The notes beneath the pieces were generated by a model. It did not search any database. It saw nothing but the letters and a program-made list of their open reading frames with translations, and had not been told where the DNA came from. The position numbers and the translations under genes are program-made. Below are positions 1 to 64,000 of a stretch of DNA of 64,000 bases, in pieces. Source of the stretch: Polytrichum commune (taxonomy: Eukaryota; Streptophyta; Polytrichopsida; Polytrichales; Polytrichaceae). The DNA is taken from NCBI GenBank assembly GCA_950295325.1, contig OX485803.1:15438001-15502000 (forward strand), given 5' to 3'. The first letter of the stretch is position 1. Every line of letters begins with the position of its first letter.

Positions 1-470
1 GATTCTTACACACATAAGCAGTTAGACACACTGGATTCATAGACACAACCAACTAGACACGTTGGATTCATTCACACAAGTACCTGATCTAAGACAAGCA
101 ATTAGACACACTGGATTCACACTCACAAGCAACTAGACAACTGGATTCATACACACAAGTAGCTGATTTTACACAAGCAATTAGACACACTGGATTCATA
201 CACACAAGTAGCCGGTCTAACACAAGCAACTAGACACACTGGATTCATACACACAAGTAGCTGATCTTACCCAAGCAATTAGACACACTGGATTCATAGA
301 CAGAAGTAACTGGACATACTGGACATACTGGACTCATGATACACACAATTAAGTGGACACACTGGATTCATTCACACAAATAGCTGAATTTCTAACACAA
401 GAACTGAAATACACTGGATTCATACACACAAGTAGCTGAATTTCTAACACAAGCAATTAGACACACTGGA
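1..470. repeat. Minisatellite, about 50 bp unit
   Basis: Imperfect tandem repeat running off the left edge of the window. The unit is about 49-59 bp and combines a block like CACACAAGTAGCTGA, a block like ACACAAGCAATTAGACA and the block CACTGGATTCATA. About seven to eight units are visible, several with internal deletions, and one holds a local triplication of a GGACATACT-like motif near 310-330. No coding frame is associated with it. The true left end is outside the window. Confidence 0.85.
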
Positions 471-711
471 TTCGTAACACTAAGATGTGAGTCCAGTGAG
501 GATAGAGTGAGTTATCCTGTAGAGTGTGGCTGCTGCAGTTGCGTCCGATAATAAGTTAGTATCCGTCCCGGCTCCCAACCAGGCTCTCAGGTAACATGCT
601 TAGCACCCCTTCGTCAATCTTGACTGGTGGCTCAGCGGTCGGCGGCGAGATTGGTGCAATTTTTCATTTTGTGTGTGCGTCCAAGTTCCATGACTGGTGT
701 GTGATGCACAG

Positions 712-936
712 GTATGATCGGGGAGAACCGGCAGTTAGTTACAGATGAACCGGTTGCGTTTGAGAAATAAGTGGTTAAATTGCAAGACTTCAGGAGAAAT
801 TACCGATCACTTTAGAGGAATTTATGGAATATACCTCAAATTAATATAGAAAATCCGGAGGATGTCAACATGTAACCGGTTGGACTTGCAAACACTAGGA
901 TCTCAACCGATTATGCCCAAAAATCTCCCCGATCAC
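712..936 (+). mobile_element. MULE-like MITE, AACCGGTT-rich family, copy 1
   Basis: Non-autonomous element of 225 bp. The ends are inverted repeats around GATCGGGGAGA (715-726) and TCTCCCCGATCAC (924-936). It is flanked by a perfect 10 bp direct repeat TGATGCACAG at 702-711 and 937-946, read as the TSD; 9-10 bp duplications point to the Mutator-like superfamily. The interior is rich in AACCGGTT-type palindromes. Related copies lie at 49805-50428 and 52002-52216, with fragments near 15376-15560 and 52323-52395. No protein is encoded. Confidence 0.75.
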
Positions 937-946
937 TGATGCACAG

Positions 947-3900
947 CCTTTGAAACCAGAGCTTCGCATGACATATGTAATTGTTTCACTCCATCCACAA
1001 GATTCTGCAAGGTTCCGGAACATCTTTTGCTAAGAATATTCCCTGTCTATGCGCGAATCATGGAATCTGGATTGAATTTTTGGGCACAAACTAATAACTT
1101 GACTTAATTCTAGCTAAGCATCTCTAATGATGGATCCATCCACCTGATGTGGGAATGGATCCATAAGGGAGCGGGTCTTGAATGATTACTTTTTTTTCCG
1201 ATCAAGGGTCACTTCTGCAACAATATTGTACACGTGCGCAGTTGATAGTACGAGATAATTAGAAATTTACTCATTTCATTTTGCTTATCGTTTTCGGAGC
1301 TCATGCATAAATTATATTCTATCATTATCAAGGAGTTAAAGTAGCCGACCCATTCCTGACCACCATCCCATATTCGTAGCTTAAGTCAACATGTTTTCGT
1401 GTAACACAATATCAATCTCTGGTCAGTGCTAAAATGTCATGGTCGAAATCCAACTTAGTCAAATGTCAATGGTTAAGTTGACAATTAGGACTAGATTGCA
1501 AGCATATTTAGGTGTCACAATTGTCGATTACGTGATCAAGTGTTCACCATTTTGTAACCGATCGGTGATTGGAAATAGGGTAGCCTATATCACGAGTATA
1601 CATCATAAAGAATATCCACTTGACAAAATTTCACAGTAATTTGGTTATTGTGAAAAAAACCATGAAAAACTATGAATTGCTTCTTATAGTCTCCATTTCT
1701 CTACATGGAGATTTTTTTCTCCAATCACACCTGCACCACAAGATTTGCTAAATTTCTAAATAGGTTGGGAATGGGTTCAACTTGGCTATTGTAGTGAGGA
1801 TTCCTTTTTTCTTCATCGATAATGGGTGCTCAAGATGAGTAAGTTAGGTCCACTCACCCTTATGGGTTCTAACTTCTAGCATGTGTCATGTAGGTACATA
1901 TCCGAGTCTTTAAGAAAATTAGATATGAAAGAATTCAAACTAGAATTCAATTGATAGGTATTTACCTTGATTCCAAAATAAGAAGCTCGGTTTTTATGTT
2001 CTAGGTTGTCATTGTTCTTCACTTGGATTTTCTATTAAGCACATGAGTTCATATGATCCTTATCAAGGATGTGCATATGAATGTGATGTGACCCCTAATC
2101 AAGTCATGTCACAAATGACGGGAAGTCCTTGACGTGATGAATTTTTTCTACTGTAGTAATGATTCTAGTAGAAAAAGTTTACTTTTTGGGTCAACTGCTT
2201 TGGTCAACTACTACTAAAAAAAATCAAACTTTAAAACTCCAATTTTTTTGAACCATTAGGTCTTGTTGGCTTCAAGATCTAATGGTCCTAATTTTTGTGG
2301 AGTACTCAAGCTTTTTGTTTTTCTTGAAGTCCACTACTACTTAATTAACAATTACACTGAGAAATGTAATAGTACCCAAGAACTTAAATTTGCAAATTGG
2401 ATATTGGACCATCATAGTTATTTCAACTTCGTAAGTAGAAAGTTATACTCTCAATCTTCTCAAGTTGTATTTTCCTTTTCAATTGTGGTACTCTAAGCGT
2501 GAATTTCCATGTGGGCCGCTTGCCCACTAGGTTCTAGACAATAATGGGTCATAGGTGTTTGCATGTAGTTCAGCACAAGCCACCATCCAAATTGGTAAAA
2601 ATAAGTTGGTTAGGCCGAAAATAGTGGCAATTTTGTGCAATATTTTTAGAGATGGAGAAGAGAAAATGGTGAGGAATGCAAGTTGTTTTGTAATCCTATT
2701 CCTTGTAGATAATTACCTACAATTTCTCAAAGAGGCAAGTAAGACAAAGCCCCTATTAATTGTACAGTAGAGTCTCCCTAATTCGAGCATCAAAATATCC
2801 TACTTTGCATACAAATGCACACAAAATGGTTAACTCAATGGCACCCAAAAGTGATCTCAAGTGGTGTAAACAAGACCTATCCAGCCAATCATTGCATATG
2901 GCCTATCATTGCATCTTTTTGGGTCACCATTTCTACAATTAGACATTTTGGGTTCACAAAAGAATCATTCTACTCCTAATCAGTGAACCAATAGTGGTCA
3001 TTCACATGTTTTCCTTTATTCTATCTTACATATCAAAATATTGTCCTTCCACCTTCTAACAACCACATCGGTGAAAAGTATTGTGCATATTGTGCATATT
3101 TTCATGTCGACATGTTACCTCCCCACAATTTTCAAAGAAATTGGACTCTATCAATTTTGTAAAAAATTGGGTTTTGAAGTTCACTAACCTGCAACTTAAT
3201 CCAACGAGCCCATTAGAGAACTTATGAGTCCGTTAGAATTGTTATCAATTCTCCTAACAATTTAAGGGACTCGACAGTTTTAAGGGACTCGTAACTTATG
3301 ACAGTTCTCTTTGCATGATTACAATAGTTCTCCTTGAAATACTCTTAAGGGACTCATCAGTTCTCAGAAGCATGAGTCCCTTAAAACTATTTTAATCATG
3401 TTAGGAGAATGTTTGCAAAGGTTGCCGATGTTTTTAACCCGGGTGGCCTAGATATAAAATAATATTATTATTATTCTTAATCCATGAAGCAACCCCAACA
3501 ACAAGGGTGGACATTATTATATCCCCTCCATAGTAATGGTTGTTTGAGGTTGGCATTGGCAGGTCTCATGGGAATGTTCTAAACTGGCCAGTTGCAACTG
3601 GGCCGATGCTATAGCTGACCATTGTACATGAGCATCTAAGGTCCATTTCACATGAGGGGTCGAGGTCTTCAAAATCTGAAGCCAATTCACATGAAATTTT
3701 CACTCGAGCCAAACAGGGAGGAAGCTATTACACAACTCCAAGGAAACAAGTTGGGTTTCCATTTCGATCCAACCCAATTCTCTTCCGTAAGCCATGTCAA
3801 ATTATCTTCAGTGCATTGAAATATAATTGCACCTCATTAAAATATGAATTCCAAGAAATAGCCTTGACTCCATCAATAAATGCCTTGGGTTTGATTTAGT

Positions 3901-4958
3901 GGATTACACCAATCACATACAAGGATTCATGCTGTCACAGCCCCAAATTGGCCAACTCCTCATGTAAAGCAGCCCAAATTCATACCATGCCATGCTCATA
4001 ATGATGTGTGTCTTCTGTGTATACAGAGCTGAAGACTTGTGGACTTAGTCCATTTCCAAGCCTGAATTTCATCAACTACCTTTGTTGACTGGGATAGTTG
4101 AAGTCTGATTTTCAGTTATATAAACTAAGGTTATGCGCATTCTATATTCCTCTGAAAGTCAAGTACAGGATTTCCTCGTCCCACACAAGTGTGGAATCTA
4201 TCTGAACATGTAGAATAATATTTTTGAACTAGGAGCTCCGGAATTGCAGCAGGTTCATTCAACAGCTCATACCTCTGCTGATCTCCTGTGTTGGAGCAGC
4301 AAATGGACTACTAACATCAGCTTTTTTGACCTTCAAAAGCAAGATCACGTGCTACATCCCACCTTCAAAGTTCATATATATCCAAAAACATTTTGCCTAC
4401 CAAATTATGTCACAGGTCCTCTCTCAAGATCTGTAATTCTCAGTAAATGGAGAGAGGGCCTCTATGATGTAGTTGGTGGACAATGACATTTTTGGATACA
4501 TGTAGGGGCTTGTGGATGGGACATACCATGCTGATTTGCTTTAAAAGGCTTTAAAAGACTTGGTTGATGCCCGGTTGTGGTTCCATGAGTGGTTATGGTA
4601 CTCCCTGATCTCTTGGTATGTAACTTTTGCAAGCTTTTCGAGCAGACATTGCATGAGCACTAAGATACACGACACATGCATCTATCTCATCTGGCCAACC
4701 CAGAAACAATTGCAACACAGAATTTGCATGTTTTGAAGATATAGTCCCTACACAAGAGTGCAAGGGGGAAGAGCAAGAACATAGGCAGATATGCCCTCAG
4801 TAGCACTGTAGTCCGGCCTGAAAAGGTCCCTATGGATGGCCAAGGAGGAAAGACTGTATAAACGGATTTGGAGAGCAAGTGAAGGGCCTATGAAAGCCAA
4901 AAATTGTTTGCTTTCATCAACATCCATTACAACTCATTGAACATATATTTCAAAGCCC
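947..4958. other. Gene-free stretch downstream of ALS
   Basis: About 4 kb of AT-rich DNA with only short chance reading frames. A pogo-type terminus, TA followed by CAGTAGAGTCTCCCT, begins at 2762-2764 without a recognised partner. Repeated GGGACTC/GAGTCCC motifs occur at 3240-3390. The last few hundred bases, 4958 down to about 4600, should hold the ALS 3' UTR and poly(A) site on the minus strand, but I could not place the cleavage site. Confidence 0.5.
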
Positions 4959-7900
4959 CTAATATATTTGTCGGCCATCACCTTCTGTAATAATCTCCTT
5001 GAAACTTGCCCCTCCAGGAATCATGGGTAGCACATGTTCCTATTTTTCAATAAATAAGAAACCACTCGTCAGCCAACTGCATCAGCATATTATAAAAACT
5101 GTCTTCATTCCTATAAGTTGAGATGGACATCTGTTTATTGGCGGTGTGGTTACAACAACAATTACGATAACAACAACAGTAGTATTTGCAATCCTAGGAA
5201 GAGGGTTTAGGGTTAAGGGTAAATAAAAACCTGATGAGGAACAATAACATCGAGTAGGTAGGGCCCTTCTGTATCAAGCATTGTCTGAATAGCAGCCTTC
5301 AAGTCTTCTTTCCGAGTCACACGTGCTGAGGGTACCTGTTTTCCCAGACGAAAACAGTAGGTGTCACATAAAAGAACCCACCATGAACAAATGAGGATAG
5401 TGTGTAAACTAAGATCCATTTCTCTGAACTGCATCTGATGCTTTTGGCACAAAAATCATGGAAAGCTGGAAAAAAATTATATGCATTATACCTCCAACTG
5501 AGAAGAGAATTAAGTGATCATTCCAAGTACCTTGAAGCCCTCAGCAACTTTGCAGAAATCTGGGTAAATTTCCGCTTCTGACTCTGGGTCTCCCAAATAG
5601 GTGTGAGCACGGTTTGCCTTATAAAACCTGTCTTCCCATTGCACCACCATGCCTAGATGTTGATTGTTCAACACCATAATCTTGACTGGCAGCTTCTCCA
5701 CATGTATGGTAGCCAATTCCTACAAATAAAACCAATGTGAGGATCAACATCAATGAGATAGTACATGTTCACATAAGATCTAACATAAGGTGAAATCAAC
5801 AAGTCTAACCAAGAATTCCCTTCAATTAGGCCTTTGAGGGTCTATAGTAAATGCCCAGTCAAGCCAGACCAGCTTGTTACTATAAAGTGAATACACCCAT
5901 TTTGATTACTAATCTGGATTTTGACATCTACATTTGATGTATGGATCATGCATTTGAGCACAAAATATGGTCATTTAGGATGGTGTTCTTGGACAAAAAT
6001 CACAGAAAAATTAGCTCAAATGCAGATCAATAAACCACTCATCACCATCTAGAGCTGCTTTTGTGTAATGACCATTCAGTGTTATTGAGCATCTTGACTT
6101 TCATTGATCATGTCTAAAGCACAGGATATCCATAGTTCAAAGACTCAATTGTATTGCCCTCCTCATGTATTTGCTAGTCAACGAACAATTAGTTTGTTGA
6201 CACCAATATAACAGCAGCAAGTCTTTCAAGTGTCCATTATATCTATTCCTACATGACATAAATAATTCAAATATTTTAATTAGAAGAAGATGCATAATGT
6301 TAAGAAGCCACTAGAATAGACTCCTGAATCGACTGAAATGTTTAAAACATAAACCTGAACATGCTTCCACCCCAATACACTACCTTCTTGAACATTCAGC
6401 AAAATATTAAATAATGCCATACAATTCCAATGTAAGAACCCCACAAAATCTATGGCCTCAGTCACCTGAATATTCATGACAAAGCTTCCATCTCCATCAA
6501 TGTCAACAACAGGGATATTTGGTCGTGTAGCTGCTGCACCAAGGGCAGCTGGCAAACCGAATCCCATAGCACCAAGCCCTGAATGATACAGAAATAATGT
6601 TGGTCAGGTAAGAAAATCAAATGGATGGAACTCTGCTGATAGATTTGGATGCCAAAAGTTTCAACTATAACTATCTTGAAGCCATGTGGAACTTTACCTC
6701 CTGATGTAAGCCACCGCCGTGGTTCCTCGTATCCAAACCACTGAGCAGCCCACATTTGGTGCTGCCCAACACCTGTGGATATGATTGCATTACCTCCAGT
6801 CAACTCATGCAAAACCTGGATTGCATGCTGTGGGACAATGACGTTGTTTTCAAGTTTGGGAAATTTCATTGGCCACTTCAATTTTTGCATATCTAGCTCT
6901 GCTCGCCATTCTGAGAAGTCAAAACTTTCTGCTGAACCCTGTGACCACATTATCCACACATTATGACATCAACAAAGAGCTCAAGCAATCACCACATAAG
7001 CTTTGTTAACAGAGACTGAGCAAATTTGAATTAAAAAGCTCTCGTGTCTATAAGGATATGATTGTTTACAACAGGAACATTTTCAGCTGATTCATGCAGA
7101 GTCTTTGACCATGTTGAATTTCTCAATTGGAACATCCAAAGAGGATGATCATGAAGAAACTCAAATAAAATATTTAAATCAGCAGTTTGGTTGTTACTTA
7201 GCACTCATATCCTCTGGAATTGAATACAAGGACAATGTGGCATGGAGACCTGTAAAACCAAGAGAGATAAATACACTTCTCTACACAAAAATAGGTACGG
7301 ACCAGTGAAGTTAGTACCTTCAACTGATCTCCAAATCATATGATGAAAACTCTAATGTAAGCATCAAAATTTCTCAACAACTGCTCCTTTAAAAAAAGAT
7401 CAAGAGAACAAAGCTTACTCAATCCAAAAATGACATAAGTTGACAGGGTAAATGAATACTAGCATTACCTCTTTTAATAACTCGTTGAGTGCAGCAAGAG
7501 ATAGCTTCAAATCTGCACATAGGGACACATGAGGCTGCTTGTTCTTTCCAATTTCAGCAGGATCGATATCAATATGAACAATGCTGGCTCTTGAGGCGAA
7601 GGACTCCAACTTCCCCGTCACTCGATCATCAAACCGTACTCCAAATGCTAGTAAAACGTCTGCTTGGTCAATGGCGTAATTTGCATAAACAGTCCCGTGC
7701 ATACCCAACATTGACAAGTATCGATCATCTGAAGCAGGGAACGTTCCCAGACCCATTAAAGTTGATGTCACAGGTATACCAGTGAGATCTACGAATTCTC
7801 TAAGCTCCTTGCTAGCATGTAAACATCCACCTCCACAGTAAACCACAGGCTTCTTAGCACTCCCTAATATACGAATAATCTGTTCAAGTAGAGAGATTTG

Positions 7901-9705
7901 AGGAGGACAGGGCAGTCGCTTCAGATATGACTGTAGCTTCATTCCTTGACTCCAGTCTGGGATAGCAAGCTGTTGTTGGATGTCTTTTGGAATATCGACA
8001 AGAACTGGACCAGGTCGGCCAGAAGAAGCCAGGAAAAATGCCTCTCGAATAACTCGTGGGATATCATCTACATTCATCACCAAATAATTGTGTTTGGTAA
8101 TGGATCGAGTCACCTGCACATGGTAACAGGCGTACACAGTGAGCTGTTTGTAAAGACCAATATTCTAGTCACTAGGATGCCAGAACTCCCCAACGTAAGC
8201 TCAGCAACAAACTGTGCCACATAGTCGACAACGACACCTTGTTTTTTCATTCAGCCTTCCTGAAGGTCAGTCAGGACGCCCGACACATTGGTAGTGAGGA
8301 GGCTTAGGTGATCAGTGACTAACACACTTAATCAGCAGTACGAACTTAAAAGATCAAACAAAGTAGGAGAAAACTGCTCAACGAATGTGTCAAGGCAAGA
8401 ACACCAAAATGAACATCCCACCATTTCACCCCATAAAACAAAAGAAACAAAGCCCAATTGAGTGACAACACCATTCTAAATGCACAATTCTTCCAGAGAG
8501 CAAGAAGTTGGTTTACTAAACCCACGCCACGCACACAATGCTAATTAGAATACCACGCTCTGTGACATAATTTCTTATGAAGCATTTGCACCCAAAACAG
8601 CACATGTGTGAACGGAATGAAGGTCTTCATCCCTTAGTGACCATGCAACACCCCAATACCAGCTCTAAGTTCGTCACACATCTTAAAAGTGATATTAGAC
8701 TACCATATTCTGGAAAACGTAAGAACACATTTGTAGCGTCTCATGCTTCTCTGGCCTTCGCAACATAAGGTTGAAAATGGTCACAGTGCGAGCAAAAGAA
8801 ACACAGTGAAAAATGTAAGAATGCTTGCATATGGTGCTCAATTGTCGATGGCTAAGCTGAAGAATGCTGCCCAAAAGCCTTGTCCGGATGTAGGAAACTA
8901 TCAGAAGAAACGTGCCTGCGGAAACCAGCAACCAAATGTGCTAACTTTCTCAGAGTATGCCATACCTCCACAACATTGGTGAACAGTTCTAAGAGTGAGC
9001 TGTACGTACCTCCACAATTGGTGTTTCTTGAAAGGCGTCAGTGCCGATAAACCTACGTGGCACCTGGCCAGTGATAGCAACAAGAGGCACGCTGTCCAAG
9101 AGCGCATCCGCCAATCCAGTGACGAGATTGGTAGCTCCCGGCCCCGACGTGGCGATGCAAACCCCCACGCGCCCGGATGACTTAGCGTATCCCTCCGCGG
9201 CAAAAATCTCACCTTGCTCATGTCTACACAGCACATTCCTTATGGTCTCAGACCTTGTCAAAGCCTGGTGAATCTCCATGGACGCACCGCCCGGGTAGGC
9301 AAATGTGACATCCACGCCCTCCCGCTCCAACGCCTCAACCAAAATGTCGGAGCCCTTTCGAGGCTCATCGTCCTTATACCGTGAGGTGAAACCTTGAGGA
9401 ATGGGCGCACTTATGTTACTACTGCTACTCGACCCAATGAAATCAGGTAAAGGCACATTATTCTGCTCCCTAACCGCCACGGCGGTCTGCTCCCCCGCTC
9501 TTGCATCAGCACAGACCACACGACCACCACACCTTCGTCCATCTCTCTTCCCGAAATTTTCCACCCTCCCTAACCCTAGCTGGCGTGGCTTCAAAGCCCT
9601 CGCAATCACTTCATGCGAATTAGCCGTCTTGTCACCACCACTCTTCAGAGCGCCGCCCGCTAAAATTTGCACAGCGGCGCCCGCTCTGCAGCACGCCTGC
9701 GCCAT
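4959..9705 (-). CDS. ALS: Acetolactate (acetohydroxyacid) synthase catalytic subunit, plastid
   Basis: ThDP- and FAD-dependent enzyme of the first common step of valine, leucine and isoleucine synthesis in plastids; target of sulfonylurea and imidazolinone herbicides. Coding exons on the minus strand: 9705-9010, 8113-7469, 6938-6698, 6578-6466, 5719-5531, 5335-5231, 5039-4959. All junctions are GT-AG and keep frame, giving 689 aa (Arabidopsis 670). Residues 1 to about 85 look like a transit peptide. Catalytic Glu163 lies in RHEQGE; the ThDP motif GDGSF...LNNQ spans exons 4-5. Herbicide-site residues at a constant +19 offset to Arabidopsis are Ala141, Pro216, Ala224, Asp395 and Trp593, all wild type; the Ser653 equivalent is Gly672. 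The first ATG of the long GC-rich exon was taken as start. Intact and probably functional. Confidence 0.97.
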
Positions 9706-9732
9706 GCTTTGTCGCCCTCCCTGTCCACACCA

Positions 9733-10370
9733 CAGCCGCTCATCACAATCCTGCTATGGATGAAAACCGAGAACTAGGACCAAACCTTATATAACGCAAA
9801 ATTCAGGCCCTGACTATGAACGGCGACATTTCATCCACGAAGGCTCACATCACATGCCTGCTCTTGATGAAGCCGAGAAATACGACCAGACCTCACATAA
9901 TCGACACAAAAGAGGGCAAATTCTAAACTCTGACTATGTGTGGTGACATTACAGCGCGCTGAACCTTGGAACGACATCCACAGAGGATCTTATCACAATC
10001 CTGCTCTTCATGAAACTGAGGAATAGGACCAAATCCTCACATAACGCAAAATTTGAGCTCTGACCAAGTACGGCAACACTGCAACGCCCTGAGCCTTACA
10101 AATGACATCCACGGAGGCTCTCATCACATACCTGCTCTTGATGTAGAGAAATAGGACCAGACCTCACATAGCCGACAGAAAAGAGCACAAAATTTGAGCT
10201 CTGACTATGTGGGGCGACATTGCAACAACCTGAAATTCTAAAATGAGATCCACAGAGGCTTCCGTCCCCAATCCTACTCTTGGCAAAACCGAGGAACAGG
10301 ACAAGACCTCAATAAATAGAGACAGAGGACTTCAATTTTGAGCTGTGACAAGACACTGCGACATTACAGC
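9733..10370 (-). repeat. Tandem repeat, about 140 bp unit, in the ALS leader intron
   Basis: About 4.5 diverged copies of a 130-144 bp unit. Anchor motifs ATCCACRGAGGCT start near 9833, 9977, 10107 and 10248; each unit also has AGGACCARACCTCACATAA- and GACTATG-like blocks. The array lies just upstream of the ALS start codon and within the presumed 5' leader intron. Its proximal unit contains the likely 3' splice acceptor (minus strand, after 9754 or 9751), and the matching CAGG-like sequence recurs in the other units near 9857, 10001, 10131 and 10272. Confidence 0.75.
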
Positions 10371-10418
10371 GAGTTGAGAGGTGAGATGGGATGAGATGTG
10401 GTATTGAGAGACGCTTAC

Positions 10419-10560
10419 CTGTGTGAGAAGCTGAGATTGGGGAGCCTGCGAGGCAAATGGAATGTGAGTGATCTACGAGGACGGCTGCGGTGGAGGAGGA
10501 GAAGTGCTAAACCTCGAGAGCCCAAACCCTGGGCTGCTTGGGGAGTCGTCGACAATGTGA
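10419..10560 (-). other. Probable ALS 5' leader exon ending in a splice donor
   Basis: On the minus strand a pyrimidine-rich stretch with TCTCCTCCTCC and CTCAGCTTCTCACACAG ends in CAG|GTAAGC at 10419/10418, a near-consensus donor. It is oriented and spaced to be a non-coding first exon of ALS, joined across the repeat-bearing intron to about 9753 and then to the ATG at 9705. The transcription start is not visible and the upstream limit is approximate. Confidence 0.45.
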
Positions 10561-13500
10561 GTCAGTAGAGGGGTTTTGGCCCCTCCCTAAAGTGCACCGT
10601 CGCCGTCTGCCCGACGCTGAATGCCGCTGCCCGGACGCTAAAAGATGGAGGACAGGTGTGCTTTAAGGGTTGTTGATACAACCCTCAACCCTTTTCTATG
10701 ACGTGTTGGTAAAGTAACTTAACATTTCCAAAAGTATGTTTTGAGAAATATCATATAACATGACATTACTAAGCTCCACTTGCTGCCATTTATTTTAGGG
10801 GCACTTTAGATGGGGTCCACATGCCAAGAACATAATTTAGGGGACCAATTTTGAAGCGATTTGAGTCAATTTGAACCCTTGAACTGGACTTTCTCTTGGA
10901 CCCTATTTTTTCAAATGATTCTCTAAAATATGAGCTCTCCTTTAGAGCTTCATTTCTTGGTTCGAACCGTTCAGAACATTATTAAGGAGTGTGCATTCAT
11001 TCATGTCGACCCTGACAATACAATCATGGGATGTTGCAGCTAGTGCACATTCAATCTAAATGTGCACTAATTGCAGCATCCCATGGTCATATTCTCGGGA
11101 CCCACACGAACAAATGCACAATGCCTAATAATGTTATGTTAGTGTTTCCCTCCAAAATGATGGCATGTAGAAAACACCTTACTTTGCCTCTTGTGTGTTT
11201 TGGACCCTCAACTAAAAGCCTTTGGTTCAATTCACACCTCGCGGCCAATAAAAATTGCTTCATTTTGTTGGACCCCCATCTAACCTCCTCTTAGGTAGGA
11301 GAATGATCCAACTAAGCTTTGAGGCATTATGTTGCATAAAATCCTTTTGGATTTTCTTTCATTTGCCCAACTAGTTTCCACTATCCAGTCCATTCGGCAC
11401 ATTGGGGCACGTGGGGGTGGATTGTGCCATGTAAATGGCATGATAATAACAAAGAGAGGGGGGAAAAAACAACAACAACAACAACTATAAGTTGATTTAT
11501 GTAATACAACAAGTAGTCATGAATCCTCTCATATCAAAGCCAAAGGGATTTTTTTTTCAAAAAGAATTCGTCATAATTACAAATCTTCTTGTTTTAATGA
11601 CAATTTCTTTGGATAGGATTGTTCATATTTATAAATTTTAGATATTGGTGGTAAAAAGTTTGAAACATTAAATGATATTGAAGTGATCATATTGTAAATT
11701 GTCTCACACGATGTGAGCACTTTGTGAGGTATAGAAGATAACCATTCTTAAAATATGGTCAGGTTTTATATATATATATATGGTCAAGTATGGTGATTTT
11801 ATATAGTATTTTATGTAAAATTATTTAGGTTATTTGTAGATTTTAATTGAGTTTATAATATTCTTCAAGAGCTTGACACTATTCTCTTTTCTATTTGGTA
11901 CCACACATTGTTCATGCTAGTGCCAAGCATATGCTACATCATAGGGCTCATGGTAATAACGGCAACCAATATGACCAAACCTACCTATCTCCTCACATTT
12001 CTCCTACCCAGTGTAAGGTGGACTTAGACTTGGATAGCCAGTGAACTTCTCCCGTGGGTCAAGTTGGATTCAAATTGAAAACTTAGAAAATGCACCCCAT
12101 GTTGCAATTGATCCTTGAATCTTTGCACCAAGAAGTTGGCCCATCAAATATGATTGTGATGACTTGAAGAATGTTGTATTGATTGAGAGGGAGTATTCGA
12201 TTTTCAAGACTAATATTTCTCAAATGAATAATAGACTCACACGTATGTAGGCCTAGGGCCTTAAAGGAAGAGAAAAAAAGTTAAAGTATCTCATACTATG
12301 AAAATTTATATCTAACAAATACTCATTGTGTTTAAAAAATTTATTCCATTTACTAGTATATAGTCCTAAGGATTTGAGGATCAAAGTACCTTACAATATT
12401 AAAATTTACATGTTATTATCCAGTATACAAAATTTCTACATATATCTAATATGAGGGTTGTGGGTGGGTGTAAGGGTGAGAATCTTTGTAGAGTATGAAT
12501 CACGTGTCATAATGGGGTATTTTCAAGGGGCTATGAGGTCATGCACACATTCGTGGGATATTCTGCATATTTGAACAATTCTATTGGAAAATACCTATTA
12601 TATTCTCATACATGAAATTTTAATACCCTATTTTTCTAATACTCTTAAATTTTTCAATTTGAAACATTAAATGGGATGATTTCATCTATTATTCTACCAC
12701 CGGAAGGCCAATTAAACCCCTCCCCCTCTCCTGCTATCTTCTAGTACATAACCTATTTATTAAATGATATACTAGAATCAATAAAGAAAATACTCCTTTG
12801 GTAAGATGAATTCACAAAAGTGCAAGCTCAATTTCATGATTTTACAAACCAATTAAGCAATAGGTTCTACCAATTTCATGGAAATCAAAAACAGGGGTGT
12901 CACCATCTCTAGGCCCGAGTAGGGCGGGCCTACCATGGGCATGAAAGCCCACTTGAAAGCCTATGTCATATACATAAAATGAATTTTCTTGGAAAAAATG
13001 TGCCCTAGATAAAATTCGATTTCCCGAGTGGGCCTACCCTTAAAATCAAGGTTGGTGATGCCCCTGATCGCGAACCAAGTTCTCTATATGGAGAACCAAT
13101 TGAACTTGAACTTTCAACCATTTTCACTACATGTTGTGAACAACTAATTCTTTCTATGTTGCATACATGCCATTACTTTATATTCAACTATAAATAGAAA
13201 GACTACTCCCAATAAAAGACATATTATTATTCCAAGTATTCTCGCTAAAATACCAATGATATATAATCCGATTTTTCTAAACTGAGTAGAATGGATAGGT
13301 ATTATTAGTAAAGAAGAAGAAGTTAATTGGGGCTTATCTGGACAATGTTACGTGCTTCTGGAATTCAATGGGATCTTCGGAAAGTGGATCATTATGAAAT
13401 TTTTTCTATTTCATTTCATAAAGAAAAATAATAAAAATAATAAAAAGATATATAGATATATAGATATATAGATATATAGATAGATAGATAGATAGATATT

Positions 13501-14483
13501 CCAACAACTTTGGAAAAACAGTGGTTATAGAGCACATGCTAAGGAGGTGAAGCTACCTTACGTATGATTGAAAATTAAACCGTTGTCATGTTGTTTGTGT
13601 TTTTTCTGAAAGCACGGGATTGTGGTAGTGTAAGTTTTGTAATCTAAATATGTTCAAAAAACACAATTTATTTTCTAACGATTCATTTTTGACAAAAATA
13701 TCTTGATTCTATTAAACATGTTTTTTCCTTACAAATTGGATATTAATTTAATGGGTTGCAATATCCAATTAATCTAATATTTATAACTAAAACCTCACTT
13801 TCTATTCAAACCAAACTCTCGATCACTCTTTCACTCAAATAAAATTTCAAACTTTGCATTTAATCCATTCAAATATCCCTTGATCACACAAACTAAGCTC
13901 TTTAGTCTTCAATCAAACTAAATTATTCATTATTCATTCAAACCATGCAACCTCACTTCTTATTCATGCATCCTCATTTGTTATCTCCATCACACAAGTT
14001 TCTTGCATCACTCATGAATCACTCTTGCATCACTCTTGCATCACTCATAGTTCACCTTGCTCATGCAATGCTTTTAGATCTTTCACCAATGGTCTTCGGT
14101 GGTCTCCAAAGCTTCGTCAATGGTCTCCACCATGTGTCTAAGGTCTTCAACACCTCCAATAAACCTTAATCTTACCTAATCCTAACTACAAGTCCTACCT
14201 ACCAAATACTTCTTACCAAGTCCTCCTAGTCTTGAATTCAAGACCGGTTCTTAACTAAACAACTAACTAGAACAGAATTAGAACAACATCATACTAATCT
14301 TTATCTACATACGTACTTGGAACAACAATAACACATGTAAATACCTCTGTTTTAACTAGTAATTGACCCACATCACGGCACCGCTTAAAGTAACATGAAT
14401 GAATGATGTCATAACCAATATGGACATGATACCTTAGGATATGGCCAAACAATAGAAATGTACTTGTAGTATATAAAAATTTG

Positions 14484-14519
<36 letters not shown>

Positions 14520-15281
14520 CAAGTAAGAAAGGCTTCAACTTCCGATATGTATGCACATTTTATATAATTGTATTTTTACAAGCAGAATAGTCCAAACTAA
14601 GTGGGAATATATATATATATATATATATATAACACGGGTTCTCACATAAGCCACACATCCTGCAAAATTGTCTATAATTCTTATTTGGTTCCCACAAAAA
14701 ATGTTGTTGGTATACCATGAACGCAAGGCCTCTCCGGAACAAAGCATAAGCACCCACCCCAAGCAGGTTGGCATGGGGCAAACACGCACTTGTCGCGTGG
14801 CGTTAGTCAACTTCTTTGCTTTTCTTATACAAGTTTCACGGTTGCTCTTAAGTAACTACGGGTTTCCACCCATTTGACTGCTATTGAAAAGAAACCAAGC
14901 TGCAACATATTCTAAAAATCAAGTGTTTATAGGGCATAGCATGCAAAGATATTATTTTTTCAATGGTAAGATTGGGACGCCTTTCATGCTCTCCGGATTG
15001 ACATCATAATGTCCCGTGCTATAAGTCTCAAGCTTCCTCTTAGAATAATAATCAAGTCATTGATAGCAACTGAGGTTGCTGGAATATATATTTGCCTTAT
15101 GACATCACCGGGTATACTTGTGACATGGGTGACGATTTAAATTCGTTTGGCCGGCTTCTGACACTGCATGGGCCGCGGCAAACAACCAATTTCCAAACAC
15201 CCAATTTGACCTTTTGTTGGTATAAAATGAGATATATATTGTGCATGGGTATCGTATTGCGTAATTCCAAATAGCAAGTGA
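10561..15281. other. Gene-free AT-rich stretch with simple repeats and one hairpin
   Basis: No gene recognised. Content seen: a strong 61 bp hairpin at 11025-11085 (own entry); a CAA run near 11470; short TA runs near 11768 and 14608; an ATAG/ATAT microsatellite at 13445-13496; and a GA run at 14489-14514. Reading frames of up to 91 aa here are low complexity or cross the TA repeat and show no family resemblance. Confidence 0.5.
11025..11085. repeat. Near-perfect hairpin, 27 bp arms, 7 nt loop
   Basis: The arm 11025-11051 (CATGGGATG...TGCACATT) is complementary to 11059-11085 (AATGTGCAC...CATCCCATG). Only three positions differ, two of which would be G-U pairs in RNA. The loop is 11052-11058. 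It could be the core of a short MITE or a small-RNA precursor. No flanking duplication was identified. Confidence 0.6.
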
Positions 15282-15302
15282 CACTAAATACAATATTTAG
15301 TG
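15282..15302. repeat. Solo terminal palindrome of the CACTAAATAT MITE family
   Basis: A 21 bp palindrome, CACTAAATAC to TATTTAGTG, matching the ends of the elements at 23804, 25287, 29387 and 53678 but without an element body or partner. It is next to a GCGTAATTCCAAATAG sequence that also borders the copy at 53678-54042. Confidence 0.55.
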
Positions 15303-15375
15303 TGCTAACTTATCTATTGGGCAAGTCAATGAACTGGGAGAAATGACCATAGTTGCAAATGAATTTGTTGAGTTT

Positions 15376-15560
15376 GGCAAATAAGCGATCGAAATTCAAG
15401 ACTACAAGAAAATTAAATTACCCATCATTTTAGAGGAATCTATAGAATGTACCCCAATATAATAAAGGAAGACCAAAAGATGTCTAACATGTAACCAATT
15501 AGTCTAGGAAACACTAGGATCTTGACCGATTATGCACAAAATTCTCTCAAGACAAGGATT
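15376..15560 (+). mobile_element. Degenerate fragment of the AACCGGTT MITE family
   Basis: Diverged similarity to the interior of the element at 712-936: a TTCAAGACTACA...AAATTA block, CATTTTAGAGGAATC, GATGTC.AACATGTAACC and CTAGGATCTTGACCGATTATGC. The GATCGGGGAG termini are lost. Too decayed to show a TSD. Confidence 0.5.
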
Positions 15561-16489
15561 GAGCAAGCTTTTTTCGAAAAAGAAAAGAAAGGAAAGAAAT
15601 GAAGAAGAGTGTGGGGAAGTCACATAATGTTTCCTACATAACGTGCCAAACGGTGACCAACCCTCAACCTTGGAAAAGGAGCATTGCTAGATTATGTGTG
15701 CGAGGTTTACAATAGCAACATTTGATTCCAAAATTTGAAAGACATGAGGAAGTAAGTAACCCTAGCCACTAGGATTTCACAACTTAGGTTCAACACCCCA
15801 CTTAGGTTGAATAGAATTTCTATGTTGTAGGGGTAGATGTCAAAATCTAGATATTTGTTCTTAGAATCCTTAGGTCCTCCTCTTTCTTATAAGGTTCCCC
15901 CAACACAAATATGGGCGTTGGGGGAGGTGATGACTAAACCAAATATTGTTATTAAGGTATGTGGGTCTTATGCGGTCGCTTTTGTTAACAAATATATGAG
16001 TGGTACGTGACATTATTTGCAATTAATAGCATGGCTACACTAAGGTCAATCGTTGCTCTTTGTTAGCAACACAAACCTCTCTTGATAGGGAAAGTTCATC
16101 TCTTCCGAAAATGGTTGCTATCATTTATGATTTTTCGTCCTAATCATAGTAAGTTCATTGAATGTAGTATACTACAAGTTTGTTCATTTACTTCACTGCA
16201 TATAAGACAAAAGCTTCTATCCATATGGAAACTCTCCCACTATTGTGGGCTAGTTTTTGGTCTTAGTGTGGGCACGTAAGAATAGATAACAAAAAATTAC
16301 GTATTATGGTGGGATTGGAATTTGTGCTCAAAATATGTTGATCATTCTAGGTTCAATGATGAAGACAGTCGGGAAGACCTATGTACAAAATCTCCACAAA
16401 TTGGCCTCCTATAACTTTTACACCTCAAGTTATGATAATGAAACTTGAAATGACAATTTGCATAGTTCATAATTGCTAGTTGTATGAGA

Positions 16490-17623
16490 TTAATATGGGC
16501 CTGTGGTATCCCAACCTTTTGCAGTCATGCATATGACACATCACTTCAACGTAGTACATCCTAGGTCTCTATGTTCCCCCACCTTTCTAGAGTGGTGGGG
16601 AACGGTGGGGCGATGTCCTCAACACCATCATTGTCCATTGTATAGTAGATATTTCACAATTGTTAATTGTGTTAGGCAATCCCAATCCAGTTCAAACCCA
16701 CACCTATAGTATAACGTAGCTAGAATGAGCACAATGTTGGCATAAGGTTGATTTAGAGGTCAATGTAGAAAAACTTAAGAACCCGTGCATTCTCATTGTC
16801 ACCAATTTAGAGGTCATCTTCTCATCACGATCTTTGACCAAATAGATCTTAACTTCAACCCTTTTTCTTTTTTGTAGAACCTTGTGTGTTGTAAGAGATA
16901 AGTTTTGGTCATCGGACTCACAACTTAAAGTATTCATATAGAATGAATGTGTTGAACATACATAGGGATACCTATCCTCCAATCTAAAGTAATCCAATTA
17001 AGTTCAAGCCTTTGTGTTAGTTTTGGTGTATAACATTTGGTGATACTTCAAGAGCAAGACCACATGGTCCCGTTACATGCACTTTTAAGCAATTTAAAGG
17101 TGAATTATAACAAAGTATGCGCCCACATGTTCTCATTACCACTAATATAGAGGTGCTCTCCTCCCTCTAAAGTCTTCCATTCACTCAAAATTGCAACTTA
17201 TAGAGAGGAGAGTTTCAACACCTCTATAAAGGAATCAACTATCAATATCTCACAGTCTCTTGCCACATAGAATCTTAGCTTCAATTCTTTCAATAAGAGC
17301 CTTTGTGTATTGTAAGAAACTAGTATGGGCATGTGTTGTCCCATCCCTTTTCATCCGTGCACATGACACATCACTTTAACGTGCTCCCTCTACCTTTCTA
17401 GAGCGGTGGGGAACGGTTGGGCTACTACCACTATATATCACCACCGTGAACACGTTGTCTATTGTACAATTGATTTGTTTAGATCATGGGACCCACAACG
17501 TAAACGTGATTATTTAAAATGAGTGTGTGGAGCATATAGAGAGCTATTTTTCTCTCAACTAAAGTTATCCAATTTAACACTCCATTATGTGAGTGTTTCG
17601 TGTTTGGTGTGGTGATGCTCTTA
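16490..17623 (+). repeat. Diverged tandem duplication, units of about 0.5-0.8 kb
   Basis: Blocks recur in the same order: GACACATCACTT.AACGT followed by CCTTTCTAGAG.GGTGGGGAACGG at about 16530-16610 and again at 17365-17420; CTTAACTTCAA...CTTTGTGT.TTGTAAGA at about 16847-16893 and 17275-17315; ACCTATCCTCCAATCTAAAGTAATCC-like at about 16970 and 17550. Between them 16720-17100 and 17100-17320 also resemble each other. Strong divergence suggests an old duplication or two copies of an unclassified element. No protein recognised. Confidence 0.5.
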
Positions 17624-18029
17624 GAGCATCCCCACCAGATCAGGTACACTCCAAATAGAGTATATAATATTTAATACCTTTGGGGAGCCCTCCATCTTGG
17701 GCGGGGCAGCTCATCTTGAGTCAAAGCCTAGGCATACCCCGGTATAATTAGGAAGCAATCAATAAGACAACGACACCTATTATATGACATGGGATAAAGT
17801 AGGATATCGGAGTATATGATATTAAAGTAGTCTCTTGGCGGGCCGGAGGAGGGCCGTTATATGAACCATTTATGGCGGGGGAAGGTCTTTACTATACCCG
17901 GGCTGGTTCTAAATTATGGGGGACCAGACATTGGTGGGGTTCAATTTATGCCGGTACCGCCACCTAAGAACCCGGGATGCCCCATTTTTGGCGTTGGCAT
18001 GCCCCATGCCCAGTCTGGTGGGGACGCTC
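17624..18029 (+). mobile_element. Harbinger-like MITE, family H427, copy 1 (406 bp)
   Basis: Non-autonomous element with ends GAGCATCCCCACCAG and its approximate complement CTGGTGGGGACGCTC, flanked by TTA at 17621-17623 and 18030-18032, the 3 bp target site of PIF/Harbinger elements. The interior matches the copies at 19513-19939 and 49968-50394. A GC-rich frame from 17861 is open in all three copies; it is probably a by-product of composition. Termini are the most diverged of the three. Confidence 0.8.
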
Positions 18030-19320
18030 TTAGGCCATCAAGCTCTAGTTTCATGTTGAGAGGATAAGAAAAGATGGCACTTATGTTGCCAACATGAATA
18101 ACCGTATAATTAGGTTAATGTCATAAATCCAAGACTTAAATGGCATGCTACTTTATGACATTTGGGTTGGATGGGCCCTTCACCTCTATTATTTCCAGGT
18201 ATACATATCTTGATGTCGTACATTGTCACCGCTTCCAATAAAAGGGGTATGTTAGGGCACACTCCATGCGCCAACCAAGTTAGCAAAAACCATCATATGA
18301 CAAAAATTTGGACCCCCTTCCATACGGATGTAACTTGTAAGTGTGCGTTAATTTTCCACATGGTCTTTGAAGTTGATTCCCACATCAAATGAACTAGAAA
18401 CAATGTTCTTCGGGTTGCATAGTATTTTAGGGTTTTTATGTTGTATCAACAAGAGGGTACGCTTGTATGCAATAATTTTCTTTTTCGAACAACAAGAATA
18501 GTCGGTGGGCATGATTGGAAGGGGGGGTTGAAGTTTGAGAAGGGGGACTTGAATGCCATTTTATTCTAGAACTTGGGGATCAACTTTCATATAGTGATGT
18601 TGATGTTGAAATTTTTAAGAAATTGATGTTGGTATGAATATTGTGAATAGTGTCTGTATTTTCAGTGATAGTGTTGTTATGAATAATATTTTCAGTGAAT
18701 AATACCAATACGAGCAATGATTCATGTGAGTAGTGTTGGGAGTATAACTCCACCCAAATTTCCAAGTGTCAACATGAATGTATGAATAGGGACAAACATT
18801 ACTTTGTCTTGCTTTGTCTAGGGAGGCTCAAAATATGTAATTGACATATTTTAGGGTCATGAAACCAACCCACATGGCTAAATAATGTTATGTCATCTGT
18901 TTTAATGCCGAAGTATAATTTCCACGTAGAGATTGAGTGGGTCACATCCAATGTAGATTCAAATCTCAAGAATACTTAGGGTGACATTTGATTAGTTTTC
19001 TAAATTGGACACCATATTTGAGTGGTGTGTGGTAGGTGAAGGTCAAAGAAGAATCATCATAAAGACACATGTTTAAAAGAGATTTGACTACGTCTTCGGT
19101 ACTATAAATCACTGTACACTCAACAGTGAACACAATTGGAAGGGCCGATGCATTCAATTGAGAAATGAACAAGTATGCACTTCCGATAATCATAACTAAA
19201 TAAGGAGATATCTGATTTTCAATCCGATTTTTACAAACGTTTCATTGTAGATTCGCTAATGCAACACGAGTACAAAAGCACTTTGTGGTCATCACTACCA
19301 TATAAGTATCAGGCGGCTCC

Positions 19321-19358
<38 letters not shown>

Positions 19359-19512
19359 GTGGATGCACTGTGATGTCAAATACGGTGTGTGTACCTCTCT
19401 CCTTGCAGACACATCGTACAGAGGTCACCTACCTATTGGGTCAACCCGTGGTCGCTTGTGCAGTCATGGACACCTCAGCATGAGTATGGGGCTTTTGGCT
19501 TTGTGTCTGTAA
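18030..19512. other. Gene-free stretch between two H427 elements
   Basis: No gene recognised. It holds a TG microsatellite at 19324-19354, which is the sole source of an apparent cysteine-valine repeat frame, and near 19000-19110 one copy of a dispersed repeat with TATTTGAGTGGTGTGTGG, followed by an AGACACATGTTT block as in 60670-60730. Confidence 0.45.
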
Positions 19513-19939
19513 GGGCGTCCCCAGCAGCCTCGCCATAGGGCATGCCAACGCCAAAAATGGGGCATCCCGGGTTCTTAGGTGGCGGTACCGGCATAAATTG
19601 ATCCCCACCAATGTCCGGTCCGGCATAATTTAGAAGCGGCCCGGGTATAGTAAAGGCCTTCCAACGCCATAAATGGTTCATATGGCGGCCCTCCTCCGGC
19701 CCGCCAAGAGATTACTTTAATATCAGATACTCCGATATCCTACTTTATCCCATGTTAGATAATAGGTGTCGTTGTCTTATTGATTGCTTCCTAATTATAC
19801 CGGGGGTATGCCTAGGCTTTGGTGGGCTCTGACTCAAGATGAGCGGCCCCGCCCAAGATGGAGGGCTCCCCAAACACCCTAAACACCATATAATATATTA
19901 TTTTTGGCGGGTTGCTTACTATCTCTCCTGGGGATGCCC
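19513..19939 (-). mobile_element. Harbinger-like MITE, family H427, copy 2 (427 bp)
   Basis: Complete element opposite in orientation to the copies at 17624 and 49968. Ends are GGGCGTCCCCAGCAG and CTCCTGGGGATGCCC; TSD TAA at 19510-19512 and 19940-19942. Its length, 427 bp, is identical to the copy at 49968-50394, which implies recent relatedness. No transposase. Confidence 0.87.
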
Positions 19940-22200
19940 TAATACCGTAACCATCAATCATCTTCAAAGCATGCCTTCAATAGTCTTAGCCTTGGTTGAG
20001 GTCAGCGTCCGGCAAGAGCCTAAGGCTAATACAAATGCAGCCTACAAAATTTGTGACTTAGCCTATAAAATTTTGAAAGTGTAGGACAAAGAGCCTATGG
20101 ACAATTTAAAAACATAGGATATCAACCTATGTGATAAAAAACATGTAGGAAATTTTGCCTACAAATTTTTTAAAAGAGAGGATTTTAGCCATTCATCCTT
20201 CTTCAAATTGGGAAATTAGTTGGCCTAAGTACATATCTTTAGGCTATATCTTGCAGGAAGAGTAGAGGTTGAATCAGAAGATGGTGAGGACTTTCACCCT
20301 TAAACTCATTTGAATTTTAGCAACCTTTCATAACTTATAATCAACTCTTTAAAAAAGAGTTGATTAATCCTTGGCCTTCAAATGTGGTGAAGGGCTTAGC
20401 CAGGTTCAATTCCTGCCGAGGATACCACTTAGTACTCAAATTTTGAATTTAAAGCCTACAACATTAAAAGATATGAAGGATTTTAACCTACTAAAAATTA
20501 GTTTTGGAGGCAATTGGCGGGTAACTTAAAAACTCAAAAGGTTTTCAACTTACAAAAAATTGATATTGTAGGATGCAACCTATGCCATGAGGGAAATAGC
20601 CTATGCCCTTTTAAAGAGGTAGGCAATTAACCTTAATAACTTCAAAAACTTTTCGGACGTTGGTTGAGGTTGAAGTTTGACTTGGAAGTTCCATTGGAAT
20701 TAAAATCTAGTAGTAGCTGCTACCCATTATTTGCAACTATTTTAAAGGGGACGGGAAGTGTGATGAGGTTTGAACTAACTTATGGTTGCCTTGCCTTGCA
20801 TTGCATGGTTATGCTTTGGTACGCTTCAAATGCATAATCTACAACAATTGAATAACAAAGTGACACACTTCGGAATGGGGATAAATGGAATGCATGATTC
20901 CTCCAACTACATGTGTGATGTATGTGAGTACAAATTGAGTGATTTTTTTAGTATACCCAAAAACACAAAACTTCAAGACCTTAGTCACTCAATCACCCTC
21001 TCAAATCACTGCATTAGTAGGTATTGACAAACACGTTATCTAGAATCATTAGTAATGTAGATTTGGATTTGGGTTCAGTTATTTTAGTTTGAATTGGACA
21101 CATGGAAATGAGGTCTTGTCCTGATGACTGCTTGTGTTAAATGGGAAGTGTGTTCTAAGATCACTTTTATTTTAATAATGTAGGGACCACATTTTGTATT
21201 CTCAGAAAGATCGAAACTGGGTGAATTGACACAAAATGTGATCCCTCATACCTCTCAGCACATGGCGCCGTTGAACAAAACTAGAATATACTCAAGAAGT
21301 GTTGTGAGTAGCGCAATTACAGTAGAAACAAACTTGGGTTGGATGACACAGTTCAAAATGACCAAGATAACATTGGAGTTGTCTTTAAATAACAATAATA
21401 ATAAGCAACGTTGGGCAATCCGATGTGAATTTGAGCTCGTCTGCCCTACCTTGCTCAAGAATCCTCTTGGTGTAGGGTGGGGGTTTATTGCTTACCTTGC
21501 ACTGGGTGGGCTCTTGGATTCCTACCCATTTAGCTAGTTTTTTTAGTCAAGTGGAAAAAAAATTTCATAGAGAAATTGAACTGCCAACCTCTCCATTTGG
21601 AAATGGGTACCTCTCCAGTATATATATATATATATATGCTAGCACCATGGAGAGCTATATAAGTTGATCACCATGGAGGTGATATTTGGTCATTCCAATA
21701 TCCGAGTGTGGGAAAAAGCATTTGCTTCCGCAATACTTTTTTTGAGCAAGATCAAACCTTTGGAAAATAAAATCCCCATGAAAGGATAAGGGGTTTGCTA
21801 CCAAATGACATTTTCCAAATGCAAAGCTTTGAAAGTTCTCCCAAATCAAAGAACAATATAGATTTCCAAAGCGGCCTTTCTGAGTGTACATTGCTCTCAC
21901 TTATTGAGAGGCCCTCCTCTCAAGTATGTTCAATGGGTATTCTTTTTTAATATACATGTATGCAACCTTGACTATAAAAGCTTCAAAACCTCATGGTATC
22001 AAGGGGATTTGGAGAAAATGTGTGAGCATACTCCTAGGACAATTCTTCATCTACATGTATCATAGAAGGTACTTTATTGTGAGAATTATAAATTGCTCCC
22101 TTTCTATTTTGCCACATGTCATTCCCACATTGGTTGAGATCTTTTGAATTTCATGTGGAATCTACATTCTAGCACAAGTAGAGATGCATTGCCGTTAGTA
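19940..22200. other. Gene-free AT-rich stretch
   Basis: No gene recognised. It contains ordinary AT-rich sequence, an AATAATAATAA run near 21390 and a TA microsatellite at 21619-21636. Frames of 65-103 aa in this stretch show no family signature. Confidence 0.45.
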
Positions 22201-22209
22201 ACTTATGTG

Positions 22210-22480
22210 TACTATAGTCCATAACACTCATGAAACAATTACACCAAATCGCCATTAAATACCTCACACACCTAATATTAAATAAAAAGAAACTAAACAA
22301 CAAACGCCCCCCCCCCCCCCATAGAACCCTCTTAAACGCAAGGCCCTTCACATATTAAACTAAAGGAGCCCACCCCCTAAACACAAGGGAAGTATCTTAC
22401 CATGACGCTTGACTAAACATGACCATGGTATTGAAGAACGGACTCCCATTCACGTTGGTGTATAAACTAAACCCTAATGC
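22210..22480 (+). mobile_element. 3' end of a LINE (same family as 45040-46466)
   Basis: The sequence aligns with the C-terminal codons and 3' UTR of the LINE copy at 45040-46466: a frame reading KYLTHLILNKKKLNNK, a run of C (22307-22320), then AGAACCCTCTTAAACGC..., AGGAGCCCACC, AAGTATCTTACCATGACG and ACTCCCATTCACGTTGG. Only about 270 bp remain, so this is a heavily 5'-truncated insertion. I did not find its TSD. Confidence 0.65.
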
Positions 22481-23803
22481 TACTTTTATTAATTTACTCC
22501 AGTCTTCCATGTTGATTAGTAATTTTTTTACTTTTACTTTTTAGCAACCTTTTTGAGGTGGACCTCACCAAAATTATGGCGTGCCTTCGAGCACTATCCC
22601 GACGATACCATGTAGTAAGCTTATCGTTAACAACATAGACTCTCATCATGTCATTTCGGATCCTCTTCGTGTTTTTGCATACTTCATCTTTTGTAAAGTG
22701 GACTTGAACACTCACGACTTTCTTGTCCAATAAATTTGGGCAACCACTTGCATGCATATTGTAAAGGAGAATGGTCCAATTTTTACGAGAGTGGTGTGGC
22801 CAATAGACAATAGGTGCACAAGTAAAAGAGATTGAAGGAGGAGGCACATGTGGGTGTGGGGAATCGAATCCACACTTCCCCACACTTTAATGTCCTCCTA
22901 GCCTTTTTATTTTATCTTATCCACATTAGGAATCATTGGACTCTTTCAAGGCTTTTCTAGACGTATAAAGAGCAAGAAGAGCTTTATAGCATTACACAAC
23001 TCTTTGGTTGCATCCCATGGGACTAGGTGTTACATTAACATATTTCTCCTTTAACTGCAGAATCCCATGTTTATGGGGAGCACTCAAGCTGTGTATTATG
23101 GATTTTTTGACAAGCAGATGTAAATTATCATATTTTATTAATCACAACGTCTTTCTTTCGAAAGAGACCATCATGTAGCTACTTAGGGCCACTTCACACA
23201 CAAGACTGAGAGCCCATGACCAATACACTTCAAGCACTCTCATTGGTGGAAAAGGTGGAGCTGGTCCAAGTTCGCTTCACACTAAGTTACACTTGAGGGA
23301 CCGACGGAGTATGTGAATGCAAGATGGATGTAAAGTCTACACATGGCATCAAATGGATCGTGTTTCATGGTCACTTGGACTATTTTCAGAAACCACCTCT
23401 TGGAGGTAGGCCTAACAACAAAATTGGGAGACCATGGCACTCCGAACGCTCACAACCGTTGATTAATACTATTTTATCATGCGTGAGGACCTGCATGAAT
23501 AAACATTCATTGAAGTAGCATTTGGTTAAGGGACCAATCACATATGACTTCACACTACACTTGAGGGTCTGTGACCACACTACATGATTATGGAGGTGTG
23601 ATGGGACGGTCTTTGAACGGATTTTTTTTGGGCTCTCACAATTTCATGGTCACGGCTCTTGACTCGTGTGTGAAGTGGTCCTTACTAATGTTTATGTTGG
23701 AATGCGTTCCCATTGCATGCCTTGGAGGGAAACCTTTTTTTACTTCTTCTCAATATCTTGATCTTTGGTCATTCTAAACATGTTGCCTAGGCAAAGACAA
23801 CTA
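22481..23803. other. Gene-free stretch
   Basis: No gene or element recognised. The minus-strand frame 22883-22494 (129 aa) lacks any family motif and begins in a low-complexity proline-rich segment. Confidence 0.4.
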
Positions 23804-24167
23804 CACTAAATATGATATTTAGTGTCATATGCTTTTGAATGTCACTATGGTAACTTTTCGGATGACCCTTCTTATGGATAAGTGAACAAATGATGGTTGA
23901 GTTCATCCACTGGCTAAAACCCTACCTTCTCTTGTCAGCAACTTGTGATTAAATATTGTCATGGATGATTGAAATTTGGATGAAAAATCACTTTGTAAGT
24001 GACAGTATTTGCAACACTATAAATCTATAATCCCCCAAAATTTTTACAAGGAATTACAAATAATGTTGGGTTAACATTTAGTGTTGGTGACAACTATACC
24101 ACGGTTTACAATTAGTATTGAGCGAGACAATTAGAATTGGTGACACTAAATACCATATTTATTAGTG
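23804..24167 (-). mobile_element. MITE with palindromic ends, CACTAAATAT family, copy 1
   Basis: 364 bp element bounded by CACTAAATATGATATTTAGTG and a diverged counterpart ending TATTTATTAGTG, with TA on each side (23802-23803, 24168-24169). Each terminus is itself a roughly 21 bp palindrome. The interior shares AATAATGTTGGGTTAACATT, a block for CTTTTCGGATGA and ATCACTT.GT.AGTGACAGT with three other copies. TA target and short length suggest a Tc1/mariner-type MITE. No protein. Confidence 0.75.
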
Positions 24168-25234
24168 TAGCTCTATGTGAAAGAGTGCACCGTCATTAAT
24201 TTCATCATCCAATGCATGTATTAATTTAATTTTATGATTTATTTATAATGCATGGAGGAATGAAAATGCCAATTCAGAGAATGGCATGACTAGGAACCCA
24301 TTTCCCACAAGGGCTACTATTTTAAAAAAAAACATTTATAAATGGTGTGTCCTAAAATTTGACCACCCAATTATGGGAGAATTTTGGCCATTTAGTAATA
24401 ACCTAAACTCAACCTCTATAACACACTTTATATTGATATTTATGTCTTCATGTTCTAAATTTGAACTTTTTAATAAACTGCTTGATTTCATTCATTTTAT
24501 TTCATTTAAATAGTAAGCAACGCCTCATACCAACAAGATTTTGTTGTTGGTGAGATAGTGTAGTTCTCTAGCAGCTTGGGCACCTTTCTGCCTAATAATC
24601 AATTAAAGTGCGAAAGTAAGTTAGGCAACCCACAAAGTAATATTATGAAATTGGGCAGATTAAAAAAAAAGGTTAGAGATTCATCCCAATCATTTCTATA
24701 ATTTATGGATGTTTTTCCTACTTTCATCTATGGCGGCTACGATTAACCTAAACACTTCCCTTAACCAACATTCCTTACCCTAAAATTTGCCTATTACTTG
24801 TATGTCAGGGTTTTGTTTGGCGACAAATTTTGCTTTGACTCGATGCTACTTTGTTGGATTCCAATGAATGTCACTTGCATAGTTATGATTTCAGACACTC
24901 TTTGAATGTTCTCTCTTTTTTGGGGGGACACTTAAAGAAATTATTTCCCAAAAATTTAGACACCTTTAAAATAATTATTTTATGCCCAAAGTGCTAAAGA
25001 ACTACAATATTTTCCAAGCCCTCAATAAAGAGGGCATGGTAGACTTGCACCAATTCACAAGCATGTTTGAACCCAAGACCTGTTGTGATATCATTGGACT
25101 ATCACCCTTGGAGTTATCATCCACATGTTTTCATGTTGTCGACTTTAATAAAATGCTAAAGCTCATTCAAGGCCACGATCCACCCAATAGGTATGTGAGG
25201 ATACTAAGGCAAGCCATTTATACACCCTAGGCAA
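24168..25234. other. Gene-free stretch
   Basis: No gene recognised. A plus-strand frame at 24982-25230 (82 aa; PLELSSTCFHVVDFNKM) is uninterrupted up to the duplicated block but has no family motif that I know. Confidence 0.4.
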
Positions 25235-25754
25235 CTATGCTAAGGGCTTGCATCGTAAGCTTCAACATGCAACTTTATAAGATCTACACTAAATATGGTA
25301 TTTAGTATCACCAATTCTAATTGTCTCGCTCAATACTAATTGTAAACCGTGGTATAGTGGTCACCGACACTAAATGTGAACCCAACATTATTTGTCATTC
25401 CTTATAAATTTTGTTGGGGGATTATAGATTTACAGTGTTGCAATTACTGTCACTTGCCGAGTGATTTTTCATCCAAATTTCCATCATCCATGACAATGTT
25501 TCATCGCAAGTTGCTGACAAGAGAAGGTAGGATTTTGGTCAATGGATGAACTCATCCACTGTCCATGACAATTATTTGTTCACTTTTTCATAAGAAGTGT
25601 CATCCGAAAAGTTGCCATAGTGACATTAAATACCATATGACACTAAGTATCATATTTAGTGTACTATTGCTTTCTAGAATACTTAGAGTAGGAAACACAT
25701 TCCGAGGGCACACTTTTCTTATATTTTAAAGCAAGGGTGAGGTTGATTGGGGCA
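25235..25754 (+). repeat. Duplicated 0.5 kb block, copy 1 (contains MITE 25287-25661)
   Basis: About 520 bp nearly identical to 29334-29853 in direct orientation. The match starts at CTATGCTAAGGGCTTGCATCG and ends near GCGAGGTTGATTG. It contains the CACTAAATAT MITE (25287-25661, TA at 25285-25286 and 25662-25663) plus about 50 bp of left and 90 bp of right shared flank, so the unit copied was larger than the MITE. Confidence 0.85.
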
Positions 25755-28119
25755 CCCATAAAAGCATAGACCGGTACTCTTGGTCGAAGTTGCTCTCGCT
25801 CTTTCGCCATGAATTGTTGCGACGGATGAATGTCTAGTTGAGAAATTAACCCTTAAAGGATTTGGAGTCGCTCAATACAATGGGCATATACACACAACTT
25901 ACACGAACCTTACCAAGTTCATAAATCATATGTGATATATCTATGGGTTTGAACTCTTATTATATACATTGTTTTATGTCGAGGAGACAATCAAAGCACG
26001 TTCATACTTGACATTGATGATTATGTATATGCATACAAGGGCACTTAGGTTGCGTACGGTGGGACCTTGGTGTCATGTACATACTCCATCTCGAAACTTA
26101 ATTCATGCCTTTAATTTGCCTGTGTAGCTCTCAACAAGAGCAGTTGTTTGCCACCTTCCTCGACTGAATCGGGCTTATATTGACGTTGCTGCAACCTTTG
26201 TGCAAGGGGGCCTGTGGGATTATGAGGACCTGCCACACGACTCAATTGAACTCACATCTTCAACGACACCAAGCTATTCAACCGGTTGAAATAAAATTTA
26301 AAAAAAGTAAGTTCAGGGTTAATTTTGACATAATTAACTAAAAACAAAAGTGCATTTAACTCAAGTCAAATACATGTTTTTGTACTACGCCTGATGGTTT
26401 ATTGGGATGCTATTTAATTACTTTGAAACTCGTTATTGACATGAATATAATTTCTTCCATTTGATACCTATAACACAAGGTTATATTTTCTTTAGAAATA
26501 CACACCTAAATGCTATATAATAACATGTATTACTTATTTGTGTGGTTTGGGTTTAATTGCACCCCTTCCTTAGTTCCAAACTTTGAAAGAATAACTTAGG
26601 AGAAAACAACATATGAGAGCCTATGTAAGTTGGGGGGGGGGGGGGGTGCACTCAATGTAGTGTACACATTTACAAAATGTTTTTTTGATGTTTGGGTACA
26701 CAAGTCCCATATTATAGGCAAGGGCAACGACATTAAAACAACATAGAGGTTGGGTTTGGACGTTGTTAAATGAGATTCCATATATGAAAATGGAAGCTAA
26801 TGATGGTTTCAAACTACAAAATAAAACTCAATAGAAAAAATTAATGGACCTCATTGTTTACAACACCTCAAGGACTGTCGAGCTTAGAATGGTTAAGAAT
26901 TCTTGGAAAACAATTCTTGCATACCAATACATTAAACAAAAGACACCTTGTTTACTTATAAAAGGTTTTCAAGGCTTCCATATAAGCCTCTTAATAGGAT
27001 TGCATAATAGTCAACTTTTAAATTTAAATCTAAAATTAGTAATAGTATTATTATTTTGGGGGGGGGGTAATCTAGTCTAAGTTATTCTAAACTAAAAAAA
27101 GGATTGTCTTATACCAAAAGTAACAAATTTTGAACACTTTGATAGGGTCATAAATACACCTTCTTATAAACATATGAAAATGATAGTCCTTTGTACACCT
27201 TATACTATGTTTAAACCAAGATTAAAGGTATTTAATTTTGATGTTTAAAAAATGTATATCAAAATGATATTTATTTGGTTTGCATGTCCTTTTTATGTCA
27301 TGAAGAACTTGTTACATCTGCGTATTTGTTTTTAAAGGAAAGCAAATGAATGTCTCTAGTGTGATTTCTAGGATACAACATGGTTCAACCAATCTCCAAA
27401 TATCAACATGGAGCTCATAAATATGTAAAAATCTATGTTTTCATAAATTTTAGATGTTAATAAAGACATCATATGTTCAACACGATAGGACAACATGCAA
27501 AAGAGGTATATCTTGAAGATATTTTGTGATTTCAAAAGACATTCAATGATACTAAGGTTCATATAGGACTATGATACAAACCTAAAGTAATATTAATTGC
27601 ATTGAAAATATTTTTAAAATGTTATGGACAACCACTACCACCACTACCAATTGTTTGTTGTATACCATTAGATAAGGAGATCATCCCTTGAATCATTGGC
27701 CTCATTATCTCCGGAAGTTTTAGGAGAGAGAGGAAGATGAGTCAGTACTTGACAACCATGGTGAACAAAATACTCAAGTTCCACCACTTTGAGTGGCTCG
27801 TACTTATTTGGTACATGTTGGCATTGATAATGTACCTTAAAAATTCACATGCACATGGGGTTGCACTACTAAGGTAGGGGTGGCAATTTCCGTGCGGGTC
27901 CTAAAGTCGACCCCTACAATTTCGGGCTGGGTCCACAAATCCACCCAACTTTGTTTGAAAAAGCACCCACAAAGGCACACTATGGTGAATACTTGTGAAA
28001 GTAGGCGGCGTTATTAAAATATCATAAAATATACATACTAAATCAGCACACTAAATTTAAGTGTCATTTTAGAATGACAAAGAGAATTTCAAATGGTAAG
28101 TCAAAAAAATTATAACCTC
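25755..28119. other. Gene-free AT-rich stretch
   Basis: No gene recognised. Two G homopolymer runs (26631-26646 and 27058-27067) and an ACC run near 27635 are the only notable local features. Frames here are short and without family motifs. Confidence 0.45.
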
Positions 28120-28127
28120 AATGTTAA

Positions 28128-29059
28128 GGGGATTGCTATTTCCACACCTTTTTTGGTTAGATTCACACCTTTTTGCCGGTTCGGTTGCCGTGTCACTGAG
28201 GCGCCTATATATGAGATTCTTCATGGTGCATCCGGACCGTTGATCCACCAAGGCCCATCCAAGAGCCTCAATGATCCTAGGTGGCGGTGGGGTGGGGGGC
28301 GGGGCTTGCCACCAAGGCGGGGTGGGGCCGTGGGCCTCATGTCTTTTTTGGGGAGGCCGGATTTAGGGTGGTGTCGGGCCTAGTGGCTAGGCGGGCCCAT
28401 TGGCTAGGCCTACTTATTATATAACTAGTTGGTTAGCCTTACTCTACTTACTAAATGACTAATTGGTTAGCCTTACTCTACTTACTAAATAACTAGTTGG
28501 TTAGCCTTACTCTACTTATGGTCACTCTTCTTAATTGGACATGTATATTTGAGTGGTATATGTGCAAGTCTTGAAGTTAAGCTTTGATGCGTTAAAGTAT
28601 TGGAGAGGCTTACCAACTAGTTATTTAGTAAGTAGAGTAAGGGTAACCAACTAGTCATTTAGTAAGTAGAGGAAGGCTAACCAACTAGTCATTTAGTAAG
28701 TAGAGTAAGGGTAACCAACTAGTCATTTAGTAAGTAGAGTAAGGGTAACCAACTAGTTATATAATAAGTAGGCCTAGCCACTGGGCCCGCCTAGCTATTA
28801 GGCCCGACACCACCCTAAATCCGGCCTCCCCAAAAAAGACATGAGGCCCACGGCCCCATCCCGCCTTGGTGGCAAGCACCACCCCCGCCCCCCACCCCAC
28901 CGCCACCTAGGATCATTGAGGCCCTTGGATGGGCCTTGGTGGATCAACGGTCCGGATGCACCATGAAGAATCTCATATATAGGCACCTCAGTGACACGGC
29001 AACCGAACCGGCAAAAAGGTGTGAATCTAGCCAAAAAAGGTGTGGAAATAGCAATCCCC
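28128..29059. mobile_element. Foldback element with about 400 bp inverted arms
   Basis: The arm 28128-28518 is the inverted repeat of 28609-29059, with a unique centre of about 90 bp. Ends are GGGGATTGCTATTTCCACAC and the complement. The inner parts of the arms are tandem repeats of a 33-34 bp unit containing CTTACTCTACTTACTAAAT and CTAGTTGGTTAGC, about three units left and five right. Flanks AATGTTAA (28120-28127) and AATATTAA (29060-29067) are a candidate 8 bp TSD with one mismatch. Mirror-image GC-rich frames in the two arms are not genes. Superfamily is unclear (hAT- or MULE-type foldback). Confidence 0.85.
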
Positions 29060-29333
29060 AATATTAATGAGGATTTTGTAATTTTATTTGACCTCCAAGT
29101 TGATTACATGCTTCATTGATGGTTTCACTTCCGGAATGAAATCCCAATGAATTGCTTATTTACTAATTGGAAGTGCACATATATATTGGATTTTAGACCT
29201 TGAAGGCGAAGTGCACTCAATATGGGATTTGTAGTCAAGTGGGCTTCCCCATAAAGAAGGATGAAGTTTTTAGTGTCATCCGCGAGGCCTTCATCCCCCG
29301 AAGGCACGAGTGTAGGTGCTGGTTCACCCTAGC

Positions 29334-29853
29334 CCTATGCTAAGGGCTTGCATCGTAAGCTTCAACATGCAACTTTATAAGATCTACACTAAATATGGTA
29401 TTTAGTGTCACCAATTCTAATTGTCTCGCTCAATACTAATTCTAAACCGTGGTATAGTGGTCACTGACACTAAATGTGAACCCAACATTATTTGTCATTC
29501 CTTATAAATTATGTTGGGGGGTTATAGATTTAAAATGTTGCAATTACTGTCACTTGCCAAGTAATTTTTCATCCAAATTTCCATCATCCATGACAATGTT
29601 TCATGGCAAGTTGCTGACAAGAGAAGCTAGGGTCTTGGCCAATGGATGAACTCATCCACCGTCCATGACAATATTTGTTCACTTATTCATAAGAAGTGTC
29701 ATCCGAAAAGTTACCATAGTGGCATTAAATACCATATGACACTAAGTATCATATTTAGTGTACTATTGCTTTCTAGAATACTTATAGTAGGAAACACATT
29801 CTGAGGGCACGCCTTTGTTACATTTTAAAGCAAGGGCGAGGTTGATTGTGGCA
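29334..29853 (+). repeat. Duplicated 0.5 kb block, copy 2 (contains MITE 29387-29760)
   Basis: Direct repeat of 25235-25754, about 4.1 kb away. It contains a CACTAAATAT MITE at 29387-29760 flanked by TA. The two blocks lie on either side of the foldback element at 28128-29059. Confidence 0.85.
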
Positions 29854-30112
29854 TGTAACTGCATGAGGCACTATCCCAGGCGGAGGAGAGCGATACAACG
29901 CCTGGCATGTGAGAAATTGCCCCATAGTATTCATTGTGTCAACCATGATGAACTCAACAAGGTTGCATTGATCATACGCACCATCCTGGAGGGACAAATT
30001 TAGGCTAACAATACAACCATGTAGGTAAAAACAAATAGACCCATGAACAATGCTTCTTGCGATTTCATGACCCATTGAACTCAACAAAGTTGTTGACTGT
30101 TGCTATGTATTA

Positions 30113-30239
30113 GGTAATCGTTTTATTGGAAAGGTTATCGGTGCAGAACCGGTTCTGTCAAGGTAGCGAGCCCGCGAGGGCGAGCCAGCTGGACAGAACC
30201 TGTTCTGCATTGATGACCGGTTCCAATAAAATGATTACC
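30113..30239. repeat. Long hairpin, 47-48 nt arms, upstream of GRXS16
   Basis: Left arm 30113-30159 pairs with 30192-30239 across a GC-rich 32 nt loop. Most differences between the arms are G versus A, that is, G-U pairs in RNA. The arms carry GCAGAACCGGTTCTGTC and TTTTATTGGAA. It abuts a second inverted-repeat unit (30238-30502). Either a small MITE or an RNA hairpin precursor; no TSD identified. Confidence 0.6.
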
Positions 30240-30502
30240 GGACGTAACCGGTTGGCCGCTTTGTTGAGCCGCGCAGGTGACCTAAACAATGGGTCACCTG
30301 TCGTCTTCTTCAACGATGTCGTCTTCCTCCAACATTTGAGATTTGGGCGCTGCTGGAGATTTGGGTGTAATCTGTCTACATCCGATTTAGATGATCATAA
30401 CCGGCTGGGATGTCGAGGTTATCGTCTGCAAACCTGTGTGCTCAGAGCCAATCGTGTAGTGCCACCTCGGCAAAACAAAGCGGCCAACCGGTTACGGACA
30501 TA
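30238..30502. mobile_element. Probable 265 bp MITE with about 25 bp inverted ends
   Basis: GTAACCGGTTGGCCGCTTTG near 30243-30262 is repeated inverted as CAAAGCGGCCAACCGGTTAC at 30475-30494. The interior contains further ACCGG motifs and no credible protein, although a frame happens to be open across it. It lies directly upstream of the TATA-like sequence of GRXS16. Confidence 0.5.
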
Positions 30503-30515
30503 GCATGCGGTCTTT

Positions 30516-30523
30516 CTATAAAA
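30516..30523 (+). promoter_or_regulatory. Candidate TATA box for the glutaredoxin gene
   Basis: CTATAAAA about 275 bp before the GRXS16 start codon and just downstream of the inverted-repeat unit 30238-30502. The position would give a leader of roughly 240 nt. It is a motif match only. Confidence 0.25.
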
Positions 30524-30796
30524 CAAGGGGAAAACCAATGGTAAGTGGCCCGGTTGGGGATCCACAAGTGGAGATGCTCTACACCCACCCTAATTGACAT
30601 GTTGATTAGTGTAATTGCTAACTAGGGACGGAGTTAGGGACGATTAACTTACACATGTGCTTGAAAGCACGGCAATAGGGCTCTCCACCTCACCCACTAA
30701 TAACATACTCATACCAGCTCTTCCTCTTCCTCCTCAAGACGAAGAAGAAAGATTGAAGAGCCTAAGCATTGGCGGTGTTGCCATCGCAGTGCGGCT

Positions 30797-33543
30797 ATGG
30801 CGATGGCGATGTCTATGGCCTCCTCCTCCGTCCTTGCCCTCTCCCCCCCCTCCACAACTCCTACTTCCACCACCGCCACCGCCATCACTACTATCCACAC
30901 CTCCTGCACTCTCTCCTTCTCCAATCCTGCAATTCAATTTTCTGCCGCTTCTGCGGGGTTACGCTGCACACGGGCGGTGCAAAATCCGCCACTGCTCAGC
31001 GCCCGGAGGGCGTCGAGGGGCGTGGTGTCGTGCTCTGTGAAGAAGCTCGCAGACGTGGAGTCAGTGGAGCTCACTGACGACGTGTCTGTGTTTCCTTCAG
31101 CTCCGGGCATTTATGCGGTTTACGATAAGGCGGGCTCCTTGCAGTACGTGGGGTTGTCGAGGCGGGTGTCTTCCAGCTTGCAGTCTCATCTCCGGGACCT
31201 TCCTGAGCTTTGTGCATTTGCTAAGGTGAGATTATTTGATGCTAAGGTGAGAGAAATTGATGATGGAAGAATTTTATGCTAAGGTGAGAATTTGAGGATT
31301 GGGACGTCGGATGTGGCGTGTGGGTAATGGCTATGGAGGTTGTGGAAATGCTATGTGTGAATGTGGTGGAATTGGCCACCAAATGTGGCATGCAATCGAA
31401 TTTTCTTTCGTGGAAACATCCAGTGCTTTAAATGTTGCTGGCATTGTGCTAGTTGACGCTGTAATTTCTCATTTCGGCCTACCTACGGTTTCCACTTTCG
31501 TGTATTTGTTGTGAAGACATTGATAAGAGAAACTAAACCTGAGAATCTAGGGTTTATCAACCCAGATATAATTTGAGGATTGGAATATCAGATGTAGCGT
31601 GTACGTAGTGGCTATTACGTTGGCAGTTGAGGTATTGTCATGTGCGAATGTGGTCGAACAGGCCACTAGATGTGTCATGCAATCCAACCCTGTATGGTTA
31701 ATTTTTCTCCGTGCAAACATCCAGTGCTTAAATTGTGCTAGTTGACTCTGTGAATTCTCATATAGGGCTACCTGCGCAATCCCCTTTTCATGCGTATCTG
31801 GTGTGAGGACACAGGGTTGAGACACTGATTAGAGAAATTAAATTTGAGAATCTAGGGTTTATCAACTTGACTTGCAAGGCTTGGTCCCAATCATATCCTA
31901 TGTTCTTCCAATCTGAAGTACAAACTGCAAGAAATTGCTCATGAACACAAATACGAACACTTTGTGTTGCGTGGCATTGGCTATCACATTGATGGTTCTA
32001 GTAATGTCGTATTTGAATGTGGTGGAGTTGGCCACCACTGAATGCGTCATCCACTCGAACCCTGTATGGTCAAAGTTCCGTATCTGTAAAGACACTGATA
32101 AGAGAAACCATATAGGTCATATATTGTATCAGTGTCTTTCACCATACAGGGTTTCTCTTATCAGTGTCTTATCAGTGTCTTTACAGATACAATATATGAC
32201 CTATATGGTCAAGACACTGATAAGAGAAACCAGTTTTAAGAATCTAAGGTTTATCAACTTGAATTGCAAGGTCTGGTCCCGACCATATCCTATGTTCTTC
32301 CAATTTAAAGTACAATCTGTAATAAATTGCAGGTGAACATGAATATGAACGTGAGTGAATGTGGCATCCATTGTTTAACCCACATAGTATTTCTATAAAC
32401 CCTAAAAGCCGACAAGGACCATTTTATGTGAGCCCTGATTTCCAGTTTTCAAATGCAGTTGAATTGTAACCTTAGGACGCTCATTGCTTTAATTGGTTTT
32501 TGGAACAAATTAGCAAGATGTAAATTTATCATGTGAGCTGCCCGTTTGTTCAAATGTTTTTGGTATGTAGGTTCAGTAAGAGAGGCCTCATTGTGGTAGT
32601 GAACCTCTCACCGATCCCATGCACTTTTCATTTTTCAATGGCACAGGTTTGCTCAGGTCACTAATCAGCAGACCAGAAGCTCTTGCACAATGTTTTAGAC
32701 ATACAGTACTAATCTAACACCACTTAGGTGTTTAGCATTATGCAAGAGGCTCAATTCATATTGATTGTGGGATATTAACCTTGGATATTCTATGCTGGCA
32801 CAGTTTGTAGTGATTGATGCACCTGAGCGTGCTGCTCTCACGGATGCATGGAAGGCATGGATGGAAGAGCACATCAACAATGGAGGAAACATTCCTCCTG
32901 GTAATGTTTCTGGCAACACCACATGGACAGCAAGGAAAGCAAGGAGTGCAAAGCCTGAGATCCGGCTCACACCTGGGGCGCATGTGAAGCTTACTGTCCC
33001 GCTTGAAACCTTGGTAGACAAAATTGTGAAGGAGTTTAATGTTGTGGCCTTCATCAAGGGTACGCGAACATCTCCACAGTGTGGCTTCTCACACCGGGTG
33101 TTGACCATATTGAATGAGCATGGTGTCGACTACGAGGTCCTGAATGTGTTGGATGAAGATCATAATCCTGGTTTGAGGGAAACAATCAAGCAGTACAGTC
33201 AATGGCCGACAATCCCACAGGTTAGTTTTAGGGCTGTCGCAATCGAACCAGATACATGGCCTGCAGACCTACTTTGTTGCTCTTTTTCTTTTCTTTTCTT
33301 TTCTTTTCCTTGTACTTGATTCATTTGCATCTTCATACTTTTTTTTGACCGAGCTTTGTGAACTCAATAGTGCAGTTGTCAACGTTGTGGTAATCTCATC
33401 CAGCCAGACTTCCCTTGTATCTGATTACACAGAATTGGCTCTTTCTCATGCAGTTATATGTGAAGGGGGAGTTCGTAGGTGGAGCTGATGTGTTGGATGA
33501 GATGGTACAAAGTGGGGAGATAAAAGATCTATTTAAGAAGTAG
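30797..33543 (+). CDS. GRXS16: Plastid monothiol glutaredoxin with GIY-YIG-like N-terminal domain (GRXS16/CAXIP2 type)
   Basis: CGFS-class glutaredoxin, a family that binds and transfers [2Fe-2S] clusters in chloroplasts. Exons 30797-31225, 32804-33220 and 33454-33543, all GT-AG and phase 0, encode 311 aa (Arabidopsis GRXS16 is about 293). Residues 1 to about 75 are Ser/Thr/Ala-rich, as in a transit peptide. The N-terminal domain has GIYAVYD (104-110) and QYVGLSR (116-122), the degenerate GIY-YIG fold of this family. The glutaredoxin domain has the active site CGFS at 236-239, a WPTIPQ motif and GEFVGGAD for glutathione binding. Cys139 in PELC corresponds to the N-terminal Cys that can form a disulfide with the active site in the Arabidopsis protein. 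The ATG at 30797 is followed by a second at 30803, and either could start. Convergent with the PPR gene. Intact. Confidence 0.96.
31285..32260 (+). repeat. Three tandem units of about 300 bp in GRXS16 intron 1
   Basis: Three diverged copies, about 31285-31560, 31563-31865 and 31935-32260, share GAGGATTGG, GATGTGGCGTGT, GTGGAATTGGCCACC, CATCCAGTGCTTAAA, TGATAAGAGAAAC and GAATCTAGGGTTTATCAAC in order. They occupy most of the 1578 bp intron (31226-32803). Frames in the array are not conserved between units, so this is not an exon array. Confidence 0.75.
32080..32231. repeat. Compound inverted repeat in GRXS16 intron 1
   Basis: Segment 32080-32098 pairs with 32172-32190; 32090-32110 pairs with 32149-32170; 32107-32130 pairs with 32185-32210; and AAGACACTGATAAGAGAAAC at 32090 returns in direct orientation at 32211. 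The block therefore looks like an inverted local duplication inside the third intronic tandem unit and could fold into a long hairpin in the pre-mRNA. Confidence 0.65.
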
Positions 33544-34834
33544 GTGACATGCTGTGTATTGTAGTCAGTCAACTTAGAGTAGACATCATTGATAGCCGAG
33601 GGGTAGTTTTCATTTTTGATAATCCATTGCCCTTCTCTCTTAGTAGCAAAAGTTTCTCAGGAGTAAACAGAACTTTGCAAGTCCCTCCATATTTGAAACA
33701 AACGAGACACACCATGTACACCTCCTTTATTCTGAATTTCAAATACTTTATGTGGAGTTGTGGAGAGGTAACATCTACATCTACAATGCATTGTAAGCGA
33801 CACTTGGGAACGCATTTAGCACTAACTGTATGGAGGAGTGTTGTTTTGGTCGTGGACTCATTTCTGCCTGCTTTGTTGGAAATTTTTGAAAATGTTATGA
33901 AAGATAGTGTTACGCAGGATGCACTTATTGACCCCAGCATACTCATCTGAACATTATGTCTTGTTCAAGCTTAATGAGCAATATAAAATTTACTCACTAG
34001 ACCTTGATTTTGCTATTGTCAGGGTGGCCTTTATGTCCCCTATGGGAAGACATTAGTGCCTTGCAATTGTGGGTGGTGAGTTGACATTCTCATGTTCACT
34101 GTAAGGCTGTAAAGTGGTCACAGATCTGATACAAAATAAGAAAAAGAAAAAGTAAATAATAAGTTAAGAAGGCCTTCACAGGAATAATACATTGCAGATG
34201 GATCATGCCCATTTGCAAACCTCTGCTTATGTTCATCCTGAATTCACATGTTCTGCAATGAGGAATGAAGCAGAAAACTTAGAATAGGTTCAATACACTT
34301 TTATAACACTGCCATTTGTAGGAAAAAAGTACTTCCACTGACTCCAAAGAGACATGAGAAATCCCATTTTGACATAATGTACCTGCATTTTGCAACAGCT
34401 CACCATGATTTAAAAGTTGACCGCAATTTAAACAGGTGCAGTAGAGGCATCCCTCCCTGGAAACTTCGGTACAAAGAAATAGCTTCATGCACATGACTTT
34501 CAAGATGCTCATCGCAACTGAATAATTTGACAGGAGGCTTAACAGTCAGTTTAAGAACATCATCACACAACAAACATGAAACAACAACATAATTGGATGT
34601 TGATGTCAAATCCACCCAATTTGAGCAGATGCTTGATCCATGAAAGTATGCCACTAGAGAATAAATAGCAGGGTTACACCTTAGGACTATTACTGCAATT
34701 CAAGCAGCAATACGGTTGTTCGAAATGAGCCTCCATATCTACAATTTCTCTGAAATGCGGTGCTGGGCTTTTGTCCCAATGTACAAATCTATACACATTA
34801 TAAGGTCTCTCTATCTATATACACACTGACTATA
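33544..34834. other. Convergent intergenic region between GRXS16 and the PPR gene
   Basis: Contains the 3' UTRs of both genes; neither poly(A) site could be placed. Plus-strand frame 33549-33950 and its complement have no family resemblance. Two short Cys/His-bearing minus-strand frames (34654-34279) look zinc-finger-like but are out of frame with each other and unsupported. Confidence 0.4.
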
Positions 34835-37800
34835 TCACAACAGCCTGATGATGCACAGATTGAGTGCATCAACATAGAAATACAGCAGGCAGGGCTCGAT
34901 CATTCCAGCTTGTGCCAAGGTTTTGCACAAGTGGAGGTACTGGATTACCAGATTTTCCTTTTGCAAGGTGCGAAGCACCGCCAGCATTACATGTGGATCG
35001 GGTCGAAATCCTCGTGTCATCATCTGGTCCAATGTCTCTGCTGCCTGTTGGAAGTGTCCCCCTTTCAAGAAGCCACCTATCAGTACTGTGAAGGTCTTCT
35101 TTGTGGGCTTCGGCCCCATGTTCTCCATCCTGGATCAGCAATTTCCCAGTTCAACAAAGAGCATTCAAGCACTTTCAAAGGTAGAGTGCTGCAGAGGGGG
35201 ACATCATCTCTATGCCATCATCTCTATGCAGCACTTGATTTCTTTGGGATACATAGGTAGATGGGTCTTAAATGGTTACTTTTTCTGACTAGCCCCCTTC
35301 TTCTAGGATTTGAAACCCTCAATCAGTACAAGATGGTTAGCAAATCCAAATTGAGGCTGTAACCAATTTCCTATTGTTTAGAGCTCATATGAATATTTTA
35401 TCCATTACCAAGTAAGATTCTTGTGCTCAATAAATGTCACAAAGGCCCCCCTCCCCAATTATGTTCATTATTGAACTTAAAATGATTATCATATTTTGCA
35501 TACATAATCCAGTCTTTGTTAAACACATGTCTTTTTGGTATCTGTTCTTGAAGCCACACCTCCCCACATACCACTCAAATATAGTTGTCGAATTAAAATA
35601 GGTAATCAAATTAGGCTTGTCTACCTTATGCAAACCATATGGAGTAGATGGATAAGACATGTGAACCTATTTCATTTCTGACCCATTATGGACACCTACA
35701 ATTTAGGATACAGTGGACATGAAGCATATGTTACATGGTCCCCCAAAAATTAAAAACCAAATGGAGGCATAGCATGACCTATGTGCACCTATATGGCGAG
35801 TCCACCATGTAGCACACTGTGAGATAAATAAGTGACTAGGCTCCAACATAGGTAAGGCCATGAGTTTGCCAATTTTACACTTCAATGAATAAGATTGAAG
35901 GCATTGAAAGCAAGTGTGGCATGTCGGTTGTGGTCTCGCATTCTGACAATCATGAGGTGTTGGGCAAGATCATCATAGATTATTCAAGAAGCACTTTATC
36001 CTAAGCAAAAGGTGGGGCATGACCACAATAGGTTGCACAAACGGATGCCCGACCCTATGTGATCGAAATGGGTCATGAAGATATGATTTAAATATTTTGA
36101 GCTGCATGACTCTGAATCCACTTTGAGAGGCTAATCCAATGAGATAATCAACATATGTGTCGAATGACTCTTAAGTACCCAAACTCGCCAAAGTGTCCCG
36201 AATAGGTGCAGTTACGATAGGGTTAGCAAGCCATCGTGTTTTAAGGTTCTTGCAGGGAAATCTGAAGGGTTGATCTCACATGGTTGAATTTTTCTATAGT
36301 AAAAACTGAGTAGGTAGGTGAGCAACAGGGAGGTAGTCAGATAAGAAGCCAAAAGAGAACATGAAGAGAACCAGAACAGATAGACAAGCACAACTGCAGA
36401 CTTGCTAAGAGAAGTCCAATTACAGGAGGGGCTGAGTTGAAGAAAGAACAAGGACCTATGGAGGATACGAGATGCTGCCACTCGCTGGTTTCCAAAACCA
36501 CAAATGCCAATGATTGTGTTGTACATTTCAATGGGTGGCGCTCGTCCAGAGAACTTCATCTGCCAAAGTGCTTGCTCGGCCTCCACTCCTTTCCCTGCAA
36601 TACAGTACATTGCCAGCAACCGTTCGTAGATGCCAGATAATCTTTCAGGATTACCAACCCCCTCGGCCCACTGAGCGATCTCCTGTGCCTCCCGGTGAAG
36701 ATTGTCTTGGTAGTTGGTGAAAGCCTGGAGCTCATGTTCCTCCAGTTCATGTATGGCTCTGCTTCGGACAAATGTCCTCAGCTGCCGTTGTGCGAGTGTG
36801 AGCTGCATCCAAATTGGCTTCCTTGATCAATGACCCATGTGCACAGCGGACATTAGAGATGAAAAGGCAATGAAGGATAACCTCCAATTTGAATGCATCA
36901 AACTCTAACGATTTTCCATGGCAGACTCAGAAAATAGGTAAGAGAAACACATGAACAGGAGCAGGAATAACAGATGCAATGCCAATGGAGGATAATTGAA
37001 CAACCAAACCCTATTGATCTTCCATTGCAGACTCTAAAAATAGGTCAAAAGAACACATGAAACAGGAACAAAAATTACAGGTGCAATGCCAATGAAGGCT
37101 AACCAAACACCACACCCTGATGAATTTTCCATGGTGGACTCTGAAAATTGGTACAACACATGAAACAAGAGCAGAAGTTACAGATGCAATGCCAATGAAG
37201 GATACCCGAACAAAACCCATTTGAAAGCGCCAAATCCTAATGAATTGTCAATGGCAGACTCTGAAAACAGGTCAAAGAACACATGAAACGGCAGAAATTG
37301 CAGATGCCATGCTAATGAAGGATAACCGAGCACCCAAACCTATTTGAATGCACCAAACCCTGATGATTTCTCCATGGCAGACTCTGAAAATAGGTCAAAA
37401 GAACACAAGAAATAGGAGCAGAAATTACAGATGCAGTGCCAACAAAGGATAACCGAGCAAACCAAACCCATTTGAATATTCCATGGCAGACTCTGAAAAT
37501 AGGTAAAAATAACTCATGAAATACAAGCAGAAATGACAGATGCAATGCCAGTGAAGGATAACATAGTAACCAAACCCGTTTGAAATTTTCATGGCACACT
37601 CTGGAAATAGGTAAACAGAACACATGAAAGAGGAGTAGAAAGGACAGATGCAATGCCAATGAAGGATAACCGAGCAACCAAACCCATATGAATTCTCCAT
37701 GGGGGACTGAAAATAGGTCAAAAAATGAACACAAGAAACAGGAGCAGAAAGGTGATTGACCTGCTCTTGTTCCTTGACAGCAGCGAGAAGTGCTGCACTG

Positions 37801-39086
37801 TATGCAGAAACACGCAGCTGGAAACCCTCCTCTCGCAAAATGCGCACCAACTGGATAGCCTCCTTCTGCTCTCCTGCTCGCACCATCTTCAACAGCAGAA
37901 AGGCAGCTGGGTCTTCATTGTCACTATCCACCCCTGTTTCCAGCATTTGCTTCACGAAACACAATGCTTCTGTCTTTCGACCTTTCTCCCAGTAGGTTGT
38001 GATAATCGACTGGACGATGTGGAACTCCGGCTTCAAACCCACACAATGCATGTCCTGTACAAGAAAGAATAAGGGTCATATGGCTAGCCCTGCATTACAG
38101 AAGAGTGTGAAAGACTGAATTTCAGGGGAAAAGCGCTTCAACCACAACACTCAAGCACTTCACTTTCTGAGAACAGATTGCTTGGACTCAACACCTTGTT
38201 GACGACTCCTGAGTGGAGATGAACCCATGAAAGAGGAGCAGAAATTACAGATGCAATGCCAATGAAAGGATAACTGAGCAACCAAACCCATTTGAATTTG
38301 CCATGGCAGACTCTGAAAATAGGTCAAAAGAACACATGAAACAGGAGCAGATGTTACAGATGCAATGCCAATGAAAGAATAACTGAGCAACCAAGCTCAT
38401 TTGTATGCACTAAAACCCATTTGACTTTATGGCAGACTCTGAATATAGGTCAAAAGGACACATGTTTCTTGTCGATGATGATTATGATCATGATCATGAC
38501 TGACCTGCAGCAAGCTCTTGACTTCTTCCACAGATTGTTCACCTTCCACCAATTTCATAACCCAGCCATACATGATGGACATCATGAGTTTCTGTGTGTC
38601 GTCACCGACACGGTTCTCTCTCTGCATCCACTCGTAAACCTCAAGTGCACACCAAGAATCCCTACCCTCCTGTGCAAAATATGTGAGAACGAGCTCCAAA
38701 TCCTTGACAGATAACCTCTCTTGCATGCCACCCAAAACCTCGGCAGGCTCTCGCACCATTATCTCCAACTCGAAGATGGCTTCTTGGAATGGCTCCTCAA
38801 ACCTTTGTTCTACAGCAGCAGCATCACAATTGCCATTACCCCGATGATGATCTTCTTTGGAACATCTGATGATGGTGCCACGCTTCCTATTCTCAACTTT
38901 GGATTTGGATGTAACATACTCTCCAACACCTAACTTGAGAGATGTTGTTGTTGCCTTCATCCCCATCGCCTTTGCAAGTGTTGTCAATGTAGTAGTGAAA
39001 TTCCTGTCGTGTCTTTGTTGATGATGAGCACATGGTTGTAGCAGCGATGGGGAGTAACCTATAGGATGAAGTGCACATTGAGCCAT
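34835..39086 (-). CDS. Plastid pentatricopeptide-repeat-like protein (At2g30100 type)
   Basis: Exons on the minus strand: 39086-38505, 38054-37761, 36802-36456, 35129-34835. GT-AG junctions keep frame (phases 0, 0, 2) and give about 505 aa. I recognise the order of conserved segments of the Arabidopsis At2g30100 PPR protein: VREPAEVL...SVKDLELVLTYF, GRDSWCALEVYEW, DMHCVGLKPEF, the MYNTIIGICG helix pair, GPKPTKKTFTVLIGGFLKGG and the C-terminal AGMIEPCLLYFY. Two to four PPR-like helical hairpins lie at about 293-470. Residues 1-55 resemble a transit peptide (MAQCALHPIG start; a further upstream in-frame ATG exists at 39143). Family members bind organellar RNA; the specific target is unknown. 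A probable acceptor upstream of the ATG implies a leader intron. Convergent with GRXS16. Family identification is from memory. Confidence 0.85.
36900..38460 (-). repeat. Tandem repeat, about 110 bp unit, shared by two introns of the PPR gene
   Basis: Unit motifs are GCAGACTCTGAAAATAGGTC, AACACATGAAACAGGAGCAG and GATGCAATGCCAATGAAGG. Copies start near 36921, 37021, 37131, 37251, 37376, 37482, 37590 and 37690 in intron 2 (37760-36803), and near 38220-38310, 38302 and 38443 in intron 1 (38504-38055). The same unit in two introns separated by a normal exon means the array either spread between introns or predates them. Apparent reading frames in the array are repeats of ILHWHC-like peptides without coding support. 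Confidence 0.85.
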
Positions 39087-39469
39087 AGTGGATGAGAATG
39101 CCAGCTCATGAAATTTCACCTCCAGCTCCTCAAGATGCTGCAAAACCTACCTACAAAATACAGACAAAGATATCAACAAAACTGGAATTGATCAACTGCC
39201 AAGTGGCCAATTCTAAATGAGCATGCTACAGCCTAATTTCTTCAATCAAGCACAGTAAGCAAGCATGGGATTCCTGACAAAACTGGAAGACATTGAGGCA
39301 AAGTGAAGATATATTGAAGGTTCTGACAATAGGCAAGCACAATTACAATAGCTGTTGTGAGAGAACTCTGGTGAAGATGAGCAATTTACACAAGAACATC
39401 ATCCGAAACAGAGTTCCCAAATGGGAATTCTTATGATGTGCATCTTTCACCAAGGCTTGAGGAAACTAT

Positions 39470-40445
39470 TGAATGCCAAGCATTCATCAACACTACAAAA
39501 ATGCCTTCCACGCACACTTCCCGCCAGTCATGCACCCAGAATATGCATGCTGTTTATGAGTATACATGTGACTTTACACAGGAGATATAAAGTTTCCAAC
39601 ACAAATTTGACAGATTTATGCAATCATTCTCTTTTCTCACACACAACCTCACCTACGGGAAACTCCAGAATTGTCCACCGCCACTTGACAAATGTACTAA
39701 TCAACGAAATTTCAAATCATCCCCAAAGGTTAGCCTTTGCTTAATTACTCACGAAGGAACTCCAAAAGCGTGGAATCGGCCAAAGAATGACATAAATCTA
39801 CAAATCCATTGTCAGGCTTAAGCAATGATGGCAAGCATTCACCAACACTACCAAAATGCCTTCCGTACCACGCACCCAGAATATGGATGCTGTTGAGTAT
39901 ACATGTGCCCTTTAAGAGAAGAGAACAAGCCTCCAAACACATTCATGCAAACATTCGCTTATCTCTCGCACCTCCTCACCTACAAGAAACTCCAGAATTG
40001 TCCACCGAAACTTCACAAACGTACAAATCAACCAAATTTCAAATCATCCCCATAGGTTAGCATTACAGAGGAACGACCAAAAGCTTAAAATCGGCCAAAC
40101 AATAATATGAGTCCACAAATTCATTTGTCAGCCTTAAGCAATGATGATGGCAAGCATTCACCAACACTACAAAAATGCCTTCCACGCCATGCACCCAGAA
40201 AATGCATGTTGTAGATGAGTATACATGTGTCCTTACACAGAAGAGAGCAAGCTTCCAACCACATTAGACAGATTCATGTTAACCTTCACTGTTCTCTCAC
40301 ACCTCCTCATCTACAAGAGACTCCAGATTTGTCCACCGAAACTTCACAAATGTACAAATCAACCAAATTTCAAATCATCCCCATAGGTTTAGCCTTACAA
40401 AGGAACCACAAAAGCGCAAAATCGGCCAACGACAAAGAAATATCT
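39470..40445 (-). repeat. Three tandem units of about 330 bp upstream of the PPR start codon
   Basis: Units begin near 39472, 39829 and 40150 with GCAAGCATTCA.CAACACTA and include CACCCAGAATATG.ATG, TATACATGTG, CTCCAGAATTGTCCACCG and TTCAAATCATCCCCA. They lie between the likely splice acceptor just upstream of the PPR ATG (about 39158) and candidate leader sequences near 40920, so they probably fill a 5' leader intron, as in ALS. Confidence 0.75.
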
Positions 40446-40559
40446 ACGAATCCGTTGCCAGTCCCCAAATGTATAACAAAGAAAGCAGGGTTTCTTAAAA
40501 TCTCATAAAGGCATACTATAAAAAGCACGAAATTTTCTTTGCCAAAAACACCATGCACC

Positions 40560-43500
40560 ATGCATCATAAGAGAGATGAAGCAGCAGCAGACCTTTACAT
40601 GCAAAGGATGATGACAGTCTCCTCAGCCCATACTATTAGATTCGTCTTTCCCGTCGGTCCAACCTTGCAAAACACATCATCTCTTTCCAGCTCCTCCCAC
40701 TCAAAATTGAGGAGAAGAGAAACAAATAAACCTCATTCACTCATCCACTCATCCATTCGCCCCCAAGATTGTCCTCACATGGCCATGGTGATCGTGCAGA
40801 CAAAACCCAACATCAAAATCTGTATGCTGTGCAGATTCTAAGGAAGAGCAAGGGAGGCTAAGTTAAAAGAAGGGGCAGATGGAATGCTGCACGCGGCTCT
40901 TTGATCTTGCAAGTAAACTTACACTTGTAATAACGAGCTACAGGAGGAGTGGTCCCAGGCAGGAAAATTGCTATAATAAGAAGATGATGGCCTCCTGTGT
41001 CCCAGCATGGTGATGGTCATGTGCACTGTTGGTGATTCTTCATTCTTTTGTTTCAACTTTGATGATTGGAGAAAAGTGGATGTTCATCCGAGGGAAATGG
41101 AGTGAAGTTTGGATGTGTGGTGATTTGGAGGAAAACAGGAAAAGGGAACTCCATAGATCAACAAACAGATTCAAAGCCAGTCGATCCGACACTGAGAGGT
41201 CCCTTTTACGCTTTACTTGAGAGGTTGAGAGCTAGAAGAGTGGAGCGTTCTCATTGGAGGAAAGGAGCCCCTTGGGGTGGGTTTTACATTACGGTCCGGG
41301 TTAAGAAACTTAAGGTCCAAAACACCTCCCAAGATGAACTTTATTTTCGAACTCAAGCTTGGATTCAAGATCAAAGATTGGTTTCTCAAATTAGGAGGAG
41401 AATTTTGTTTTGGTCGGGATCGTCAAAGGTTTGTTAAGAAAGTGGTGTCACCTTCGCACCACTTCATTTTTTCCTACTTTGGACTAGGACCATAGTATAA
41501 TTGAGTCTAGAATTTTCTCTCAACTTGTAATTATAGGGTCTTACAATAGGATCCAAGCCCAAGCATACTTTATCATGCATGTCTTAGAAAAGGAGCGGGT
41601 TTTTGAAGCATTGTTGATGGGTCCAGCCATGCCCATAAGCAGGACATGCGTTGACACATGGTTTTTTAACCTCAGGTTAATCCATAGTTAACATACCTAT
41701 CATGTTGACAGTGTCACATCATAACAATATTCCACATGCCAATGTTTTAGTGTTACACACTGGGCATGAACATCACCATGAGCATGATGGCATGTGTGAT
41801 GGGACGCCATGATCTATCATTAACATTGTCCATCATGCCATAGGTGATGACTTACATGAAGCATCGGATGTTTCGATGTATCATAATGGATACGCTTCTA
41901 AATCGTGTCGAAGGTGGATACATCTACGAGGAGGACAGTTTAGGTTACACTTATTGGTTTTTCAATGAATTAGTGTATTATTTGAGTGTTATGATTGATG
42001 AAGTGACAATCTCTCCCGTCGTTGTCATTGATGTTATGCACACTTAGCATTATAGGGTATTTCACCAATAATTTGTGTTTGTTAGCAATTGAAAACCATC
42101 ACTACACGTAGGTGTAATACTTGAATTGGAGTTCACGAATATTCTTGTTGACTTAATGGCGAAACATTGAATAATTGTCTTCGTTAGGGTATGGTGGTCA
42201 TAGTTGTTGAAAGAGGAGAGTTGCCACAATACACCATCGGCAAAGACAATGGAATGGATACCAAGTGCTTGTGAGTTGGTTGAAGTGACTGCGTTCGAGT
42301 TTGGTATGATGCAAGTTGGATATCAAATGTGCGTTGGATGGTGGACACTCCAACATTGTTTTCGCTTCTAGGTAAGCATCTCTTGTTCTTCTCATTATCA
42401 ACGAAGCACCGAACGTTGTTGGCGTTGCTAAAGACGTATGCTTTTGCAACTTGGCATTGTTGTAGAGAAAACCTTCTTAATGTCTGGATGGTGCCTTGAT
42501 GGATCCATGTGCGAATGATTATGAGAAGCTCTAGGTCATTTCTGACAAGCTATTGGTCAGAATTCTAAGCCACCTTGGGCCCCTATTATACACTAGTGTT
42601 TGAGTTGACAACTCAAACTTGTAAATTGTCTGGAGTTTGATACTTGGATTGGACAAATGTTTCATCCATATCCCAATCTATTGAGAGTTTCATCAATGTT
42701 CAAGATCTCAACACTTTGAGTGACTATAGAGTGGCTGTGCTCAAAATGAGACTGCAAGGGGAGGGGGGTGGGAGGGAGAGGATTAAACAAAAGAGAAAGT
42801 AAAAAAAAACCCACAAAATATGGCATTATGATTCTCCGACATTACTAAGCAACCTCCGCGAGAAAGCTTACGACTATTGTAAAGTTTGTGATGCCTACCA
42901 TAGAGGAGGGTGAAAACATAGAGAGAAACATAATATAACTTAGGGATTTCTTTCAAAACAAACTAATCTCTAAATCAAGGTCAATTGCCCCGATCATTCG
43001 TAGTGGGACCAAGTTGGGATAAATGAACAACAAACTTGGGAGGGGCTGAGTTTTACGACACCCGGCATGGAAGGTGTTATCAATTGCATCATTAGAGAAG
43101 CTTTTGCCATAGACATTCCACATTAAGTCAACATCTAAGTTGTTGTAAGCATGGTTGAAAACTTGAAGCTCTTGAGTTGAAAGCTCAAGTGTAAGTGGAA
43201 TTGAGTGAGTAAGAGGCTCCCCAGTAGGGAGAAGGTTCATTTCTCCAAGCTCTTAACCTCTCTAAAGTAGTGTAAAGGAAGCCTCATACTTTGATGTCAT
43301 CTTCCACAACCACCCACTAGAGTCAAGGACTAGGTCTCACAAATTCTGAATGAATGAGAATTTCAACGGCACATACTTCAATGTGTGAAGCTATATTTCT
43401 AATTTCTAAAGGAAATCAAGAGAATTTACTTTGTGGCAAGTGGCATGCTACACTACATTTAGAATTCACCTCAATTTCCAGGGCCCAACGGTCCCGTGAA

Positions 43501-43737
43501 GAATGTAATGTACCTATTCCACATCCAATGTTGTTAATTTTTACTACAAGAAATACACTCCATTAGTGTTGCTTTCAACAAAATTGTTTGATAGTAGTAT
43601 ACATAATATATTCGTAAAGTTGACATTGATCAACTTGCCTTCAATGCATCATTCAAGTTAAATGTACCTTCATTATTAGTGTTCATCCACCGAGGTGAAT
43701 TTAAGCATGTTCTCTTTATGTTGATCATGAATGTCCA
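40560..43737. other. Upstream region of the PPR gene, then gene-free DNA
   Basis: 40560 to about 41200 should contain the PPR leader and promoter; a possible donor on the minus strand is CAAGT|GTAAGT near 40917-40922. From 41200 to 43737 no gene is recognised. The plus-strand frame 41066-41437 (123 aa, basic) lacks known motifs. Minus-strand frames at 42449-42198 and 43240-42953 are likewise unassigned. Confidence 0.4.
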
Positions 43738-44172
43738 AGAAGAAGAAGAAGAAGAAGAGCTCCGGTCTCCGGAGGAGGCCAGAGTGAATAGAGTGTTTGT
43801 TCGTAGAACATCCTAGGCCATGCCGCGGGCAATGGCATTAGATGTCAAACTACTTCACCCTTTGCAAGGAGTAGACACTATATTTAGTAATTTATAACCG
43901 CTACTAGTAACCGGTAGCATGGCACCACTCTAGGGGCCAAGGTATAGCGGGTTGCAGGTTTATTTGTTTAATTATGTTAAGTTCTGGAGATTTGTGATGG
44001 ATTGTTGGTTCTTTAGTCTTCGTTTATGAACTAGTATTGAGTGTACATATTGTGTGGCGATTATGTTAATTTGTTTAAATGTACTCATGATTTTCATGAT
44101 AGGGAGCTTAAGCATTGATTCTAAGCTTTTCATTGATGGGATGTGTGTTGTGGCCCTTGCTCTTGCGGCTAA

Positions 44173-44699
44173 GGGTGGGTTTAGACTTGGAGTCAGGGCT
44201 CAAAAATGGGTTGGGGTGCAAGAAATCCACTCCTCTCATTGGTAGAGAGGTTGGGACTTACCTCTTCAAGTTTACACCATGAGTTGGGGCCAATTAACAA
44301 ATAAATTATTTTATTCATCATGACAATGGCCTCAAGCCTTGGAAAAGAGAGCTCCCAACCTTGTGGATTCTTTCCCTCTAGTTGAGGCCATTGTTAGAGC
44401 TTTTATTTGCTTGTAGTAGTTTATTATTTGAGCATTGAATAGGAGGGGAGAAATTCTAAATTTATTATACTTTAATCATTATCCATAGAATAGTTCATGA
44501 GTACGTTGGTACGTGGATAAGCCTCTCATAATTGCAACCTCCAAATGGCCCCAACCCCACCTAAATAGGTTTACACATGAAAGCAATGAATGGAGTTAGG
44601 TTATTTTCTTATTAATGACCTTGGGGGCCCATTTGCATGCCACATGGGACATATTGGCCTTCATTCCCAATGGCCTTGGCCCCAAGTCTAAATAGGCCC
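44173..44699 (-). mobile_element. Tourist-like MITE, family T527, copy 1
   Basis: 527 bp element inserted in the endonuclease-coding part of the old LINE. Ends GGGTGGGTTTAGACTTGG and CCAAGTCTAAATAGGCCC, TSD TAA at 44170-44172 and 44700-44702. Almost identical in length and sequence to 49107-49633 in opposite orientation. The LINE copy at 62205-62938 is uninterrupted at the matching point (about 62640) and serves as an empty site. TIR and TSD fit PIF/Harbinger. Confidence 0.9.
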
Positions 44700-45039
44700 T
44701 AAGACTATGAGTGGGGCTACGTTCCATCCTTTGCTTATGATGTCATTAATGAGCGGTTGGTATTTTGTGGTTTTCCTATCGAGGGCTTCTGCAGCAAATT
44801 GGTCATTACAATATGTAAATTATATAAATTATATAGTAAGTTCTGGTGCAAGGGTTTTTGGTGGGGGATGGTTGTATAGGTGGTTGATAACACACAATAT
44901 ATCAGGTTTGAGTCTGGCGTTGCAATGGCATCTTTGGGCACCACATGTGCACGGTAGTAGCCATGTTGGCAACGTGTTTTCCCAAGATATTTCATTATGT
45001 GTTCCTGCGTTCATAAGTGTATAGTGTCTTGATATTTTA

Positions 45040-46466
45040 GATCCTAAGAGCATAACTCAATGCAATACTCATAGCCATCAAAAACATAAAAAATACTCAA
45101 ACAGAAACACATATATTTACAGATAATCTTAACAACATATTCTTAATCAACAATCATATACAACATCCCACATCACAACACCATCACCCAAACAAACTAC
45201 TCATAGTGGCCATCATTCGGCAAATATATTGGACCCCACACACAATACACACACACATGCATTATTGGAAATGAAACAACTGACACATTAGCCAATGACG
45301 AAACTCTCAAGGAGAAACCATCCCCCCACACCCCACATACATATAGCACACCCAACCCCATACTAGTTGGCAAGCTGCCCAATAGCCACACATAATGGCG
45401 CCATCCGTAACCTTAGCACATTCATAACAAAGGAACACGAATCCCGAGAAACACTACTAGCCAAATGCAAATTCCCGTATGTCGACAAATGGCTATCAAA
45501 TGAACAAATTAACCAAAAACTCTCTAACCATTTTTGGATAAACGACAAAGTGACAGACGCACAAATCACTCAAACACTAAAATTCAGATATGCCCAATAT
45601 ATGGGCAATAACTAGAAAAACATTTTTTGGCCTCTTACACACCAAAACTCCAATTGCACCCTATGCCACAAAAACAATAGAGACACATGGCCCCACCTCT
45701 TATCAACATGTGAACACCCATACCTAAAAGGACTAAGAATTGCAAGGCACAACATAGCAGTACACCTTATCACCCAAACGCTCCAAGCCAACAAAAACAC
45801 CCGGTACTTCACACTAACCAGTGCAGGGAAATTTAACAACACAACACCAGAACAAACAATCCCCGACTGGCTTATTAAATGCTCATGCCAACAAGCGCCA
45901 TACAATTGCCAAACTAAACTAAGACCAAACATCCTATGCATAATTGGTGCTCCCAACCATATACAAACACCCATGTCACCATCCCCAACACACAATCCAA
46001 TTTATCAAATTCACATACTGTCATGACAGATTCCTGGAACAAGCAATCACCCGAAAACACACGAAATATGACCCATTAATAAACACCATACAAAACAATG
46101 GGTGGAAGACTAACCCCATTATTACCATCACATTTGGAGTTAGAGGTGCCATCCACGAACACTCCATCAAAAAATTAACCAAACTAAAAATTTCTAAATC
46201 CAACATCAAACTCCTTATGAAACATATACATCAAAACGCCATCAAATACCTCACATACCTAGTTCTAAATAAAAGGAAACTAGATAACAAACAAACACCC
46301 ATCCCCCCGCCTTAGAGAGGTTAGATATGCTTAATATTACACTAGAGCCCACCTCCCCACGGAGGCAAAACACCTTATATTGCATCATGGTACACCGTGA
46401 TCAATACAAGGCTAACGGGCTCACATTCATGCTGGTACCAAGATACAGGCGTTATTTTTTCTGTTT
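45040..46466 (+). mobile_element. Second LINE copy, 5'-truncated, inserted in the old LINE
   Basis: 1427 bp on the plus strand, flanked by a perfect 15 bp direct repeat TGTCTTGATATTTTA at 45025-45039 and 46467-46481. It retains RNase H pieces IFTDNLNNIF and IIGNETTDTLAND (catalytic Asp residues present but in shifted frames), a knuckle CTLCHKNNRDTWPHLLSTC followed by RHN, and the endonuclease region KLRPNIL...QFIKFTYCHDRF, where the expected PD is PN. Coding ends at 46315 in LDNKQTPIPPP; a 3' UTR of about 150 bp ends in a T-rich stretch instead of TTC repeats, so this is a different subfamily from 43738 and 62205. Stops and frameshifts make it inactive. Confidence 0.85.
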
Positions 46467-47096
46467 TGTCTTGATATTTTAATCGATAAAATGAGTTTAC
46501 GTATTTCCCATACAACTTTATTGTGTCTCTTTGTTATAAGTGCATGGATGTGTTTTTGTTTGCATTTAAGTAGTACATGTAGCCATGTATTTGCATTTGA
46601 TGAGTTGCAGATAGGCATGTTTTTGATGGGTAGGCTTCTATGCTGAAGAAAAGTTGCTTTTTGGCATGACCCATATATTGTTCGGTTCGGAATTTTACTA
46701 GGCATGTTTTTTGTTTATCCGTGATGGTGGGGTTTGCCCAAAAGTCGTTTGATAGTACTTTGGCAATGTCATCGTTCTTGAGCCATTTGTATAGTTGGTG
46801 TGTTTGATTTGCTATGATTGTTAGGTTGTGTCTTGTGTCATATTTAACGATGTGTTTTCAGAGGTATCTAATGGAACCCTTGTCTAGTGTCTCTTGCATG
46901 GAGTGCCATCAGTCTTTTTGGAAGTAGTATGGTGTGGGGGTGTGCATGTTCGTATGATGTTGCGGCGCCTTTGTGGTCTAGTTCACGTCCATGTTTGGCT
47001 AATGCCTCTACTTGTTCGTTGCCGTTGATGTTTGTATGAGCTTTTATTTTGTGGAGTGTGGTGATGTGGGTGCGGGATATTATCATTTTAGTCATA

Positions 47097-48456
47097 AAGT
47101 CTAACCTTGTTAATACGACACTCGTTTATAGGACAACCTCAATATTACGACACATTTTTGCGTGACCAAACTTTTTAGTTCAAAACTCCTTCTTTTATAC
47201 AACTACGACACTTGTTAATACGACATTTAGAAACTCCGTTTTGTAATATTAAAGAGGGAATTAATGCTAAAATTCCTTTCATCCATGTTATGTACATCTA
47301 GAATTCATCCATTTATACTTGGGAACTACTTAAGAACTTCACATATTATTGGGAATTTAATGAGAATTAGGGTTACTAATGTAGAATGGACTTGGTTAGG
47401 GTATCTAAAATCGAAAGGTGATTGTGATTTTGGATAATGCATCTTCACATGTTGTTAGCTCTGCCAAAGTTGGTAAGTCTCGTGGTTTTTCAACCTTGGA
47501 ATTGAGCAACATGACTTTGGTATTCCTTCCTCCCAATGTTACAAGCGTAGTTCAACCTTTGGATCAAGGTATAATAGCATCTTTCAAAATTCAATACAAG
47601 AAGAAACTTTTATGGTGGATTTTGTCACAATATGATGATGTTGCATTGAAGGACTGAAAGAAGGTGGTGCCCAACATCAAACATGTTATCATGGGGAGTT
47701 GTGAAGTATGGAGTGATTGGATGCACAAATAGTTAGGAATTGTAGGAGGATGGCACGTATATTACTTGTAACATGGAATGTTGACTTTGCCCTAGTTGAT
47801 GAAAGGGGGAAGAATAAAATGCAAGAGAATTAGATGAACTTGGTGCTATGATTTCAAAGTTGCGATTGGGTGATGATGAGATGTCAATCGAGACTTACAT
47901 TCACATGGAAGGGGAAGAGATTACTGAGCTAGAATTGAGTACTAATGAGTTTTGGTGGATGTTACTTTGAGAATCAATTATGCACAATGCTTTGATCTTA
48001 ATGTTGATATGCATTCAGTAGATGTGGATGATGTTGCTCCACCTACAATATAGCATAGTGATGCTAAACATCACGCATCATTGTTGTCTAATTTCTTATT
48101 AATCAACTCTTTACATTTTGTTGTTAATGAAATTATTAGTTTTCAAAAGCTAGTAGGGAATTTAGATAAGATGATAGTTGCTAATTTAGATAGGCAACAC
48201 CGGAAATGTTTGAACTCTTATTTCAAGAGTTCTTGAGAGTATTTGTATTTGTTTGGAGTTATGAGTTATTATCTCATACAATCTATATTGCTTAAACTTG
48301 TTGTATATGTCTTTAAGCTCATATTGCTTATGTTTTTGTATTCCCTCGATAGCACGACAATTTTATGCCATTTGTCATATTAACAAGAAGACGACACCCC
48401 GATAATACGACATTTTTTGCGTTTCCCAAATGTGTCATACTAAAGAGGGAGAACAA
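47097..48456 (+). mobile_element. Pogo/Tigger-like element, internally deleted
   Basis: 1360 bp with TA duplicated at 47095-47096 and 48457-48458. Ends AAGTCTAACCTTGTTAATAC and the complement of TTGTTCTCCCTCTTTAGTAT pair imperfectly over 25 bp. Several TAATACGACA-type motifs near both ends (47120, 47150, 47207, 47218, 48403) look like transposase binding sites. The frame 47418-47657 encodes the DDE_1 segment: LDNASSH and FLPPNVTSVVQPLDQGIIASFK, with the second catalytic Asp and the Asp of LDQG. The N-terminal HTH/CENP-B domains and the first Asp are missing, so it is non-autonomous. Removing it restores the LINE RNase H frame exactly. Confidence 0.88.
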
Positions 48457-49106
48457 TAGCTTCTAGGATGTTTTTGTCTGGGTGACTATTGTGTAGAGTG
48501 GGGTGTTTGATTTGGATTCTTAAGAGGTATAAGACATTGAGGCACTCTGTGAATATATGGGTTGGTTCGTCACGGTATGTTGTGGTGAGTAGGTGTAGGG
48601 TGTGGTATATGGCCATCATTTCCGCTCGTAGTATATTTTGTAGTCTCGGTAGTCTTTTTGCAATTCTTAGGTCTTTGAAAGGATTATAAATACCATATCC
48701 CGCTTTTTCACATTTCCAATGTCCGCTACTTGTCTCTTTAGGTGGTTTGAATGACCCGTTTGTGTAGTAGCAAAATTGTGGTGAATATTTAAGGGATAGG
48801 CATTGTTATGGGTTGATAATCAGTGGGGTATATAGGGGTCCATGATGCAAATAAAGCGTATGACCTTCCTTTCGCAAGATGGGCTCCATTGGAGTAACTA
48901 GCATCAATTCCCGATGCTTAGCATTAGCATATGTGGAGCATATAAAGTGTCGTATCAAACCTATAATCACAAGAAACATGATGTATTGCATGATTTGACA
49001 TGACGCCAATGAACGTGCAACAATGACAATCAATAGGGTATGATGCATGCCAACGATAACAATGGATGCAGTGTGAAAAGTGCCCGTTTAAGGCCCACTT
49101 ACCTTA

Positions 49107-49633
49107 GGGCCTGTTTAGACTTGGGGTCAAGGCCATTGTGAACGAAGGCCAATATGTCCCATGTGGCATGCAAATGGGCCCCCAAGGTCATTAATAAGAA
49201 AGTAACCTAACTTCATTCATTGCTTTCATGTGTAAACCTATTTAGGTGGGGTTGGGGCCATTTGGAGGTTGCAATTATGAGAGGCTTATCCACGTACCAA
49301 CGTACTCATGAACTATTCTATGGATAATGATTAAAGTATAATAAATTTAGAATTTCTCCCCTCCTATTCAATGCTCAAAGAATAAACTACTACAAGCAAA
49401 TAAAAGCTATGACAATGGCCTCAACTAGAGGGAAAGAGTCCACAAGGTTGGGAGCTCTCTTTTCCAAGGCTTGAGGCCATTGTCATAATGAATAAAATAA
49501 TTTATTTGTTAATTGGCCCCAACTCATGGTGTAAACTTGAAGAGGCGAGTCCTAGCCTCTCTACCAATGAGAGGAGTGGAATTCTTTCACCCCAACCCGT
49601 TTTTGAGCCTTGACTCCAAGCCTAAACCGGCCC
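49107..49633 (+). mobile_element. Tourist-like MITE, family T527, copy 2
   Basis: 527 bp, ends GGGCCTGTTTAGACTTGG and CCTAAACCGGCCC, TSD TTA at 49104-49106 and 49634-49636. Inverted relative to the copy at 44173-44699 and of the same length. No coding capacity. Confidence 0.9.
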
Positions 49634-49804
49634 TTAGTAATCTTCAACGAGTGGTGAAAGGACTTGAAAATTAAGCTATTTGGAAAAATTACATGTTCAG
49701 AGCAAGGTACTTCAGGAATCAATACCTACATCCTCGATTTGCTCAAATTGTTCAGCAACCCACACCGATCTCACTTAAAAAATTCATAGCTAGCTATCCA
49801 ACCT

Positions 49805-50428
49805 ATAAATCGGGGAGAACCAGTAGTTAGTTACAGATGAAGCAGTGGAGTTTGAGAAATAACCGGTTGAAGTTCAAGAATTTAGGAGAATTACCGATCA
49901 CTTTAGAGGAATTCATGGAATATACCTCAAAATTAGTATAGAGAAACCGAAGGACGTCAACATGTAAGGGCATGCCCAGGAGAGATAGTAAGCAACCCGC
50001 CAAAAATAATGTATTATATGGTGTTTAGGGTGTTTGGGGAGCCCTCCATCTTGGGCGGGGCAACTCATCTTGAGTCAGAGCCCACCAAAGCCTAGGCATA
50101 CCCCCGGTATAATTAGGAAGCAATCAATAAGACAACGACACCTATTATCTGACATGGGATAAAGTAGGATATCGGAGTATGTGATATTAAAGTAATCTCT
50201 TGGCGGGCCGGAGGAGGGTCGCCATATGAACCATTTATGGCGTTGGAAGGCCTTTACTATACCTGGGCCGGTTCTAAATTATGCCGGACTGGACATTGGT
50301 GGGGCTCAATTTATGCCGGTACCGCCACCTAAGAACCCGGGATGCCCCATTTTTGGCGTTGGCATGCCCCATGGCGAGGCTGCTGGGGACGCCCTAACCG
50401 ATTATACCCAAACAATCTCCCCGATCAC
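49805..50428 (+). mobile_element. MULE-like MITE, AACCGGTT family, split by an H427 element
   Basis: Left part 49805-49967 (ATCGGGGAGAACC...GTCAACATGTAA) and right part 50395-50428 (TAACCGATTATACCC...CCCCGATCAC) belong to one element of the family at 712-936, interrupted by the Harbinger-like MITE at 49968-50394. About 30 bp of the host element next to the insertion is absent, between two AACCG-containing repeats. Flanks resemble a diverged 10 bp TSD ending CCAAC. Confidence 0.75.
49968..50394 (+). mobile_element. Harbinger-like MITE, family H427, copy 3 (427 bp)
   Basis: Ends GGGCATGCCCAGGAG and GCTGGGGACGCCC; TSD TAA at 49965-49967 and 50395-50397. Same length as the copy at 19513-19939. 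It carries the family's GC-rich open frame (from 50226). Inserted in a MULE-like MITE. Confidence 0.88.
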
Positions 50429-52001
50429 TGTACCCAACATGCATCATGTGCCGCCCTATGATCGATTTGTCATCACGTGTTTCATCAATCATTTCAAATC
50501 ATTTGAGCCACAAGAGCCTGCCAAAAAGCCAGCCTAAGTTATAGCAAAGGACCCATTTGTACCCATGACCTATAAAAGGGGTAGTGCCTAACCTAAAAAT
50601 CAGCCCACCGGGTATTTCGGGCACTGCATTCATTAAGCGGACACTTTTCTCTTGGCACCCCCTTTTCTCTTGTACAATATGAAACATGCAATTAGTGTGG
50701 GATGTTTAGCAAATCCAAATCGTGTCCATAGCCACTTTCCTCATAGTTCTTCAGAGCTTAGTTTGTATAATACGTCCATTGTCAAAGTGAAGTTTTTGTG
50801 AGTTATTAATTGATCACATAGGTCTTCCCAACTGTGTAATTGATTAATCACGTATAGGTTTCCAACGTTTGTGTTGATTATTGCATGTAGAATGGTTAAC
50901 AAAATTTGAGCACGTGTCCGATCCCATTTTAACACCTGTTTTTTTGTGTTTGTTCTTAGGTTCACGCCTAACCATACACCACTCAAGTATAGGTGTTTTT
51001 ATTCAAGATTGAACACCGAATTAGACACGACACCTTACTACCCTTATGTTCACCGGGGTCAAATTGAGCGGACTTTGCCTAGGGTAAGTGGCATGTGGAG
51101 TTCGACTCAAGCCCAATTCAGACAAGCTCCCGGACAAAGTGTAAGCAATGACTTCCCAACCAACCTTTCATCCCCCCAAAGTGCTTCCACACCATCATGC
51201 CATTGTGTGTGCCATCCAGTTCATCAGATGTGGTTTCTGACTTGCCAATGGCCCTAACCAACCCAAACCAAACAAACAGAAGTGTCCCTTCTCCGAAGGA
51301 CAAGTTTGGAGCCACCCCTTAGGCAAGACCTATCAACTTCTCCATCTTATCCATTGAAGTGTCTACATTGGTTGGTAACATGACAGGTTGACGAAGTGGA
51401 CAAACCCTAGGCTTGAACAATGCATTGGATAAGATTGTTTTTCCAGTCAATGACCTTTGACAATCTTTTATCCAAACATTGATATGAACTAGACCTTAGG
51501 TCCCTGTGTGAAGTGGTATGTCCCAACCTCCATGCTATCAGCGGCTAAGATTGCACGGATTGACCTCAAGTGACTCAGAACTTGTGAAGCGTCCCTCATA
51601 CTAGACTAAAAATATTACTATTATTACTATTATTTTAAAAATTAATAATAATCTGAACTAAGGTACAGTAAGTAGTATCTACTGCACTGAAGGAGGGAGA
51701 AATGCTAGAGTAATTAACAACACCTAATTTGGTACTGAATGAGGCAAACAGAGTCACAAAGCCTGTTTGCATCTGAAGGACAATGAGGGAAGTCTATTTG
51801 TTGCATGTCAGTCTAACTTAGACTTTTGCAATGATTGAGAGGGCAAGAGGCTCGTGGGAGAAACGTGAGGGAGAATTTTTCTTTTGAGGAGACCTTTCCT
51901 GCCTTTATGCTCATCTAAATCCCAGGGTTTTCATTGCAATTTTAGCCAGCAGATCCTGCGGCAGTCTGACAAGAAAATGAAGAAGAAGGTTGGAAACAAT
52001 A
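50429..52001. other. Gene-free stretch with dispersed-repeat remains
   Basis: No gene recognised. 50700-51010 matches an unclassified dispersed repeat also seen at about 35320-35600 and 60310-60720: AGCAAATCCAAATCGTGTCC, ATAGCCA.TTTCCTCATA, TTCAGAGCTTA and, at the end, ATACACCACTCAAGTATAGG. The remainder has only short frames without motifs. Confidence 0.45.
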
Positions 52002-52216
52002 TTGATCGGGGGAGAACCGGCAGTTAGTTGCAGATGAACCGGTTGAGTTTGAGAAACAACCGGTTGAAGTTCAAGACTGCAGGAAAATTACCGATCGTTT
52101 TAGAGGGATTTAGAGAATATACCCAGATTTGATAAAGGAAAACCGGAGGATGTCAACATGTAACCGGTTGGACTTGCAAACACTGGGAGTTCAACCGATT
52201 ATGCCTCCCCGATCAC
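52002..52216 (+). mobile_element. MULE-like MITE, AACCGGTT family, copy 3
   Basis: Ends TTGATCGGGGGAGAACC and CTCCCCGATCAC; the interior closely follows 712-936. Imperfect flanks GGTTGGAAA and GGTTGAAAA (about 51988-51997 and 52218-52226) may be a diverged TSD. An inverted fragment of the same family, from CCGGGGAGAATTTTTGG to AAGTCCAAGTTCC, follows at 52323-52395. Confidence 0.75.
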
Positions 52217-52399
52217 TGGTTGAAAAGCAAGCATGCTTCCTCGATCCAATGAAGGTGGTAAAATTGGTATACTTTTCCCACAAAGAACTGATTGTATCAC
52301 AAGCTCCTCATGAGTCAAGGCCACTGTCCGGGGAGAATTTTTGGAGCAGAATCGGTGAGATCCTAGTGTTTCCAAGTCCAAGTTCCAACCCGGCACACT

Positions 52400-53607
52400 G
52401 ACAGCATCATCTTTCGGTTTTCCTTTCTTCTTTCGAGGCACATTCCATAGATCCCTCTGAAATGGTGGGTAAATTTCCTGAAGTCTTGGAATTTGATCCG
52501 TTATTTTTCAAAGTCAACCAATCCATCTGTAACTAGCAGTCTGTTCTCCCCGTTCATTGCTCATGACGTGCAAACGCAAGAAGCATTTGAACTCTTCTGT
52601 GCGATCAAATGTGAAGTGATGCACCTCCTGAAGTTAGTGCCACGAGCCATTGTGGTTCATGCCAAGGTAAAAATATTGTCACCTCTCTTCGAAGCGAGAG
52701 GCGTGTCGTAGTTTTTTTTTTCGGGGTTTCCATTCATTGTTTACTCCAAGAATCATATGTCTAATTTACTTTTGTCACGACGGAGATTCCTTGTTCTTCC
52801 TTTTGTTCTGTATCGATTTGCTAAATCTATTTGGCACGGGAGTGGGGTAGTAAGATATCTAAGCATTATGTGGTCACTCTTCTATATTCAACATCAATAT
52901 ATGAGTGGTATGTGGCAAGGCTCGTAGTTAGCAAGAGAGACCTAAAACACAAGTGTTTGTATGAAATTAGATTTTGTGCTCAAATTGTGGACACCGTTCT
53001 TGCTTCAATAGCTAATTAAATTGGGAGGGCCTACATGATTGATTAAGAGTAAGAGGATCTTCACTTTGACTCTTTGATAACTTTCGCATCTCAATTCTAT
53101 TTCTCTATGTCAAAATGGCGATCTTCGTGAGTTGCAATTGTTAATTGGATGACCTAATCATACCAATTGTCAAGATTCTTGATGGATTTGGAAATGTCCA
53201 CGTTAGGGTCACAAACCTTAGTGGCTAATGAATAAAGTTTCGATTGGGGACCCAACAAACAAGACCTACTCCACCATAAACAATTGAGGTACAACATGTT
53301 TGCTGTTAATTCTTTGAAGTGACATTACTAAGTTAGTATGTCTTTAGGGTGCACTTGCAAAGGATAGGTCCTATTTCAAGAAGATTCCTCTCATGTTATG
53401 TGTAAGTATAATCGCACACCATTTCTCAAGGTGCGTTTACACACAACCACTGTTTCGGTGGTTGATAATTGTAGTTTATTTTCTTTAGTTATGATTTTGA
53501 AGGAGAAGGGCGGAAAAGGGTGTATTGAAGACAACCACAACCACATATGTTCTTACTTGCCCATCTACAATACAAGGTGTCCACTTTTTGTCTAATTAAT
53601 GTGGGTT
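52400..53607. other. Gene-free stretch with dispersed-repeat remains
   Basis: No gene recognised. 52850-53130 contains TATATGAGTGGTATGTGGC, an ACACAAGTGTTT block and GCATCTCAATTCTAT...AGTTGCAATTGTTAATTGGATGA, matching an unclassified repeat with other pieces at 16420-16480, 58560-58640 and 60480-60560. Confidence 0.45.
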
Positions 53608-53677
53608 ACCATTTGGAATTACGCATTGATATAGCATTTTACTCAGAGTATCATCCTTTACCAAAATAACATAAGCT

Positions 53678-54042
53678 CACTAAATATGATATTTAGTGTC
53701 ATGAATTCTACTTGTCTTGGTCAATACTAATTGTCAATTGCGGTATAGTGTCACCAACACTAAATGTTAACCCAACATTATTTGTCATTCCTTGTCATTT
53801 CTGGGGGGATTATACATTTACGGTGTTGCAATTACTATCACTGAACAAACTTATTTTCATCCAAATTTCAATCATCAATGACAACATTTCATCACAACTT
53901 GATGACAAGAGAAGGTAGGGTTTTTCCCAATGGATGAACCCTTCCATCATCCATGACAACATATGTTCGCTTATTCATAAGAAGTGTCATCCAAAAAGTT
54001 ACCATAATGACATAAAGTACCATATGACACTAAATATGATAT
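53678..54042 (+). mobile_element. MITE with palindromic ends, CACTAAATAT family, copy 4
   Basis: Begins with the palindrome CACTAAATATGATATTTAGTG and ends with a partial one, GACACTAAATATGATATA. The interior matches the copies at 23804, 25287 and 29387. It is embedded between inverted 43 bp sequences at about 53608-53652 and 54046-54088 that contain GAATTACGCATTGATATAGCATTTTACT and its complement. Confidence 0.7.
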
Positions 54043-54396
54043 ACTCCCAGTAAAATGCTATATCAATGCGTAACTCCAAATAGTATGCATTTTACTGAGA
54101 GTATATTATATTTAGTGCATACTAAACTACACTAATTATGCACACCAAAGAATATGATATACCTTAGTAAAAAATGATAATGTCGATTAAAAGTCATAGT
54201 AACACATAACTCTGAATGGTTACCCACACTGATTAGACAATTTGGTGTAGTTGGGAGTAGTTGCAATGGTCGTATTTTACTTTCTTTGGCTCTATTTTGT
54301 TTGTAGTTGCTGAATGGCACTTGGAGAAAACTTTAAGGCCAAAGCATGGAAGAGAATTTGTAGGAGATCATCATATTCATAAGACAACCTTCCCAC

Positions 54397-55621
54397 CAGG
54401 GCATAAAATTGACACCCTGGGGGTGTATTTTGCTTCCTAGAGTGTCCTAGGACACCCAAATCTCAAACAGGGTGTCCCCGAGGACACCCAAAAATCCTAC
54501 AAGGGTGTCCTTTTTACACCCAAAAAAAATTCAGGGTGTCCCCTGTACTTGTAGGGCCTATCAGCGTATATGTTTGACAAAGTTTTTGCAAGTTTTTCTT
54601 TTTTGACACGCAAAAACTTGCACAAAAAAAAAATGCACGTCAATTGACACGCACATTCTAGAAATTGACACGTACTGTGACTTGTGAAGAAAAAAATCAC
54701 ACGTCAATTGACACACTAGAAATTGAAATGACATGTATTACTTGAGTACTATAAAGTGCAGCTCAAGTATCCGGAAAACATAACCCATAACAGTAGGAGA
54801 ACTTCCTACACTCACTCACATACTTAAGTTCAACTTTGCTCTTGCAATTTCCTTTGTAACCGGGAGCTAGGACGGTGAATGGAGAGTGAGACTAACTAGG
54901 AACATGGCGAGGCAAATGTTTCTATCACCGTGGTGCCTCCACATCCTCCACTCAATATGAGTTTTTTCTTGCTTCCAACCAATGTGAGTTTTTCTTGCTT
55001 TTCAACCAAAACTGTTTTGAGCAATTCCCTTTGAATCACATGCTTCTACATATATGTTGATATTCTGACGGTGGGTGATAGATCCAGACTTTTGAGCTTA
55101 GTATTCCTTGTCCATTCATTCGAGCTTGGTGTCTTAAAATGCACCAAGCTTGGATGGTTTATTCTTCCAATTTGGACTATGTTGGAAGATATCCTCATAT
55201 GACAAAGTTGTGGCAAGCTGTTCTTGTAATTCCTGCTAGTACAGCTTCTTGTGAGAGAGGATTTTCTACTCAAAATCATATTAAATCTACTTTACGGTGT
55301 AGTTTGGTATTAGAGACTTTGGAAGCACAAATGAGAGTTGCAATGGCAAAAATCCCCATAGAGGCCATTGACTTTGAACAAGTATGGGTAAAGTGGTGTG
55401 CTATGAAAGGCCGTTGCTTGTAGGTTTGATTTGCATTGCAAGTTATGATATGTAGTGATTTTTTTAATTTTTAATTGAAATTTTGAAATGATATTATATA
55501 TTTTTCAAAATTGTACCTATTTTGACCAAAAAAAAAATTTAAGAGAAATTTATGAGGACACCCAAAATTTGGGACAGGGTGTCCCCTGGAAATTTGGCTA
55601 GGGTGTCAAATTTATGGCCTG
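54397..55621 (+). mobile_element. hAT element, deletion derivative retaining the C-terminal dimerisation domain
   Basis: 1225 bp, perfect 8 bp TSD CTTCCCAC at 54389-54396 and 55622-55629. TIRs CAGGGCATAAAATTGACACC and CAGGCCATAAATTTGACACC differ at two positions over 22 bp. Terminal regions are dense in GGTGTCC/GGACACC motifs. The frame 55139-55423 (94 aa) encodes the hAT dimerisation domain: YPHMTKLWQAVLVIP, STASCERGFSTQN, a LETLEAQMRVAM helix. The zinc finger and DDE core are missing, so it must be mobilised in trans, if at all. Confidence 0.9.
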
Positions 55622-55629
55622 CTTCCCAC

Positions 55630-58600
55630 TACAATCCACGAACATGCTTTCCTCGAATCCACTCTTCAACTATCTTGGTGATTCGGTTGTTTGTAAACAG
55701 AAGAAAAAAATTGGTAGTTGTGATCGAAAGTGGGCCCAAACCACAACTCAACCACCGCAGTCATAGTCGTTGTGTGTAAACGCACTGTCAAGCATCCAAG
55801 TATTCCTTTGTCAAAACAATTCCGCCGACTTCATCTTTATTGGGAGTCATTTTCCTTGCTCAATGCGGCCAGATACCCACATCGCATTCAAGTGAGCAGG
55901 ATACCTCTATTTTATAAGCTGATATATGCAACAGAGCACATTGTAGGAGTATCTCTCAAGGAAAGGGCGTGGAACGTGAAGATGCGCAGTAAATTTGGTA
56001 AGTTGCAACTTCAACGAGACGCAGGATCACGTATTGTCGCCGTAGACTCTTAGAAAATGGGTAAAAACAGCCGGCTGATTTGATGAGGAAGATTGATTTC
56101 GAACTTTATGAGAACAGTTTTGCGATCTTTAGGCATTTGTGGTCATACGCAAACTTTGCACCTTCAGTCACTAGGATTTCATTTCACTTTGAGGTGCTAA
56201 ACTTCTTCTCTCCTCGGTATTAAATTTATTGCAATTAAGGCATTCACATCCAAATCAGTATTATTACTTGATTCTTGGCTAAATAAGCTTATTAGCAAGT
56301 TAGTCAATTTGTTGTAAGCAGTTTAAGGGATTGAATGGCACTTAATCCTTTTCGGCTATTTTGACAAATCCAACCGTATGGATGTTTGAAGTTTAGAGAT
56401 GACTACTCGCGGTCCAAGTTTGGAACGTTGAAGCTTAGGATTGTCTACAGTGGTCTTGAGAGGCAGGAGTTTAGAAATTCAATTAGGGATAGAAATTTAA
56501 ATTAAGGACAGTAGGGGTTAGCACCTCTGACGGAGATGTTGTGCACTTTCAAGCTCTAAAATTGCTGAAAAGAACATCTAATTGCTAATCCAGAACAAAC
56601 TGGCAATATTTGTCACTTTTTATTACTGTAAACACACTGTTCTTGGCACATTATACTACACCTTTCCACACTATTCGTAGCCAAAGATCACACGCCTACG
56701 TCCCAAACCCGATGTAAGTGTCACACTCCCTGCACATCAACATGGATATGGAAACGAATGATAGAATCATAAATACGATAGTGAGGTAACGCACAGAAAC
56801 TGTCGCAGAACGATGGCTCATATCAAGTGTTGCGATTGTCAGTCTTTGAAGTCGCCAGGCTGAAGCTTCAGCGGCAACTCCTACTGCCCTTCCTCTTTCA
56901 AATCCTAGCCAAAGACACAGGCAAAACAAAAAACGAGACAGCAGGCAAAAAATCTGAAAACCATCAACCTTTTGAAACCACAAGAAATGATATACATATG
57001 GAGCTCATTCTGCCGATCCGATGTTCGAAAGCACGTTAGGGTGAGTGAACGAGAAGAGTGTGATGTGTGGCGGGGAGTTGATGGAACCCTCAGACCTATA
57101 CTTCTCGGTAGCTTTGTTTCTTCACAGCCCAGACTCGTCTTGACCATTCCCATCGCCTCCACGCAACAACTGGAAACCGTTTCTGCAAACCCTTGGCAAG
57201 ACCGCGCAAGCAGTCCTACCTCAAGGGACGGAAACAGAAGGGTTCGGTATACATGGAGGATCCAGGAGCCAAGACTAAGGCTCAGATTTGGCTAACAGGC
57301 ATCACGGAGATATGCACAACCCAGCCTTATGCACACTCTTGCTCGCTCACTCACCCCAACTGCTTTCCTCTTCCTTTCTGCTACAGCTGCGAGATTTGTA
57401 AACATTGAGATATCTCCTGACTGTTACGACGACACCCTCGCACACACATCAAGACTTGGAACACTACTTCTAGGTAGATGAAGTGGCGAATGAGGTGAAA
57501 CACGAACTAACTATATTCTCTACTCTTGCAATCGATTCATAACTTTGAAGCAGGTCTAGATCGCACACAACATGAGACATCACATGCAAAAGAACGGACT
57601 TCAAACAGAAATACAAATGTTCCATAAGTGGGAAGTACACTCTAGCAAAACCTAACCCTAACCCTAACCCTATTACTAACCCTAAATCTTGGTTTACATG
57701 TGGACAGCCTTAAATTTTTAGTTTGTGTCTTTAAGGTAGGGCATACCAACGCTGCTAACTTCACGTGCGTTTTTTGTCTCAGTAACTTAGATAAGATCGC
57801 AAATTATTTTCATATGGTTAACAATTGTGAATCATGAAGATTGTTTTTCAAGTGTCAACAATGGAGTTAAGATGCAAAAGTTATGAGAGGTCATGGTGAA
57901 GATTCTTCTTTCTCTTTGAATGATCAAATAGATCCTCCCGGTTGTGTTAACTATTGAACCTTGAAGGATGACTTTATTGAGCACATAGTCTAATCTCATC
58001 ATAACAAGTGTCCTCTTGGTATTCATTCTTTACTACAAGGCTTGTCATACACCGCTCATATATAGGCATTTGCATAAGACTAGAGTTGGATTAAGGTCCT
58101 CATGTCTTATGGAAATCAAAGTTTAAAATTTTTAAAAACTAAAAAAACCCACAATACTAATTATGTTCCACACATTCGTTCTAGATAAGCACTCCAAGTC
58201 CTATGATCTAAACTAATATTTTGACAAATACACAACTTTTTTTTTTTTTTGAAGTTGAAGCTAAGATTCTATTGGTCAAAGATTGTGGGATATTGACAAT
58301 TGATCCCTTCTAGAGGAGGAGGTTAAAACTCCTCCCTCAATCTAATATACATTGGAGCATGTTGGGTGGTGATGGTGGTGAGGCCGTTACACTCTTAGTG
58401 CCCATCATTGCCAACAATTTTCAATCGTCCCTATTAATACTAATTTAAAAAAGAAATGGTAGGTGCGTAGAGGCAAGTGGCAACGGATGTAGAATACCCA
58501 ACAAAATATCGGAATATGTGATCATTTTGAATTATTGAAGAGAATCTTCACTTTGAGCTTTTATAACTTTTGCATCTCAACTCCGATTTTGAGACTTGAA

Positions 58601-60228
58601 ATGATAATCTTTGTGATTCACAACTACTAATCTTTAACTGAAGATTCAATTCCCAATGGGTCCAACAACCAAAATTCGTTGCAAATTGGAAGCATTCACT
58701 AGAACTACACATCTTAATGTTCTTTTGACAACACAAAGTCAACAATATGATAATTCTCCACACAAGTCATGTTAGGTGAAAGAAAAACATCCTTTGAGCA
58801 ATTGGAAAAAATAAATATGTTAAACGCAAGAAAGGTTATTTCATCAAGCAAAACCCACGAGAATATTCCAACCAACATGAATTGAATTAGCCGGCCTTCC
58901 TTTTCTTGAAGAAAACATTTGTGACATTTTTATCTGCCATGTGATGTTTTCATGAATATTGTGTTCAAATATACAAATCATGAAATAAATAGGCCTTCAT
59001 TACATATACAAGTCATTGGGGATGATTTTCATATGACAATAACAAGTGAAACGTAAATTGGATGAAACTAGCACATGAATTGCAAATTTTCGTGTAAACT
59101 TTATGGCCCCCTTTGTACATCTACCTTTACTCCAAAAAATTTAATAACATGTTGAAATGTACACACTAGAGAAAAACGGCCAGGGATTTGTGGCACTCAA
59201 GTAAAGTCATCTGATAACAAAAACTTGATGAGTCCATTAAGAGGCTTGGATGGAGCTTGCTTTAGGGAAGAACCTCTGTGTTGGCATGCACCCCCCCCCC
59301 AATGTCCCCTCCTAGTTATTATCAACGACTATTAATTTGTAAATAGGATGGAGGTGGCAAGGGCCACAATGTGTTTATTTATTTATTTATTTTGCAGGAC
59401 TATTTTTCTTAACCTTCCACCAAGACCATGATGTGGCCTTGGATTCCAACATAAGTTATTTTGAAAAATGATGCAAATTGTCCAACCGTGTAACATGTGG
59501 ATAAGTGGCTATGACGTGTCAATATAGATATTATTATTTTTGAATAATTTGATTTCTTTAATACACATGTGACTTTTAACACATTTGTTGTATGTTTGAT
59601 TATGAATAATGCTAATAGATTGAAATGGAAATTTATAATTTTCTTAAACATTATATATATTTTGAGATCGATGTTACAAATTTAATTCTTAAATGACTAT
59701 ATTTCATAAACTTATTATTTATCAAATTAATTGCATAATTTTAGAAATATGTAAATATGATCAAGATGGCAAATAGTAAGGTTAGATTGTATTTAAAAAC
59801 TATAATTTTTTTAGTACACATTATCTTACCATGGTCATCCAAAATACATTTTTTGATTTAATTGCTATTTTATTTTATCCATCCCTTTTATATTAACTGA
59901 AAAAAAAAACATTATATCTTATTCCTTATATAATTATGTTCGTTATCTATATCATGTTTTATGATTGTCACCATGCTCACCATATCATCATGAATTATAA
60001 TGTTACTATTCAATGAATTCCAACACAACATTCATGTATGTGGACCTTAACTAGTTTTTTTTTTGTTTTGTTTAAAATAGATGCATGTAGGACATACATT
60101 ATGAGAAGATTGGACCTTGTGCTCAAAAACATAATCACTGTTTTAGATTTAGTCATTACATAGTTAGATGTCTTGTACAATCAGTGAAAGGAAATAAATA
60201 GTTAATTCATCAATTAACCACTTCCTCT
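55630..60228. other. Gene-free stretch
   Basis: About 4.6 kb with no recognised gene. The plus-strand frame 55730-56053 (107 aa) and frames around 56700-57400 have balanced composition but no motif I know. Three CCCTAA units at 57653-57670 are too few to call a telomeric insertion. A T run (58237-58250), a C run (59290-59300) and dispersed-repeat fragments at 57820-58110 and 58500-58780 complete the content. 59300-60200 is very AT-rich. Confidence 0.4.
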
Positions 60229-60241
60229 AGAATACGAAACA

Positions 60242-60285
60242 AGAAGAAGAAGAAGAAGAAGAAGAAGAACTCCGGTCTCCGGAGA
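60242..60285 (-). mobile_element. 44 bp tail-only LINE insertion
   Basis: A perfect 13 bp direct repeat AGAATACGAAACA at 60229-60241 and 60286-60298 flanks 44 bp made only of (GAA)9 and the CTCCGGTCTCCGGAG hairpin. On the minus strand this is exactly the 3' terminus of the LINE at 43738 (hairpin, then TTC repeats). It is read as an extremely 5'-truncated target-primed insertion. Confidence 0.8.
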
Positions 60286-60298
60286 AGAATACGAAACA

Positions 60299-62188
60299 CA
60301 CAATTATTGCAAGATGATCAATGATTCCAAATCATGATCGTAGCCATTTTCTTCATAAATTTTGGGAACTTAAATGAAGATCTTGTTCTTTGGTCTTTGT
60401 TTTTGAGCGCACACTTAACCACACATTCTTAACCACACATTAGTCAAAATACAAGTTTTGCTTTAATTCCGCCCACTTGAGTTTTTGGTTCTCAACTCCA
60501 ATATGAGACTTACAAATGCCAATATTTGTCATTTGTAGTTGCTAACCATATGAGATATTAATTCAATAGGCAATCCAACAGACAAAATGGATTGTGGAGT
60601 TGAAAGTATCCACAATAGGGTCACATAAGGGATGTGAACCTGACCCAATCACTTCTCTTGATTGGTCACCTATATTTGAGTGGTGTGTGGTTAATGTGGA
60701 TCTAAGAATGGGCACCAAAAAGACACGTGTTTCACAGAGATTGGACTACGTCCTCATAATTTGATAACCATTGTAGGCTAATTAATCAACATTGTTGGGG
60801 GAGCTTTATGATCGTTACTAAGAAAGATAACCTTCATTGTGACAACGAATGAGTCATCCATATGAGTGTGAGGATAATAGCTATGGTCACATTTTGGCTG
60901 TGCAAATCAATATCTTGCACTAATTGTGCGTTTCATATCCCACGAGAAGTGGGTGCATTGTTACAAGTGTATGTTTTAATGACCGCTAACCTTACCTCAC
61001 TCGCATTCTGATCCATAAGATGTTCCAGGTTGCAATGCGAGCAAGAATTCATGAAGGATTCTGGAATCAGCTGATATTACGTCATTCATGATCATCCACA
61101 AGGGCAAGATGTTTGAATTTGGAAATGGTTTTGAATGATGGAATGTTGTTTTGATCACCTGCATGTTATTATTGATGCGGTTTCATGGTGTGTGTGATTT
61201 CCAACTTCGGATGATTGGAAAAATGTGGTTTGGGATAATGTTGTGTGAGTTCACAATTTACAAATGAAGGCAGGAGGGCAGCCCAATTTGAATGTGAATG
61301 CAACTTCAGACATCAATGGATGCGTATTATCACGCTCCACCATTGCTGTTACTTGGAACTTCTTGGAACTCTTATCTTCTGCAACAAACACTTGAACTCC
61401 TGCCTTCTGATCCTGGTTCAACCTTGGCGAGGCGAAATGAAAACGGAGCCTCGTCACCTCAGATTCCTCTTACATTCCGCCTACCGAACATGACCGACTC
61501 AAATCGTTGCTTAGTCACCACAAACATCGCGAAGAAAAACTTCCAAGAATCAAGAATGAACAAAAACGGGCAACTAAGCAAACTCCTCCAACCTTGAATA
61601 CTAAACTCAAGCCAAGACCTATTGATGCATTCCAAATACAACCTAAAATCTAACGATGGTCAAGTAAATACCTTTTGAATACCAACCCAAATCTAGTATA
61701 ATCAATCCAAACCCTTGAATACTAATTTGGAAAACCTAAAGTATGAAATAAATGGAGGCTTTGCATTCGAAACTCGAGTCGGCCATGTTAGATTGAAAGA
61801 ACCCTAACCATTTCCGATCAAATCACAATACTATGAGGAGGCAGCACCATCTTCATACTTGAAATTGAGAAGAATGAGAGAAGAAAGGAGCATCATGAGC
61901 CATGGTGTCCGAGGGCCGGTGGAGAGCGGAAGGGCAGGAAGGAGGGCTTGGAGCAAGAGCTATAACTGAATTCGTGCGGTTGCACAAGCATAGGAGAGAG
62001 GGGGCGAAGAAAGAGGAGAGAGGGCTTAAATGAAGAATGTTTTTGTTCAGTGAAAAAACATAGCTAACTCCTTCATAACATTATTCAGTTGCTATCATCC
62101 ATTCCATTCTAATAATATCAATGACACTGCTTCACCCGAGTTTATCATGCTGAATATGCTTTGATGAGAGAATAAACTCAATATAATT
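60299..62188. other. Gene-free stretch
   Basis: 60310-60720 is one of the better preserved copies of an unclassified dispersed repeat (TATTTGAGTGGTGTGTGG at 60670-60690). At 61250-61630 opposite-strand frames of 60-99 aa overlap; none shows a family signature. No gene assigned. Confidence 0.4.
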
Positions 62189-62204
62189 CCCGAATACTCT
62201 TTGA

Positions 62205-62938
62205 AGAAGAAGAAGAAGAACTCCGGTCTCTCAGGGGAGGCCGGAGTGAATAGAGTGTCTGTTCGTAAGACATCCTTGGCCATACCCCAGGGTAATGGTT
62301 TTGGATGTAATACTACTTCACCCTTTGCAGGGAGTAGACACTATTTGAGTAACTAGTAGTTTTTTTACCAGTTAGCCGGTAATCATGGACTAGGGAGGGG
62401 GGGGGGGGTGAGTGTGTTGGGTGTGGGATGTATTTTTATATATTGTGTTGAAGGTCGGTGATGGGTTGTTTATTTTCTATTCTCCTTTTATGGATTAGTA
62501 TTGAGTGTGCATATTGTGTGGCGATTATGTTAATTTGTCTAAATGTGTTCTTGATTTGTGATGTAGGGAGTTTAAGTTTTGTCTCCAATTCTGCCATTGA
62601 AGGGATATATGTTGTGGCTCTGGCACCTGATGCTAGTACTATAAGTAGGGCTACGTTCCATCCTTTTTCTTTGATGTTGTTGATGAGTGGTTGATATTTA
62701 TTGATTTTTCTTTCTAGTGATTTTGTGGAGAACCTATCGTTACAGTATGTGAATTCTATGAATTGGACTGTAAGTTCCGGTGTGGGTGCGTCTAGTGGTG
62801 GGGACTTATATGGATGTCCTAGTATACATAATATGTCGGGTTTGAGCCTAGCGTTGCAGTGACATCTTTGGGTGTTACATGTGCATGGAAGTAACCATGA
62901 TGGTACTATGTTTTTCTTGGGGGAGCTCATTATATGTA
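62205..62938 (-). mobile_element. 5'-truncated LINE with intact endonuclease frame and 15 bp TSD
   Basis: 734 bp on the minus strand between perfect 15 bp repeats CCGAATACTCTTTGA (62190-62204 and 62939-62953). It codes from the truncation point to 62436: SWLLPCTCNTQRCHC, RLKPDILCILG, TVQFIEFTYCNDRF, KINKYQPLI and GARATTYIP. These are Cys/His residues, a KPD motif, a later Glu and K..KY, the layout of the restriction-like endonuclease of site-specific-type LINEs. There is no internal stop, unlike the copies at 43738 and 45040. The 3' UTR holds a G/C run (62398-62410) and ends in the CTCCGG hairpin region and (TTC)n. The frame continues upstream into flanking DNA by chance. Confidence 0.88.
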
Positions 62939-62953
62939 CCGAATACTCTTTGA

Positions 62954-64000
62954 CATATTCCTGTCCCCAACCATCCTCCATGCATCCTCGGCTAGGTAAT
63001 GATGTGTTGAGGGCCACAAGCTGAGCACCCTTGCCACTATTGTCGACATCTTAGTTCAAGCTGGGATTTGGTAGAACTCCCTAAAATTTTGTACTATTCA
63101 TCTTCCCGGACTCTAAATCAATTCCATTTCATTTCATTGGTCATCTTGAGACAAGGAGCCAACCATGATAAGTGCTAAAGTGGTTGTCCTCATCCAAGGA
63201 GATGAAAAAACACTTACTAACGAGAATACGTGAGTGCCATGAATCCTTGGCTGAAAAAAACAACACCTCTTTCTTATGTATATTATGTACGCTAGTGCCT
63301 CAAATATTACCCCAATCTACACTACGTTAGTTCGTACATGGTATGAAGAGTCCCCCCAAAGTGGGTCTTAGAGCCCTTCTTAGGGGTTTAGGCGAGATTA
63401 CTAGATGGGAAGCAACAAGCAAATCATGACTGTTAGCAAATGAAGCTCCAACCCACCCCCCCAAGGCTCTCGTCTCTGATTTTGGGGCCTCATTGAAAGA
63501 TTGAGAAAGAGTCTCAATTGCATCCTGTAGATAAATAAAGCTCCCTGCCCAGATTTATCTCTTTCAAATCAACTGGAGAGGCGGGGTCGCATTATTTGAA
63601 TGGGTTGCTGTGGCAATCGGCTCATGCCATCCACCCAAACATAACTCGATGTGTTTGATGGTGTCTTAGTCTTCGGTTCATGTAACCATGTTAATCACAT
63701 GGAAGAAGTGTCACTTGTAAGTTATGTGAACTTGAACCGACGACTGCATCTTTCAGTAACAGTAGGGAGTATGACTTTCAAGTGGATTAGTTGCTGCAAC
63801 ACTTAGATGCTTGAGAATGCAAGGCAGTTGTCAAGTAGATAAGTTACTGGAACACTTGGACGTTTGAGCATGGAAAATGACTGTTAAGTGGGTTAGTTAG
63901 GGTCTTGAGATTTTTGTACGCCAAATGCTAGAGAAAGATCACAATTAGATTGCTCAATCAAGTCACATCAATACACCGAGTTGATGCAATGTTATAGAAA
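62954..64000. other. Gene-free end of window
   Basis: Ordinary sequence with short frames only. Near 63780-63900 a CAAGTGGATTAGTTGCTG-like block followed by AACACTTAGATG...TTGAG is repeated two to three times in diverged form. Nothing recognised. Confidence 0.4.

Follow-up and report, generated by a model that had tools for sequence, protein, structure and literature searches.

The stretch of Polytrichum commune DNA analysed here (the window, 64,000 nucleotides) contains, at positions 60242–60285, a 44-bp insertion that is a copy of the 3' end common to a LINE family and its SINE partner. The insertion is read as an extremely 5'-truncated product of target-primed reverse transcription (TPRT), in which the reverse transcriptase halted at the border between the loop and the 5' arm of the terminal hairpin and the joining left a target site duplication (TSD) and one extra base. 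We give this reading a probability of about 85%. Other insertions of the same family end at the same point of the hairpin, and scars of this kind may mark the places at which copying is prone to end.

Structure of the insertion at 60242–60285

The 44 bp are flanked on both sides by a perfect 13-bp repeat, AGAATACGAAACA. Along 60229–60298 of the plus strand, the order is the first TSD copy (60229–60241, the sequence found as a single copy at the empty sites described below), A(GAA)9, the 15-mer CTCCGGTCTCCGGAG, a single A and the second TSD copy (60286–60298). The element itself lies on the minus strand. Read in its own sense, it begins with the hairpin loop CTCCG (60280–60284), which is the 5' end of the templated part, followed by the 3' arm of the family hairpin, GAGACCGGAG (60270–60279, assigned by family comparison), and a (UUC)n tail (60242–60269, A(GAA)9 on the plus strand). 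The single extra base at the 5' junction (60285) is a T in the element sense, while most family copies have a C. The 5' arm of the hairpin is absent from the insert, as comparison with the elements at 43760 and 62221 and with 140 genome copies shows. A preliminary description of this DNA had reported a 44-bp insertion with a perfect 13-bp TSD, and direct re-reading of both repeat copies and of the length agrees with it. The tail and the 15-mer are also present between the repeats as described, except that the tail is A(GAA)9 and that an extra A (60285) precedes the second TSD copy.

Exact matches of the 15-mer in the window are confined to 43760 and 60270. With up to three mismatches allowed, there are four matches (both places, both strands), against 0.30 expected in the window. 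The majority of the exact 13-bp direct repeats spaced 20–200 bp apart in the window are inside tandem arrays, and the AGAATACGAAACA pair is among a handful outside them, as judged by eye. Folded alone, the 44-nt insert is no better than its own shuffles (z 0.20).

Empty sites

The right flank of the insertion, 60286–60391 (plus strand), is a dispersed genomic repeat, whose other copies provide empty sites. A search with the sequence from 60286 onwards gave 414 candidate places, of which 40 were scored and ten fetched. All ten fetched relatives lack 57 bp, namely the 44-bp insert and the second copy of the TSD; they also have no GAA run and no 15-mer there, and one target copy is present in nine of the ten by loose text match, L155 being too diverged. 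Both flanks are clearly matched only in L149 and L152; in L150 the match covers about 20 nt. The left flanks of the remaining fetched relatives are unrelated, so that the right flank alone is tested there. The empty sites mark the 44 bp, together with one TSD copy, as derived. The comparison with an empty allele, proposed in the preliminary description for a related accession, was thus made with related places in the same genome, and ten out of ten are without the insert. The matches listed for the repeat at 60286–60391 mostly begin within about 20 bases of 60286.

The LINE family

In the 408-Mb genome, the 15-mer has 108 exact matches, against two for the reversed control. One hundred of the 108 were listed and all of these were fetched; TTC follows the 15-mer directly in 92 of the 100, and most of the others have T-rich tails. 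A search with the 10-nt 3' arm joined to (TTC)3 gave 213 genome matches, against none for the reversed sequence; 100 of these were listed, about 42 of them new (by eye), and 40 were fetched. The family sample therefore consists of 140 fetched copies, 100 from the 15-mer search and 40 from the arm search, and in 132 of the 140 TTC follows the 3' arm directly.

These counts also bear on an origin by slippage, in which a pre-existing GAA run would have expanded and the hairpin and the repeat would be there by chance. GAA runs mutate easily and the right flank is itself repetitive, as such an origin would need. Against it stand the excess of the 15-mer over its reversed control, the TTC directly after it in 92 of 100 fetched places, the duplicated 13 bp, which are target sequence, and the ten relatives, in which the site has no GAA run and no 15-mer. 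We consider slippage extremely improbable, and it was rejected on the evidence of the empty sites.

Three long copies (L015, L019 and L025) have more than 3.3 kb of common upstream sequence, with 88–89% identity. In the window, the 3' end of a longer LINE is located at 43736–43784 (minus strand), where (GAA)6-GAG is followed, as read on the plus strand, by the 25-nt hairpin CTCCGGTCTC-CGGAG-GAGGCCAGAG (43760–43784). Upstream, this LINE has homology to other copies (L011). It had been described as ending at 43738 with the same hairpin and tail as the insertion; the 15-mer is indeed an exact match, but GAG separates (GAA)6 from it. A search for its TSD found no exact common word of at least 10 nt downstream within the window. 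Upstream of its tail, an RNase H remnant (46871–47125, minus strand; PF00075, E 0.0036, below the Pfam cut-off) belongs either to this LINE or to a nested one. A third family member, L112, absent from the preliminary description, is located at 62203–62246 (minus strand) and consists of (GAA)6 and the hairpin CTCCGGTCTC-TCAGGG-GAGGCCGGAG, the loop of which is unable to form the 15-mer mini-hairpin discussed below.

Among the long copies, L015 contains a clear RNase H (E 2.8e-8). RVT_1 is found in P0018 and an APE endonuclease (PF03372) in P0344, which are database relatives and not fetched copies from this genome. In a phmmer comparison of the reverse transcriptase of P0018 with the PDB, R2 scores 4.5e-20 and L1 4.6e-6, values that express similarity and not a tree. 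Because the reverse transcriptase and the APE-type endonuclease are seen only in database relatives, we infer, rather than observe, that the retrotransposition machinery would be the LINE's own. A Pfam match labelled PCIF1_WW (E about 5e-9) is located in the LINE reading frame, upstream of the RNase H, in L015 (5695–7062) and L025 (5649–6773). The same label is attached to about 80 of 114 database relatives (counted by eye), and a literature search on it returned nothing on topic.

Target site duplications

A TSD score of at least 11 is reached by 40 of the 140 copies, against three of 279 swapped-flank nulls. Among 45 curated copies, the duplications have a median length of 12 bp, start with T in 40 cases and are never directly preceded by C. 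Hairpin–tail pairs without TSDs, which the preliminary description had set against a retrotransposed origin, do occur next to this excess over the null: the scan over 145 nt gave no TSD of score 8 for 78 of the 140 copies. The element runs past -120 in 54 of the 78, while 24 are short and yet without one. Family matches, TSD scan and empty sites together support the earlier view that the insertion is the 3' end of a LINE, retrotransposed and flanked by a TSD.

The terminal hairpin

About 25 nt long, the family hairpin consists in the majority of LINE copies of the 5' arm CTCCGGCCTC, the loop and the 3' arm GAGACCGGAG, followed by (TTC)n. Most LINE copies contain a C-A mismatch in the stem. The loop varies among copies in sequence and length, with the stem kept, and in SINE copies both strands of the inner helix are altered, with CCCTT/AAGGG in place of CTC/GAG. 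Covariation was analysed with 21 hand-chosen variants and 500 shuffles. For the 25-nt hairpin, 84.4% of the cells are paired and 17 two-sided changes are present, a number reached by none of the 500 shuffles; this result may be inflated by kinship, and the LINE rows were chosen by their 3' arm, the SINE rows not. Three pairs show a two-sided change, a number that 183 of the 500 shuffles reach. A copy found via its tail and not via the hairpin (L017:8992) forms a stem of 11 perfect base pairs whose sequence differs. The 25-nt 3' hairpin is real, supported by compensatory changes; it may be the recognition structure for the LINE protein, a predicted role.

Some copies with an altered 5' arm fold better as a mini-hairpin of the 15-mer alone. 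With no two-sided changes and all 500 shuffles at least as good, this mini-hairpin was rejected as the conserved structure, as it lacks compensatory change.

Copying had been described as stopping right after the hairpin. The insert contains only the loop and the 3' arm of the approximately 25-nt hairpin and, therefore, copying stopped inside it. In L037 and L071, seven bases from the end of the 3' arm (ACCGGAG) are duplicated ahead of the TTC tail, which would fit a slip as copying began. L111 has about 35 nt of its 3' end duplicated internally, the pattern expected of a template jump.

A SINE with the same 3' end

A SINE of about 350 bp (L087, 136–498), which we take to be tRNA-like from box A and box B motifs recognised by eye, has its 3' end in common with the LINE and its own 12-bp TSD at -335. 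A search with L087 gave 1655 candidates, of which 40 were scored, and 20 further SINE 3' ends were read. All 20 have T-rich tails other than pure TTC, with TTTA, TTTC or TCTA runs. The copies L087 and L100 contain the same hairpin with the loop CTCCG, again followed by T-rich tails that are not TTC. Because the 20 SINE ends carry other T-rich tails, (UUC)n is not fixed, and the suggestion that it is part of the recognition unit does not hold in that form. At least two SINE groups are present, 97–98% and 86–89% identical to L087, and their inner stems and tails differ.

The insert could itself stem from a tRNA-derived SINE, with the LINE enzyme acting in trans, and the hairpin with loop CTCCG shared by L087 and L100 fits such a source. 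However, its tail is pure TTC, as in the LINE copies, and differs from those of the 20 SINE ends and of L087 and L100, which makes a SINE source very unlikely in our view.

Truncation points

The 5' ends of 48 curated copies with TSDs were placed by hand relative to the 3' arm. The sample holds copies with at least 10 nt of the arm, and ends inside the arm or the tail fall outside it. Rows of score 8 were dropped (L087, L047, L036, L032, L050, L069, L101, L027, L043, L109 and L139), and so were L072 and L091, in which the element continues upstream of the repeat, and L111, with its internal duplication. L136, L120, L114 and L093 were retained despite a score of 8, or were placed by an alternative TSD scan. 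Hand placement is ambiguous where TSD and element have common bases; L021 may end anywhere from -18 to about -32.

Six of the 48 copies end at -5 to -7, the border between loop and 5' arm: L010, L012 (the insert at 60242–60285), L058, L079, L134 and L136. The probability of this cluster is 0.00065 under a uniform and 0.00025 under a jittered null; minus the insert at 60242–60285, five of 47 remain (p 0.006). The best 3-nt window anywhere reaches six in 9% of uniform simulations, and the significance therefore depends on the insert having singled out this position in advance. Two further copies, L020 and L068, end at the same border without a TSD. No ends at -4 to -1, in the loop, were found among the 40 loci of the arm set, where such ends could have appeared, L134 being set at the loop border by its TSD. 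Separate insertions thus end at the same point of the hairpin, in small numbers. Three loop sequences are present among the six: CTCCG in four, CCTAGA in L134 and CTTCG in L136, the latter with a TSD of only 8 bp and 6 nt of filler.

The loop sequences bear on a snap-back of the new cDNA, in which CTCCGGTCTCCGGAG would fold on itself once the loop had been copied and so leave the template. The self-complementary loop CTCCG of four of the six boundary copies would allow this, but L134 and L136 stop at the same place without full self-complementarity. Their stops weaken snap-back as a general cause, and we judge it unlikely.

Further upstream, 13 of the 48 ends are located at -67 to -74, the 5' base of a second predicted hairpin (a post hoc observation), and L031, L114, L116 and L131 end in or beside the loop of that hairpin. 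These ends can be weighed against a different origin, in which the RNA template was cut in a single-stranded loop and the enzyme ran off a fragment starting inside the hairpin. The six ends bordering the loop in the terminal hairpin and the four near the second loop agree with a cut template, but cleavage in loops does not predict the 13 ends that coincide with the base of the second hairpin or lie slightly 5' of it. We hold a cut template to be rather unlikely.

None of the 48 curated ends is located between -24 and -44 (largest-gap p 0.006 uniform, 0.055 jittered). This gap is weak, because family homology begins inside it in five copies that lack a TSD (L024, L099, L100, L104 and L110) and because of the ambiguous placement of L021.

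Proposed mechanism

In the preferred reading, that of the truncated TPRT retrocopy, the LINE would nick the target and the (UUC)n tail of its RNA would be copied first. The reverse transcriptase would then copy the 3' arm and the loop of the terminal hairpin, presumably in this direction, and would halt at the border between the loop and the 5' arm. Second-strand joining would leave the 13-bp TSD and the one extra base. Why copying halted there is not self-evident, because an unwound hairpin should not block an enzyme that has passed the loop. The likeliest cause would be that the 5' arm is held, either in the bound recognition hairpin or by re-pairing, and that the template thus blocks. RNA cleavage within the loop would leave the same trace as a held arm. 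We tentatively extend the proposal, with more doubt than belief, to the hairpin being a weak point at which the 5' arm is held, with aborted scars of 40–60 bp as a main source of GAA/TTC microsatellites in the genome. If this is true, the positions at which the scars end would report, in vivo, on the grip of the LINE protein on its RNA.

GAA/TTC arrays as scars

In the 238,870 bp examined, four of the five (TTC)5 or longer arrays that had not been fetched for their own sake are family tails; three of these four are in the window and one is the insert at 60242–60285. For arrays of (TTC)3 or longer in the same DNA, the proportion is 4/19. Retrotransposition can thus seed GAA/TTC microsatellites and, on the count of the longer arrays in these 239 kb, the earlier proposal that some GAA microsatellites are retrotransposition scars is borne out.

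Comparison with known LINEs and SINEs

Copies of human L1 and other LINEs that are truncated at the 5' end have a TSD, keep their 3' end and show extra or common bases at the 5' joint. Here, in contrast, truncation leaves as little as 15–16 nt besides the tail, and does so repeatedly at a single structural point. A literature search, with subscription papers mostly outside its reach, found no stops inside a tail hairpin. The end points of truncated copies in the genome may offer an assay-free map of the places at which reverse transcription of a structured LINE tail ends prematurely. RandI/Dualen LINEs combine a restriction-like endonuclease, an APE endonuclease and an RNase H; of these, APE and RNase H are seen in relatives of the Polytrichum family. 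In Chlamydomonas, RandI/Dualen LINEs and their SINEX partners have non-poly(A) tails, ATT and CTTT, according to the accessible part of PMC3747384, and the Polytrichum family resembles them as a LINE/SINE pair of the green lineage with a non-poly(A) tail.

Stringent LINE/SINE pairs with a 3' stem-loop include UnaL2, ZfL2-1/ZfL2-2 and maize LINE1-1_ZM with ZmSINE2/3, and are described for sorghum too (accessible parts of PMC3747384 and PMC4176376). As in these pairs, the LINE and the SINE in Polytrichum have a common 3' end, a hairpin near it with compensatory changes and a short-repeat or T-rich tail. Differences are also evident: in the ZfL2 elements the loop gives specificity, whereas here the loop varies and the stem is kept, and a TTC unit is not among the tail units that these parts of the two papers describe for stringent pairs (PMC3747384, PMC4176376). 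The reverse transcriptase of the database relative also differs from stringent pairs in matching R2 better than L1 in the PDB. Almost all L1s of flowering plants have a poly(A) tail, as far as the accessible part of PMC3747384 goes, and the present family, with TTC directly after the arm in 132 of 140 copies, departs from the plant L1 clade in this feature. A LINE/SINE pair with a hairpin and a (TTC)n tail is thereby added to the few pairs known in land plants, on the same partial source (PMC3747384).

Other features of the window

Rfam and tRNA scans of the window gave no matches. Acetolactate synthase domains are present in three separate reading frames at 6474–9753 on the minus strand, and their best-scoring named relatives are mostly from angiosperms, with about 66–75% identity.
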